This document shows, piece by piece, positions 1-45,592 of a stretch of 45,592 nt of DNA. This stretch comes from Mariniphaga anaerophila (lineage in GTDB: Bacteria; Bacteroidota; Bacteroidia; Bacteroidales; Prolixibacteraceae). Numbering within the stretch: position 1 is the stretch's first letter; each line of letters opens with the position of its first letter. Position numbers and translations under genes: made by a program. The stretch spans positions 1-45,592 of the forward strand of contig NZ_FQUM01000017.1 in NCBI RefSeq assembly GCF_900129025.1, written 5' to 3'. Below the pieces are notes generated by a model that searched no databases, was not told the origin of the DNA, and worked only from the letters and a program-made list of their open reading frames with translations.

Positions 1-780
1 GCACTGGGCGACATGGCCTGCCATGTGCTCGACCCGGTATTCTGGGCACTGAACCTGAAATACCCGACCAAAGTACAGGCTTCATCCACATTGGTAAATA
101 CCGAAAGTGCTCCTCATGCCGAAATCGTGGAATACACTTTCCCTGCAAGAAAAAACCTTCCTGACGTAGGCATGCCCGAAGTAAAAGTTACCTGGTACGA
201 CGGAGGACTTCTGCCACGCCGGCCCATTGAACTTGCCGATGGCGAAATATTGGGTAAAGACAGCGGCGGCGGGTTGCTGTTTGTGGGTACCAAAGGAAAA
301 ATAATGACCAGCTACTACGGGATGAAACCTACATTGCTGCCCTATTCAAAAATGAAAGACTTTAAAGAACCGGAACCGGTGATACGCCGTGTGCCGGGCT
401 CTGTGGACACGCCATGGTCGGGTGCACACGAACGCGACTGGATTCGTGCCTGCAAAGAGCCGGCAGACAGTCGTGTTGAAACCAGTGCCAACTTTGCCTA
501 CGCCGGACCATTCAACGAAATGGTAGTAATGGGTGTGCTGGCAGTTCGCCTGCAGGGACTGAACCGCATTCTCGACTGGGACGGAGAGAACATGCGTTTT
601 ACCAACATTTCTGCGTCAGACCAAATTAAGGTAGTCACCAACGACAAGTTTGAAGTGATTGACGGCGACCCGAAATTCATGCGGGACTATGCCGAGTTCA
701 ACGCAAAAGACATGGCAGAGGAGTGGATAAAACACACCTACCACAACGGGTGGGAGTTGCCCCCAATGCCTGAAGATTAA
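1..780 (+). CDS. Gfo/Idh/MocA-family oxidoreductase, C-terminal part (5' truncated by window edge)
   Basis: The frame is open from base 1, so the N-terminal Rossmann domain and start codon lie outside the window. What is visible (about 259 residues) is the C-terminal alpha/beta domain, opening with ALGDMACHVLDPVFWAL, a block typical of the long, often secreted Bacteroidota members of this NAD(P)-dependent sugar dehydrogenase family. Family members oxidise or reduce sugars, inositols or glycosides; the substrate cannot be read from this part. It precedes a GH16 gene on the same strand by about 280 bp, which fits a glycan-catabolism cluster. Family assignment is firm, specific function unknown. 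Confidence 0.85.
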   Translation, partial: ALGDMACHVLDPVFWALNLKYPTKVQASSTLVNTESAPHAEIVEYTFPARKNLPDVGMPEVKVTWYDGGLLPRRPIELADGEILGKDSGGGLLFVGTKGKIMTSYYGMKPTLLPYSKMKDFKEPEPVIRRVPGSVDTPWSGAHERDWIRACKEPADSRVETSANFAYAGPFNEMVVMGVLAVRLQGLNRILDWDGENMRFTNISASDQIKVVTNDKFEVIDGDPKFMRDYAEFNAKDMAEEWIKHTYHNGWELPPMPED

Positions 781-1062
781 TCACAAAGGCAACAAAGCTG
801 TTTGAAAGCGGGCAGATGCTTTTGATGTTTCTGTCCGCTTCAATCTGCCGGAACTATTTGTAATAGTTTGTACATAAAAATCAATATAATAACAGGTAAC
901 CAGGAAAATGTTTTAACTCAAAAAGAACACTTTCCAATTATTTTTTAAGTTAAAAGTAAGGATTAACAAATATGCAACGAGCGCGTCATTTTTTGAGACG
1001 AAAGTTGATAATTTAGATGCGGGGTTCATATCGTAATATTGAAAATAAACAATTTTAATCAC

Positions 1063-1863
1063 ATGAAAAATACATTTGCAATTTTGGCATTATCCACAGG
1101 TTTATTGTTCTCCTGTCAAGTATCAGAAAAAAAAGCAAAAACAGAAAGTGCGCCCAAAAACACAGCCCTTTCGCAGGAAGTATTCGACCCGGCTGCTTCA
1201 GGCTACAAACTGGTATGGGAAGACAACTTTGACGGCTCAGAGCTGGATACAACCAAGTGGAAAATACGAGGCACCGGCCCGCGTCGTATCGGGTACAACG
1301 ATCCGTCGATGGTAAGCGTAAGCGATGGCTGTTTAAACCTGATGTACGACATCAAAAAAGACAGCATTATGGGAAGCGCGGTTGGAACCTACGAAACGTT
1401 TAACACCACCTACGGGTATTTTGAGTGCCGCGGCCAGTTGCAAAAAGGAGTTGGCCCGTGGGCTGCATTCTGGATGCAATCTCCGGAAATATCAAACGGA
1501 GAAGACCCCGCAGTTTACGGTGCTGAAATTGATATTTTTGAATACTTTAACGGACTGGGCAAAGACCTGATGACACATTGTGTTCACTGGGCTTATGGTC
1601 CGAACCAGAAATCAGTAGGCCAGCAGGAAAGTACAATGGAAGGCCTTTCTGAAGGATTTCATACATTTTCGCTGGAGTGGACTCCGGAAAAATACGCCTT
1701 TTATATTGATGGACTCAAATTTCACGAATTAAACGAAGGGTTATCCCACATTGATCAGTACATGATCCTGAGCATGGAGATTCCGGCTACCCTCGAAGGA
1801 ATAAAAAATGCCTGTGCCCCGGATACCTTCAAGGTTGATTATGTCAAAGTGTATAAAAAATAA
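1063..1863 (+). CDS. GH16 family glycoside hydrolase, lipoprotein
   Basis: A 266-residue protein starting at the ATG at 1063; an upstream in-frame TTG at 1039 would only add eight residues before the signal. The N-terminus is a lipoprotein signal ending in LLFSC, so the mature enzyme is probably membrane-anchored. The GH16 catalytic motif ExDxxE is intact as AEIDIFEYF (E155 nucleophile, D157, E160 acid/base by family analogy). The jelly-roll fold is supported by YKLVWEDNFDG near residue 48, the usual start of the family, and by a final FKVDYVKVYKK strand. GH16 enzymes cleave beta-1,3/1,4-glucans or galactans such as agar and carrageenan; which one cannot be decided here. It precedes the exported TIM-barrel gene by seven bases. 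Confidence 0.92.
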   Translation: MKNTFAILALSTGLLFSCQVSEKKAKTESAPKNTALSQEVFDPAASGYKLVWEDNFDGSELDTTKWKIRGTGPRRIGYNDPSMVSVSDGCLNLMYDIKKDSIMGSAVGTYETFNTTYGYFECRGQLQKGVGPWAAFWMQSPEISNGEDPAVYGAEIDIFEYFNGLGKDLMTHCVHWAYGPNQKSVGQQESTMEGLSEGFHTFSLEWTPEKYAFYIDGLKFHELNEGLSHIDQYMILSMEIPATLEGIKNACAPDTFKVDYVKVYKK

Positions 1864-1870
1864 AGTAAAC

Positions 1871-2740
1871 ATGTTAAATAAAAAAGAAACAGGAAAAAGG
1901 ATTCTGACTAAAACAGGACTGCTGCTGGTGGCTGTTATTATTTCGTTCAGCGCTTTTGCAAAAAAAGACAAGCTGGAAAAAGCGGGATGGAAACTGGGAA
2001 TACAAAGCTACTCGTTCCACAAATTTACATTTACCGAAGCCGTTGATAAAACAAATGAGCTGGGCCTGAAATACATCGAAGTGTATTACGGGCAGAAGCT
2101 GGGAGGCGACATGGAAGGTACCATGGATTTTCGCATGGATAAAGAGACACAAAAAAAGGTGTTGAAATATGCCAAATCGAAAAATGTAAAAATTATTGCC
2201 AGCGGTGTTATCATTTGCAAAGATGAAGCAGAGTGGAAACAGTTGTTTGAGTTTGCCGATGCAATGGGAATTGAAATTATTACCTGCGAACCGGAGTACA
2301 AACACCTGAAATACGTGGATGAGCTGGCCAACAAATACAAAATTGATGTGGCCATTCACAACCACCCTAAGCCGTCGAACTACTGGAATCCCGACATGTT
2401 TATGGAAGCCGTTGACGGGCTGAGCAGCCGCATTGGCGCATGTGCCGATGTTGGCCACTGGGCTCGCATGGGACTTGACCCTGTAAAATGCCTGCAGAAA
2501 ATCTCAGGTCGCGTAAAGTCGCTCCACTATAAAGACATCATGGGAGAAAAACCCGGGGTGTCAGAACGACACGATGTAATCTGGGGAACCGGTTCGCTGG
2601 ATATGGAAGGAATGCTATCTGAACTGAAAAAACAAAATTTCAAAGGTGTATTCTCCATTGAATACGAATACAACTGGGACAACTCGGTTCCCGACATCAA
2701 AAAATGTGTTTCTTATTTTAATGAAGTAGCTATTAAGTAA
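1871..2740 (+). CDS. Exported sugar phosphate isomerase/epimerase-like TIM barrel (AP endonuclease 2 family)
   Basis: A 289-residue protein from the ATG at 1871, seven bases after the GH16 stop, so very probably cotranscribed. Residues 1-30 form a Sec-type signal with hydrophobic core TGLLLVAVIISFSAFA. The mature part is a xylose isomerase-like TIM barrel: KLGIQSYSFHKF at the first strand, DVAIHNHPKP, GACADVGHWARMG and SLHYKD carry the His/Asp/Glu metal ligands of the family, and GVFSIEYEYNW closes the barrel. Secreted members are common in Bacteroidota glycan clusters, but their reaction is mostly unassigned. The earlier in-frame start at 1808 would lie inside the GH16 gene and break the signal peptide, so it was rejected. 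Confidence 0.85.
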   Translation: MLNKKETGKRILTKTGLLLVAVIISFSAFAKKDKLEKAGWKLGIQSYSFHKFTFTEAVDKTNELGLKYIEVYYGQKLGGDMEGTMDFRMDKETQKKVLKYAKSKNVKIIASGVIICKDEAEWKQLFEFADAMGIEIITCEPEYKHLKYVDELANKYKIDVAIHNHPKPSNYWNPDMFMEAVDGLSSRIGACADVGHWARMGLDPVKCLQKISGRVKSLHYKDIMGEKPGVSERHDVIWGTGSLDMEGMLSELKKQNFKGVFSIEYEYNWDNSVPDIKKCVSYFNEVAIK

Positions 2741-2840
2741 TAAAAATCAATTTGTTGTTGAAACGAAGATGACTCTTTCAAGTTGAATTTCTGAAAGGAA
2801 ACTTGTTTCACTTCAAACAGAAAATATCGAAAATAATGGA

Positions 2841-2888
2841 ATGGAATTCACTCAAAAAAGGCAATAAAATCTCACGAGTGAATTCCAT
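2841..2888. repeat. 13-bp perfect inverted repeat in intergenic region
   Basis: ATGGAATTCACTC at 2841-2853 is matched by its exact complement at 2876-2888 with a 22-base loop. No T-run follows, so it is a poor intrinsic terminator. It lies about 50 bp upstream of a promoter-like box and could be an operator or an RNA stem at the end of the upstream transcript. Confidence 0.55.
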
Positions 2889-2936
2889 CTGTTGAAATAA
2901 AGGCTCAACTTTTAATAGCGATGAAACGACCATACA

Positions 2937-2944
2937 TAACTTTG
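2937..2944 (+). promoter_or_regulatory. Bacteroidota-type -7 box (TAACTTTG)
   Basis: TAACTTTG matches TAnnTTTG, the -7 consensus of the Bacteroidota housekeeping sigma factor. A T-rich stretch, TTTT, sits roughly at -33 (2909-2913) in place of TTTG. It would start transcription near 2951, about 60 bases before the GHL10 gene, making a second transcription unit in the cluster. Single-motif evidence only. Confidence 0.35.
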
Positions 2945-3009
2945 CTACAAAAGAGAATGATTATGGAAAGTTTCATTTGTTACCGCAGATAGAAAACAAT
3001 TAAAAACAG

Positions 3010-4371
3010 ATGAAAAATTCGGCTACATTTGTACTGTTAATCTCAATTGCACTATTCTCAGGCTGCATGCATAAAACAGAAGAGACAAAAACTCCGGCGT
3101 CAATCGATAAACCATCGATGATTTGGTTTGATGCTGAAGCAAACTTCCAACGCTTCAGTTATCCCGATTCCATTGACTATTACCTGGAAAAAATAAAAAA
3201 TATTGGTTTTACCGATGCAATTATAGATATCCGCCCGATTACCGGAGAAGTATTGTACAAAAGTGATTACGCGCCACAGATGACTGAATGGAAAGGTTTT
3301 GAACGCACAGACTTTGATTACCTGGGGCATTTCATCAAAAAAGCCCACGAGCTGGGACTCAGGGTTCATGCGTCCATGAATACGTTTGTTGGCGGGCACA
3401 ACTATTTCGACCGCGGACAGGTTTATGCCAATCATCCTGAGTGGGCAACCATGGTTTATACCCCAACCGAAGGAATTGTTTCCATTATGAGCCAGAAGAA
3501 AAAGTACTCGGCCATGATTAATCCCATTAATACCGACTTCCAAAAACATATTCTGAATGTATTCAGGGAAGTCGTTTCCAAATATCCTGACCTCGACGGA
3601 ATTATTCTGGACCGTGTGAGGTACGACGGAATTATGGCTGATTTTTCTGATTTTACCAGGCACAAATTTGAAGAATATCTGGGTGAAAAAATCCAAAATT
3701 TCCCGGAAGACATTTATGAATGGAAAACCGACGAAAACGGGAAAAGCAATTACGTCCCGGGAAAATATTTCAAAAAATGGATTGAATGGAGAGCCATGAA
3801 TATTTACAACTTTATGTCGCTGGCAGCAAAAACGGTTAAGGAAGTAAACCCCGAAATTTCTTTCGGTACATACACCGGAGCCTGGTACCCATCCTATTTT
3901 GAAGTTGGTGTAAACTGGGCCAGCAACCAGTACGATGTTTCAAAAGATTTTGACTGGGCTACTCCCGAATACAAAAATTACGGATATGCAGAGGTGCTCG
4001 ATCTGTTTACTGTTGGCAACTACTACACCGATATAACCATGGATGAATACCTGCAAAACAACAACCTGGTTAAAAACGAAACCGACAGCAAAGCTGCCCG
4101 CGGCACCTGGTACTGCGTTGAAGGCTCTTGCGAAAAAATAAAAGAAATTTTAAACGGCCATCCTTTCTATGGTGGAATTTTGGTTGACCAGTTTTACGAT
4201 AATCCACAGCAGTTATCACGTTCAATCGCCATGAATTTTCAGGCTTCCGATGGCCTAATGATGTTCGACATCGTTCACGTTATCCAAAAAAATTTATGGA
4301 AGGAAGTGGAAGACGGCTTTAAAATGGCAGCCGATCCCGACTTTTTTAAAACGGAAGCCAATAAAAAGTAA
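3010..4371 (+). CDS. Family 10 glycosyl hydrolase-like (GHL10/DUF187) lipoprotein
   Basis: 453 residues with a lipoprotein signal (lipobox LFSGC, C19). The rest is a TIM barrel of the glycosyl hydrolase-like 10 type: IWFDAEANFQR opens the barrel, IGFTDAIIDIRPITGEVLY and HELGLRVHASMNTF follow, and LDGIILDRVRYDG carries the acidic and arginine residues conserved in the family. GHL10 proteins are predicted glycosidases with little biochemical characterisation, so the substrate is open. Length and domain layout are complete. It is followed 21 bases later by the metallophosphoesterase, suggesting one operon. Confidence 0.85.
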   Translation: MKNSATFVLLISIALFSGCMHKTEETKTPASIDKPSMIWFDAEANFQRFSYPDSIDYYLEKIKNIGFTDAIIDIRPITGEVLYKSDYAPQMTEWKGFERTDFDYLGHFIKKAHELGLRVHASMNTFVGGHNYFDRGQVYANHPEWATMVYTPTEGIVSIMSQKKKYSAMINPINTDFQKHILNVFREVVSKYPDLDGIILDRVRYDGIMADFSDFTRHKFEEYLGEKIQNFPEDIYEWKTDENGKSNYVPGKYFKKWIEWRAMNIYNFMSLAAKTVKEVNPEISFGTYTGAWYPSYFEVGVNWASNQYDVSKDFDWATPEYKNYGYAEVLDLFTVGNYYTDITMDEYLQNNNLVKNETDSKAARGTWYCVEGSCEKIKEILNGHPFYGGILVDQFYDNPQQLSRSIAMNFQASDGLMMFDIVHVIQKNLWKEVEDGFKMAADPDFFKTEANKK

Positions 4372-4392
4372 CAATGCAATAACAGTTATACA

Positions 4393-5835
4393 ATGAAAAA
4401 AAGTCTGATTTATACCATCTTACTCATCAGCCTCGCATTTCTGACCGAGGCTTCGGCAAAAAAAGCAAAACCCATTATTTACAAAGGAACGGTAACCTGT
4501 GACGGACAAGGAATTGCCGGCGTAACTGTTACCGATGGCATTTCGGTCTGTTTTACTGACAGTAAAGGAAAATATTCGCTGACTGGAAATCCCGATAGCC
4601 GGTTTGTTTACATCTCATCTCCGGCCGGATACACGGTGCCGTTGAACAATTCTGTTCCGCAGTTTTTTCAAAAAGTTCAGCCTGAAAGCAAAACAAAAAA
4701 CATCGATTTTCAATTGCTGCGTACACCGGTTGACGATACAAAACACGGGTTTGTTGTTTGGGCAGATCCGCAGATAAAACACATTAAAGAAGTAGAACCA
4801 GCAAAAGGAGTGGTAAACGATTTAAAAACGCTTCTGGAACAGTACAAAAATGTTCCTTTTCACGGGATGGGAGGCGGAGATATTGTTGGCGATAATCCGT
4901 CGCTTTACGACAGCACAAAAAATATGCTTTCGGTTCTGAATATCCCTTTTTATCAGAGCCCGGGCAATCACGATTTGCATTACAACAATCGCTCTAACGA
5001 CCTGGCGCCCGAAGTTTATCAAAACCATTTCGGACCCGATTATTACTCTTTCAACCGGGGCAAAATTCACTACGTGGTACTGAACGACGTTTTCTATCTC
5101 GGACGCGATTATTTTTACATCGGGTATATTACCGAACAGCAACTGAGCTGGCTCGAAAAAGACTTGTCGGTTGTTGCCCCCGGAACAACAGTTGTTGTTG
5201 CGTTGCACATTCCCACAGCTTTAAACGAAGAGGATTTAAAACACTTTGCATACTCAGAAATTGCCCGGTCGGTAAGCAACAAGCAGGCATTGTACAAAAT
5301 TCTGGAACCTTACACCACGCATATCGTTTCCGGGCACATGCACGTTTCTTCCAACATTGTTATTTCGCCAAAAATTTTCGAACACAATGTTTCTTCGGTT
5401 TGCGGAGCATGGTGGCAGGGACCTTATGCCGAAGACGGCACTCCAAACGGTTATGCGGTTTTTGAAGCAAACGGCTCTGAATTGACATGGTATTTTAAAA
5501 GCGCCGGACACGATAAAAACTACCAGTTTCGCGCATACGACGTTGGCGAAAACCCGGAACAAAAAGAATACATTACTGCAAACGTCTGGAACTGGGATCC
5601 GGCGTGGCAGGTTTTCTGGTACGAAAACGGCAAAAAAATGGGCGAAATGGAAGCATACTTAGGTGCCGACCCCGAAACTGCCAAAGCATATGCCGACAAA
5701 GACAAACTGGATTACAAGTGGATTGAAGCCAGACCATCAAACCATATGTTTCGCACCAAACCCCGCTCTGCTTCAGCAAAAATAACCATTGAAGTAATCG
5801 ACAGGTTTGGCAATTCGTACAAACAAAATTTGTAA
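4393..5835 (+). CDS. Exported calcineurin-like metallophosphoesterase with N- and C-terminal accessory domains
   Basis: 480 residues. A Sec signal (1-22) is followed by a carboxypeptidase-regulatory/MetallophosN-like beta domain (about 28-110), a calcineurin-like phosphoesterase core (about 118-330) and a MetallophosC-like beta domain. Metal-binding blocks are present in order: WADPQIK (D125, with Q127 replacing the usual His of DxH), GGGDIVGD (D163), GNHD (192-194), LHIP (H272) and SGHMH (H315, H317). The DxQ variant occurs in several phosphoesterase subfamilies. It probably acts in the periplasm on a phosphate ester or phosphodiester; the substrate is unknown. Its place between a GHL10 lipoprotein and a symporter suggests glycan or glycolipid dephosphorylation, which is inference. 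Confidence 0.88.
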   Translation: MKKSLIYTILLISLAFLTEASAKKAKPIIYKGTVTCDGQGIAGVTVTDGISVCFTDSKGKYSLTGNPDSRFVYISSPAGYTVPLNNSVPQFFQKVQPESKTKNIDFQLLRTPVDDTKHGFVVWADPQIKHIKEVEPAKGVVNDLKTLLEQYKNVPFHGMGGGDIVGDNPSLYDSTKNMLSVLNIPFYQSPGNHDLHYNNRSNDLAPEVYQNHFGPDYYSFNRGKIHYVVLNDVFYLGRDYFYIGYITEQQLSWLEKDLSVVAPGTTVVVALHIPTALNEEDLKHFAYSEIARSVSNKQALYKILEPYTTHIVSGHMHVSSNIVISPKIFEHNVSSVCGAWWQGPYAEDGTPNGYAVFEANGSELTWYFKSAGHDKNYQFRAYDVGENPEQKEYITANVWNWDPAWQVFWYENGKKMGEMEAYLGADPETAKAYADKDKLDYKWIEARPSNHMFRTKPRSASAKITIEVIDRFGNSYKQNL

Positions 5836-5888
5836 AAAGCAGACCCCCGATAGAAAGGAAAAAACATCAAATAAAAAAGAGATAAATA

Positions 5889-7721
5889 ATGAATTTTGAC
5901 CTAATCGACATATCTATCATCTTCGGGTATATTTTACTGAGCATTCTCATCGGGTTCTGGATATCAAAAAAAGCCAGCAAGAGCCTCCAAAACTATTTTC
6001 TGGGAGGAAATAAACTGAAGTGGTATTTTCTCGGGCTGTCAAACGGATCGGGGATGTTCGATATTTCGGGAACAACCTGGACCGTAACCATCTTTTTTGT
6101 GTACGGGCTGAAAAGCGTTTGGATTCCCTGGCTTTGGCCGGTCTGGAACCAGATTTTCATTATGATATTTATGGCAATCTGGCTGCGGCGTTCCAACGTA
6201 ATGACCGGTGCAGAATGGATTACAACCCGTTTTGGCGACAAAGAAGGAGGAAAATTATCTCACATTATTGTAGTTGTTTTTGCCATAATCAGTGCAATTG
6301 GTTTCATCGCCTATTTTTTTGTGGGAATCGGAAAATTTGCAGTAACTATTTTCCCTTGGGATTTATCCTTTCAAATCGGCTCCATCCACTTTATTTCCGA
6401 ATATGTTTATGCAACCATTCTTTTATCGTTAACAACAATTTATGTCATAAAAGGCGGCATGTACAGTGTGGTTGCCACCGAAGTAATGCAATTTTTTGTA
6501 ATGACGATTGCCTGTATTGCCGTTGCGTGGTTTGCCATGCATAAAGTTTCTGCCGAGCAGATTACTGCGGCTGTACCAGACGGCTGGTTTAGCATGATGC
6601 CAACTTGGAAAACGAGCCTCGACTGGTCGGGGATTTTCGACCAGGTGAACGACAAAATTGCGGAAGACGGATTCGGAATGCTGGGCGCTCTGGTAATGAT
6701 GATGTTTTTCAAGGGCATTTTTTCAAGTTTAGCAGGGCCTGTTCCGGGGTACGATATGCAGCGTGTGCTTTCCACCAAAAACCCGCGCGATGCGGCAAAA
6801 ATGAGCGGGCTCACTTCGCTGGTGCTGTATCCTCCGCGTTACCTCATGGTTGCCGGGCTCGGAATTCTCGGGCTTGTGCTGGTTGCCCCGATGATGAAAG
6901 CCGGTGGCGGCGAAATCGACTTCGAAAAAATTCTGCCTTACGTAATTAACAACCTGCTTCCGGTTGGGTTAAAAGGAATAATAATGGCAGGGTTGCTGGC
7001 TGCATTTATGTCAACATTTTCAGCATTTGTAAACGCGGCTCCGGCATACATTGTAAATGACCTCTACAAGAAATACATCAACCCCAACGCTCCCAGTAAA
7101 AAATACATCCACATCAGTTACATTTCGTCCATTGCCATTGTGGTTGTCGGAATTATTTTCGGATTCTTTTCTGATTCGATCAACTCTCTAACGCTGTGGA
7201 TAACCTCGTCGCTTTACGGAGGATACGTGGCAGCCAATGTACTGAAATGGATTTGGTGGCGGTTTAACGGTTACGGATACTTTTGGGGAATGCTGGCCGG
7301 ATTGCTGGCATCAACAATTAAATTTCTGTTTTTCCCGCATACGCCCGACATTTACCTGTTCCCGATCATTTTGCTGATGGCTTCTGCCGGAAGTTTCCTC
7401 GGCTGTTTGTTCACAAAACCGGTAGACGACGAAATACTTATTGAATTTTACAAAAATGTGCGGCCGTGGGGCTGGTGGGGACCGATTCATAAAAAGGCTC
7501 AGAAAATTTATCCGAACATTACCAAAAACAAAGATTTGGCTCGCGATGGTTTTAATGTTGTAGTTGGAATTGTGTGGCAAATGACATTGATTGTTGCTCC
7601 CATTTACCTGGTAGTTCGCCACTACAACGGACTGATTATTTCGGCAGTACTTTTTGTAATAACTTCTTTGATTTTAAAATTTAACTGGCTGGATAAAATT
7701 AAAGATTATGAAAAAATTTAA
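5889..7721 (+). CDS. Sodium:solute symporter (SSS family)
   Basis: 610 residues with about 13-14 hydrophobic segments across the whole length, an inner-membrane transporter of the SSS/SLC5 family. The first helix (DISIIFGYILLSILIGFW), the following KSLQNYFLGGNKLKW loop and the SNGSGMFDISGTTW segment match the family's N-terminal Na+-site region. The cytoplasmic segment PGYDMQRVLSTKNPRDAAKMSG is the usual middle signature. Related Bacteroidota proteins import monosaccharides or sugar acids released by neighbouring hydrolases. As no TonB-dependent receptor is seen here, this is the only visible uptake protein of the cluster. The start follows 53 bases after the phosphoesterase. Confidence 0.93.
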   Translation: MNFDLIDISIIFGYILLSILIGFWISKKASKSLQNYFLGGNKLKWYFLGLSNGSGMFDISGTTWTVTIFFVYGLKSVWIPWLWPVWNQIFIMIFMAIWLRRSNVMTGAEWITTRFGDKEGGKLSHIIVVVFAIISAIGFIAYFFVGIGKFAVTIFPWDLSFQIGSIHFISEYVYATILLSLTTIYVIKGGMYSVVATEVMQFFVMTIACIAVAWFAMHKVSAEQITAAVPDGWFSMMPTWKTSLDWSGIFDQVNDKIAEDGFGMLGALVMMMFFKGIFSSLAGPVPGYDMQRVLSTKNPRDAAKMSGLTSLVLYPPRYLMVAGLGILGLVLVAPMMKAGGGEIDFEKILPYVINNLLPVGLKGIIMAGLLAAFMSTFSAFVNAAPAYIVNDLYKKYINPNAPSKKYIHISYISSIAIVVVGIIFGFFSDSINSLTLWITSSLYGGYVAANVLKWIWWRFNGYGYFWGMLAGLLASTIKFLFFPHTPDIYLFPIILLMASAGSFLGCLFTKPVDDEILIEFYKNVRPWGWWGPIHKKAQKIYPNITKNKDLARDGFNVVVGIVWQMTLIVAPIYLVVRHYNGLIISAVLFVITSLILKFNWLDKIKDYEKI

Positions 7722-7860
7722 AACTGATTATATTATGTCATTGACAGAATCGGCAATACAATTTTCCGCCAAAGGAAACGGACAACCATTTCCTGCGTAT
7801 AAGTCGGAAGGTATTCATTCTGGATACAGCAGAATACCTGAAATAACGGGAAGTATTTAA
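7708..7860 (+). CDS. Possible small ORF overlapping the symporter 3' end
   Basis: An ATG at 7708, inside the last codons of the symporter, opens a 50-codon frame ending at 7860; an internal ATG lies at 7735. The peptide begins MKKFKTDYIMSLTESAIQFS and contains GNGQPFPAYKSEGIHSGYSR. No signal, membrane helix or recognised motif was found. The 14-base overlap could allow translational coupling, but the frame may be chance or the remnant of a gene lost between the symporter and the DUF4434 gene. Confidence 0.25.
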   Translation: MKKFKTDYIMSLTESAIQFSAKGNGQPFPAYKSEGIHSGYSRIPEITGSI

Positions 7861-7913
7861 TTAAAAATCGAAAATCAAAATATAAAAAACTCAACTGTTT
7901 AATTATTTTTTTA

Positions 7914-8849
7914 ATGAAAATCAAAGGGACTTTTTTAGATGAAATAAGTCACGACATCCCTCATCAGAATTGGGGAAGGGTCGAATGGGATCGTGACTTT
8001 TCGTATATGAAGCAGATTGGCATCAATACGGTCATCTTAATTCGAAGCGGATATCGCAAATGGCTTACTTATCCGTCGGATGTTTTAATTAGCAAAGAAA
8101 AAGCATACACTCCCCCTGTCGACTTGGTTCAAATGTTCCTGGAACTAAGCGAGAAACACCAAATGGATTTTTACTTCGGACTCTACGATTCGGGGCGCTA
8201 CTGGGTAAACGGTGACTTTCAGCAGGAAAGTGACCTGAACAAGCACGTTATCGAGGAAGTGTGGTCGAAATATGGAAAGATGAGCGCGTTTAAAGGCTGG
8301 TACATTTCGCAGGAATGCAGCAGAAAAACCGGTGCAATTATTGACATGTACCGCGGACTCGGAGAGCATTGCAAAGCCGTGTCAGGAAACCTCACCACGT
8401 TAATTTCTCCGTACATTGATGGAATAAAAAACATCAGTCAGTACCAGAAAGAAACCAGTCGCGACCTTGGGGTCAGCCTAAAAAAACACGAGCAGGACTG
8501 GTCTGAAATTTTTGACGGAATAAAAAACGCCATCGACATTGTAGCTTTTCAGGACGGGCACATCAGTTTCGACGAGCTGGATGATTTTCTGTTGGTTAAC
8601 AAACAAATGGCCGACAAATACGGAATCAGAAGCTGGACCAACTCCGAAACTTTTGACCGGGATATGCCCATAAAATTTCTTCCCATAAAATGGGAAAAAC
8701 TGCTTATGAAGTTAAAAGCCGCAGAACGTGTTGGAATGGAGCAGGCAATTACTTTCGAGTTTTCGCACTTCATGAGCCCGCAATCTGCATATTTACAGGC
8801 AGGACATCTGTATAACCGCTACAAAGAATACTTGAATCAATTAATATAA
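7914..8849 (+). CDS. DUF4434-type TIM-barrel protein
   Basis: 311 residues without a signal peptide, so probably cytoplasmic. It opens with MKIKGTFLDEISHDIPHQNWG, typical of DUF4434 proteins, followed by WDRDFSYMKQIGINTVILIRSG, FYFGLYDSGRYW, KGWYISQE and DIVAFQDGHI, alternating strands and helices expected of a glycosidase-like TIM barrel. Acidic residues at strand ends (E in YISQE, D in FQDG) are candidate catalytic residues by analogy. No reaction is established for the family. It stands five bases before the AGE epimerase and so likely shares its transcript. Its cytoplasmic location, beside an epimerase and downstream of a symporter, suggests work on imported small glycosides (inference). 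Confidence 0.8.
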   Translation: MKIKGTFLDEISHDIPHQNWGRVEWDRDFSYMKQIGINTVILIRSGYRKWLTYPSDVLISKEKAYTPPVDLVQMFLELSEKHQMDFYFGLYDSGRYWVNGDFQQESDLNKHVIEEVWSKYGKMSAFKGWYISQECSRKTGAIIDMYRGLGEHCKAVSGNLTTLISPYIDGIKNISQYQKETSRDLGVSLKKHEQDWSEIFDGIKNAIDIVAFQDGHISFDELDDFLLVNKQMADKYGIRSWTNSETFDRDMPIKFLPIKWEKLLMKLKAAERVGMEQAITFEFSHFMSPQSAYLQAGHLYNRYKEYLNQLI

Positions 8850-8854
8850 GAACA

Positions 8855-10042
8855 ATGGAAACTTTAAATTTTAAAAAATTAGCAGAACAATATAAAACAG
8901 AACTATTTAACAATGTAATTCCGTTTTGGCTGAATCAGTCTCAGGATAAAGATTTTGGCGGGTATTTCACCTGCCTCGACCGTAAAGGCGATGTTTTCGA
9001 CACCGATAAATTCATCTGGTTGCAAGGGCGCGAAGTATGGTTATTTTCCATGCTTTATAACCAGGTTGAAAAACGGCAGGAATGGCTTGATGCTGCTATC
9101 CAGGGCGCTGAATTTCTAAAAAAGTACGGACACGACGGCAACCTCAACTGGTACTTTTCGCTCACACGCGAAGGAAAACCGCTGGTTGAACCGTATAACA
9201 TTTTCTCCTACACATTTGCCAGCATGGCTTTTGGGCAGCTCAGCAAAGCAACCGGAAACGAAGAATATGCAAAAATTGCACGCGACACGTTCAACATTGT
9301 TCTGTCAAAAACCGGGAATCCAAAAGGCAAATGGAACAAAGCATTCCCGGGAACCCGAAACCTGAAAAGCTTTGCTTTGCCCATGATTTTGTGCAACCTT
9401 GCACTGGAAATAGAACACCTGCTCGACGAAGAATTTCTGAAGGAAACAATGGACGCATGCATTCACGAAGTAATGGATGTATTTTACCGTCCGGAACTGG
9501 GGTTGGTGGTAGAAAACCTGAACGAAGACGAAACACTTTCTGACACATTTGAAGGAAGGGTGCTGAATCCCGGACACTCAATCGAAGCCATGTGGTTTAT
9601 TATGGATCTTGGCGTTCGGCTACACCGCCCCGAGCTGGTTACAAAAGCCAACGAAATAGCCTTAAAAATGGTAGAACACGGCTGGGATAAAGAGTTCGGC
9701 GGTATTTTCTATTTTATGGACAGGAAAGGCCATCCGGTACAACAGCTGGAATGGGACCAGAAACTTTGGTGGGTACACATAGAAACGCTTATTACCATGC
9801 TAAAAGGATACCAGTTAACCGGCTCTGAAAAAAGCCTGGAATGGTTTAAAAAAGTACACGATTATGTGTGGTCACACTTTAAAGACGAAGAATATCCCGA
9901 ATGGTTTGGCTACCTGAATCGTCGTGGCGAAGTTTTACTTCCGTTAAAAGGCGGAAAATGGAAAGGTTGCTTCCACGTACCAAGAGGGCTTTACCAATGC
10001 TGGCAAACACTCGAAAAAATCGATCAGAAAGGACAATTATGA
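8855..10042 (+). CDS. N-acylglucosamine 2-epimerase (AGE) family protein
   Basis: 395 residues, no signal, the usual length of the (alpha/alpha)6-barrel AGE family. Family blocks are present: FGGYFTCLDRKG, FIWLQGREVWLFSMLY, GRVLNPGHSIEAMWF (H241), KLWWVHIETLI and GCFHVPRGLYQCW (H374). H241 and H374 correspond to the two general acid/base histidines of the family. Members interconvert N-acetylglucosamine/N-acetylmannosamine, glucose/mannose or the reducing end of cellobiose and mannobiose; the exact substrate is not decidable here. The stop codon overlaps the next start as ATGA, so the esterase is translationally coupled. Confidence 0.9.
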   Translation: METLNFKKLAEQYKTELFNNVIPFWLNQSQDKDFGGYFTCLDRKGDVFDTDKFIWLQGREVWLFSMLYNQVEKRQEWLDAAIQGAEFLKKYGHDGNLNWYFSLTREGKPLVEPYNIFSYTFASMAFGQLSKATGNEEYAKIARDTFNIVLSKTGNPKGKWNKAFPGTRNLKSFALPMILCNLALEIEHLLDEEFLKETMDACIHEVMDVFYRPELGLVVENLNEDETLSDTFEGRVLNPGHSIEAMWFIMDLGVRLHRPELVTKANEIALKMVEHGWDKEFGGIFYFMDRKGHPVQQLEWDQKLWWVHIETLITMLKGYQLTGSEKSLEWFKKVHDYVWSHFKDEEYPEWFGYLNRRGEVLLPLKGGKWKGCFHVPRGLYQCWQTLEKIDQKGQL

Positions 10043-11175
10043 AAAACAGCAGCATTATCAGAATAGTTTCAATCTTCTTTATTTCGGTTTTATGGAACAC
10101 CGCGTTTGCGCAAACTGACAAAAATTTCTATCCGGCAACCAACGATGTTTTTGTTTACATGGGGCGCGTTCATCAAACCGGGGAAACGGTAAAATATAAC
10201 TGGCCGGGAGTAACTGTTTCCACTGACTTTACCGGAAAGGAACTTGGAATAAAAATTAAAGGTGGCGACCGAAACTATTTCAATGTTTGGGTTGACGACA
10301 GGCCGGAACAAGTTTTACACGCCGTTAACGATACAGTGTGGTGGTACCCAGAGAAACTGTCAAAGGGCTTGCACCATTTAAAAATTGTTAAGCGAACCGA
10401 AGGCGATATGGGAATTGCAGAGTTTTCGGGCGTTTTTGTTGGGAAAAAAGAGCAGTTGCAAAAACCGGCTCCCCTCTCCCATCGTAAAATTCTGTTTATT
10501 GGAAATTCAATTACCTGTGGTTACGGAACCGAAGGGTTAAACAAGTCGGAAGATTTTAAGCCTTCCACTGAAAACTGCGAAAAATCGTATGCCCCGATAA
10601 TCGCCCGCGCTTTCGATGCTCAGTTTCATTTAATTGCGCACTCGGGGTTGGGAATAATTCGTAATTATGGCGACAAAGACAAAATCTCCACCAGGTTAAA
10701 ACCAATGCCCGCCCGCCTGGAGTATTTGATGGACAACGATTCCACGTTAAAATACGATCTTCAAAATTACATCCCGGATGCCATTGTTGTAAACCTGGGA
10801 ACTAACGATTTCAGCACTCAGCCTTTTCCTGACGAAGAGGATTTTATCGTAGCCGGAAAGAAACTGCTGACAACGCTGAAAAAAGAGTTTCCTCAGGCAA
10901 AAATTATTTGTGTAACCGGTCCGATGACAAACGAACCGTGTTTCTCCTGCACAAAAAAAATTGTGGAACAATCAAGGGCAAATCTGAACACAACAGACAT
11001 TGTTTTTGTCGGCATACCCAATGATCTGCTTAACAAAGAAGATGATCTGGGATCAGACTGGCATCCTTCGTACCGCGGGCAGTTAAAATCGGCACACGTA
11101 ATTATCCCTGTTTTAGAAAACATGCTCGGATGGAAATTTTCGCTAAATGAAATTCTTGAAAACTTGTACAACTAA
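10039..11175 (+). CDS. SGNH/GDSL esterase, carbohydrate esterase family 2-like, exported
   Basis: The ATG at 10039 overlaps the preceding stop (ATGA), fixing the start; upstream in-frame starts lie inside the epimerase gene. The 378-residue protein has a Sec signal ending near NTAFAQ, an N-terminal beta jelly-roll (about 25-145) and an SGNH hydrolase domain. Visible catalytic blocks are ILFIGNSITCGYG (S157), VVNLGTNDFS (block III, Asn) and SDWHPS (D340, H342). The two-domain order and the DWHPS ending match CE2 deacetylases, which remove acetyl groups from glycans. It probably acts in the periplasm; acetylated oligosaccharide is a reasonable substrate guess. Confidence 0.88.
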   Translation: MKNSSIIRIVSIFFISVLWNTAFAQTDKNFYPATNDVFVYMGRVHQTGETVKYNWPGVTVSTDFTGKELGIKIKGGDRNYFNVWVDDRPEQVLHAVNDTVWWYPEKLSKGLHHLKIVKRTEGDMGIAEFSGVFVGKKEQLQKPAPLSHRKILFIGNSITCGYGTEGLNKSEDFKPSTENCEKSYAPIIARAFDAQFHLIAHSGLGIIRNYGDKDKISTRLKPMPARLEYLMDNDSTLKYDLQNYIPDAIVVNLGTNDFSTQPFPDEEDFIVAGKKLLTTLKKEFPQAKIICVTGPMTNEPCFSCTKKIVEQSRANLNTTDIVFVGIPNDLLNKEDDLGSDWHPSYRGQLKSAHVIIPVLENMLGWKFSLNEILENLYN

Positions 11176-11177
11176 AA

Positions 11178-12899
11178 ATGAAACGACGAAATTTTATTGA
11201 AATGCTGGGAGCCTCGGGCGGCGTAGTCGCCGCGGCTCCTTTTCTTACCATTCCCGAAACGTTAAACGCCAGGCCGAGAACCAAAAGTAAACGTATCGGA
11301 AACGCAGAGATGACAGCAGATTTGGTAATCGCCGGTGGCGGAACAGGAGGCTGTGCTTGCGCTCTGGGAGCTTTGCGCAACGGGCTTTCGGTAATTATGA
11401 CCGAAGAAACCAACTGGATTGGCGGACAAATGACGCAGCAGGGAGTTCCGTTTGATGAGCACCGCTGGATTGAGACACACGGAGCGACAAAACTCTATCG
11501 CGATTATCGTACCGCACTTCGGAATTACTATCGGCGCAACTATCCGCTCACAAAAGAAGCAGCCGCCCGCGAAAACCTAAACCCGGGCGACGGTGCCGTT
11601 TCGCGCTTGTGTGTGGAACCGCCTGTGGCCTTGGCCGTTCTTAACGATATGCTTGCTCCCTACGTCAGCTCCGGGAAACTCACCCTTTTGCTGAACAGCA
11701 AGGCAACCGGTGCAGAAGTAAATGGCAACAAAGTAACAGCTCTCGAAGTAACCAACAAGGTAACCGGGCACCAACTTTGGCTGACGGCTCCTTATTTTGC
11801 TGATGCCACAGAAATGGGCGATTTGCTTCCGTTAACAGGAACCGAATGGATAAAAGGCACCGAATCGAAAAAACAAACCGGGGAACTGCATGCACCGGAA
11901 GTTGGTAGCCCTGACAACCAACAGGCTTTTACGCTTTGCTTTGCCATGGATTACCGCCCCGGAGAAAACCACGTTATCGACAAACCGGAGAAATACGATT
12001 TCTGGAAAAATTATGCTCCAAAGTTAACACCTCCCTGGCCCGGGCGCCTGCTCGACTTAACCTATTCTACGCCGTCAACGCTGGAACCCAAAAAGCTGGG
12101 CTTTCATCCGGAAGGAGGTCCAACCGGCAGTGTACTGAATTTATGGAACTACCGAAAAATTATCAACCGGCACAACTTTACCCAAGGTTTTTATCCGGGA
12201 GATATTACAATAGTAAACTGGCCGCAAAACGACTATCTGCTCGGAAACCTGATTGATGCAAATGAAAAGGATTTCGCAAAACATGTGGAAGGCGCACGCC
12301 AGCTCAACCTCTCGTTGCTGTACTGGCTGCAAACAGAAGTAGAACGCCCCGACGGCGGTGCTGGTTGGCCGGGTATACGTTTGCGCGGCGATATTATGGG
12401 CACCGAAAACGGAATGGCTAAATATCCTTACATCAGAGAAGGCCGGAGAATTGAGGCCATGTTTACCGTGCTGGAAGAGCATGTGGGCGTGGAAAACAGA
12501 AAACTTGTAAAAGGAGAAGCTGCATCTGCCAAGGCTGAAAGTTTTAACGACAGCATTGGAGTAGGTTCTTACTACCTCGACCTGCACCCTACTACCGAAG
12601 GCAATAATTACATTGATTTGCCTTCGCTGCCTTTCGAAATACCGTTGGGGTCACTCATTCCAAAAAGAATGGAAAACCTGCTGCCTGCTGCTAAAAACAT
12701 CGGAACCACGCACATCACCAACGGTTGCTACCGACTGCATCCGGTTGAATGGAACATTGGCGAAGTGGTTGGAATGCTTGTTCAGTTTTCAGAAAAAAGA
12801 AACATTTCTCCGCGACAGGTCTGGGAAAGCCCGAAAAATCGGGGTGATTTCCAAAATTTCATTCAGAAACAAGGCGTGGAAATTAAATGGCCGAAATAA
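11178..12899 (+). CDS. FAD-dependent oxidoreductase (FAD_oxidored/PF12831-like) with Tat-type signal
   Basis: 573 residues starting two bases after the esterase stop. The N-terminus MKRRNFIEMLGASGG has a twin-arginine motif (RRNFI) and a hydrophobic stretch, pointing to export of the folded flavoprotein. The dinucleotide-binding motif is LVIAGGGTGGCACALGALRNG (glycines 53-58), followed by an acidic strand end, and the sequence NWIGGQMTQQG is typical of PF12831 proteins. The conserved C-terminal block (NIGTTHITNGCYRLHPVEWNIGE) completes the FAD pocket. These proteins are frequent in Bacteroidota and Planctomycetes glycan clusters, with sugar or glycoside oxidation suspected. It is the last gene before a strong terminator. 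Confidence 0.88.
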   Translation: MKRRNFIEMLGASGGVVAAAPFLTIPETLNARPRTKSKRIGNAEMTADLVIAGGGTGGCACALGALRNGLSVIMTEETNWIGGQMTQQGVPFDEHRWIETHGATKLYRDYRTALRNYYRRNYPLTKEAAARENLNPGDGAVSRLCVEPPVALAVLNDMLAPYVSSGKLTLLLNSKATGAEVNGNKVTALEVTNKVTGHQLWLTAPYFADATEMGDLLPLTGTEWIKGTESKKQTGELHAPEVGSPDNQQAFTLCFAMDYRPGENHVIDKPEKYDFWKNYAPKLTPPWPGRLLDLTYSTPSTLEPKKLGFHPEGGPTGSVLNLWNYRKIINRHNFTQGFYPGDITIVNWPQNDYLLGNLIDANEKDFAKHVEGARQLNLSLLYWLQTEVERPDGGAGWPGIRLRGDIMGTENGMAKYPYIREGRRIEAMFTVLEEHVGVENRKLVKGEAASAKAESFNDSIGVGSYYLDLHPTTEGNNYIDLPSLPFEIPLGSLIPKRMENLLPAAKNIGTTHITNGCYRLHPVEWNIGEVVGMLVQFSEKRNISPRQVWESPKNRGDFQNFIQKQGVEIKWPK

Positions 12900-12978
12900 A
12901 AGAATAACTTTTCCTTTTGGATTTACCCAATTGTGTGGAAAAAGTTCAAAGGAAATAACTCCGTTCACAAACGATAAA

Positions 12979-13036
12979 AAAGCCGTCGTACCAGCGTTTG
13001 CAACTGCAAAACAAAGTACGACGGCTTTCTTTTTTT
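12979..13036. terminator. Bidirectional intrinsic terminator
   Basis: AAAGCCGTCGTA (12979-12990) pairs perfectly with TACGACGGCTTT (13017-13028); the 26-base loop can form a smaller internal stem. A T-run follows on the + strand (13030-13036) and an A-run precedes it, giving a U-tract on the - strand. It sits between the convergent oxidoreductase and Fic genes and can end both transcripts. Confidence 0.85.
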
Positions 13037-13066
13037 CTCCTTCAAATATTTGTATCGCATTAAAAT

Positions 13067-13957
13067 TTAAAAGCCTATCTCAAAATATTTCAGAATAGCT
13101 TTATAGTTGTCCTGAGCGGTTAAGCAAGTATCCATTAAATAGCCTTTTACACTTTCCCATTCCTGTAAACCACGATAATAGAACAATTTTAATTCTTCGT
13201 CAATAATAAATGGAACAATATTATTGGCTAAACATTCTTTAAACATAACAAGCCTTCCCACTCTACCGTTTCCGTCCTGAAAAGGGTGAATACACTCAAA
13301 CTTCCAGTGAAATTCAATAATGTCTTCTACCGTTTTTTCGTCTTTTGCATTGTAATTTTCAAGTAAGGCCTTCATTTCGGCATGAACCTTTTCCGGAGAA
13401 CAAGTCGCGTTTCCACCAACTTCGTTCGGCATTTTTTTATAATTACCTACCTTGAACCAATCTTTACGGCTATCCGAAGTACTGGATTTCAGAATATAGT
13501 GCAGCTCCTTTATAAATGATTCTGAGAGTTTGTACTTTGCTCTTTCAATAATTAAATCTACACACCGAAAGTGATTCGTAGCCTCGATTATATCATCTAC
13601 ATTCACACTTTGATCTGCAATACCTATTGTATTCGTTTCAAACATAAAGCGCGTTTGCTCGTGGGTGAGCTTACTGCCCTCAATACGGTTAGAGTTATAA
13701 GTTAAATCAATTTGTGTGCGGTGATAAATTCCGCCTTTTAGCTTCATGTCTTTCTGCTCTTTCAATATATTGAGCAGCGAGTTATTGCTGAATTTCTTTT
13801 GCTTTCCCTTTTTGGGCAAAAGTGCATCTTCAGGAATATTCCACGTTTTTCCCGTTAAAAAGGCACCTTTAATTTTATCTGTAGCGCAATAGTTACGGGC
13901 AGTTCTTTCCGGTATATCCCATTTTTTTGCGTATTCACTAACTGAAATGTATTTCAT
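13067..13957 (-). CDS. Fic domain protein with N-terminal HTH (class II, predicted AMPylase)
   Basis: 296 residues from the ATG at 13957. Residues 1-45 look like an excisionase/MerR-type winged helix (ISVSEYAKKWDIPERTARNYC ... KGAFLTGKTWNIP). The Fic core carries the complete active motif HPFQDGNGRVGR (H224-R235), so nucleotidyl transfer is expected. An inhibitory motif [S/T]xxxE[G/N] is present as S89-N-R-I-E93-G before the core, making it class II (self-inhibited in cis). Fic proteins typically transfer AMP from ATP to hydroxyl side chains of target proteins. The HTH and the two matching palindromic sites upstream suggest autoregulation. No separate antitoxin gene is adjacent, consistent with the built-in inhibitory helix. 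Confidence 0.92.
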   Translation of the reverse strand: MKYISVSEYAKKWDIPERTARNYCATDKIKGAFLTGKTWNIPEDALLPKKGKQKKFSNNSLLNILKEQKDMKLKGGIYHRTQIDLTYNSNRIEGSKLTHEQTRFMFETNTIGIADQSVNVDDIIEATNHFRCVDLIIERAKYKLSESFIKELHYILKSSTSDSRKDWFKVGNYKKMPNEVGGNATCSPEKVHAEMKALLENYNAKDEKTVEDIIEFHWKFECIHPFQDGNGRVGRLVMFKECLANNIVPFIIDEELKLFYYRGLQEWESVKGYLMDTCLTAQDNYKAILKYFEIGF

Positions 13958-13979
13958 AACCCATATTTACTCACATAGA

Positions 13980-13995
13980 TTGCCATTACCGGCAA
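13980..13995 (-). promoter_or_regulatory. Operator-like site 1 upstream of fic
   Basis: TTGCCATTACCGGCAA: TTGCC and GGCAA half-sites around a six-base core. It lies just downstream of the predicted transcription start of the Fic gene. It matches site 2 in the opposite orientation at 15 of 16 positions. Confidence 0.55.
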
Positions 13996-14004
13996 AAACG
14001 CACT

Positions 14005-14012
14005 CAAATATA
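14005..14012 (-). promoter_or_regulatory. Predicted -7 box of the fic promoter
   Basis: On the - strand this reads TATATTTG, a match to TAnnTTTG. Transcription would start near 13998, about 40 bases before the fic ATG. The -33 position falls in or next to operator-like site 2 and lacks a clear TTTG, so the promoter may be weak or activator/repressor controlled. Confidence 0.5.
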
Positions 14013-14066
14013 ATCAATAAACAGATAATTCTTGCCGGTAACGGCAAGAATTATCTGTTTATTGAT
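14013..14066. repeat. 25-bp perfect inverted repeat with 4-base loop
   Basis: Arms at 14013-14037 and 14042-14066 are exactly complementary around GTAA. It lies between the glycosyltransferase and fic genes, both on the - strand. No U-tract follows on the - strand, so a terminator role is unlikely although the hairpin would be very stable. It contains operator-like site 2 at its centre. Confidence 0.75.
14032..14047 (-). promoter_or_regulatory. Operator-like site 2 upstream of fic
   Basis: TTGCCGGTAACGGCAA, whose reverse complement TTGCCGTTACCGGCAA differs from site 1 by one base. Its centre is 52 bp from the centre of site 1, about five helical turns, with the predicted -7 box between the two. 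Such spacing suits a repressor that bridges or occupies both sides of the promoter. Confidence 0.55.
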
Positions 14067-14137
14067 AGTATGAATTACACAAAATGGATGCTGACAAACA
14101 GCTTACACAAACCTATTTTCGAAAGAAAATTGCTTCA

Positions 14138-15019
14138 TTACTTTTTCAGTAATTTATAATTTTTGTATTCGAATAGCCGGACACCAAACGTTTTTTCAAT
14201 AAAATAGAGCAACCGATATTTGGGTTTCATGTGCACTTTCTTCAGATCCACTTCCACCTTCCAGTTTAAACGCTCAATTCGCTGCTTCATTACAGCCGGG
14301 TGTGTCCCGTTAAATTCTGCAAGCGCATCGTATTTTCCACTGTAATTGAATTCCTGCTCACTGGCCTTTTGTTCAGCCTCATCAGCCGAAATACCACTGT
14401 AAAACTTACGCACTTCGTCAATTTTCTGCTGCATAAACCGCGGATGCCTAACCCAGCCGTAATGGTAAATTTCTGCATCAACGGGCACCACATTCAGTTT
14501 TCGTCCTGATTTGCGAAAGCCCTGTGCATCGCGGTACGACCGGATGGATTTTTCGTTGCGGATGACGCGGATTTCGTTGCGGTACCATTTTCTGGAATCG
14601 GCAACATAATCAAACGTTCCATAAAAATGTTTGTAACGAAAAAGCAATCCTTCTACTTCAGGGTTACCCAGATTATCGCTCATTGCCTTGCGAATGGCAG
14701 GCAGGTATTTCTCGTGCACAGCCTCATCTCCCTGAATGTAGAAACACCAGTCGTATTCTGCAGAAATTGCATCAAAAGCCTTATCGGTTTCAGCAGCGTA
14801 AACAGCACCACCCTTTTGCAGGGTTTCGTCCCAAACCGTATCAACCACAGAAATCTTTTCCGGATTGATATTCTCAATAATCTGCCGGGTATTGTCATCT
14901 GAGTTACCAACTGCCACAACAAAATGGTCGCAAAGCGGCAAAATCGATGTAATGGCTTCCACTACCGGAAAATCAAACTTTCCGGCATTTCGTATAAAAG
15001 TAAAACCGCAGACTTTCAT
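14138..15019 (-). CDS. Glycosyltransferase, GT-A fold (GT2-like)
   Basis: 293 residues, no signal. The N-terminus MKVCGFTFIRNAGKFDFPVVEA and the following DHFVVAVGNSDDNTRQIIE match the nucleotide-binding half of GT2-like glycosyltransferases. YDWCFYIQGDEAVHEKYLP supplies a DxD-like acidic motif (GDE, 97-99) for the metal/UDP-sugar site, and DAEIYHYGWVRHPRFMQQK is a conserved acceptor-side block. The start overlaps the stop of the upstream membrane-protein gene by four bases. Donor and acceptor are unknown; cell-surface polysaccharide or lipid modification is plausible. Confidence 0.82.
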   Translation of the reverse strand: MKVCGFTFIRNAGKFDFPVVEAITSILPLCDHFVVAVGNSDDNTRQIIENINPEKISVVDTVWDETLQKGGAVYAAETDKAFDAISAEYDWCFYIQGDEAVHEKYLPAIRKAMSDNLGNPEVEGLLFRYKHFYGTFDYVADSRKWYRNEIRVIRNEKSIRSYRDAQGFRKSGRKLNVVPVDAEIYHYGWVRHPRFMQQKIDEVRKFYSGISADEAEQKASEQEFNYSGKYDALAEFNGTHPAVMKQRIERLNWKVEVDLKKVHMKPKYRLLYFIEKTFGVRLFEYKNYKLLKK

Positions 15020-15627
15020 TTTCTCCCTGACTTTTTACGTTTCCAAAAAACCAGGTAAAACTCAAAGGCGGAAATCAGCATTAGTGTATCGCCCAATAAT
15101 TCGAGTCCTTCCTCTGTGGCTGCTTTGGCCAGCCGGTAACTGTTTTCGTCGTACAATTCGAGCCAGAATTTCGACCGCCCGAACAACCGGCTAAAAATGA
15201 AAGTAACCAGAAACCCTGCAAAAAACCAGACTGAAGCAGGCTGCGCAAAAAACTCATGTGTTGCGCTTTTCAATTTTCCAAAATCGCGCCACATCAGCCA
15301 TATTGCCAAAATCAGCACTGTTAATGCCGGCCAGAACCACCATGCAATAATAAAACTAAGTTCCCGGATAAATGCAATCAGCAGAAACGCCGCAACCAGA
15401 TTGGCAACCGGCTGAACCGGTTTGTGCCGGGTGCCAACCAGGAAATAAAAAACCACCAGGGATAACAGAAACAGTTCCTGAAAAATTTCGGTAAGGCTGA
15501 TTTCACCAAAATACCCGTCTTCCATCGGATGAACCGCATCAAAACGAATGGCTTCAGCAATACCAAAAAACAACAGAGAGTAACCTATTACCCTGACAGC
15601 AATATTCAACGGCGTGTAACTTTTCAT
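15016..15627 (-). CDS. Hypothetical multi-spanning membrane protein
   Basis: 203 residues with about five hydrophobic helices (around 8-26, 45-63, 74-91, 94-112 and 131-148) and a charged C-terminal tail ending KRKKSGRK. I do not recognise the family. It overlaps the glycosyltransferase start by four bases, so the two are translationally coupled and may work together in the membrane. The ATG at 15627 gives a natural N-terminus with a short polar lead before the first helix. Confidence 0.7.
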   Translation of the reverse strand: MKSYTPLNIAVRVIGYSLLFFGIAEAIRFDAVHPMEDGYFGEISLTEIFQELFLLSLVVFYFLVGTRHKPVQPVANLVAAFLLIAFIRELSFIIAWWFWPALTVLILAIWLMWRDFGKLKSATHEFFAQPASVWFFAGFLVTFIFSRLFGRSKFWLELYDENSYRLAKAATEEGLELLGDTLMLISAFEFYLVFWKRKKSGRK

Positions 15628-15657
15628 AACCGGTACTTAAAACCGCAAAGGTGCATT

Positions 15658-18459
15658 TTATTCTGCCGGCTCCAAAGCCACACTCACATAGTTTTCAAAA
15701 TCGAAATATTTATTAAACGCTGCTTTTACCGATTCAACGGTCAGGCTGTTTACAATATCATCGTAAGAACCGAATTTTGAAAAATCACCGTCTTTCAGGA
15801 AATAGGTATTACTCAGAATACTCATCCAGAAGTTATTTTCACGCAAAGCAATTTCGCGCTCGCGCAGCATTTTTTCTTTTGCTTTTGCTAAATCATCTGT
15901 GCTTGGACCCTTTTCCATAAACTCTTTTATTACGTCGAAAACAGCTTGTTTCAGTTCATCCAGCTTTTCTGGAGCAGTGCCGTAATAAATTGAAATGGTG
16001 TATTCTTCATCCGGATATTTCGATGTTGAAGGCCGTGCACCAATTGAGTAAACACTACTTTTATCTTCTCGAATTACCTCAAGCAACCGGGTTCCGAGAA
16101 TGCGGCCAACCGCATCAATTTTAACAGCATTTTCAGAAGAATAGTCAAAATCGCCGTGGAAAACGATGCGCTGAATACTTTTATCCTCCTGTCCTCTTTT
16201 AACTATTTTCTCAACAACTCCTGCCGGCGGATTAATATCAAGATTCCGCCATGCTTCCTTTTCGTCCAGGTATGGAATTCCGCCGATGTATTTTTCCACC
16301 ATCGGTTTCAGCAGCGCAGTATCAATATTCCCCACAAAAAAGAATTTAAAATCTGCGGCGTTACGAAAACGCTCTACGGCAATTTGCCTGATTCTTGCAA
16401 AATTTGCCTCCTTTAACAATTCGGCAGACATTGGCCGGGCGCGTTCGCTGTAATTGGCCAGAATCGCACTTACCGAGTCCTGATAAACCGCTTCGGGAGA
16501 TGCCGACCGGTTTTCCAAAATTCCCTGCATGCGCGACATGTATGCCTGAAAGCTGGTTTCGTCGAATCGCGGCTGTGTAAAATAGAGGTAAACCATCTGC
16601 AACAGCGACTCAATATCTTTGACGGCAGCGCTTCCGCTGAAACCTTCCCTTATTTGCGAAACGTAAGGAGAAACACTGAATACTTTATCGGAAAGCATTT
16701 TATCGAGTGTAATTTTGTCGAACCCGGCGATTCCGCTCATCGACATAATTGTTGCTGCAAAATCAGCAGACACATCGTCTTCGGCTTTATAAAGCGAAGT
16801 TCCTCCGGGGCTCCAGGCACGGAACAAAATTTCATCATCTTTAAAATCAGTTGTTTTCACAACCACTGTTGCGCCGTTTTCGAGTTTCCATTCCACGGCA
16901 TCCACATTTTCCAGCTTCTTTTCATCGACCACTTTCGCCGGCCAGGGTTCATCTGCTATCAGCGGCACATCGGTAACTGCATCTTCATAAGGTTCCACTT
17001 CGGTTTCTTCCACCTCATTCAGCAATGCAAATACCTCATCTTCACCGGGAACATTAACACCTTCAATTTCGGGAGCGCTAATAACCACCACACGGTTTTC
17101 CTCGGTTATCCATTTGTCGGCCAGTGCGTTTACCTCTTCCAACGAAATGCCGGGCATAAACGAATTAAAATATTCGTACTCATTTTCGATGCCGGGGATA
17201 GCTTCCTCTGTCATTAAAAAGTTACGGGTATATTCCTGAGCGTAACGAATCGATTTCTGTTTTTCGCGCTCGTTATATGTTTTCTCAATAGTGTTAAGCA
17301 ACGCTTTCTTTTGCCTTTCCAGTTCCGTTTCAGTAAAGCCGAATTTCTTCACCCGTTCGTTTTCCAGCAAAACAGCTTTTAAGCCCTCTTCGATTTTACC
17401 ATTGTGGCAAACAGCTACCGACTGGTAAACATTAACCGGCCCGAACATTCCAGAATAAGTTGACTGCCCGATAATAAACGGAGGTTCTGCCAACTGTGTT
17501 TTTTCTGCCAGCCGCTCGTTAATCATCCCGTTGTAGAGGCTGTGAATTATTGAAGCCCGGTAGTCTTTCAGCTTTTTGGCTTTTTCAAGCGGGTGTTTGT
17601 ACAACACAAAAGCCATGGGATATTGCGCCTCTTTGTCGGTTACAATGCTTACCAGCGTTTCTTTGTGGGGCGGAATATCGAAAAACTCTTTTGTCCGTTC
17701 TTCGGTAACCGCAGGTATTTCAGAAAATTTTTGTTTCACAGTCTGAACCATTTCTTCCTGATCGAAATCGCCAACCACAACAACTGCCATTAAATCGGGG
17801 CGATACCAGTCGTTACGAAAACGCCGCAAAGCCGCCGGCGGTGCATCCTGAATAATTTCAAGCTTTCCGATGGGAAGCCGGTTGGCATATTTTGAATCGT
17901 GCAAAAAGACCGGCAGCCATTTCTGCTGCATTCTAAAATTTGCGTTTCGTCCGCCACGCAATTCTTCACGAATTACGCCACGTTCTTTTTCAATTTCCTC
18001 ATCAGAATCAGTAATCTGGGAGGCCCAGTCGTACAAAACCTGCAGCCCTTTATCCATGTAAAGTGCAGAATCGAGCGGCACTTTCAACATATAAACGGTT
18101 TCGTCGAAACTGGTGTATGCGTTAATTTCCGGGCCAAACTCCATCCCGATTGATTCGAAATAATTGATCAATTCATTTTTTGGAAAATTCTTGGTTCCGT
18201 TAAAAGCCATGTGTTCAGCAAAATGCGCCAGTCCCTGTTGGTCATCGTCTTCATCAATTGAGCCGGCCTTAACAACCAGCATCAGTTCAGCACGATTTTG
18301 TGGCTCACTATTGGCACGCACATAGTAAGTCATGCCATTTTCCAGAACACCTTTGGATACTTTTGGGTCTACCGGAATAGGGTCGCTCAAATCATAATTC
18401 TGCTGAGCTCCTAAAAGTAAACTTCCAAAAAGAAAAACAACTAAAAAAATATTTCTCAT
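15658..18459 (-). CDS. M16 family zinc metallopeptidase, two-domain, exported
   Basis: 933 residues from the ATG at 18459; the longer frame starts earlier but would place ten polar residues before the signal. The signal peptide (RNIFLVVFLFGSLLLGAQ) directs it to the periplasm. The N-terminal M16 domain has the inverted zinc motif HFAEH (H79, E82, H83) within GLAHFAEHMAFNGTKNFPKN. A second M16-like half follows (from about residue 520), lacking HxxEH, as usual for the non-catalytic partner half. Such pitrilysin-like proteins degrade peptides and small proteins. It is separated by 30 bp from the upstream end of the small membrane-protein gene. Confidence 0.93.
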   Translation of the reverse strand: MRNIFLVVFLFGSLLLGAQQNYDLSDPIPVDPKVSKGVLENGMTYYVRANSEPQNRAELMLVVKAGSIDEDDDQQGLAHFAEHMAFNGTKNFPKNELINYFESIGMEFGPEINAYTSFDETVYMLKVPLDSALYMDKGLQVLYDWASQITDSDEEIEKERGVIREELRGGRNANFRMQQKWLPVFLHDSKYANRLPIGKLEIIQDAPPAALRRFRNDWYRPDLMAVVVVGDFDQEEMVQTVKQKFSEIPAVTEERTKEFFDIPPHKETLVSIVTDKEAQYPMAFVLYKHPLEKAKKLKDYRASIIHSLYNGMINERLAEKTQLAEPPFIIGQSTYSGMFGPVNVYQSVAVCHNGKIEEGLKAVLLENERVKKFGFTETELERQKKALLNTIEKTYNEREKQKSIRYAQEYTRNFLMTEEAIPGIENEYEYFNSFMPGISLEEVNALADKWITEENRVVVISAPEIEGVNVPGEDEVFALLNEVEETEVEPYEDAVTDVPLIADEPWPAKVVDEKKLENVDAVEWKLENGATVVVKTTDFKDDEILFRAWSPGGTSLYKAEDDVSADFAATIMSMSGIAGFDKITLDKMLSDKVFSVSPYVSQIREGFSGSAAVKDIESLLQMVYLYFTQPRFDETSFQAYMSRMQGILENRSASPEAVYQDSVSAILANYSERARPMSAELLKEANFARIRQIAVERFRNAADFKFFFVGNIDTALLKPMVEKYIGGIPYLDEKEAWRNLDINPPAGVVEKIVKRGQEDKSIQRIVFHGDFDYSSENAVKIDAVGRILGTRLLEVIREDKSSVYSIGARPSTSKYPDEEYTISIYYGTAPEKLDELKQAVFDVIKEFMEKGPSTDDLAKAKEKMLREREIALRENNFWMSILSNTYFLKDGDFSKFGSYDDIVNSLTVESVKAAFNKYFDFENYVSVALEPAE

Positions 18460-18512
18460 GATATCAATTTTATCAAGATTTGTAAACAAAGAATATCAAT
18501 TATTACAACAAA

Positions 18513-19352
18513 TTAATTCAAAATGGGTTTCACGGCAACAGCAAACGCGTCGTTCTCGTTTGAAGGCACAGAATCAAACCTGTTTTTCAGATCAGTAGGG
18601 GCATTTTCTGCCAAAAATGAAAAAGCTGTGTAGTGCAACAAATCCAGGTCATTATAATCATTACCCACACCAATTGTATCTTTTTGATTAATGCCCAGTA
18701 AACCACACAGGTGATTTACGCCGTGTCCTTTTGAAACCTCCCGGTTAAAAACTTCAGCCCAGATGTAGCCTTTTGTTACCGGAGAAGATGAACGAATTAC
18801 CCTAATCTCGTCGGACTGACGCTCTATTTCGTTTTTCAGATTCTCGTACTTTTCCTCATCCTCTGGTATAATCAGCATAAACTGGCAAAGCCCTTTTTTG
18901 AAGCGGCTGTCGGACGTCAGCTTTTCGGCAAACGAGTTATGAAATGAGAAATACCTTTCAAACTCCTCACAATCCTGTCCGCCTTTATGATACCACAAAC
19001 GATGGTTTTCCGGCGCCTCATTAAACGCATAAAAATTGTAATCTCTTTTTCTGAAATAGTCCGCGAGCAGATTCGATGATTCGCAACTGATGTTTTTATG
19101 ATAAATGTGTTTCTTTTGCTTCCAATTGTAAATACCGGCTCCCGACGAATAAACAATGTAATCGAACGGCACTTCTTCCGGAATCACCTCCATCACTTTT
19201 CGCAGGTTTCTTCCGGTTGCCACCACCCTGACAACATCCATTTTTCCAAGCAATTGCAGCGCCTCCAAATTTCCCTGACTGATTGAGCGGTCGTTCTTTA
19301 AAAAAGTTCCGTCCAAATCAGTAGCCACAAGTTTTATGTTTTTCATGTTCAT
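18513..19352 (-). CDS. HAD-superfamily hydrolase, Cof type
   Basis: About 279 residues; ATGs at 19352 and 19346 are both possible, and the frame's further extension begins with TTG. The first HAD motif is ATDLDGTFLKND (nucleophile D12, D14), motif II lies in VVATGRNL, and the late motif GVGNDYNDLDLLHYT holds the metal aspartates. The cap insertion between motifs II and III is of the C2B type seen in Cof/YbiV-like sugar-phosphate and pyridoxal-phosphate phosphatases. Cytoplasmic. The substrate cannot be assigned. Confidence 0.9.
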   Translation of the reverse strand: MNMKNIKLVATDLDGTFLKNDRSISQGNLEALQLLGKMDVVRVVATGRNLRKVMEVIPEEVPFDYIVYSSGAGIYNWKQKKHIYHKNISCESSNLLADYFRKRDYNFYAFNEAPENHRLWYHKGGQDCEEFERYFSFHNSFAEKLTSDSRFKKGLCQFMLIIPEDEEKYENLKNEIERQSDEIRVIRSSSPVTKGYIWAEVFNREVSKGHGVNHLCGLLGINQKDTIGVGNDYNDLDLLHYTAFSFLAENAPTDLKNRFDSVPSNENDAFAVAVKPILN

Positions 19353-19438
19353 GGAGGCCAAAATTAACAAAATGAAAGAAAATTACACAAATACAGAACC
19401 ACTGCAATCATTCCGCCAAAGACACAAAATTGCCCGTT

Positions 19439-20617
19439 TTACCATTTCACCCCGTCGTTTGTTAACACCGCGTAACCGGGACGCGGATTAGCCACAGAAA
19501 ACGCTTTCAGTTTTTCATACGGTTCAATAACAATTCCTGCTTCTGCTATTTCTCCGTTTTTGTCGGTTATTGCCTCCAAATCCAGATCAAGATATTTTGC
19601 CAGAAAAGGATAAACTGCCTTTCGTTTGGGAAACTCGTAGCCATGTCCTTCATCGGGAAGATGCACGTTTTCAACCCTTTCCTTTTTACCCATCAGTTCG
19701 TAGATATATTGAATATGCGGGAATTCAACTTCGGGAGTATTCTTGGTCCAGTCGGCCCCGTCTGAAACCAGCAACATGGGACGCGGAGCAGCCAGCGCTG
19801 CAATTTCCACATTATTGGTCTGGTGTTTATCACTTTTGTGAACCGGCATTCCGCTTTCGCACACGCACCCGCCAAAAAAGTGTGCCGAAACCTGCACCAC
19901 CGGAACTGCCACTTTTATACGGTTGTCAACCGCGGTGAGGAAAAACGCCTGGGTTGCGCCGCCCGATGCCCCGGTTATTGCTACACGTTCAGGATCAATA
20001 TTTTCCAACGACAATAGAAAATCCAGCGCGCGAATGCTGTTCCATAATTGCTGTTTCAGCGCCAGCGGATGACGGTGTTTCCACCCCCACTCTGCCATTT
20101 CTCCGTACCCCACCATATCGTATGCAAAAACTACTGCCCCCATTTTTGCCAGCGCAGCACACCTGATTTGGGCATCATCACGAAAACGCCCGTAATCTTC
20201 GGGCTTTGGCCAGTGTCCGTGAGTACTCAAAATTCCGGGCACTTTCCCGGATTTCTTTTCGGGCAGGTACAAACTGCCAGTTACAAAAACCCCGGGCAAG
20301 CTTTCTATAGCCACGTTTTTCACCGAGTATCCTTCGTATTTTCGTTCGTCAGAATAACGCGGTTTTAATAGCGTTTTTTCCGGAAAAGGAACCAACCCGA
20401 CACCTTCCAAAATTCCTGATTTTATAACCTCAGCACGTTTTTGCCACTCTTCTTTTGTGGTGTACTCCGCTTTGAGATTATTTATCACTTCCCTTGCCTG
20501 GTCTTCGGTATAATAATGTCCCACACAAAGGTTAGTTGCGTTCTTGTTTTGTGAAGCTGCAGGATTTGTTCCTGCGAACAAAAAAGTAAATCCGATAAAA
20601 AAACAGAGCCATTTCAT
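19439..20617 (-). CDS. Exported alpha/beta hydrolase, acetyl xylan esterase-like
   Basis: 392 residues with a Sec signal (WLCFFIGFTFLFAGTNPAASQ). The alpha/beta-hydrolase core begins near residue 105; the oxyanion strand is GILSTHGHWPKPED, the nucleophile elbow GASGGATQAFF (S218), the acid is in MLLVSDGADW (D286) and the base in LPDEGHGYEFP (H325). The fold resembles acetyl xylan esterase/dienelactone hydrolase-like exported enzymes common in Bacteroidota. It may deacylate polysaccharides, although no glycan genes are directly adjacent. Confidence 0.85.
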   Translation of the reverse strand: MKWLCFFIGFTFLFAGTNPAASQNKNATNLCVGHYYTEDQAREVINNLKAEYTTKEEWQKRAEVIKSGILEGVGLVPFPEKTLLKPRYSDERKYEGYSVKNVAIESLPGVFVTGSLYLPEKKSGKVPGILSTHGHWPKPEDYGRFRDDAQIRCAALAKMGAVVFAYDMVGYGEMAEWGWKHRHPLALKQQLWNSIRALDFLLSLENIDPERVAITGASGGATQAFFLTAVDNRIKVAVPVVQVSAHFFGGCVCESGMPVHKSDKHQTNNVEIAALAAPRPMLLVSDGADWTKNTPEVEFPHIQYIYELMGKKERVENVHLPDEGHGYEFPKRKAVYPFLAKYLDLDLEAITDKNGEIAEAGIVIEPYEKLKAFSVANPRPGYAVLTNDGVKW

Positions 20618-20790
20618 TTTTTTGTTGATTAAGTTGATGTTACAATGGGTTAAAGATAGTATTTCACCAGAAGCAGAATAATAGGGTAACTCCCAATTTT
20701 GAATGCTTCACAAAAAAAAGTTCAACAAAAAATGCAAATAAAAAAAATGCGTGGCTAATTTCTACGACAGGATGTATTGAGGGGAAAAAT

Positions 20791-21096
20791 CTACTTTTCG
20801 ACTTTTGTCTCCTGCAAAACAGACTTTAGTTTTTCAAGACAAAAAGCGCCTTCGTGTGTCCAGATTGGTTCTCCATTTTTAAATACGATAAGCGTTGGGA
20901 TGCGGTGAACTTTAAAATGACTGGCAATTATCGGATTTCTGTCCACATCAACTTTGACAATCCGGACGCCTTTAACTTCTTCTTTTACTTTTTTTAAAAT
21001 GGGCAGGACCGCTTTGCACGGTCCGCACCAGTCGGCATAAAAATCTACAACAACCGGTTTCGATGACTTGATTATATTCAAAAACCGTTGGTTCAT
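20791..21096 (-). CDS. trxA: Thioredoxin
   Basis: 101 residues of a classic small thioredoxin: VVVDFYADWCGPCKAVLPIL carries the WCGPC redox site (C24, C27), and HFKVHRIPTLIVFKNGEPI has the cis-proline. No signal, so cytoplasmic. It reduces protein disulfides using electrons from thioredoxin reductase. The start overlaps the stop of the small membrane-protein gene upstream by four bases. The symbol is given by family; several paralogs usually exist in such genomes. Confidence 0.9.
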   Translation of the reverse strand: MNQRFLNIIKSSKPVVVDFYADWCGPCKAVLPILKKVKEEVKGVRIVKVDVDRNPIIASHFKVHRIPTLIVFKNGEPIWTHEGAFCLEKLKSVLQETKVEK

Positions 21097-21320
21097 TTCT
21101 TCTCTTCTGTCTTCTTTTTACGCTTCTCGACAAAATCATTTATTGAGTCGCCAACCAGGTAGCCCATAGCAGCGCCCCATAACACACTCCAATACCAAAC
21201 AGATTTAATAGGACAGGTACCACTGGTACAGCCTACAAACTTCCAATACAAAAAACCGCCTAAAGCGCCAACAGCGGTAAAAGCGAGAGCAGTGCTCTTT
21301 CCTTTTAGAAATGCTTTCAT
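21093..21320 (-). CDS. Small membrane protein (DUF6132-like)
   Basis: 75 residues from the ATG at 21320; the longer frame upstream has no membrane logic. It has two hydrophobic stretches, TALAFTAVGALGGFLYWKFV and VWYWSVLWGAAMGYLVG, joined by GCTSGTCPIKS with two cysteines, and a basic C-terminal tail (VEKRKKKTEEKK). The Cys-x4-Cys loop and size recall DUF6132. It overlaps the thioredoxin gene by four bases, so the cysteine pair might be a thioredoxin partner (inference). Confidence 0.72.
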   Translation of the reverse strand: MKAFLKGKSTALAFTAVGALGGFLYWKFVGCTSGTCPIKSVWYWSVLWGAAMGYLVGDSINDFVEKRKKKTEEKK

Positions 21321-21409
21321 AATTACGTTTACAGGTTGAAACAAAACAATTCGGCTCTGGTTCCTTAAAAACCATCGAATTTTACAATATGATATAGACA
21401 AAATCGAAA

Positions 21410-22777
21410 CTACTCAGGCAGAGCAGCTATAATTTCGCGCAGAAAATTATTCAGATTAAAATTGCCTAACCCAAAACCCATTCGAACAACCACCAGTTCT
21501 TTCGACGGAACAACATAAATGCGCTGCCCCAAAAAACCATCAGCGAAAAATACGTCGCCCGGAACATCCACCAGATCGTTTTCAGGCTGCGGTTCCTTTA
21601 GCCAGAAAGTTCCGGCATACTTGCCATCTGACGCTTCAACAGGCGCTTTCATAAAATCGACCCACTCTTTTGTAAGAACCGTGTCGCCATTGCAAACGCC
21701 ATTGTTTAAAAACAGCAGGCCAAACCTGGCCCAATCCCTGACAGTACCGTAGCTGTACGAAGATGCCACAAACAAGCCGCTGGCATCGGTTTCCACTTTT
21801 GTGTTGAGCATTCCCGCCGGATAGAGTAAATCCTGATACAGGCCGGCAAGGTATTTTTCGTCGTTGTTAATCCTGTTTTTAATTATTCCGGAGAGCAAAT
21901 TTGCATCGCCCGAAGAGTAATTCCAAAAACTACCGGGAGAATACGCCAGCTTGTTATCAGTAACCGAGGCAAGCATGTCTTCGCTTTGCATTAGCATAAC
22001 TGTGGCATCAGAAACCGTAAAGTAATTTTCGAACCAGTCGAGCCCCGACGACATCTGGACAACATTTTTTACGCTGATTTTACGCCGTTCATCGTTCATC
22101 CAGGCATCAATTCCTACAGGCTCTTCCAGGCGCAGCAAACCGTTTTCTGCCAAAATTCCGGCCCAGGCACCAGTAATACTTTTAGTCATCGACCAACCGT
22201 GAAACATGGTATTTTTATCGTATCCGTTGAGATATTGTTCCGCAATTAACTGATTTTTGTAAACCACGGCAATACCCAATGTTTTTTTGAACGCTTCACT
22301 TTCGGGAGCATCGAAACAGGTATCAACAAATTGATGCAGCCTTGCGTAGTTAACGCCGGACGGCATGGTGTCGGCCATGATATTTCCTTTAGGCCAAGCA
22401 ATGGTATCGGGGCTGAATCCGGGAACGGGTATTTTGAAACTTTCCTTTTTAAGTTCTTCCGCCGGCGTTTTCAATACAATAACAGCACCTTTCCCTTCTC
22501 TAAAAACTGCTTTGCGCCTGGCCAGGCCAAAAACAGTTGAAGTAGCCGATTTTTCTTCGTAATCCAGTTTTGTTTTTGCCAGATTGATTGGGAAAAATGA
22601 AAGGTCTTCGGCCTGAATTCTTTCTGGATTTTTATTTGCCAAAAATACACTCGAGCACATTCCTTTTGAAGCAAATGCCGTAATTATCGGTAGTCGTGCC
22701 CAAACAAACCAGGTACCACCTGCAACTACTACCAATACTACCAACCAGATTATTCTTCGTAACAATTTTTTATTCAT
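21410..22777 (-). CDS. Serine hydrolase, beta-lactamase/penicillin-binding-protein type
   Basis: 455 residues. An N-terminal membrane anchor (IIWLVVLVVVAGGTWFVW) is followed by a linker and a class C beta-lactamase-like domain from about residue 135. The SxxK motif is WSMTKS (S196, K199) and the second motif is the tyrosine in WNYSSGD. A late HxG-type motif is not clear (FADGFLGQRIYVVP is in the expected region). Members include esterases, D-aminopeptidases and 6-aminohexanoate oligomer hydrolases; antibiotic resistance need not be implied. Periplasmic, anchored to the inner membrane. Confidence 0.88.
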   Translation of the reverse strand: MNKKLLRRIIWLVVLVVVAGGTWFVWARLPIITAFASKGMCSSVFLANKNPERIQAEDLSFFPINLAKTKLDYEEKSATSTVFGLARRKAVFREGKGAVIVLKTPAEELKKESFKIPVPGFSPDTIAWPKGNIMADTMPSGVNYARLHQFVDTCFDAPESEAFKKTLGIAVVYKNQLIAEQYLNGYDKNTMFHGWSMTKSITGAWAGILAENGLLRLEEPVGIDAWMNDERRKISVKNVVQMSSGLDWFENYFTVSDATVMLMQSEDMLASVTDNKLAYSPGSFWNYSSGDANLLSGIIKNRINNDEKYLAGLYQDLLYPAGMLNTKVETDASGLFVASSYSYGTVRDWARFGLLFLNNGVCNGDTVLTKEWVDFMKAPVEASDGKYAGTFWLKEPQPENDLVDVPGDVFFADGFLGQRIYVVPSKELVVVRMGFGLGNFNLNNFLREIIAALPE

Positions 22778-22837
22778 GATTAAATCAATTTAATTTCTCC
22801 AATACAAAATAACAGGTGTCTGTTTCCGACCCCGGCT

Positions 22838-24214
22838 TTAATAAGTTCGCTGAAAAACGATTTCGCTTATGCCCGCTACATTTCCCTTCTCCACAAAAAT
22901 CCGAATATTCAGCGTGCCATCTTTTACACTAACAATCCGCTCCCCGGTCCAATCGTATTCTCCGGCTTCCAACAATTTTACAACCGGGGCAGTTCCCTCA
23001 AATTCTATTTTTTGAGAGGTGGACAAAAACAGGTCGCCAACCTTTGCCCGTATACGGTATGTTCCAATGGGCACTGTCAACTGGTATTCAAAATAGTTTT
23101 CCGGATTTTCGCATTGCGCGGGAGTTCCTTCAAACAATACTTTTTTTAACCTGACATTTCCATTATTATCGTTTGACACCCACTCCACCTTGTCGGCAGG
23201 ATTCCAATTTCCCAACACCCATCCTTTTCCCGAAAAATTTTCGAAGGCCATGTTGTTTTTCTGGTTCCCGTTTGCCCGGCGTGGCTGCCCAAAAGTAATT
23301 CTTCCCCGGGTAAAAGAGCGGGACTGAATTCCGCTTTGCTGAAAATACAAACCAAACAATTGCGGAAAACAATTTACCACATAATGAGAACAATCGTTCA
23401 GTGTTGGTTCGGTGGTTGGGTTAAGGACAGAAAACTGGAAATGCCCCCAAACTTCGTCCCCCCAGGCAGTGCCCACTGCATCTCCACGCAGCAACTTTTG
23501 TCCTTTTTTTACGGCAATATTTCGGGAATACAATCCGCTGTAGTAATAATAAATTCCGGGCTGAGATTCGCTCTCCAAAAGTACAGCAGCCCGATTTCCG
23601 GTTTCATCCAATCCTTTTGACTCAACCCACACCACGCGGCTCTCCTCAATAGCAACCAGCCAGTGTTTTTTCTGCCCCCGGGTTTTGTGCAAATCAAAGC
23701 CAATCCCTTCGTAATTAAAATAACGCGGATGCTTTTCGTTTCCCTCTGTTTTATAAAACGAAAACGGATAACTCTCCTCTTCTACACCCCACAAAAAGCC
23801 ATCATTAAAACTAACCGGGAAACTGAATTGATTCGGATCTAAAAGCGGAATCCGGGAATCGCTGACACAAACCAGTGCATTTTTTGTTAAAAGCCCGTGC
23901 ACCAACGAATCGGGCGACAGGGAACTTACTGTACTATTGTCGGCAACAAATATTCTGAGGTTTTTGAGCGAAAACGGCACCGAGCGACGAGCCACCTTCA
24001 TCCAAAGTGTATCATTTTCTATCCGCAATTGATTGTAATGATTTTTCACATCAACGAGCTCCACTTCAACCCCGTTAAAAACAATACTTTCGCCAATGCT
24101 TAAATTGTAGTAAAAACCGTTTCCCCAACGAAAATCGGCGGCATCGGATTGTTGCGCTTTTCCTTGAAAAAAAAGAGATACCAGAAAAAAGAATATGGCG
24201 ATTTTCTGTTTCAA
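22838..24214 (-). CDS. Exported M23/LytM-like protein with degenerate active site
   Basis: 458 residues with a Sec signal (KIAIFFFLVSLFFQGKAQ). The middle part follows the M23 peptidase pattern: YEGIGFDLHK (expected HxGxD region, first His replaced by Tyr168, D174 kept), VAIEESRVVWVE, IYYYYSGLYSRNIAVKKGQKLLRGDAVGTAWGD and GHFQFSV (H258, with Q260 in place of the second His of HxH). Two zinc-binding positions are thus altered, which argues for a non-catalytic binding or regulatory role. The C-terminal part (about 325-458) is a beta-rich, carbohydrate-binding-like domain. A plausible role is peptidoglycan binding or activation of cell-wall hydrolases. Confidence 0.7.
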   Translation of the reverse strand: MKQKIAIFFFLVSLFFQGKAQQSDAADFRWGNGFYYNLSIGESIVFNGVEVELVDVKNHYNQLRIENDTLWMKVARRSVPFSLKNLRIFVADNSTVSSLSPDSLVHGLLTKNALVCVSDSRIPLLDPNQFSFPVSFNDGFLWGVEEESYPFSFYKTEGNEKHPRYFNYEGIGFDLHKTRGQKKHWLVAIEESRVVWVESKGLDETGNRAAVLLESESQPGIYYYYSGLYSRNIAVKKGQKLLRGDAVGTAWGDEVWGHFQFSVLNPTTEPTLNDCSHYVVNCFPQLFGLYFQQSGIQSRSFTRGRITFGQPRRANGNQKNNMAFENFSGKGWVLGNWNPADKVEWVSNDNNGNVRLKKVLFEGTPAQCENPENYFEYQLTVPIGTYRIRAKVGDLFLSTSQKIEFEGTAPVVKLLEAGEYDWTGERIVSVKDGTLNIRIFVEKGNVAGISEIVFQRTY

Positions 24215-24236
24215 AATAATGCAGATTTTAAGTAAA

Positions 24237-24244
24237 CAAAACTA
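24237..24244 (-). promoter_or_regulatory. Bacteroidota-type -7 box for the M23-like gene
   Basis: The - strand reads TAGTTTTG, a match to TAnnTTTG, 23 bases upstream of the start at 24214. A TTTTC around the -33 position is an imperfect partner. The implied 5' leader is short. Confidence 0.35.
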
Positions 24245-24335
24245 CCAGATTTTTTGAAAATGAAAAACTCTGTTAAAAACGATAAAAAAAATCGACAATC
24301 ACTTTTGCTACAATTTCATTATCGAAAAAGATAAT

Positions 24336-24373
24336 TAGATTTGAACAAAAAAACGTTCTACTAACAACGTTTT
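24336..24373 (+). promoter_or_regulatory. Promoter-like box and hairpin in a 338-bp intergenic region
   Basis: The divergent region 24215-24552 has no credible gene. It contains TAGATTTG (24336-24343), a -7 match, without a good TTTG at the right distance. Immediately downstream AAAACGTT (24350-24357) pairs with AACGTTTT (24366-24373) across eight bases, so a transcript from this box would begin with a small hairpin, or the palindrome is an operator. The leader to the next gene would be about 200 bases. Confidence 0.35.
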
Positions 24374-24552
24374 ACATAATGCATATTTTCGGGAAATTAC
24401 AAACGGTTAAACACATCTGCTGGAACAGCTAAGCCGTCTTTTCTGTGCAGAAGTTGTGTTTACAAAACACAAAAAGCAGGGGTTATTAATTACTGAAAAT
24501 AAAATTCTGCAAAACGTCAAACCATTTTAGTTACAACTCAATTTTTAAAATT

Positions 24553-25368
24553 ATGACAATCTTTTTGAACCGCCTGTTCCGTGGAAGAAATAGTCAGTGG
24601 AGAATTGTTTTAGTGCTGATTTTCATATCTTTGTCGCTCTGGGGCAATGCACAGGATTTGATTATTCTGCGCGATGGCAAACGAATTCAATGCACCATTA
24701 CAAAAGTTGACAACGATGTAATTCACTACACTTTTATGAAAGGTGACCGCGAACTCTCCAGCTATGTTGCAATGAGTGACGTTAAAAGCTACGACAAAAA
24801 AGTTTCGGACGATGTTACCCCGGCTTTCCGGGACTCACTGCCGGCAAGCGAAACTACAACTGTTTTTGTGGACACTACCCGTTATGTTAAGGAAACCCAA
24901 CGCTGGATAAACATGATTACCTATTCTCAACGACTTGGAGTGAATGCGACGGGCTGGTCTGTTCAGTATTACGGGTATCACTTCAGAAGCTCTTTAAGAT
25001 GGTACATTCCGATAGTATTCGGGATTGAGAGTATGACAATTGACCAGGAATATTTCGACCGTTCGGGATACCAATATTTAAATATGAATTACTTCAACGC
25101 AGGAATCAGCCCGTTTTATAAACTAAACGATGTTTTTTATCTAAACCTGGGTGCACAAATCATATTCGGAGAGGAAGAACTTCAGGATTATCGCGGACAG
25201 GAAAGCGACCGCTCTTTTTTCGGGATTGCTCCTTCGCAGGGAATTTACTTTATTCCAAAATCCAAATTCGGAGTAACTGTTGGAATATCTGCATACGAAA
25301 AACTGATGACTTCCAAAGTATATAAAAGCGACATCGGGCTAAAATTTGAATTAGGTATAAAATTCTAA
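24553..25368 (+). CDS. Exported beta-rich protein, probable outer-membrane type
   Basis: 271 residues. An N-terminal basic stretch and hydrophobic segment (IVLVLIFISLSLWGNAQ) form a signal peptide. The first mature part, DLIILRDGKRIQCTITKVDNDVIHYTF, resembles a short SH3-like strand set common in Bacteroidota exported proteins. The C-terminal half (about 115-271) has alternating aromatic-rich strands and ends LKFELGIKF, a terminal aromatic typical of outer-membrane barrels. No family recognised with certainty. It precedes a lipoprotein gene by 22 bp on the same strand, suggesting a pair. Confidence 0.65.
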   Translation: MTIFLNRLFRGRNSQWRIVLVLIFISLSLWGNAQDLIILRDGKRIQCTITKVDNDVIHYTFMKGDRELSSYVAMSDVKSYDKKVSDDVTPAFRDSLPASETTTVFVDTTRYVKETQRWINMITYSQRLGVNATGWSVQYYGYHFRSSLRWYIPIVFGIESMTIDQEYFDRSGYQYLNMNYFNAGISPFYKLNDVFYLNLGAQIIFGEEELQDYRGQESDRSFFGIAPSQGIYFIPKSKFGVTVGISAYEKLMTSKVYKSDIGLKFELGIKF

Positions 25369-25390
25369 AAATCAACTTAATAAACTCACA

Positions 25391-26074
25391 ATGAAAAAGA
25401 TACTTTTTTTATGGCCGCTCTTTTTAATCGGGTGCACAATAAGTCAGAAAATTGTGTACAGAACCGATGATTTAGCTACCAATCAGCCGATGGAAACAAT
25501 TCCGGCAAAGGTAGAAGTAAGAATATTGGAAGACAACCGGAGAAATATTGAAGAGAACAATTTATTGTTTGACAATCCGCGGCAGGTTAGAGTGGATAAG
25601 AAAACAATGTGCATAAACTCCGAAAAGCATTATGCAAAAGACACTGTTGTTACCCAGATTACCCATTTGCTGGTCGACCATTTAAATCAGGAAAGGCTGT
25701 TCCAAAAGGTATTTTATAATACCAGCAACGAAAGCGATTACTATTTAACCGGCACGTTAAACAGTTTTTTCGGCGAGCAGGAATTTTCTACCGGGGCCGC
25801 AATTGGCGCAGGATTTGGCCTGATTGGCGCACTGGCTACTTCGGGCATAAAAACTCCCGGGAAAATTATTATCGACATTTCAGACCTGAAGCTGTTCAAA
25901 AAAGACGGGACGCTGGTGAAAGATTTCGGTTCGTTTTACAAAGAGTACAACGACGAGTACAGTGCCGATTCTGCCTGCTGGTGCATCTACTGGAACATGA
26001 ACGAAATGCTTAAAGATTTTAACACACAACTGATTGAAAAAATCAGAAATGACCTGCACAATATAAAGTTGTAA
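25391..26074 (+). CDS. Hypothetical lipoprotein with glycine-zipper segment
   Basis: 227 residues. The signal MKKILFLWPLFLIGC has a lipobox ending at C15, so it is lipid-anchored in the envelope. Residues around 130-155 (GAAIGAGFGLIGALATSG) are a glycine-zipper-like hydrophobic segment. The surrounding sequence alternates strands and helices (VEVRILEDNRRNIEENN, DYYLTGTLNSFFGEQ), reminiscent of LPS-assembly-type or CsgG-neighbour lipoproteins, without a firm match. It lies 22 bp after the beta-rich exported protein and may share its transcript. Confidence 0.65.
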   Translation: MKKILFLWPLFLIGCTISQKIVYRTDDLATNQPMETIPAKVEVRILEDNRRNIEENNLLFDNPRQVRVDKKTMCINSEKHYAKDTVVTQITHLLVDHLNQERLFQKVFYNTSNESDYYLTGTLNSFFGEQEFSTGAAIGAGFGLIGALATSGIKTPGKIIIDISDLKLFKKDGTLVKDFGSFYKEYNDEYSADSACWCIYWNMNEMLKDFNTQLIEKIRNDLHNIKL

Positions 26075-26340
26075 AAACTCACCTGCCAAAGCAACAAGCT
26101 GAACCGGCTCAAATGTTATCCCCCAAATCTCACTTTTGCGATCAGTTTACTAAAAAACTCTTTCCTCCTGATTTTCAAAAACTAAACACCCCAACAGCCA
26201 CTCTTCCCCAACAGCAGCAATCTACAGATGCTGATGTTTTATTTACGTAAATGTAATAGATGAAGTTTTTTTCAGTCAAATAGTACATGCACGAAAAAAT
26301 TTTCGGAACTTCATATATAAATTTTTAAAATCAGAAAAAA

Positions 26341-28233
26341 ATGAAACAGTTTTTAACACTCCTGTTTATTGCAACGGTGCTTTTCACCGCCTGTAAACAG
26401 GAACCCCAAAAAGCCCCTCAGGTGCCGCTTGAAGATTTCTTCAGGAATCCTGAAAAAACGTCTTTTAAACTCTCTCCCGACGGCAACTACTTTTCGTTTC
26501 TCGCCCCCTGGGAATCTCGTTTAAATGTTTTTGTACAAAAAATTGGTGCAGATTCGGCAATGCGAATAACCGCTGAAACCGAACGCGACATTTCCGGATA
26601 TCTTTGGAAAGGAAACAATACAATTTTATTTCTGAAAGATACAGGAGGAGACGAAAACTTTCAGTTGTACAGCGTCAGCGCCGATGGCAGCGACCTGAAA
26701 GGACTGACTGTTTTTGAAAAAGTACGCACATCTTTTATTGATGATTTAAAAGAAGACGACGACGAAGTGATTGTTGGCCTGAACAAACGCAATCCCACCG
26801 TTTTCGATCCGTACAGATTAAATGTGTTAACGGGAGAAATGACCATGCTGGCCGAAAACCCCGGAAATATTATGGGCTGGATGACCGACCACGACGGGAA
26901 ATTGAGGCTGGCCATTACTACCGACGGCGTAAATAACACCATTATGTACCGCGATACTGAGGATGAAGAATTCAGGCCGGTGCTCACTACCAGTTTCAAA
27001 GAAACTGTTTCTCCGGTGATTTTTACATTTGACAATAAAATGGTTTACGCCTTCTCCAACCTCAACCGCGACAAAACAGCATTGGTTAAATTTGATGTTG
27101 CAAACGGCAAAGAAACAGAAGTTCTGTTTGAAACTGACGAAGCCGACATTGACGGAATTAATTACTCCAGAAAAGATAAAAAACTGCTTTCCGTATCGTG
27201 GACAACCGATTTGGAAAAAGAACATTTTTTCGATGCTGATGCCGAAGCAATGAAAGCAGCGTTGGAAGAACAACTTCCCGGATACCAGGTAAGCGTTGGC
27301 AGCCACAACAAAGCCGAAGACAAATATATGGTTCGTACTTATAGCGACAGAAGTCGTGGTGCCTACCATTTTTACGACAAACAAACAAAAGAACTGACCA
27401 AGCTGGCTGATTTAAGTCCGTGGTTAAACGAAAACGACCTGTGCGAAATGCAACCCATTTCCTACACATCGCGCGACGGGCTAACCATCCCCGGATACCT
27501 GACACTTCCCAAAGGATACGAACACAAGAATCTGCCGGTGGTAATTAATCCGCACGGAGGCCCCTGGGCCCGCGACTATTGGGGATTCAATCCGGAAGTA
27601 CAATTTCTGGCAAACAACGGATATGCTGTGTTGCAAATGAATTTCCGCGGTTCTACCGGGTTTGGCAAAAAATTCTGGGAATCGTCGTTTAAACAATGGG
27701 GTCGCACCATGCAAGACGATATTTCCGACGGAGTAAAATGGCTGGTTGACCAGGGAATTGCAGATCCTGAACGCGTTGCTATTTACGGCGGCAGCTACGG
27801 CGGCTATGCAACCCTGGCAGGTCTCACACTAACTCCTGAGCTGTATGCAGCCGGAGTAGATTACGTGGGGGTTTCAAACCTTTTTACATTTATGAATACC
27901 ATTCCTCCGTACTGGAAACCCATGCTGGACATGTTGTACGAAATGGTTGGAAATCCGGTTGCTGACAGCCTGATGCTGGCAGAAGTTTCTCCGGTTTACC
28001 ATGTGGACAAAATTCAGGCACCGCTTTTTGTGGCGCAGGGAGCAAACGACCCACGGGTAAATATCGACGAATCTGATCAGATTGTTAATGCGTTAAAAGC
28101 CCGTGGAATTGACGTAGAGTATTTGGTAAAAGATAACGAAGGGCACGGTTTCAGAAACGAAGAAAACCGGTTTGATTTTTACCGTGCAATGATTAAATTT
28201 TTGGATAATCACTTAAAAACGGTGGAAGAATAG
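26341..28233 (+). CDS. S9 prolyl oligopeptidase-family peptidase, lipoprotein
   Basis: 630 residues with a lipoprotein signal (lipobox LFTAC, C18). A seven-bladed beta-propeller occupies about residues 30-360 and an alpha/beta-hydrolase domain the rest. The catalytic triad is visible: S485 in YGGSYGGYATLAG, D570 in AQGANDPRVN, H602 in DNEGHGFRNEENR. This is the dipeptidyl/acylaminoacyl peptidase arrangement of clan SC S9, probably acting on peptides in the periplasm or at the outer membrane. A terminator follows 25 bp after the stop. Confidence 0.93.
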   Translation: MKQFLTLLFIATVLFTACKQEPQKAPQVPLEDFFRNPEKTSFKLSPDGNYFSFLAPWESRLNVFVQKIGADSAMRITAETERDISGYLWKGNNTILFLKDTGGDENFQLYSVSADGSDLKGLTVFEKVRTSFIDDLKEDDDEVIVGLNKRNPTVFDPYRLNVLTGEMTMLAENPGNIMGWMTDHDGKLRLAITTDGVNNTIMYRDTEDEEFRPVLTTSFKETVSPVIFTFDNKMVYAFSNLNRDKTALVKFDVANGKETEVLFETDEADIDGINYSRKDKKLLSVSWTTDLEKEHFFDADAEAMKAALEEQLPGYQVSVGSHNKAEDKYMVRTYSDRSRGAYHFYDKQTKELTKLADLSPWLNENDLCEMQPISYTSRDGLTIPGYLTLPKGYEHKNLPVVINPHGGPWARDYWGFNPEVQFLANNGYAVLQMNFRGSTGFGKKFWESSFKQWGRTMQDDISDGVKWLVDQGIADPERVAIYGGSYGGYATLAGLTLTPELYAAGVDYVGVSNLFTFMNTIPPYWKPMLDMLYEMVGNPVADSLMLAEVSPVYHVDKIQAPLFVAQGANDPRVNIDESDQIVNALKARGIDVEYLVKDNEGHGFRNEENRFDFYRAMIKFLDNHLKTVEE

Positions 28234-28257
28234 ATTTCTTTATCGTTCAAAAATATT

Positions 28258-28311
28258 AATCGGATGGCAGGTCTGGAATTAAAATTCCTTTTCCGCCATC
28301 CGATTTTTTTT
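28258..28311. terminator. Intrinsic terminator between convergent genes
   Basis: AATCGGATGGC (28258-28268) pairs exactly with GCCATCCGATT (28295-28305); the loop holds a small internal stem (GGAATT/AATTCC). A T-run ends it on the + strand at 28304-28311. It terminates the S9 peptidase gene and may also serve the convergent CE1 esterase. Confidence 0.8.
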
Positions 28312-28362
28312 GCTACTTAATTATTTCCCCAACTCGGAAGGTCAATAATTACGATAAGATTT

Positions 28363-29229
28363 TTAACGTCTGAATTTTTCTGAAATAAACTTCAAGCCGT
28401 CGAACAATCCCGTGCGCCAGTATCCCCACTGATGGCCGCCATTGCGAACGCGGTATTCGTGCGGAATACCCAAATCGCGCATTTTTACGTGCAATGCAGA
28501 ATTTCCTTTGTAGAGAAAGTCGTCATCGCCACAATCAATATAAAACCGCACAGATTTAAGTTTCTCTTTTTCTACAGAATCGAGTAAGTGAAGCGGGCTG
28601 TACGATTTCCAGTGTTCGCTTACCTGCCCGTTGGCCGGTTTTGGCCCGTAAATATTCCCGAAGTAGTGGTCGTACGCATCGTTTGCAAGAATTTCATCAT
28701 CGGTAAACGTACCTGCGCTCATGGCCACACACGACGAAAAAAGGTCTGTGTGACGCATCGCTAACAGTAAAGCACCGTTTCCTCCCATGGAAAGCCCCGA
28801 CACAGCACGAAACTCTTTCTTTTTCCGGATCCGGTAGTTATCCTCGATAAAAGGGATGAACTCTTCGATGAACATATCCTCCCACGGATCTTTGCCATCA
28901 AAACTATTGATGTACCAGGTCACTTTTCCGTCGGGCATAACAATTATGCAAGGCGGAAAATCGCCATTGGCAATCCCCCTGTCGGCAATGGTGTTGGCTT
29001 CTCCAAATTGCACCCAGCCGGTTTCGTCGTCGGAATAACCATGTAACAGGTACAACACCGGATAACTACGTTCAGAGGTTTCGTAGCCGGGCGGAAGGTA
29101 AATGGAATATTTTACAGGATAGCTTACCTTTTCACTTTCGAAGACAAGCGACTCCAACACTTTCCCGTTTTGTGCAAACAGGTTCACAGATAAAATCAGC
29201 GCTGTGATTAACAAAAATGCTTTTTTCAT
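28363..29229 (-). CDS. Exported esterase, CE1/esterase D-like
   Basis: 288 residues from the ATG at 29229; the in-frame GTG six bases upstream adds only two residues. A Sec signal (AFLLITALILSVNLFAQ) is followed by a single alpha/beta-hydrolase domain: YPVLYLLHGYSDDE gives the oxyanion block, VSGLSMGGNGALLLA the nucleophile (S147), YIDCGDDDFLY the acid and VRNGGHQWGYWR the base (H266). This order is typical of CE1 feruloyl/acetyl esterases. It probably removes ester groups from polysaccharides. A GntR-type regulator begins its convergent-free upstream neighbour on the same strand, a possible controller. Confidence 0.88.
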   Translation of the reverse strand: MKKAFLLITALILSVNLFAQNGKVLESLVFESEKVSYPVKYSIYLPPGYETSERSYPVLYLLHGYSDDETGWVQFGEANTIADRGIANGDFPPCIIVMPDGKVTWYINSFDGKDPWEDMFIEEFIPFIEDNYRIRKKKEFRAVSGLSMGGNGALLLAMRHTDLFSSCVAMSAGTFTDDEILANDAYDHYFGNIYGPKPANGQVSEHWKSYSPLHLLDSVEKEKLKSVRFYIDCGDDDFLYKGNSALHVKMRDLGIPHEYRVRNGGHQWGYWRTGLFDGLKFISEKFRR

Positions 29230-29275
29230 TTTCACTGGTTTATTGTTTTAAAAATTTGACATTCAAATACTTTAA

Positions 29276-30289
29276 CTACAGCGAATTCCTTTTAATAAAC
29301 TGAAACGGACTTTTAATTCGCCTGAAATCTTTTGTTAGTATCATTTGGGCGGCAATACGTCCTATCTCGTCATGATTGGTAGAAATGGTAGTAATTCCGT
29401 CTTCCAATATTTCTTTCACCGGATTCTCGTTATATGAAACAATCCCTACATCTTTGCCCGGAACCCAGTTTTCGGCCCGACAAATTTTTATAAAGCGGTA
29501 CAAATCATCGTCCGAAATAATTACATAGGCTCTGCCTTTTTCAACATCTTTTCGGCACAGTTGGTCAATTATTGAAAACTCCAGCCCGTGAACCTGACAA
29601 AAAATCTGAAACCCCCGTTTGATATAAACCGGATAGTACTGATCCGCCGGAAAAATCAGATGGATGCTGTTGTATTTTCTAATAAAATCAATCCCTTCGC
29701 TCAATGCCGACTGAATATCTTTTTCGTATTCCTGGTAAACAATAGGATAATCTTTCAGGCTTTCCAGGTTTCGGTCAACAAGCATTACTTTTTTGCGGGG
29801 AATTGTGCGAATAACACTAGCCACATCGGCATTCTCATCTTTAAAATGAGGAAGAATTACAAAATAATCGTATAGCGAAGCATGATTTTCAACAATACTT
29901 TTAAATTGCTGCAAATCGTAATTGTAAATAAAAACATCCGTTGCTGCTTTGTTGCCAAGCGTTTCAATAAAAGAGTAGTAAATGTTTCTTTTGTAATTGC
30001 TCAACTTATTAAAAACAAGCGCCACCTTAAGTTGCTTGCACACATCAACTTGATTAACATAATAACCTTTTCCCCGCACCGAAGACAAAATTCCCTTTTT
30101 ACGAAGAGAAACATAAGCTTTTTCGACGGTATCGCGTGAAAGCAACAAATCTTCGCTGGTTTCATTAATAGACGGAATACGCTGTCCCTGCTTAAAAATG
30201 CCCGCTTCAATATCCGACACAATCAAATCTACAACCTGTTTGTATTTGGGAATTTCGGAGTTATGATTAATTCGTAAGTATTCTTTCAT
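29276..30289 (-). CDS. GntR-family transcriptional regulator with LacI-like sensor domain
   Basis: 337 residues from the ATG at 30289; an upstream TTG start is less likely. Residues 11-80 are a GntR winged helix (YKQVVDLIVSDIEAGIFKQGQRIPSINETSE ... VRGKGYYV). From about 89 a periplasmic-binding-protein/LacI-like domain follows: KVALVFNKLSNYKRNIYYSFIE, DYFVILPHF, KVMLVDRN and DVGIVSYNENPVKEILEDGITTIS. Such hybrids sense sugars and control carbohydrate genes in Bacteroidota. The target operon is unknown; the CE1 esterase directly downstream on the same strand is the nearest candidate. Confidence 0.92.
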   Translation of the reverse strand: MKEYLRINHNSEIPKYKQVVDLIVSDIEAGIFKQGQRIPSINETSEDLLLSRDTVEKAYVSLRKKGILSSVRGKGYYVNQVDVCKQLKVALVFNKLSNYKRNIYYSFIETLGNKAATDVFIYNYDLQQFKSIVENHASLYDYFVILPHFKDENADVASVIRTIPRKKVMLVDRNLESLKDYPIVYQEYEKDIQSALSEGIDFIRKYNSIHLIFPADQYYPVYIKRGFQIFCQVHGLEFSIIDQLCRKDVEKGRAYVIISDDDLYRFIKICRAENWVPGKDVGIVSYNENPVKEILEDGITTISTNHDEIGRIAAQMILTKDFRRIKSPFQFIKRNSL

Positions 30290-30430
30290 TTTATGGTGTA
30301 TTGAACACAAAAATAAGGAAGTGTTTGACAGAAAACAATCGGCTTTTCACTTTTTAAATAAGGACTGAACTTTTCAACTTCAAAAGCGTTCCAATGAGCG
30401 AACAGAAAATCAGAAAAAATCAAAAATATC

Positions 30431-30892
30431 ATGAAAAATAAAGGAATTCTATTTTTACTACTGGCAATTTTTCTGGGCGCGTGCAGCGGACGAAAGCAAA
30501 ACTCATCGGAGCAGTCAGCTCAATCGCAAATACAATCTACTGAAAATACAAAAGAGCTTTCGTCGATGGCCAACCACCCCGGGAAAAAAGTGTACGATTC
30601 GGTTTGCCTGGTTTGCCACATGGCCGATGGAGCGGGAATTAGGGGGATGCACCCGCCGCTGGCTAAAACCGACTGGGTCAACGGCGACAAAGAACGGCTC
30701 ATTGAAATCACGCTAAACGGGATGAGCGGAAAAATTGAAGTAAATGGCCAAACATACAACGGCCTGATGCCACCTCACTCCCACCTTAGCGACAAACAAA
30801 TTGCAGATGTTTTAACCTACGTCAGGCAGAGTTTCGGCAACAGTGCCAGCGAAATAACGGTTGAAGAAGTACAAAAAGTAAGGAACAAATAG
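30431..30892 (+). CDS. Cytochrome c lipoprotein
   Basis: 153 residues with a lipoprotein signal (lipobox LGAC, C18) and a low-complexity Ser/Gln linker. The class I cytochrome c domain has the haem motif C59-L-V-C62-H63, and the axial methionine is probably M113 in YNGLMPPHSHLSD. GVRQSF-type C-terminal helix (DVLTYVRQSFGN) completes the fold. It would be a membrane-anchored periplasmic electron carrier or a domain partner of an exported dehydrogenase. It is divergent from the GntR regulator and ends three bases before the convergent OmpA-type gene. Confidence 0.92.
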   Translation: MKNKGILFLLLAIFLGACSGRKQNSSEQSAQSQIQSTENTKELSSMANHPGKKVYDSVCLVCHMADGAGIRGMHPPLAKTDWVNGDKERLIEITLNGMSGKIEVNGQTYNGLMPPHSHLSDKQIADVLTYVRQSFGNSASEITVEEVQKVRNK

Positions 30893-30895
30893 CAC

Positions 30896-32815
30896 TTAGT
30901 CGCCCAGAATTTTTATGGTTGTACGCCGGTTTAAACGACGCCCTTCCGGGGTGTTGTTCCCGGCAACCGGGCGGTTATCGCCATATCCTTTCCAGTTAAG
31001 TCTGCTTTTTTCGATTCCCTTCTCAACAAGAAAATCAACAACAGAACGAGCCCTTCTTTCTGAAAGAGCCAGGTTTTTACTTTTTGAACCCGTGTCGTCA
31101 GTATGTCCCTGAATTTCTACCTCTAATCGATAATTGTCTTTCAAAAATTTCACCAGGTGAGTCAACTCAGGTTCCGATTCAGGCAAAATTCTGAACGAAT
31201 CTGTTTCGAAATAAATGTTGTGCAGGTTCATCTCCACACCTGCTTTAACCGATACCAGGGCAATTTCCAAATTGTAGGGATTGTACACCCGGCGCGGTTC
31301 TCTCAAATCGAAAGTATTGGAGTAAAACAAATATCCCGGTTTCGACACGGAAAACAGGTAGTTTTTACCGGCTGGCATGCATATCATCAATTCGCCTTCG
31401 TGGTCTGTCTGCTCGTAACGGGGCGCTTCTCCGGCGGCTACCATGTTTTGTAGTTCCACCTCGGCTTCAACCGGTTTTTTCGTTTCAGCATCAAAAACAA
31501 TGGCTTTAATGTATGTGGCAGGCCGGGGCCTTAACGACTCGTCTAAACTAAATGAATATATATCGAGGCCATGAGCACTGTCGCGCGCAGAAGAAAAAAA
31601 AGCGGTCAGCCCGTCGGCGCTAATATACAAGCCCTGCTCGTCGTTAAAAGTATTTACCGGATAACCCAGATTTTTGGGACTGGTAAACACAGAATCGCCT
31701 TCAAGCTGTGACACGTACAGGTCGAACCCGCCCATACCCACATGGGCATCGGAAGCAAAATAAAAATGTGAATTTCCTGCGTGTATAAATGGCGATGTTT
31801 CGTTTCCTGAAGTATTGATTCTGCTTCCGAGATTAACCGGCTTCCGCCACTTTAGCCGGCCACTTTTATCGGGGCCGACGCACTCCGCCCTCCAGATATC
31901 CTTTTTCCCCTGCCCTCCCACACGATTGCTCGAAAAATAAAGAAACCTGCCATCAGAAGAAACGGAAGGCTGAGCTTCCCAACCGGAAGTATTTAAAGGA
32001 GCCCCTGCGTTATAAGGCTTACTCCAGTGACCATTCTCATAAAAAGAATAATAAATATCACAACTTCCCATACCTCCGGGTCTGTTGCAGGCTGTAAAAA
32101 ACAGAATTTTTCCGTTTGCAGAAAGGCTCTGTGCGCCCTCATTTTCCCTGGTATTAATATCGGAAATAGGAACTGCCTGCTGCCATGCGCCATCAACAAA
32201 TTCTGAAAAGTAAAAGTCTTCCTGAGGTTGATATCCCGCTTTTTTGATAAGACGGGTTATTACCAGTTTCTGTTGGTCAATGCTCAGGCTGGGCCAGTAT
32301 TCATCGTTAGTTGAGTTGACTTCATCGGGCAGTCTTTCGGGCAAGAAACTTACCGGATTTTGCATAGCTGTAACAGCAAAATGGCAACATTCAATTTTCC
32401 GTTTTACTTCGGCTTCCCGCTCTGTTTTCAACTGCCCGGCATCCAGGTAATTTTGGAAACAGGACAGTGCTTTGGAGTATTCTCCAACAGAAAACAAAGC
32501 ATTACCCAAACGCCATGTTATTAGTGGCATTTCAGACTGTTTTTGCGATTCTTTTAAATGCTTAATCTCGGCCCTGGTATTTTTTGTTTCGTGATAAATA
32601 TCGGCCAGCAGCAAGTGGGCATCAACATAATCAGAATTGCGATCGAGAATCCTCTCGCAGCTCTTGATTGCCGCACCGTACTCTTGTTGCGACATGAGTT
32701 CCCGGGCTTCGTCAAACCACTTGTTTATTTTTTTGTCGGATTGCGCCGAGGAGGCAATTGCAATCAACAAAAATGCTAAAATCAACCCACCATATTTCAG
32801 ACGTTTCTTCTTCAT
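30896..32815 (-). CDS. TPR-PD40-OmpA family outer-membrane-associated protein
   Basis: About 639 residues using the ATG at 32815; in-frame ATGs at 32824 and 32836 are also possible. The signal is KYGGLILAFLLIAIASSAQ. In order come TPR-like helices (about 30-120), PD40/WD40-like beta-propeller repeats (about 150-430, for example QPSVSSDGRFLYFSSNRVGGQGKKDIW), a carboxypeptidase-regulatory-like beta sandwich (about 435-525) and a C-terminal OmpA peptidoglycan-binding domain (IYFETDSFRILPES ... EIQGHTDDTGSKSKNLALSERRARSV). This layout is common in gliding/type IX-secretion-linked Bacteroidota proteins and anchors the outer membrane to peptidoglycan. Confidence 0.92.
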   Translation of the reverse strand: MKKKRLKYGGLILAFLLIAIASSAQSDKKINKWFDEARELMSQQEYGAAIKSCERILDRNSDYVDAHLLLADIYHETKNTRAEIKHLKESQKQSEMPLITWRLGNALFSVGEYSKALSCFQNYLDAGQLKTEREAEVKRKIECCHFAVTAMQNPVSFLPERLPDEVNSTNDEYWPSLSIDQQKLVITRLIKKAGYQPQEDFYFSEFVDGAWQQAVPISDINTRENEGAQSLSANGKILFFTACNRPGGMGSCDIYYSFYENGHWSKPYNAGAPLNTSGWEAQPSVSSDGRFLYFSSNRVGGQGKKDIWRAECVGPDKSGRLKWRKPVNLGSRINTSGNETSPFIHAGNSHFYFASDAHVGMGGFDLYVSQLEGDSVFTSPKNLGYPVNTFNDEQGLYISADGLTAFFSSARDSAHGLDIYSFSLDESLRPRPATYIKAIVFDAETKKPVEAEVELQNMVAAGEAPRYEQTDHEGELMICMPAGKNYLFSVSKPGYLFYSNTFDLREPRRVYNPYNLEIALVSVKAGVEMNLHNIYFETDSFRILPESEPELTHLVKFLKDNYRLEVEIQGHTDDTGSKSKNLALSERRARSVVDFLVEKGIEKSRLNWKGYGDNRPVAGNNTPEGRRLNRRTTIKILGD

Positions 32816-32984
32816 TCCGAACATATTTGGTCTCATTTTCGTATAAATTATTACATCAAAATTCAAAAACGATTTAAAAATAAAACCTATTTGCATTTTG
32901 TATTTGTATTTTTTTTATTTTGGCTCTATAATTTTTAAAACCTTATCAATTTTAATTATCTCATTTTTTGAATGAACGTTGAAA

Positions 32985-33170
32985 ATGAAACAGAAAGTAA
33001 ACAAAAAAAATTACCCTGAAGGTGACAACTTCGAACGGAAACAAAAAAAGCACCTTGGAAAAAAAGACAGGAGCTCGAAAAGAAGACTTACCATTTATGA
33101 CGAATTCGAAGATGAAGACCTCGTTGATTACTCAACAAATTTTGACGAGGACGAAGGTGATGATTTTTAA
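32985..33170 (+). CDS. Small charge-segregated protein
   Basis: 61 residues from the ATG at 32985. The first two thirds are strongly basic (KQKKHLGKKDRSSKRRLTIY) and the last third strongly acidic (DEFEDEDLVDYSTNFDEDEGDDF). It has no signal, cysteine or hydrophobic core, so it is probably disordered; binding to nucleic acid or ribosome is a guess from the basic part. The sharp charge split and a clean ATG argue that it is a real gene. Family not recognised. Confidence 0.6.
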   Translation: MKQKVNKKNYPEGDNFERKQKKHLGKKDRSSKRRLTIYDEFEDEDLVDYSTNFDEDEGDDF

Positions 33171-33250
33171 CCACTGCACTATAAGAAAAAATTCATACTA
33201 ACATATTCGTAATTAACCCCGTCCGAAACACCCGGACGTTATCTTTTTAA

Positions 33251-33736
33251 CTACTCTGGCGTAAAAGCATCTGCGCCGGGATAGTTGTATTTTGCCCTGG
33301 CAATTTTTTCGGGAAAGCAAAAATAACCTGCTTCGGCTTTTGCACAAGCTCTGCCATCGCCATCCTGTAAAATGCATTCAATGCTGGCAATATGTTTTTC
33401 TATTGCCATTAGCCTGGCTCTGATTGTTATTTCTCCTTTTGAAATATGCACCGGTTTGGAGTAAGAAACATTCAGAAACGAAGTAACGCCCGATGTTTTC
33501 ATTTTAACAAAAACCAACCAGGCTGCGGCTTCATCCATTAGTGTTGCCTGAATTCCTCCATGCAAAACACCAATCCAGCCTTCATATTCGTTTTGGGGCT
33601 GCCATTTGGCGACCAGCTCGTCACCGTCTTCCCAAAATTCCAAGTGCAAACCATGCTCGTTTGCCGGAGAACATCCAAAACAGTTGTAGGCTCCGTTATC
33701 TGCTGCGTGTGAAAAAGGATTAGTAATTTTTCTCAT
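33251..33736 (-). CDS. PaaI-like hotdog-fold thioesterase
   Basis: 161 residues from the ATG at 33736; upstream extension in the frame is rich in aromatic residues and lies in the intergenic region. The hotdog signature is WIGVLHGGIQATLMDEAAAW (H59-G-G, with D68/E69), the acyl-CoA thioesterase motif of the PaaI/4HBT group. An N-terminal CFGCSPANEHGL block is shared by many such proteins. It probably hydrolyses an acyl-CoA in the cytoplasm. The substrate is unknown. Confidence 0.88.
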   Translation of the reverse strand: MRKITNPFSHAADNGAYNCFGCSPANEHGLHLEFWEDGDELVAKWQPQNEYEGWIGVLHGGIQATLMDEAAAWLVFVKMKTSGVTSFLNVSYSKPVHISKGEITIRARLMAIEKHIASIECILQDGDGRACAKAEAGYFCFPEKIARAKYNYPGADAFTPE

Positions 33737-33817
33737 CGTTCTGTTTTTTATTCGGTAGTATTTATAAAAGAAAAAGGCCGGTAAAATTACCAGCCTCAAT
33801 TCCTATTAAAGTAGTGT

Positions 33818-34636
33818 TTAATTTCCTCCTAAAATGAGCGGCAATCCGTCTTTTCCACTGCCAATTACAACAACTTTGCTGTTGGCAGATTCTGCTAAAC
33901 TGGTTGTAGCGTCTATTCCGCGCTGTTTCAAAATGCGGTCTGTCAAACTCTCGCTAATAATTTGGTTGTAGTTTGCAATCCCCTCGGCTTCAATTCTGCG
34001 GCGCTCGGCCTCCGACTCTTCCCGCTGCAACCTAAACTCGTAGGCCAACGCTTCCTGTTCCTGCTGCAATTTGCTTTCTATTGCACCTTTTATTTGGTCG
34101 GGCAGGTTTATCGACCGAATCAGAAGCGCTTTCATTTCAATATAATTTTCGCCCAAAATCCTACGGGTCTCATCCTTAATTGTCTGTTCTACCTCTGCCC
34201 TTTTGGTTGAGTATATTTCTTCGGCAGTATACCTTCCGGCTACCTGACGTACAGTTGACCGAACCTCGGGAATAACCAATACATTAATGTAGTTATTGCC
34301 AAATTGCTGATGAAGATGCCCGATTGAATTAAAAGTCGGGTTAAAACGCACTGTAATGTCGGTATTGATAGATAGACCATTCTTATCCAGTACGTCCATT
34401 GTTTCCTCGCGTTGTTGTTCCCTTACGTTGTATATGTACAATTCATTCCAGGGAGCAATAACATGAAAGCCTTCTCCATAAACGTTTTCGGTATCAAGTC
34501 CTGAAGTGTATGGCCGAAAAATAATTCCGCGTTCACCGGCTTCCACAATAAAAAACATGCGGCCACCAAACAAAAGCAGAACAATTAAAACCACCACTAT
34601 AGCAACAATGTAAGATGTTTTCAGATTAAATTTCAT
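33818..34636 (-). CDS. SPFH/prohibitin-family membrane protein
   Basis: 272 residues from the ATG at 34636. A single N-terminal membrane helix (about 9-30) is followed by the SPFH domain (VEAGERGIIFRPYTSGLDTENVYGEGFHVIAPWNELYIYNVREQ) and a charged coiled-coil (about 180-240, LQQEQEALAYEFRLQREESEAERRRIEAEG). Prohibitin-like proteins form large membrane-bound rings and modulate proteases such as FtsH. It lies 82 bp from the thioesterase gene. Confidence 0.93.
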   Translation of the reverse strand: MKFNLKTSYIVAIVVVLIVLLLFGGRMFFIVEAGERGIIFRPYTSGLDTENVYGEGFHVIAPWNELYIYNVREQQREETMDVLDKNGLSINTDITVRFNPTFNSIGHLHQQFGNNYINVLVIPEVRSTVRQVAGRYTAEEIYSTKRAEVEQTIKDETRRILGENYIEMKALLIRSINLPDQIKGAIESKLQQEQEALAYEFRLQREESEAERRRIEAEGIANYNQIISESLTDRILKQRGIDATTSLAESANSKVVVIGSGKDGLPLILGGN

Positions 34637-34778
34637 CGCAATTATTTTAAGTTTATACAAATGTAATAAGTTTAGCGGGTCTGGTAAGAATTACTTATTT
34701 TTTCTTTTTTTTCATTTTTAGGGCACAATAAGCGGGTGCATAAACACTATATTTGAATTGAAAATCAAAATGCCAATC

Positions 34779-35885
34779 ATGAAGAAACTCAGTTACCTAA
34801 TCCTGTTACTGTTCTTATCGACAGTGCTCCCGGCACAAAATTTTTTCAGAGAAAAATTCGACAACGGCAAAAAATATATTCTGTTGGCCAACCCAACTGC
34901 AGGTAATATTGAAACAATAAACTTTCTTGTAAACCAAGGCTTGTTAAAAGTCGATCTGCGCAAGGTCCATTTTGTGGGCGTTTATTTTGAACACCAGAAT
35001 TATGATTTTAAGAAGAGTAAAAAATACATTCACGAACAAGAACTCACTCACTTCGATCTGCACGAATTCAGAGGAGATTTGAGCAAAAATAAATTGTTTG
35101 CGAACAACAGTTTAACGGAAGAGCTAAAATATGTCTTCCGAAATTCTGCGGGAATTTTCTTTTTTGGCGGGCCGGATATTCCGCCGGGAGTTTACAACGA
35201 AAAAAACAGCTTGTCGGTAGTAACCGATCCCGAGAGGCATTATTTCGAAACCACTTTTCTGTTTCACCTGCTAGGCAGCTTTCACAACGAAAAGTTCACT
35301 CCCTTTTTACAAGAGAACCCGGATTACTTTATTACCGGTTTTTGCCTGGGGATGCAAACCATGAATGTTGCCACCGGAGGCACGCTCATCCAGGATATTC
35401 CGGCAGAAGTTTACGGTGCTGTAACCGACAAGGCTACCTTGGAAACCCCAAAAGAAAACCTGCACCGCAATTACTGGCAAAACATTTCTGATGACACCCA
35501 GCTTATGGGGATCAATTTTCACCCGATACGTTTCACTACTCACCCGTTTTTCACCAAACGCGTAAAAGCCGGAAAAGACAGCAGCCCGTTAGTTTTAAGC
35601 AGTCACCACCAAGCAGCAGAAAAATTGGGGAAAGGTATGTTAGTAACAGCGGTGTCGTCCGATGGAAAAATTGTAGAAGCCCTTGCCCACGACACCTATC
35701 CGCATGTTTTTGCTGTACAGTTTCATCCCGAGGTACCGGCGTTATATGAGAACCAGGAAAAAAGAAAATTTCACCCGGACGACGCGCCCCAAACCTACCA
35801 CCAAATCATCGGTAAAAAGGGATTAAAATTCCATAAAAAATACTGGAAGTATATTTCAAAAGCACTTAAGAAGGCAGGCAAATAA
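34779..35885 (+). CDS. Exported class I glutamine amidotransferase-like hydrolase (C26-type)
   Basis: 368 residues from the ATG at 34779 (a nearby ATG at 34770 is possible); the signal is KLSYLILLLFLSTVLPAQ. The C26/GATase1 features are GIFFFGGPDIPPGVYNE, ITGFCLGMQTMN with nucleophile C189, and AVQFHPEVPALYE with H316 and E318, so the triad is complete. Family members hydrolyse gamma-glutamyl bonds, for example gamma-glutamyl-GABA or poly-gamma-glutamate. The signal peptide suggests a periplasmic version; its substrate is not known. Confidence 0.87.
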   Translation: MKKLSYLILLLFLSTVLPAQNFFREKFDNGKKYILLANPTAGNIETINFLVNQGLLKVDLRKVHFVGVYFEHQNYDFKKSKKYIHEQELTHFDLHEFRGDLSKNKLFANNSLTEELKYVFRNSAGIFFFGGPDIPPGVYNEKNSLSVVTDPERHYFETTFLFHLLGSFHNEKFTPFLQENPDYFITGFCLGMQTMNVATGGTLIQDIPAEVYGAVTDKATLETPKENLHRNYWQNISDDTQLMGINFHPIRFTTHPFFTKRVKAGKDSSPLVLSSHHQAAEKLGKGMLVTAVSSDGKIVEALAHDTYPHVFAVQFHPEVPALYENQEKRKFHPDDAPQTYHQIIGKKGLKFHKKYWKYISKALKKAGK

Positions 35886-36025
35886 TTCATCCTTTAGCAT
35901 CGCGTTTTACATTAAAAATTTCTCCCTCGTATTTTAATAAAATTCTTCTTTTGTGACGTTGTCAAGAACTTCGCATGCTGACAAGTGCAAGAGCATGAAC
36001 AAATCAGACTGTCAAGGAAGATCAG
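35886..36025. other. Trailer-side flank of the CRISPR array
   Basis: 140 AT-rich bases between the C26-type gene and the first array repeat. No ORF, promoter box or strong terminator was recognised. It should contain the 3' end of the pre-crRNA if the array is transcribed leftward. Confidence 0.4.
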
Positions 36026-38759
36026 GTTGAATGTCGTCTCAATTTTGCATCTAACCACAACTACGCGCTCCAAGATGCTCATGTAAGCTAGTTGAATGTC
36101 GTCTCAATTTTGCATCAAACCACAACAAAGCCATTGAAAAGCTTGATAGCAAAGGGTTGAATGTCGTCTCAATTTTGCATCAAACCACAACCAAATGATA
36201 AGCGAAGTCGAATTTCAAAAGGTTGAATGTCGTCTCAATTTTGCATCAAACCACAACGTCGTCGATAACTTTATGAAATGTAAGATGGTTGAATGTCGTC
36301 TCAATTTTGCATCAAACCACAACAACGAACTTTCCGGCCTGACCTTCGTAAGTGTTGAATGTCGTCTCAATTTTGCATCAAACCACAACTATCAGGGCAT
36401 TGGATGCCGCTTTGGATGCGTTGAATGTCGTCTCAATTTTGCATCAAACCACAACTTTCGGGTGGTGTCCCTTCGACTATTACTAGTTGAATGTCGTCTC
36501 AATTTTGCATCAAACCACAACTTTTTAAGCTGTCTATTTCATAATTTAGCAGTTGAATGTCGTCTCAATTTTGCATCAAACCACAACTTACATGAATGGT
36601 TTAAAAAGTTCCATTAAGTTGAATGTCGTCTCAATTTTGCATCAAACCACAACCAGAATAGCATATTAACCTATTTTTACTTCGTTGAATGTCGTCTCAA
36701 TTTTGCATCAAACCACAACTTCGGGAATATCAGGAACAATTTCGTATGAGTTGAATGTCGTCTCAATTTTGCATCAAACCACAACAAGGACATAAGAGAT
36801 TTGTTCGGACACTCTGTTGAATGTCGTCTCAATTTTGCATCAAACCACAACTATCAGGATTCAGAAGGGAATTTGTTTGAGGTTGAATGTCGTCTCAATT
36901 TTGCATCAAACCACAACATGTCGCCAATCGAAGTTGTTATCCAAAAGTTGAATGTCGTCTCAATTTTGCATCAAACCACAACTTGCGGACGGTTAAATTT
37001 TCTGCGTAGTTGTTGAATGTCGTCTCAATTTTGCATCAAACCACAACTACCAGCATATTATTTCACAAATAACTCATGTTGAATGTCGTCTCAATTTTGC
37101 ATCAAACCACAACTTGGCAGTCGAATGGGGTGATTATGACGGTGTTAAATGTCGTCTCAATTTTGCATCAAACCACAACTATCAGGACGGCGAAGGAAAT
37201 TTGTTTGAAGTTGAATGTCGTCTCAATTTTGCATCAAACCACAACGACCGGGCAGATGACCTGATAAAACGCGGGGTTGAATGTCGTCTCAATTTTGCAT
37301 CAAACCACAACGCTGTCGCAGCGCGAGCTGCTGATAGTCACGTTGAATGTCGTCTCAATTTTGCATCAAACCACAACCAGTATTAAAAGCAGGTAAGAAG
37401 GGGATCAGTTGAATGTCGTCTCAATTTTGCATCAAACCACAACCTTCAACGTATTTGTATAAAAAATCGTTTTGTTGAATGTCGTCTCAATTTTGCATCA
37501 AACCACAACTACACCGCAGGCGGCATTGCCCTTGCACGGTTGAATGTCGTCTCAATTTTGCATCAAACCACAACCCCCCTCCCTTCTTATATTTTGTTTC
37601 TAAAGTTGAATGTCGTCTCAATTTTGCATCAAACCACAACTACGCTATGAGGGCTCCTGCCTGTATCAACGTTGAATGTCGTCTCAATTTTGCATCAAAC
37701 CACAACTCAGAAACATCGGCGCCAGCCATCCAAAAAAGTTGAATGTCGTCTCAATTTTGCATCAAACCACAACTTGGGAATCTTATTTACTTCATGATTA
37801 CGAGTTGAATGTCGTCTCAATTTTGCATCAAACCACAACAACTCCGGGAACTACAAGTACAAACAGGATGTTGAATGTCGTCTCAATTTTGCATCAAACC
37901 ACAACGTTGGCGCAGGACAAAGAAATTATACAGGTGTTGAATGTCGTCTCAATTTTGCATCAAACCACAACGGGGTAGCGATGCAAATACACCATGGATG
38001 CGTTGAATGTCGTCTCAATTTTGCATCAAACCACAACCTGGTAATCGCTCTCGTTCATACCACGTTTGTTGAATGTCGTCTCAATTTTGCATCAAACCAC
38101 AACTAAAGTGTATACTTCTTCGCCTACATTTAGTTGAATGTCGTCTCAATTTTGCATCAAACCACAACCTTTCTGCGGTTTGATGCGGATAAGGCCGGTT
38201 GAATGTCGTCTCAATTTTGCATCAAACCACAACTAATAATATCAATGTGACCGTCTGGAAATGTTGAATGTCGTCTCAATTTTGCATCAAACCACAACCT
38301 GGATTTATCATCTTTTAACGCCGTTGTTGTTGAATGTCGTCTCAATTTTGCATCAAACCACAACCGGAGGGCAGAGAGCAGAGAGCAGGGAGGAGTTGAA
38401 TGTCGTCTCAATTTTGCATCAAACCACAACGCCTTGTTTTTTTGCCATTAAATATTTTCAGTTGAATGTCGTCTCAATTTTGCATCAAACCACAACTGAA
38501 GATTCGGCGTATAAAATTTTGCCTGAGTTGAATGTCGTCTCAATTTTGCATCAAACCACAACGGGCAGGAATCTACAGACGGAAGTGTTTACGTTGAATG
38601 TCGTCTCAATTTTGCATCAAACCACAACCCTGACGACACTAAAGATGTGGTAAAGGAGTTGAATGTCGTCTCAATTTTGCATCAAACCACAACCACCAAT
38701 GAAATTCAATTTCAGCGCAAAGAGTTGAATGTCGTCTCAATTTTGCATCAAACCACAAC

Positions 38760-38987
38760 AAGTCCACGGGCAATACCCAGTCCCTGGTAGTTGAATGTCG
38801 TCTCAATTTTGCATCAAACCACAACCGATTGCACTTCGATTGAAAGTTTGTGCTAGTTGAATGTCGTCTCAATTTTGCATCAAACCACAACAAGTCCACG
38901 GGCAATACCCAGTCCCTGGTAGTTGAATGTCGTCTCAATTTTGCATCAAACCACAACCGATTGCACTTCGATTGAAAGTTTGTGCTA
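38760..38987 (-). repeat. Duplicated two-spacer block inside the array
   Basis: Spacers at 38760-38789 and 38826-38855 recur in the same order at 38892-38921 and 38958-38987 without a visible base change, a tandem duplication of two repeat-spacer units. Confidence 0.92.
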
Positions 38988-39779
38988 GTTGAATGTCGTC
39001 TCAATTTTGCATCAAACCACAACTCCCCTTCGTAAGCTCTCTAATATCGCCGAGTTGAATGTCGTCTCAATTTTGCATCAAACCACAACTTTCACCTGAC
39101 AGTAAACGCAGTTCATAATGTTGAATGTCGTCTCAATTTTGCATCAAACCACAACCACTCATGGCATTGAGTGCCTCTTCTGCTTGTTGAATGTCGTCTC
39201 AATTTTGCATCAAACCACAACAGTTGAGCATGAAGTTGACGAGGAACATGAGTTGAATGTCGTCTCAATTTTGCATCAAACCACAACAATGCTGTCAGTT
39301 GCCATAAAAGCACAACAGTTGAATGTCGTCTCAATTTTGCATCAAACCACAACTTTCTCCATGAGGTTATAGAAAGTCCTGCGGTTGAATGTCGTCTCAA
39401 TTTTGCATCAAACCACAACTTAACGATCATGAGTAAAAAATTAACAGATGTTGAATGTCGTCTCAATTTTGCATCAAACCACAACCGATTGCACTTCGAT
39501 TGAAAGTTTGTGCTAGTTGAATGTCGTCTCAATTTTGCATCAAACCACAACTCCCCTTCGTAAGCTCTCTAATATCGCCGAGTTGAATGTCGTCTCAATT
39601 TTGCATCAAACCACAACTTTCACCTGACAGTAAACGCAGTTCATAATGTTGAATGTCGTCTCAATTTTGCATCAAACCACAACTTTCTCCATGAGGTTAT
39701 AGAAAGTCCTGCGGTTGAATGTCGTCTCAATTTTGCATCAAACCACAACTTAACGATCATGAGTAAAAAATTAACAGAT
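38958..39779 (-). repeat. Segmental duplication with internal deletion inside the array
   Basis: The spacer series starting at 38958, 39024, 39090, then 39354 and 39420 recurs in the same order at 39486, 39552, 39618, 39684 and 39750. The three spacers at 39156, 39222 and 39288 are present only in the left copy. The simplest history is tandem duplication of an eight-unit block, then loss of three units in one copy. Confidence 0.9.
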
Positions 39780-42700
39780 GTTGAATGTCGTCTCAATTTT
39801 GCATCAAACCACAACTGTTGTTATGCGCTGGGTGGTATAATTTACGTTGAATGTCGTCTCAATTTTGCATCAAACCACAACAGTGCGCCTGTGCCGTTGA
39901 ATACTTTCTTAGTTGAATGTCGTCTCAATTTTGCATCAAACCACAACTTATCGGCAACCCCCTTGTAGGAACTTTTCGTTGAATGTCGTCTCAATTTTGC
40001 ATCAAACCACAACAGGGATTTCAGGTTGTAATTATGTTACCCGGTTGAATGTCGTCTCAATTTTGCATCAAACCACAACTAGTTTTTGATTCGATTCGAA
40101 TGACAAGCTGTTGAATGTCGTCTCAATTTTGCATCAAACCACAACATGACGCACGACGTGATGTCACGGCCAAATGTTGAATGTCGTCTCAATTTTGCAT
40201 CAAACCACAACTTGATAAAGATGTGAGTCAACCGATTTTATGTTGAATGTCGTCTCAATTTTGCATCAAACCACAACTAGCAAGGTGGAGATAAAAAATT
40301 TGGGGCGTTGAATGTCGTCTCAATTTTGCATCAAACCACAACCACTACCTTGCCTACAGATTTAAGCGTGCTGTTGAATGTCGTCTCAATTTTGCATCAA
40401 ACCACAACCTATTGAAACCGTTCGAACACACAAAAAGAGTTGAATGTCGTCTCAATTTTGCATCAAACCACAACTAACTCCTTAAGTCTTCCGCGCTCCT
40501 CGCGGTTGAATGTCGTCTCAATTTTGCATCAAACCACAACGAAACACCATTTGAAGAATTTCTCATTGTGTTGAATGTCGTCTCAATTTTGCATCAAACC
40601 ACAACGGAATGCACGTAGTAACGGGTGCAATTCAAGTTGAATGTCGTCTCAATTTTGCATCAAACCACAACATAAATATGATACATACATGTGAACAGAT
40701 TGTTGAATGTCGTCTCAATTTTGCATCAAACCACAACTCGTTTTTGTCTGGCTTGTTGGCTAGTACCGTTGAATGTCGTCTCAATTTTGCATCAAACCAC
40801 AACGGTTTGGTCTCCGGTGGTTTCGTTAGCCGGTTGAATGTCGTCTCAATTTTGCATCAAACCACAACGCTGGCAGGTGTTTTACATTCGGATCGAAGTT
40901 GAATGTCGTCTCAATTTTGCATCAAACCACAACTTCTAGTTTGGTATATAATTCCAGAAAAATGTTGAATGTCGTCTCAATTTTGCATCAAACCACAACT
41001 TTATCAACCATGTAGGAATATGCAAGGTTTGTTGAATGTCGTCTCAATTTTGCATCAAACCACAACATAGAACTAGGTAGAAATCCATTCGGCTTTGTTG
41101 AATGTCGTCTCAATTTTGCATCAAACCACAACTGCAATTCGTTGTTGCTTCTTTCCGGCATTGTTGAATGTCGTCTCAATTTTGCATCAAACCACAACAT
41201 TGTTTTCTTCTTCGCTGAATAAATCAACGTTGAATGTCGTCTCAATTTTGCATCAAACCACAACCGTTTGCCGTGGTCTTCGGTAATGGTTGTTGTTGAA
41301 TGTCGTCTCAATTTTGCATCAAACCACAACTCCCGGTAGTTGTGCATAGTAATTGTTCCGGTTGAATGTCGTCTCAATTTTGCATCAAACCACAACCCAA
41401 GGATAATCATAATAATCATTAGTTCTGTTGAATGTCGTCTCAATTTTGCATCAAACCACAACTTTTTTTATTTTGTCGTTGTGAAAATACGAGTTGAATG
41501 TCGTCTCAATTTTGCATCAAACCACAACGTTTGCCACGTGTTAGCCATCTGGCGGGATGTTGAATGTCGTCTCAATTTTGCATCAAACCACAACAAAGGT
41601 CGTCCAACTCTGCAATAAATTGCGGTTGAATGTCGTCTCAATTTTGCATCAAACCACAACTAATATCATGACAACTTACAAAAAAAATTAGTTGAATGTC
41701 GTCTCAATTTTGCATCAAACCACAACTTTAACGACGATGGACTGAACAATTCATTAGTTGAATGTCGTCTCAATTTTGCATCAAACCACAACGTACCGAC
41801 GGGAAGGTGTATCCATTTCCCGGTTGAATGTCGTCTCAATTTTGCATCAAACCACAACCCACATAGCTCGCGAACGTTGTGCGTTATTGTTGAATGTCGT
41901 CTCAATTTTGCATCAAACCACAACGCCCTGAAGGCCTGGAAGGACGGTTAACCGTTGAATGTCGTCTCAATTTTGCATCAAACCACAACCCTGAGTAAAT
42001 TCTAAAGTATTACCTGTAAGTTGAATGTCGTCTCAATTTTGCATCAAACCACAACTTGGCCGGCCACACTTGCAAGCTTCCCTTCGTTGAATGTCGTCTC
42101 AATTTTGCATCAAACCACAACCACTCGGATGGCAACGGCAACACCTCGCCTGTTGAATGTCGTCTCAATTTTGCATCAAACCACAACATGGCGCTCATGC
42201 CCAACTCTTTGGCTATGTTGAATGTCGTCTCAATTTTGCATCAAACCACAACTTTATCCAATTAATCAATGCTTTGCCCGTTGTTGAATGTCGTCTCAAT
42301 TTTGCATCAAACCACAACCCAGTTGTTTATCTAGTATTTCTGCTTCAAGTTGAATGTCGTCTCAATTTTGCATCAAACCACAACTTTTGCCCGCTAAATA
42401 AAAATATTTTTGGTGTTGAATGTCGTCTCAATTTTGCATCAAACCACAACCCTAATTTTTGTAGTATAAATTCATTGTCAGTTGAATGTCGTCTCAATTT
42501 TGCATCAAACCACAACTTCAATCCGTTCCATTGCTTCCAAATTTTAGTTGAATGTCGTCTCAATTTTGCATCAAACCACAACATAACAGGGATGAACCTG
42601 TAAATTTCAAGAGTTGAATGTCGTCTCAATTTTGCATCAAACCACAACCCTCAATTGTCCCCCTCCAGGGGGACGAGGTTGAATGTCGTCTCAATTTTGC

Positions 42701-42910
42701 ATCAAACCACAACTTCTTTTTCGTCAACCCCCGCGATTACAGGGTTGAATGTCGTCTCAATTTTGCATCAAACCACAACGCTTAGCCCGACATTAACAAA
42801 CCCGCGAGTGTTGAATGTCGTCTCAATTTTGCATCAAACCACAACAATCTCAATTTCACGGTTAAACCCCTGAGGTTGAATGTCGTCTCAATTTTGCATC
42901 AAACCACAAC

Positions 42911-43132
42911 TAAGGGGGAGGAATAGCTTGTAAACACTGGCTTTTTCTCCAATTTTACAATCAAATAATTCCTGCTTCCGCACAAAGAAGTGGTTTAATG
43001 CGTCCATTTTTTTATTTCTAGTGGCAAAATCAATTTTCTTTTTTCAGTATTTCAAAGAACAACATAAAAGTAGATATTTTTAACAGATCCTCAAAGTTTT
43101 TAACGCGCTGAAACTCCTTGGTGTTCCCCTCT
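42911..43132 (-). promoter_or_regulatory. CRISPR leader region
   Basis: 222 bases between cas2 and the intact repeat end, AT-rich and without an ORF. By position it is the leader where new spacers enter and where the array promoter should be. I found no clear TAnnTTTG box on the - strand. It holds a possible anti-repeat at 42990-43001. Confidence 0.65.
42976..43001 (-). ncRNA. Possible tracrRNA anti-repeat
   Basis: On the - strand 43001-42990 reads GCATTAAACCAC, which pairs fully (one G-U wobble) with positions 4-15 of the predicted crRNA repeat (GTGGTTTGATGC). Only this part is complementary; the remaining repeat is not matched. It is followed at once by a small CTTC...GAAG hairpin. This is the part of the repeat that type II crRNAs retain for tracrRNA pairing. 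No promoter or terminator was identified, so a decayed repeat or leader motif is an alternative. Confidence 0.35.
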
Positions 43133-43471
43133 TCAGAACATTTCCAATTGTTTGGGGCCGGCGGGCAAGGGCGATGACTTTTTGCCCCACACATTTACAA
43201 TATTTCCATATTGCTTGTCGGTTACCGCAAGTATGCTCACCTGCCCTTTCTGGGGAATAAATCCCTTCACCCTTTTTATATGTACTTCTGCACTCTCTTT
43301 ACTGGCACAATGCCGGTTGTACACCGAAAACTGCATCATACTGAAACCATCGTTCATCAGGTCTTTTCTGAAACGGGTGGCCTGCCGCCGTTCGGTTTTG
43401 GTGGTAACCGGCAGGTCGAAAAACACAAACAGCCACATAATATGGTAAGCATTTAAACGGGTTAGTTCCAT
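43133..43471 (-). CDS. cas2: CRISPR-associated Cas2, type II character
   Basis: 112 residues from the ATG at 43471. The reading frame extends to a TTG at 43537 overlapping cas1, but the family usually starts just before the LNAYHIMWLFVFFDLPV strand, as here. D19 in FFDLP is the conserved acidic residue; MMQFSVYNRHCASKESAEVHIKRVKGFIP and VSILAVTDKQYGNI are characteristic of type II Cas2 proteins. It forms the adaptation complex with Cas1 and helps insert spacers at the leader end. It is the last gene before the array. Confidence 0.95.
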   Translation of the reverse strand: MELTRLNAYHIMWLFVFFDLPVTTKTERRQATRFRKDLMNDGFSMMQFSVYNRHCASKESAEVHIKRVKGFIPQKGQVSILAVTDKQYGNIVNVWGKKSSPLPAGPKQLEMF

Positions 43472-43529
43472 AGTTCTTTTATCAGACCTTTTCCTAACTT
43501 TCCAATGTCTGAAATTTCGAAAAAGATTT

Positions 43530-44420
43530 CTATTCAAATTCAGGATAAATAATTTTACGGGTCTCCCCGCTATAGCAGCGGCTTAGCGATGCTGTTGTTT
43601 GCGAAAGCGCCACCATTAATGGCCTTTTGTTTTCGGCAATATATACATCGGCGGCCATGAGCTGCAGCAGTTCCGCTTTATGCTCCTTTTCGAGCATCAG
43701 TGCATCAGGATATTTTTCGTACAGATTGAAAGCAATTTCATCAACCCAGGGGCGATAAGGTTCCATAATATCATCGGCCAGGCAAAACGCATTGTACCGG
43801 TTCCGGTGGTGGATACCCAAGGTAGCCAGGAGGCCCGAACCGGACAACGCCCGGGCTACAGCCGACCGCAACAGAATATACCCGTAGTTAAGAAACGGGT
43901 TGGGCGGTTCGCCATATCGGTCGCGAATAAACGTTTTGCCAAAAAGAGCCGTCCAGTATATGCGCGAGGCAAACCCTTCGCGGTTGTCACTGTCGCCACT
44001 TTTAATGGCTCGGGCAAGGGTTTTAAGTTGCGAAGCCGGCTTCCCAAACTTTTCGAGCAGGCGTGCCTGGTTTTTTATTTTCATCTCGATGGTTTGTTTC
44101 CACAGGTTCTTTTTAAGTGGCTCTGAAGCCGCAATTTGTGCCCTGAACAGTTCGCTTTGAATATGATGTGCATCCAGCGGCAACAGCATTGACGACGGCA
44201 TATGTTTACTGTCGCAAAGCACAGTGGCCACATTAAACTCTGCTAGCTCTTCCACCAGTTTCATGGTAAATGAAATCTGGGGATGATCGAGCACAATAAA
44301 TCCGAGGTCTTCAACCGGGGCTGTTTTTAAAGGAACACCGGATTTTTCTGACGCCACCAGTTGTTTGTTCTTTAACGATAAATGGCAGGGGCTGGAAATA
44401 AATAAGGTTCTTTTTAGCAT
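43530..44420 (-). CDS. cas1: CRISPR-associated Cas1, type II character
   Basis: 296 residues from the ATG at 44420. The sequence matches the type II (NMENI-like) Cas1 group: SGLLATLGIHHRNRYNAFCLADDIMEPYRPWVDE near the centre. The three metal-binding positions are visible as E148 (REGFASRIYW), H205 (GIHH) and E220 (DDIMEPYR), so the integrase should be active. Cas1 catalyses spacer insertion together with Cas2. It is 58 bp from the chosen cas2 start. In type II-C operons cas9 normally lies directly upstream; here that place is taken by repeat elements and a transposase gene. Confidence 0.97.
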   Translation of the reverse strand: MLKRTLFISSPCHLSLKNKQLVASEKSGVPLKTAPVEDLGFIVLDHPQISFTMKLVEELAEFNVATVLCDSKHMPSSMLLPLDAHHIQSELFRAQIAASEPLKKNLWKQTIEMKIKNQARLLEKFGKPASQLKTLARAIKSGDSDNREGFASRIYWTALFGKTFIRDRYGEPPNPFLNYGYILLRSAVARALSGSGLLATLGIHHRNRYNAFCLADDIMEPYRPWVDEIAFNLYEKYPDALMLEKEHKAELLQLMAADVYIAENKRPLMVALSQTTASLSRCYSGETRKIIYPEFE

Positions 44421-44437
44421 GGATTTTGGTTTTTCTT

Positions 44438-44520
44438 GAAATACTTTCGGGCTTTACTGGCACCGAAAAACTATTATTTTATTCCGAAATGTCTTTTTAA
44501 CCTTCGATGTTTCTGTTCCT
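44438..44520 (-). repeat. Degenerate REP-like element between cas1 and the transposase gene
   Basis: This stretch aligns without gaps over about 83-85 bases to the element at 44910-44994. It keeps CTTTCGGG...CACCGAAA, CCGAA.TGTCTTT and ACCTTCG in the same spacing, but many other positions differ. It starts 18 bp upstream of the cas1 ATG and runs to the last codon of the transposase gene. Confidence 0.6.
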
Positions 44521-45211
44521 AGGAATCATTCGCCCTATCAATTTTAAGTTCGTTATACTTTTCAATCTTTTCTGCAGAATGATATTTAACGAGGTTACTC
44601 TTATCGTTGAACCATTCCATTACTTCGGCACGACTTAACTTCGTTGTTTTCGGCGAAATCATAGTCAAATACGAACTCCACGGATAATCTAGGAAATGCT
44701 CGCAAAAACCGTGATGAATCGGGTTATGATGAATGTAATAAACCAGGTACTTCAGGTGTATTTCCGAATGGATTTCTATTCTTCTGAATGGGTGTTCAAA
44801 CAGGCTGCCGGTTCGGCGAAAGCGTTTGTTTATGGCTTTTGTGTAGGCATTAAATAAATGGGAAAATTGGTTTGTCGGGTTATATCTTTTTGAAATGTTT
44901 TGGGTATTTGAAACGCTTTCGGGTCTAAAAGACACCGAAAGGTTTGTTGCTGACCCCGAAGTGTCTTTCCGACCTTCGGGAGTCTGAGTTCCCATGAAAG
45001 ATATTTCCTCCTCCTTTCTTATTCTTACCAAGAAATGAAAATGATTTCTCATCAAAACCCACGCAAATGTATCGGCCACTGGCGAAACATACTTATCGTA
45101 CAGATGAAGAAAATATTCATAATTCTCATTTTCCCGAAATAGGTTACAACCATTGATTCCCCGGTTATAGATATGGTAAAACTGTCCGTATTCGAGTGAT
45201 ACTGGTCCCAT
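44519..45211 (-). CDS. REP-associated tyrosine transposase (RAYT/Y1 family)
   Basis: 230 residues from the ATG at 45209-45211. The HUH motif is RNHFHFLVRI (H57, H59) and the likely nucleophilic tyrosine is Y123 in FNAYTKAINKRFRRTGSLFEHPFRR; YHIYNRGINGCNLF is the family's opening block. These enzymes cut and join single-stranded REP hairpins. Residues about 74-101 (GTQTPEGRKDTSG ... FRPESVS) are encoded by a REP-like double hairpin, an in-frame insert in the variable loop between the HUH and tyrosine parts. The protein otherwise looks complete. Confidence 0.88.
   Translation of the reverse strand: MGPVSLEYGQFYHIYNRGINGCNLFRENENYEYFLHLYDKYVSPVADTFAWVLMRNHFHFLVRIRKEEEISFMGTQTPEGRKDTSGSATNLSVSFRPESVSNTQNISKRYNPTNQFSHLFNAYTKAINKRFRRTGSLFEHPFRRIEIHSEIHLKYLVYYIHHNPIHHGFCEHFLDYPWSSYLTMISPKTTKLSRAEVMEWFNDKSNLVKYHSAEKIEKYNELKIDRANDS
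44910..44994 (-). repeat. REP-like double-hairpin element inside the transposase ORF
   Basis: Two stems are visible on the + strand: CTTTCGGGTCTAAAAGACACCGAAAG and CCCGAAG...CTTCGGG (twelve-base loop). The first has an internal GTCT/AGAC stem. The element is read through in frame by the transposase gene. A close copy lies at 45244-45328 and a partial one begins at 45578. Confidence 0.75.
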
Positions 45212-45592
45212 TTATTTGCATTTAAAAACGTTCGAGATTTTCGGAAACGCTTTCGGGGATATAAGACACCGAAAGGTTTGCCGCTGCCCCCGAAGTGTCT
45301 TTCCGACCTTCGGGAGTCTGAGTTCCCATGAAAGATATTTCCTCCTCCTTTCTTATTCTTACCAAGAAATGAAAATGACTTCTCATCAAAACCCACGCAA
45401 ATGTATCGGCCACTGGCGAAACATATTTATCGTACAGATGAAGAAAATACTCGTAATTCTCACTTTCCCGAAATAGGTTACAACCATTGATTCCGCGGTT
45501 ATAGATATGATAAAACTGTCCGTATTCGAGTGATACTGGTCCCATTTATTTGCATTTAAAAACGTTCGATGTTTTCGGAAACGCTTTCGGGT
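45212..45592 (-). repeat. 334-bp tandem repetition of the transposase 5' region
   Basis: The segment from the REP-like element through the transposase start recurs with exactly 334-bp spacing: GAAACGCTTTCGGG at 44910, 45244 and 45578, and the start codon at 45211 and 45545. The copies are nearly identical with scattered, mostly silent changes. The third unit runs off the window. Confidence 0.85.
45222..45545 (-). pseudogene. Truncated RAYT/Y1 transposase fragment (tandem copy)
   Basis: 107 codons nearly identical to residues 1-101 of the neighbouring transposase, then SENLERF and a stop at the tandem junction. The HFHF motif is present (N56 changed to S before it), but the tyrosine half is missing, so it cannot be a complete transposase. 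Its stop is created where the REP-like element of this copy joins the upstream sequence of the next. Confidence 0.85.

Follow-up and report, generated by a model that had tools for sequence, protein, structure and literature searches.

Why would a transposase gene carry, inside its own reading frame, a hairpin of the kind on which such enzymes presumably act? The question is raised by contig NZ_FQUM01000017.1 of Mariniphaga anaerophila, a stretch of 45,592 nucleotides analysed at full length (hereafter the window), in which a gene for a RAYT-like transposase encloses a REP-like double hairpin and lies beside cas1 (Table 1). The window is contig C43 of a 45-contig genome; in the labels used below, G denotes a genome, C a contig and L a locus, RAYT or loop. 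The answer that we favour, with moderate confidence, is that the double hairpin is the cognate repeat of this RAYT, housed in a permissive loop between the HUH motif and the tyrosine, and that enzyme and hairpins form a REPtron-like module in a type II cas operon, probably of subtype II-C.

A double hairpin within a RAYT reading frame

The preliminary description had called the protein RAYT-like, and this is borne out by an alignment of 25 sequences (A1), in which the HUH motif (N56-H59) and Y159 in YIHHNP, the motifs that mark RAYT/TnpAREP proteins, are invariant or nearly so; its catalytic activity, read from these motifs, is putative. The RAYTs scored against standard models fall under the cut-offs of those models, which may be why a link between RAYTs and CRISPR is easy to miss: against NCBIfam REP_Tyr_transpos (NF047646, cut-off 80) the M. 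anaerophila protein reaches 51.8 bits (E 7.8e-14) and its relatives L045 and L101 reach 47.7 and 71.8 bits, and Pfam Y1_Tnp scores under its cut-off in three relatives. The protein had no match in Pfam at 0.001, and PADLOC matched neither it nor a neighbouring 218-aa open reading frame (ORF). The gene is under purifying selection, with dN/dS of 0.07-0.14 in the 5 of 28 pairs for which an unsaturated dS made the ratio computable.

The double hairpin encodes about residues 77-101 and leaves the frame open, and sequence, fold and alignment A1 agree with its earlier placement between the HUH and tyrosine parts of the protein. The two hairpins share a design, with an outer stem of 7 bp, a short stem inside it and a bulge of a single base, and they point in opposite directions, an arrangement that resembles a REP doublet. 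Folded as DNA, the element reaches -21.7 kcal/mol (z -5.5, with none of 200 shuffles as good), and codon shuffles that preserve the protein give z -4.6; these values exclude both coincidence and a side effect of the encoded protein as the origin of the hairpin. No GT[AG]G foot is present in the element or its 20-nt flanks, which sets it apart from canonical REPs of the GT[AG]G class, and such a foot occurs in one of 46 single-hairpin loops (1.6 expected). Palindromic repeats in frame inside unrelated host genes are familiar as Rickettsia palindromic elements (RPE), whereas here the host is the putative partner of the repeat.

The core idea, that hairpins can lie inside such transposase genes, is already published: Quentin et al. 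(2018; PMC6006769) report in-frame REPs, generally between HuH and Y, inside tnpAREP genes of subclass 2.4, and the expectation that RAYT hairpins normally flank the gene instead of lying within it has to be given up. The window RAYT, with its in-frame element between HuH and Y, resembles subclass 2.4 in its in-gene REP-type hairpins, its flanking copies and its origin in Bacteroidetes, but it lacks the GT[AG]G foot of subclass 2.4 REPs, and it has FE and YIHHNP where the table for that subclass gives WQ and YIxNNP (PMC6006769). Subclass 2.6 of the same work likewise comes from Bacteroidetes and has atypical, footless hairpins with copies elsewhere in the genome; however, in-gene REPs are given there as a feature of subclass 2.4 and not of 2.6, and the HuH motif of 2.6 is NH[LIV]H as against NHFH in the window RAYT. 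Intragenic REPs (PMC3733652) are likewise palindromic, lie within other genes and are read through in frame as protein, but those genes are unrelated to the repeat, whereas the host gene in the window is its putative partner and the site recurs.

Table 1. Features of the RAYT and CRISPR-Cas region in the window
Feature	Position	Strand	Remarks
RAYT-like HUH Y1 transposase gene	44519..45211	-	230 aa; hairpin-coded loop inside
In-frame double hairpin	44910..44983	-	sequence, DNA fold, codon shuffle; model R1 97.4 bits (R1 built partly from this copy)
Hairpin 1	44955..44980	-	CCCGAAG...CTTCGGG
Hairpin 2	44916..44941	-	CTTTCGG...CCGAAAG
Degenerate double hairpin	44438..44511	-	3' of RAYT, before cas1; model R1 69.6 bits
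Second copy of double hairpin	45244..45317	-	sequence, model R1; at end of truncated upstream ORF
Truncated RAYT N-half ORF	45222..45545	-	107 aa; ends in hairpin
Tandem array, period 334	44910..45591	-	hairpin + RAYT N-half; 2.0 copies, 95% matches; continues past contig end
cas1, type II	43530..44420	-	TIGR03639, 284.8 bits, cut-off 120
cas2	43133..43537	-	TIGR01573, 67.9 bits, cut-off 24.5
CRISPR array	38002..42950	.	about 36-nt repeat, period 65-66, 75 unit copies; end approximate, scan started at 38000

The loop as a recurrent hairpin site

An extra loop peculiar to this lineage had been foreseen as the outcome of aligning homologues, and it did not materialise: many RAYTs of the class have this same loop with hairpins of other kinds in it, both at the family level and class-wide. 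The family-level sample comprised 60 genomes, M. anaerophila included, and in addition a set of named genomes, with 32 RAYT frames of 170 aa or more in all, of which 28 could be tested by codon shuffling (four ORFs without the motif pattern were left out). In all 28, the best local hairpin within the segment scanned fell in the HUH-to-Y loop, and 24 of them gave a codon-shuffle z of -2 or less. Across the class the loop is a common but not universal hairpin site: among 396 genomes, 80 held a RAYT at E 1e-25, and in the 84 frames kept (29 were set aside as lacking the motif or too short, and several of the 84 loops, e.g. L090, L097, L103, L112 and L137, are badly delimited) the best hairpin lay in the loop in 34, compared with 16.6 expected, and z was below -3 in 26 of the 84. 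A quick tree of 123 RAYTs, computed without the loop columns, implies at least 22 changes of the hairpin, and by a strict rule it is missing from 68 of the 98 RAYTs without cas linkage and present in the other 30; thus the protein does not need the hairpin in general. The M. anaerophila genome itself has a second RAYT on contig C22, a 453-aa ORF (L015 599-2985; G000:C22:611000-614000) whose 87-aa loop shows no hairpin excess (codon-shuffle z 0.4). That locus also has a double-hairpin family of another kind, unrelated to the first, which occurs repeatedly in an open frame upstream of the second RAYT and is again read in frame in the long C-terminal extension of this RAYT.

Conservation of the hairpin appears to lie in its DNA and not in the encoded protein. 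When the 123 loops were scanned for stems of 12 bp closed by a 3-nt loop, 46 hairpins emerged, a few of them doubtful, and 18 of these, from cas-linked genes, gave a gap-free alignment for the study of covariation. Paired letters fill 99.5% of the pairing cells (75.7% after shuffling), a figure biased by the fact that the scan selected for pairing, and the informative part is the double-sided changes: 9 of the 12 stem pairs changed on both sides, compared with 5.9 in shuffled sets, 2 of 500 of which scored as high. The covariation score was 0.722, against 0.243 when shuffled and at most 0.314 when slid, while a measure of further pair types in the same 18 hairpins showed no excess over shuffles (311/500). 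The hairpins of L101 and L108 differ in loop letters only and are read in codon phase 0 and phase 1, respectively, so that the encoded peptides differ. Codon-shuffle excess, double-sided pair changes and two codon phases together show that the loop hairpin is constrained as nucleic acid. The preliminary description had named as contrary evidence a loop kept as protein with its pairing lost; none was seen, and the cas-linked homologues show the reverse.

This constraint bears on the alternative that the hairpin is a tolerated selfish insertion, the loop simply accepting frame-keeping REP-like insertions that have no cis function, which we consider unlikely but the most serious of the competing accounts. 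Its nearest counterpart is a comment in PMC6006769 that activity may be little affected by the variable region, and it is consistent with the many RAYT loops that have no hairpin and with the turnover of hairpin families in the same loop, as between Draconibacterium orientale and G031, whose hairpins, both in the loop and at matching junctions, belong to different families. Against it stand the double-sided changes that preserve pairing and the regular presence of the loop hairpin in cas-linked RAYTs, which number 25 of the 123 (L022, which matched only the 218-aa ORF, was removed, and L046 was counted through cas9): all 25 carry it by inspection and 23 by the strict rule. Copy number argues in both directions. 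A pattern search of 16 genomes turned up one copy each in G187, G253, G294, G398 and G411, in every case the hairpin in the RAYT loop, so that the loop holds the only copy found in five of the seven genomes whose loop fits the pattern, although the reversed pattern, which had no match in 15 genomes, also matched once in G253. The pattern occurs 4 times in G152 and 14 times genome-wide in G098, the loop included in both, which suits a selfish element in the case of G098; it occurs 3 times each in G066 and G205, whose loops hold other hairpins, and is absent from 7 of the 16 genomes.

Hairpins and partial copies around the gene

A double hairpin of the same family as the loop hairpin lies on both sides of the RAYT gene, a setting that marks RAYT/TnpAREP genes. 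Among 52 strong loop hairpins, 31 have a copy (22/28 letters or more) within 1.5 kb, a comparison with a weak control since hairpin families are shared, 27 of the 52 being matched as well by at least one of 12 foreign hairpins.

The hairpin and the N-half of RAYT are repeated in tandem up to the contig end (Table 1). Contig C29 ends in two rounds of hairpin and N-half, which adds two further N-half copies, and because it bears this same array, C29 very probably runs on into C43. About 74 bp are common to the loop hairpin and the hairpin 5' of the gene, and unequal recombination between the two would have given rise to the 334-bp array. Dispersal of the N-half unit by transposition was also considered; N-half copies in the M. 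anaerophila genome were found only in the array and in the second RAYT on C22, which makes recombination the simpler account, and a further match on contig C21 looked like chance. In G341:C1 (L208 6097-6955) a truncated 85-aa RAYT N-half that ends in the hairpin directly precedes a full RAYT and cas1, as an origin by recombination between hairpins predicts. The full gene and array copy 2 differ by two nonsynonymous and five synonymous changes, too few for a claim; both nonsynonymous changes strike conserved positions or their neighbours in copy 2, so the array copies may be inert. Partial copies are also found elsewhere. A 136-aa frame at L036 (G006:C23) runs from a RAYT N-half through two hairpin-coded repeats to an apparent RAYT C-terminus, as would result from a deletion of the C-half between hairpins, and L231 1-111 (G001:C116, at a contig end) holds a second copy of the G001 hairpin and RAYT start with other DNA upstream.

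Matches to the double-hairpin model R1 were found in 14 of the 60 family-level genomes, M. anaerophila included. They lie within the CRISPR locus or contig at 5 of 5 places in M. anaerophila, 3 of 3 in G018, 7 of 8 in G031, 6 of 8 in G027 and 3 of 8 in G001, where the places outside are mostly intergenic. A REPIN is a mobile unit of two oppositely oriented REP hairpins; the in-frame element has two hairpins in this arrangement, and related elements are dispersed between genes in G001, but in M. anaerophila copies occur at the CRISPR locus only, and the element is at most a candidate REPIN. At L235 902-986 (G031:C1:2709401) the double hairpin is matched weakly (46 bits) within a different open frame, 452 aa long. 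A search of each locus with its own loop hairpin revealed copies at other junctions for 8 of the 20 informative loci and none for the remaining 12 (L203, whose loop was missed by the scan, is uninformative). The copies in G031 stand before cas9, before RAYT, in the loop, in the RAYT/cas1 gap, in the cas1/cas2 gap and after cas2. D. orientale has a different, single-hairpin family at four sites corresponding to those of G031, loop included, and a variant palindrome of that family at a fifth, the RAYT/cas1 gap; the family occupies 22 places in its genome, several of them around the CRISPR locus. The M. anaerophila locus has one copy of the D. orientale family, at C29 725250-725278 between the 218-aa ORF and the array, which is read as a remnant of an earlier hairpin family.

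Hairpins at several cas gene junctions in G031 and D. orientale invite another explanation, in which they act as RNA elements in the cas transcript (in its stability, processing or pausing), at junctions and inside the RAYT message, and the enzyme does not act on them. REPs do have roles in mRNA stability, and RAYT and cas genes are co-oriented in all 21 mapped loci (12 of the 18 other genomes with a RAYT beside cas1, the other six being left out, together with seven relatives, L045 and L046). Yet in the 12 informative loci just mentioned the hairpin was found inside the gene and at no other junction, and near-perfect palindromes fold on either strand, and we regard this explanation as improbable.

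Association with type II cas genes

Taken together across the probable join, which rests on the hairpin and N-half array at both contig ends, C29 and C43 give the gene order cas9 and 218-aa ORF (C29), then RAYT, degenerate double hairpin, cas1, cas2 and CRISPR array (C43). The cas9 frame is 1347 aa in length, and the part tested matches TIGR01865 with 203.5 bits (cut-off 100). With cas9, cas1, cas2 and an array, this is a type II CRISPR-Cas locus, and gene order and phylum indicate that it is probably II-C. The 218-aa ORF, which has no Pfam match over cut-off, is seen between cas9 and RAYT in three loci (L014 2575-3231, L193 4991-5776 and L045 2239-2934).

Such proximity recurs. Among the 396 genomes, 94 of which have a cas1 over cut-off, a RAYT lies at most 1.5 kb from a type II cas1 of its own contig in 18 genomes besides M. 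anaerophila, always on the same strand, where we estimate from genome size that chance would give well under one; in G279 the distance is 6.5 kb. The mapped loci have cas9, RAYT and cas1 directly in succession in 14 of 21 and with one more ORF between cas9 and RAYT in 4, and the order is different in L209, L210 and L046. At L209 5836-8144 (G066:C36), cas1 is flanked by two RAYTs with different loop hairpins in one operon. Linkage also goes with the hairpin: cas1 is in the flanks of 13 of 28 hairpin-bearing RAYTs and of none of 52 others (Fisher p 1.2e-7, kinship ignored; 80 of the 84 class frames, with L155, L156, L158 and L160 left out). An independent-pairs test of hairpin against cas linkage had 3 pairs on supported branches, too few for any significance. 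On the tree, cas linkage takes 9 changes (23 when shuffled), at least 3 of them forced by supported branches, so linkage arose or was lost more than once; the window RAYT's own clade of 9 is cas-linked throughout. For comparison, 20 type II loci were chosen for lacking such a RAYT, 18 of them with both cas9 and cas1 labelled and two lacking a labelled cas9. In 10 of the 18 the cas9-cas1 gap is within 60 bp and holds no strong hairpin, whereas 5 of the 18, all with wider gaps, have a strong hairpin there (-9.8 to -17.2). Two of the 20, L227 and L230, were found to hold a more distant RAYT.

One may argue that RAYT and its hairpins are what causes cas9 to be replaced while the neighbouring cas1 is retained. 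D. orientale and G031 would fit, their Cas1 being 93%, their RAYT 82% and their Cas9 25% identical, and RAYT distances track those of Cas1 (Mantel rho 0.589, 0/2000 permutations) better than those of Cas9 (0.172, 49/2000; L210, with its partial cas9, was left out). The idea failed its control, and we give it very little credence: among pairs whose Cas1 is 65-75% identical, Cas9 identity is less than 35% for 12 of 16 controls and for 14 of 17 RAYT pairs, and loci without RAYT thus decouple as much. Exchange of cas9 in II-C loci is moreover described generally, in situ exchange being reported from Flavobacteriales (PMC12669027).

Transposases near CRISPR loci have been reported before. A "Y1 Tpase" is listed among putative CRISPR auxiliary genes (PMC10910872), like the window RAYT a Y1 transposase associated with CRISPR loci, although the text gives neither CRISPR type nor Y1 family and it may or may not belong to the family described here; IS982 and IS256 transposases are known from a II-C locus (PMC10309648). 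A literature search covering titles, the starts of abstracts and passages found no tie between RAYTs and type II CRISPR, and the main text of PMC6006769 contains no occurrence of CRISPR, cas1 or cas9. What looks to go beyond the published idea is that the hairpin is conserved as DNA and that the gene recurs beside cas1 in related bacteria.

In summary, hairpins recur in this loop across the RAYT family, and the same hairpin family flanks the gene. In the preferred reading, a cognate repeat in a permissive loop, the enzyme would bind the hairpin and may regulate itself, and any role in CRISPR is likewise hypothetical. RAYT would recognise the loop hairpin as a single strand (REP recognition is treated in PMC8266576); if it does, the gene carries its own predicted binding site in cis, and this site would most likely limit the expression or activity of RAYT itself. 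A more far-reaching possibility, which we put forward tentatively, is that RAYTs with such a hairpin belong to the type II CRISPR operons of Bacteroidota as genuine accessory genes, acting with the hairpins on the cas locus through control of the cas transcript, processing of single strands or prespacers, or local remodelling, with the in-gene hairpin as the cis element that ties the enzyme to its own expression. A transposase gene that carries its own REP, so far a described curiosity, becomes testable here, and pairing that is kept while the peptide and even the codon phase change points to selection on nucleic acid inside coding sequence. That the gene recurs next to type II cas1 suggests that CRISPR operons and domesticated HUH transposases are connected.
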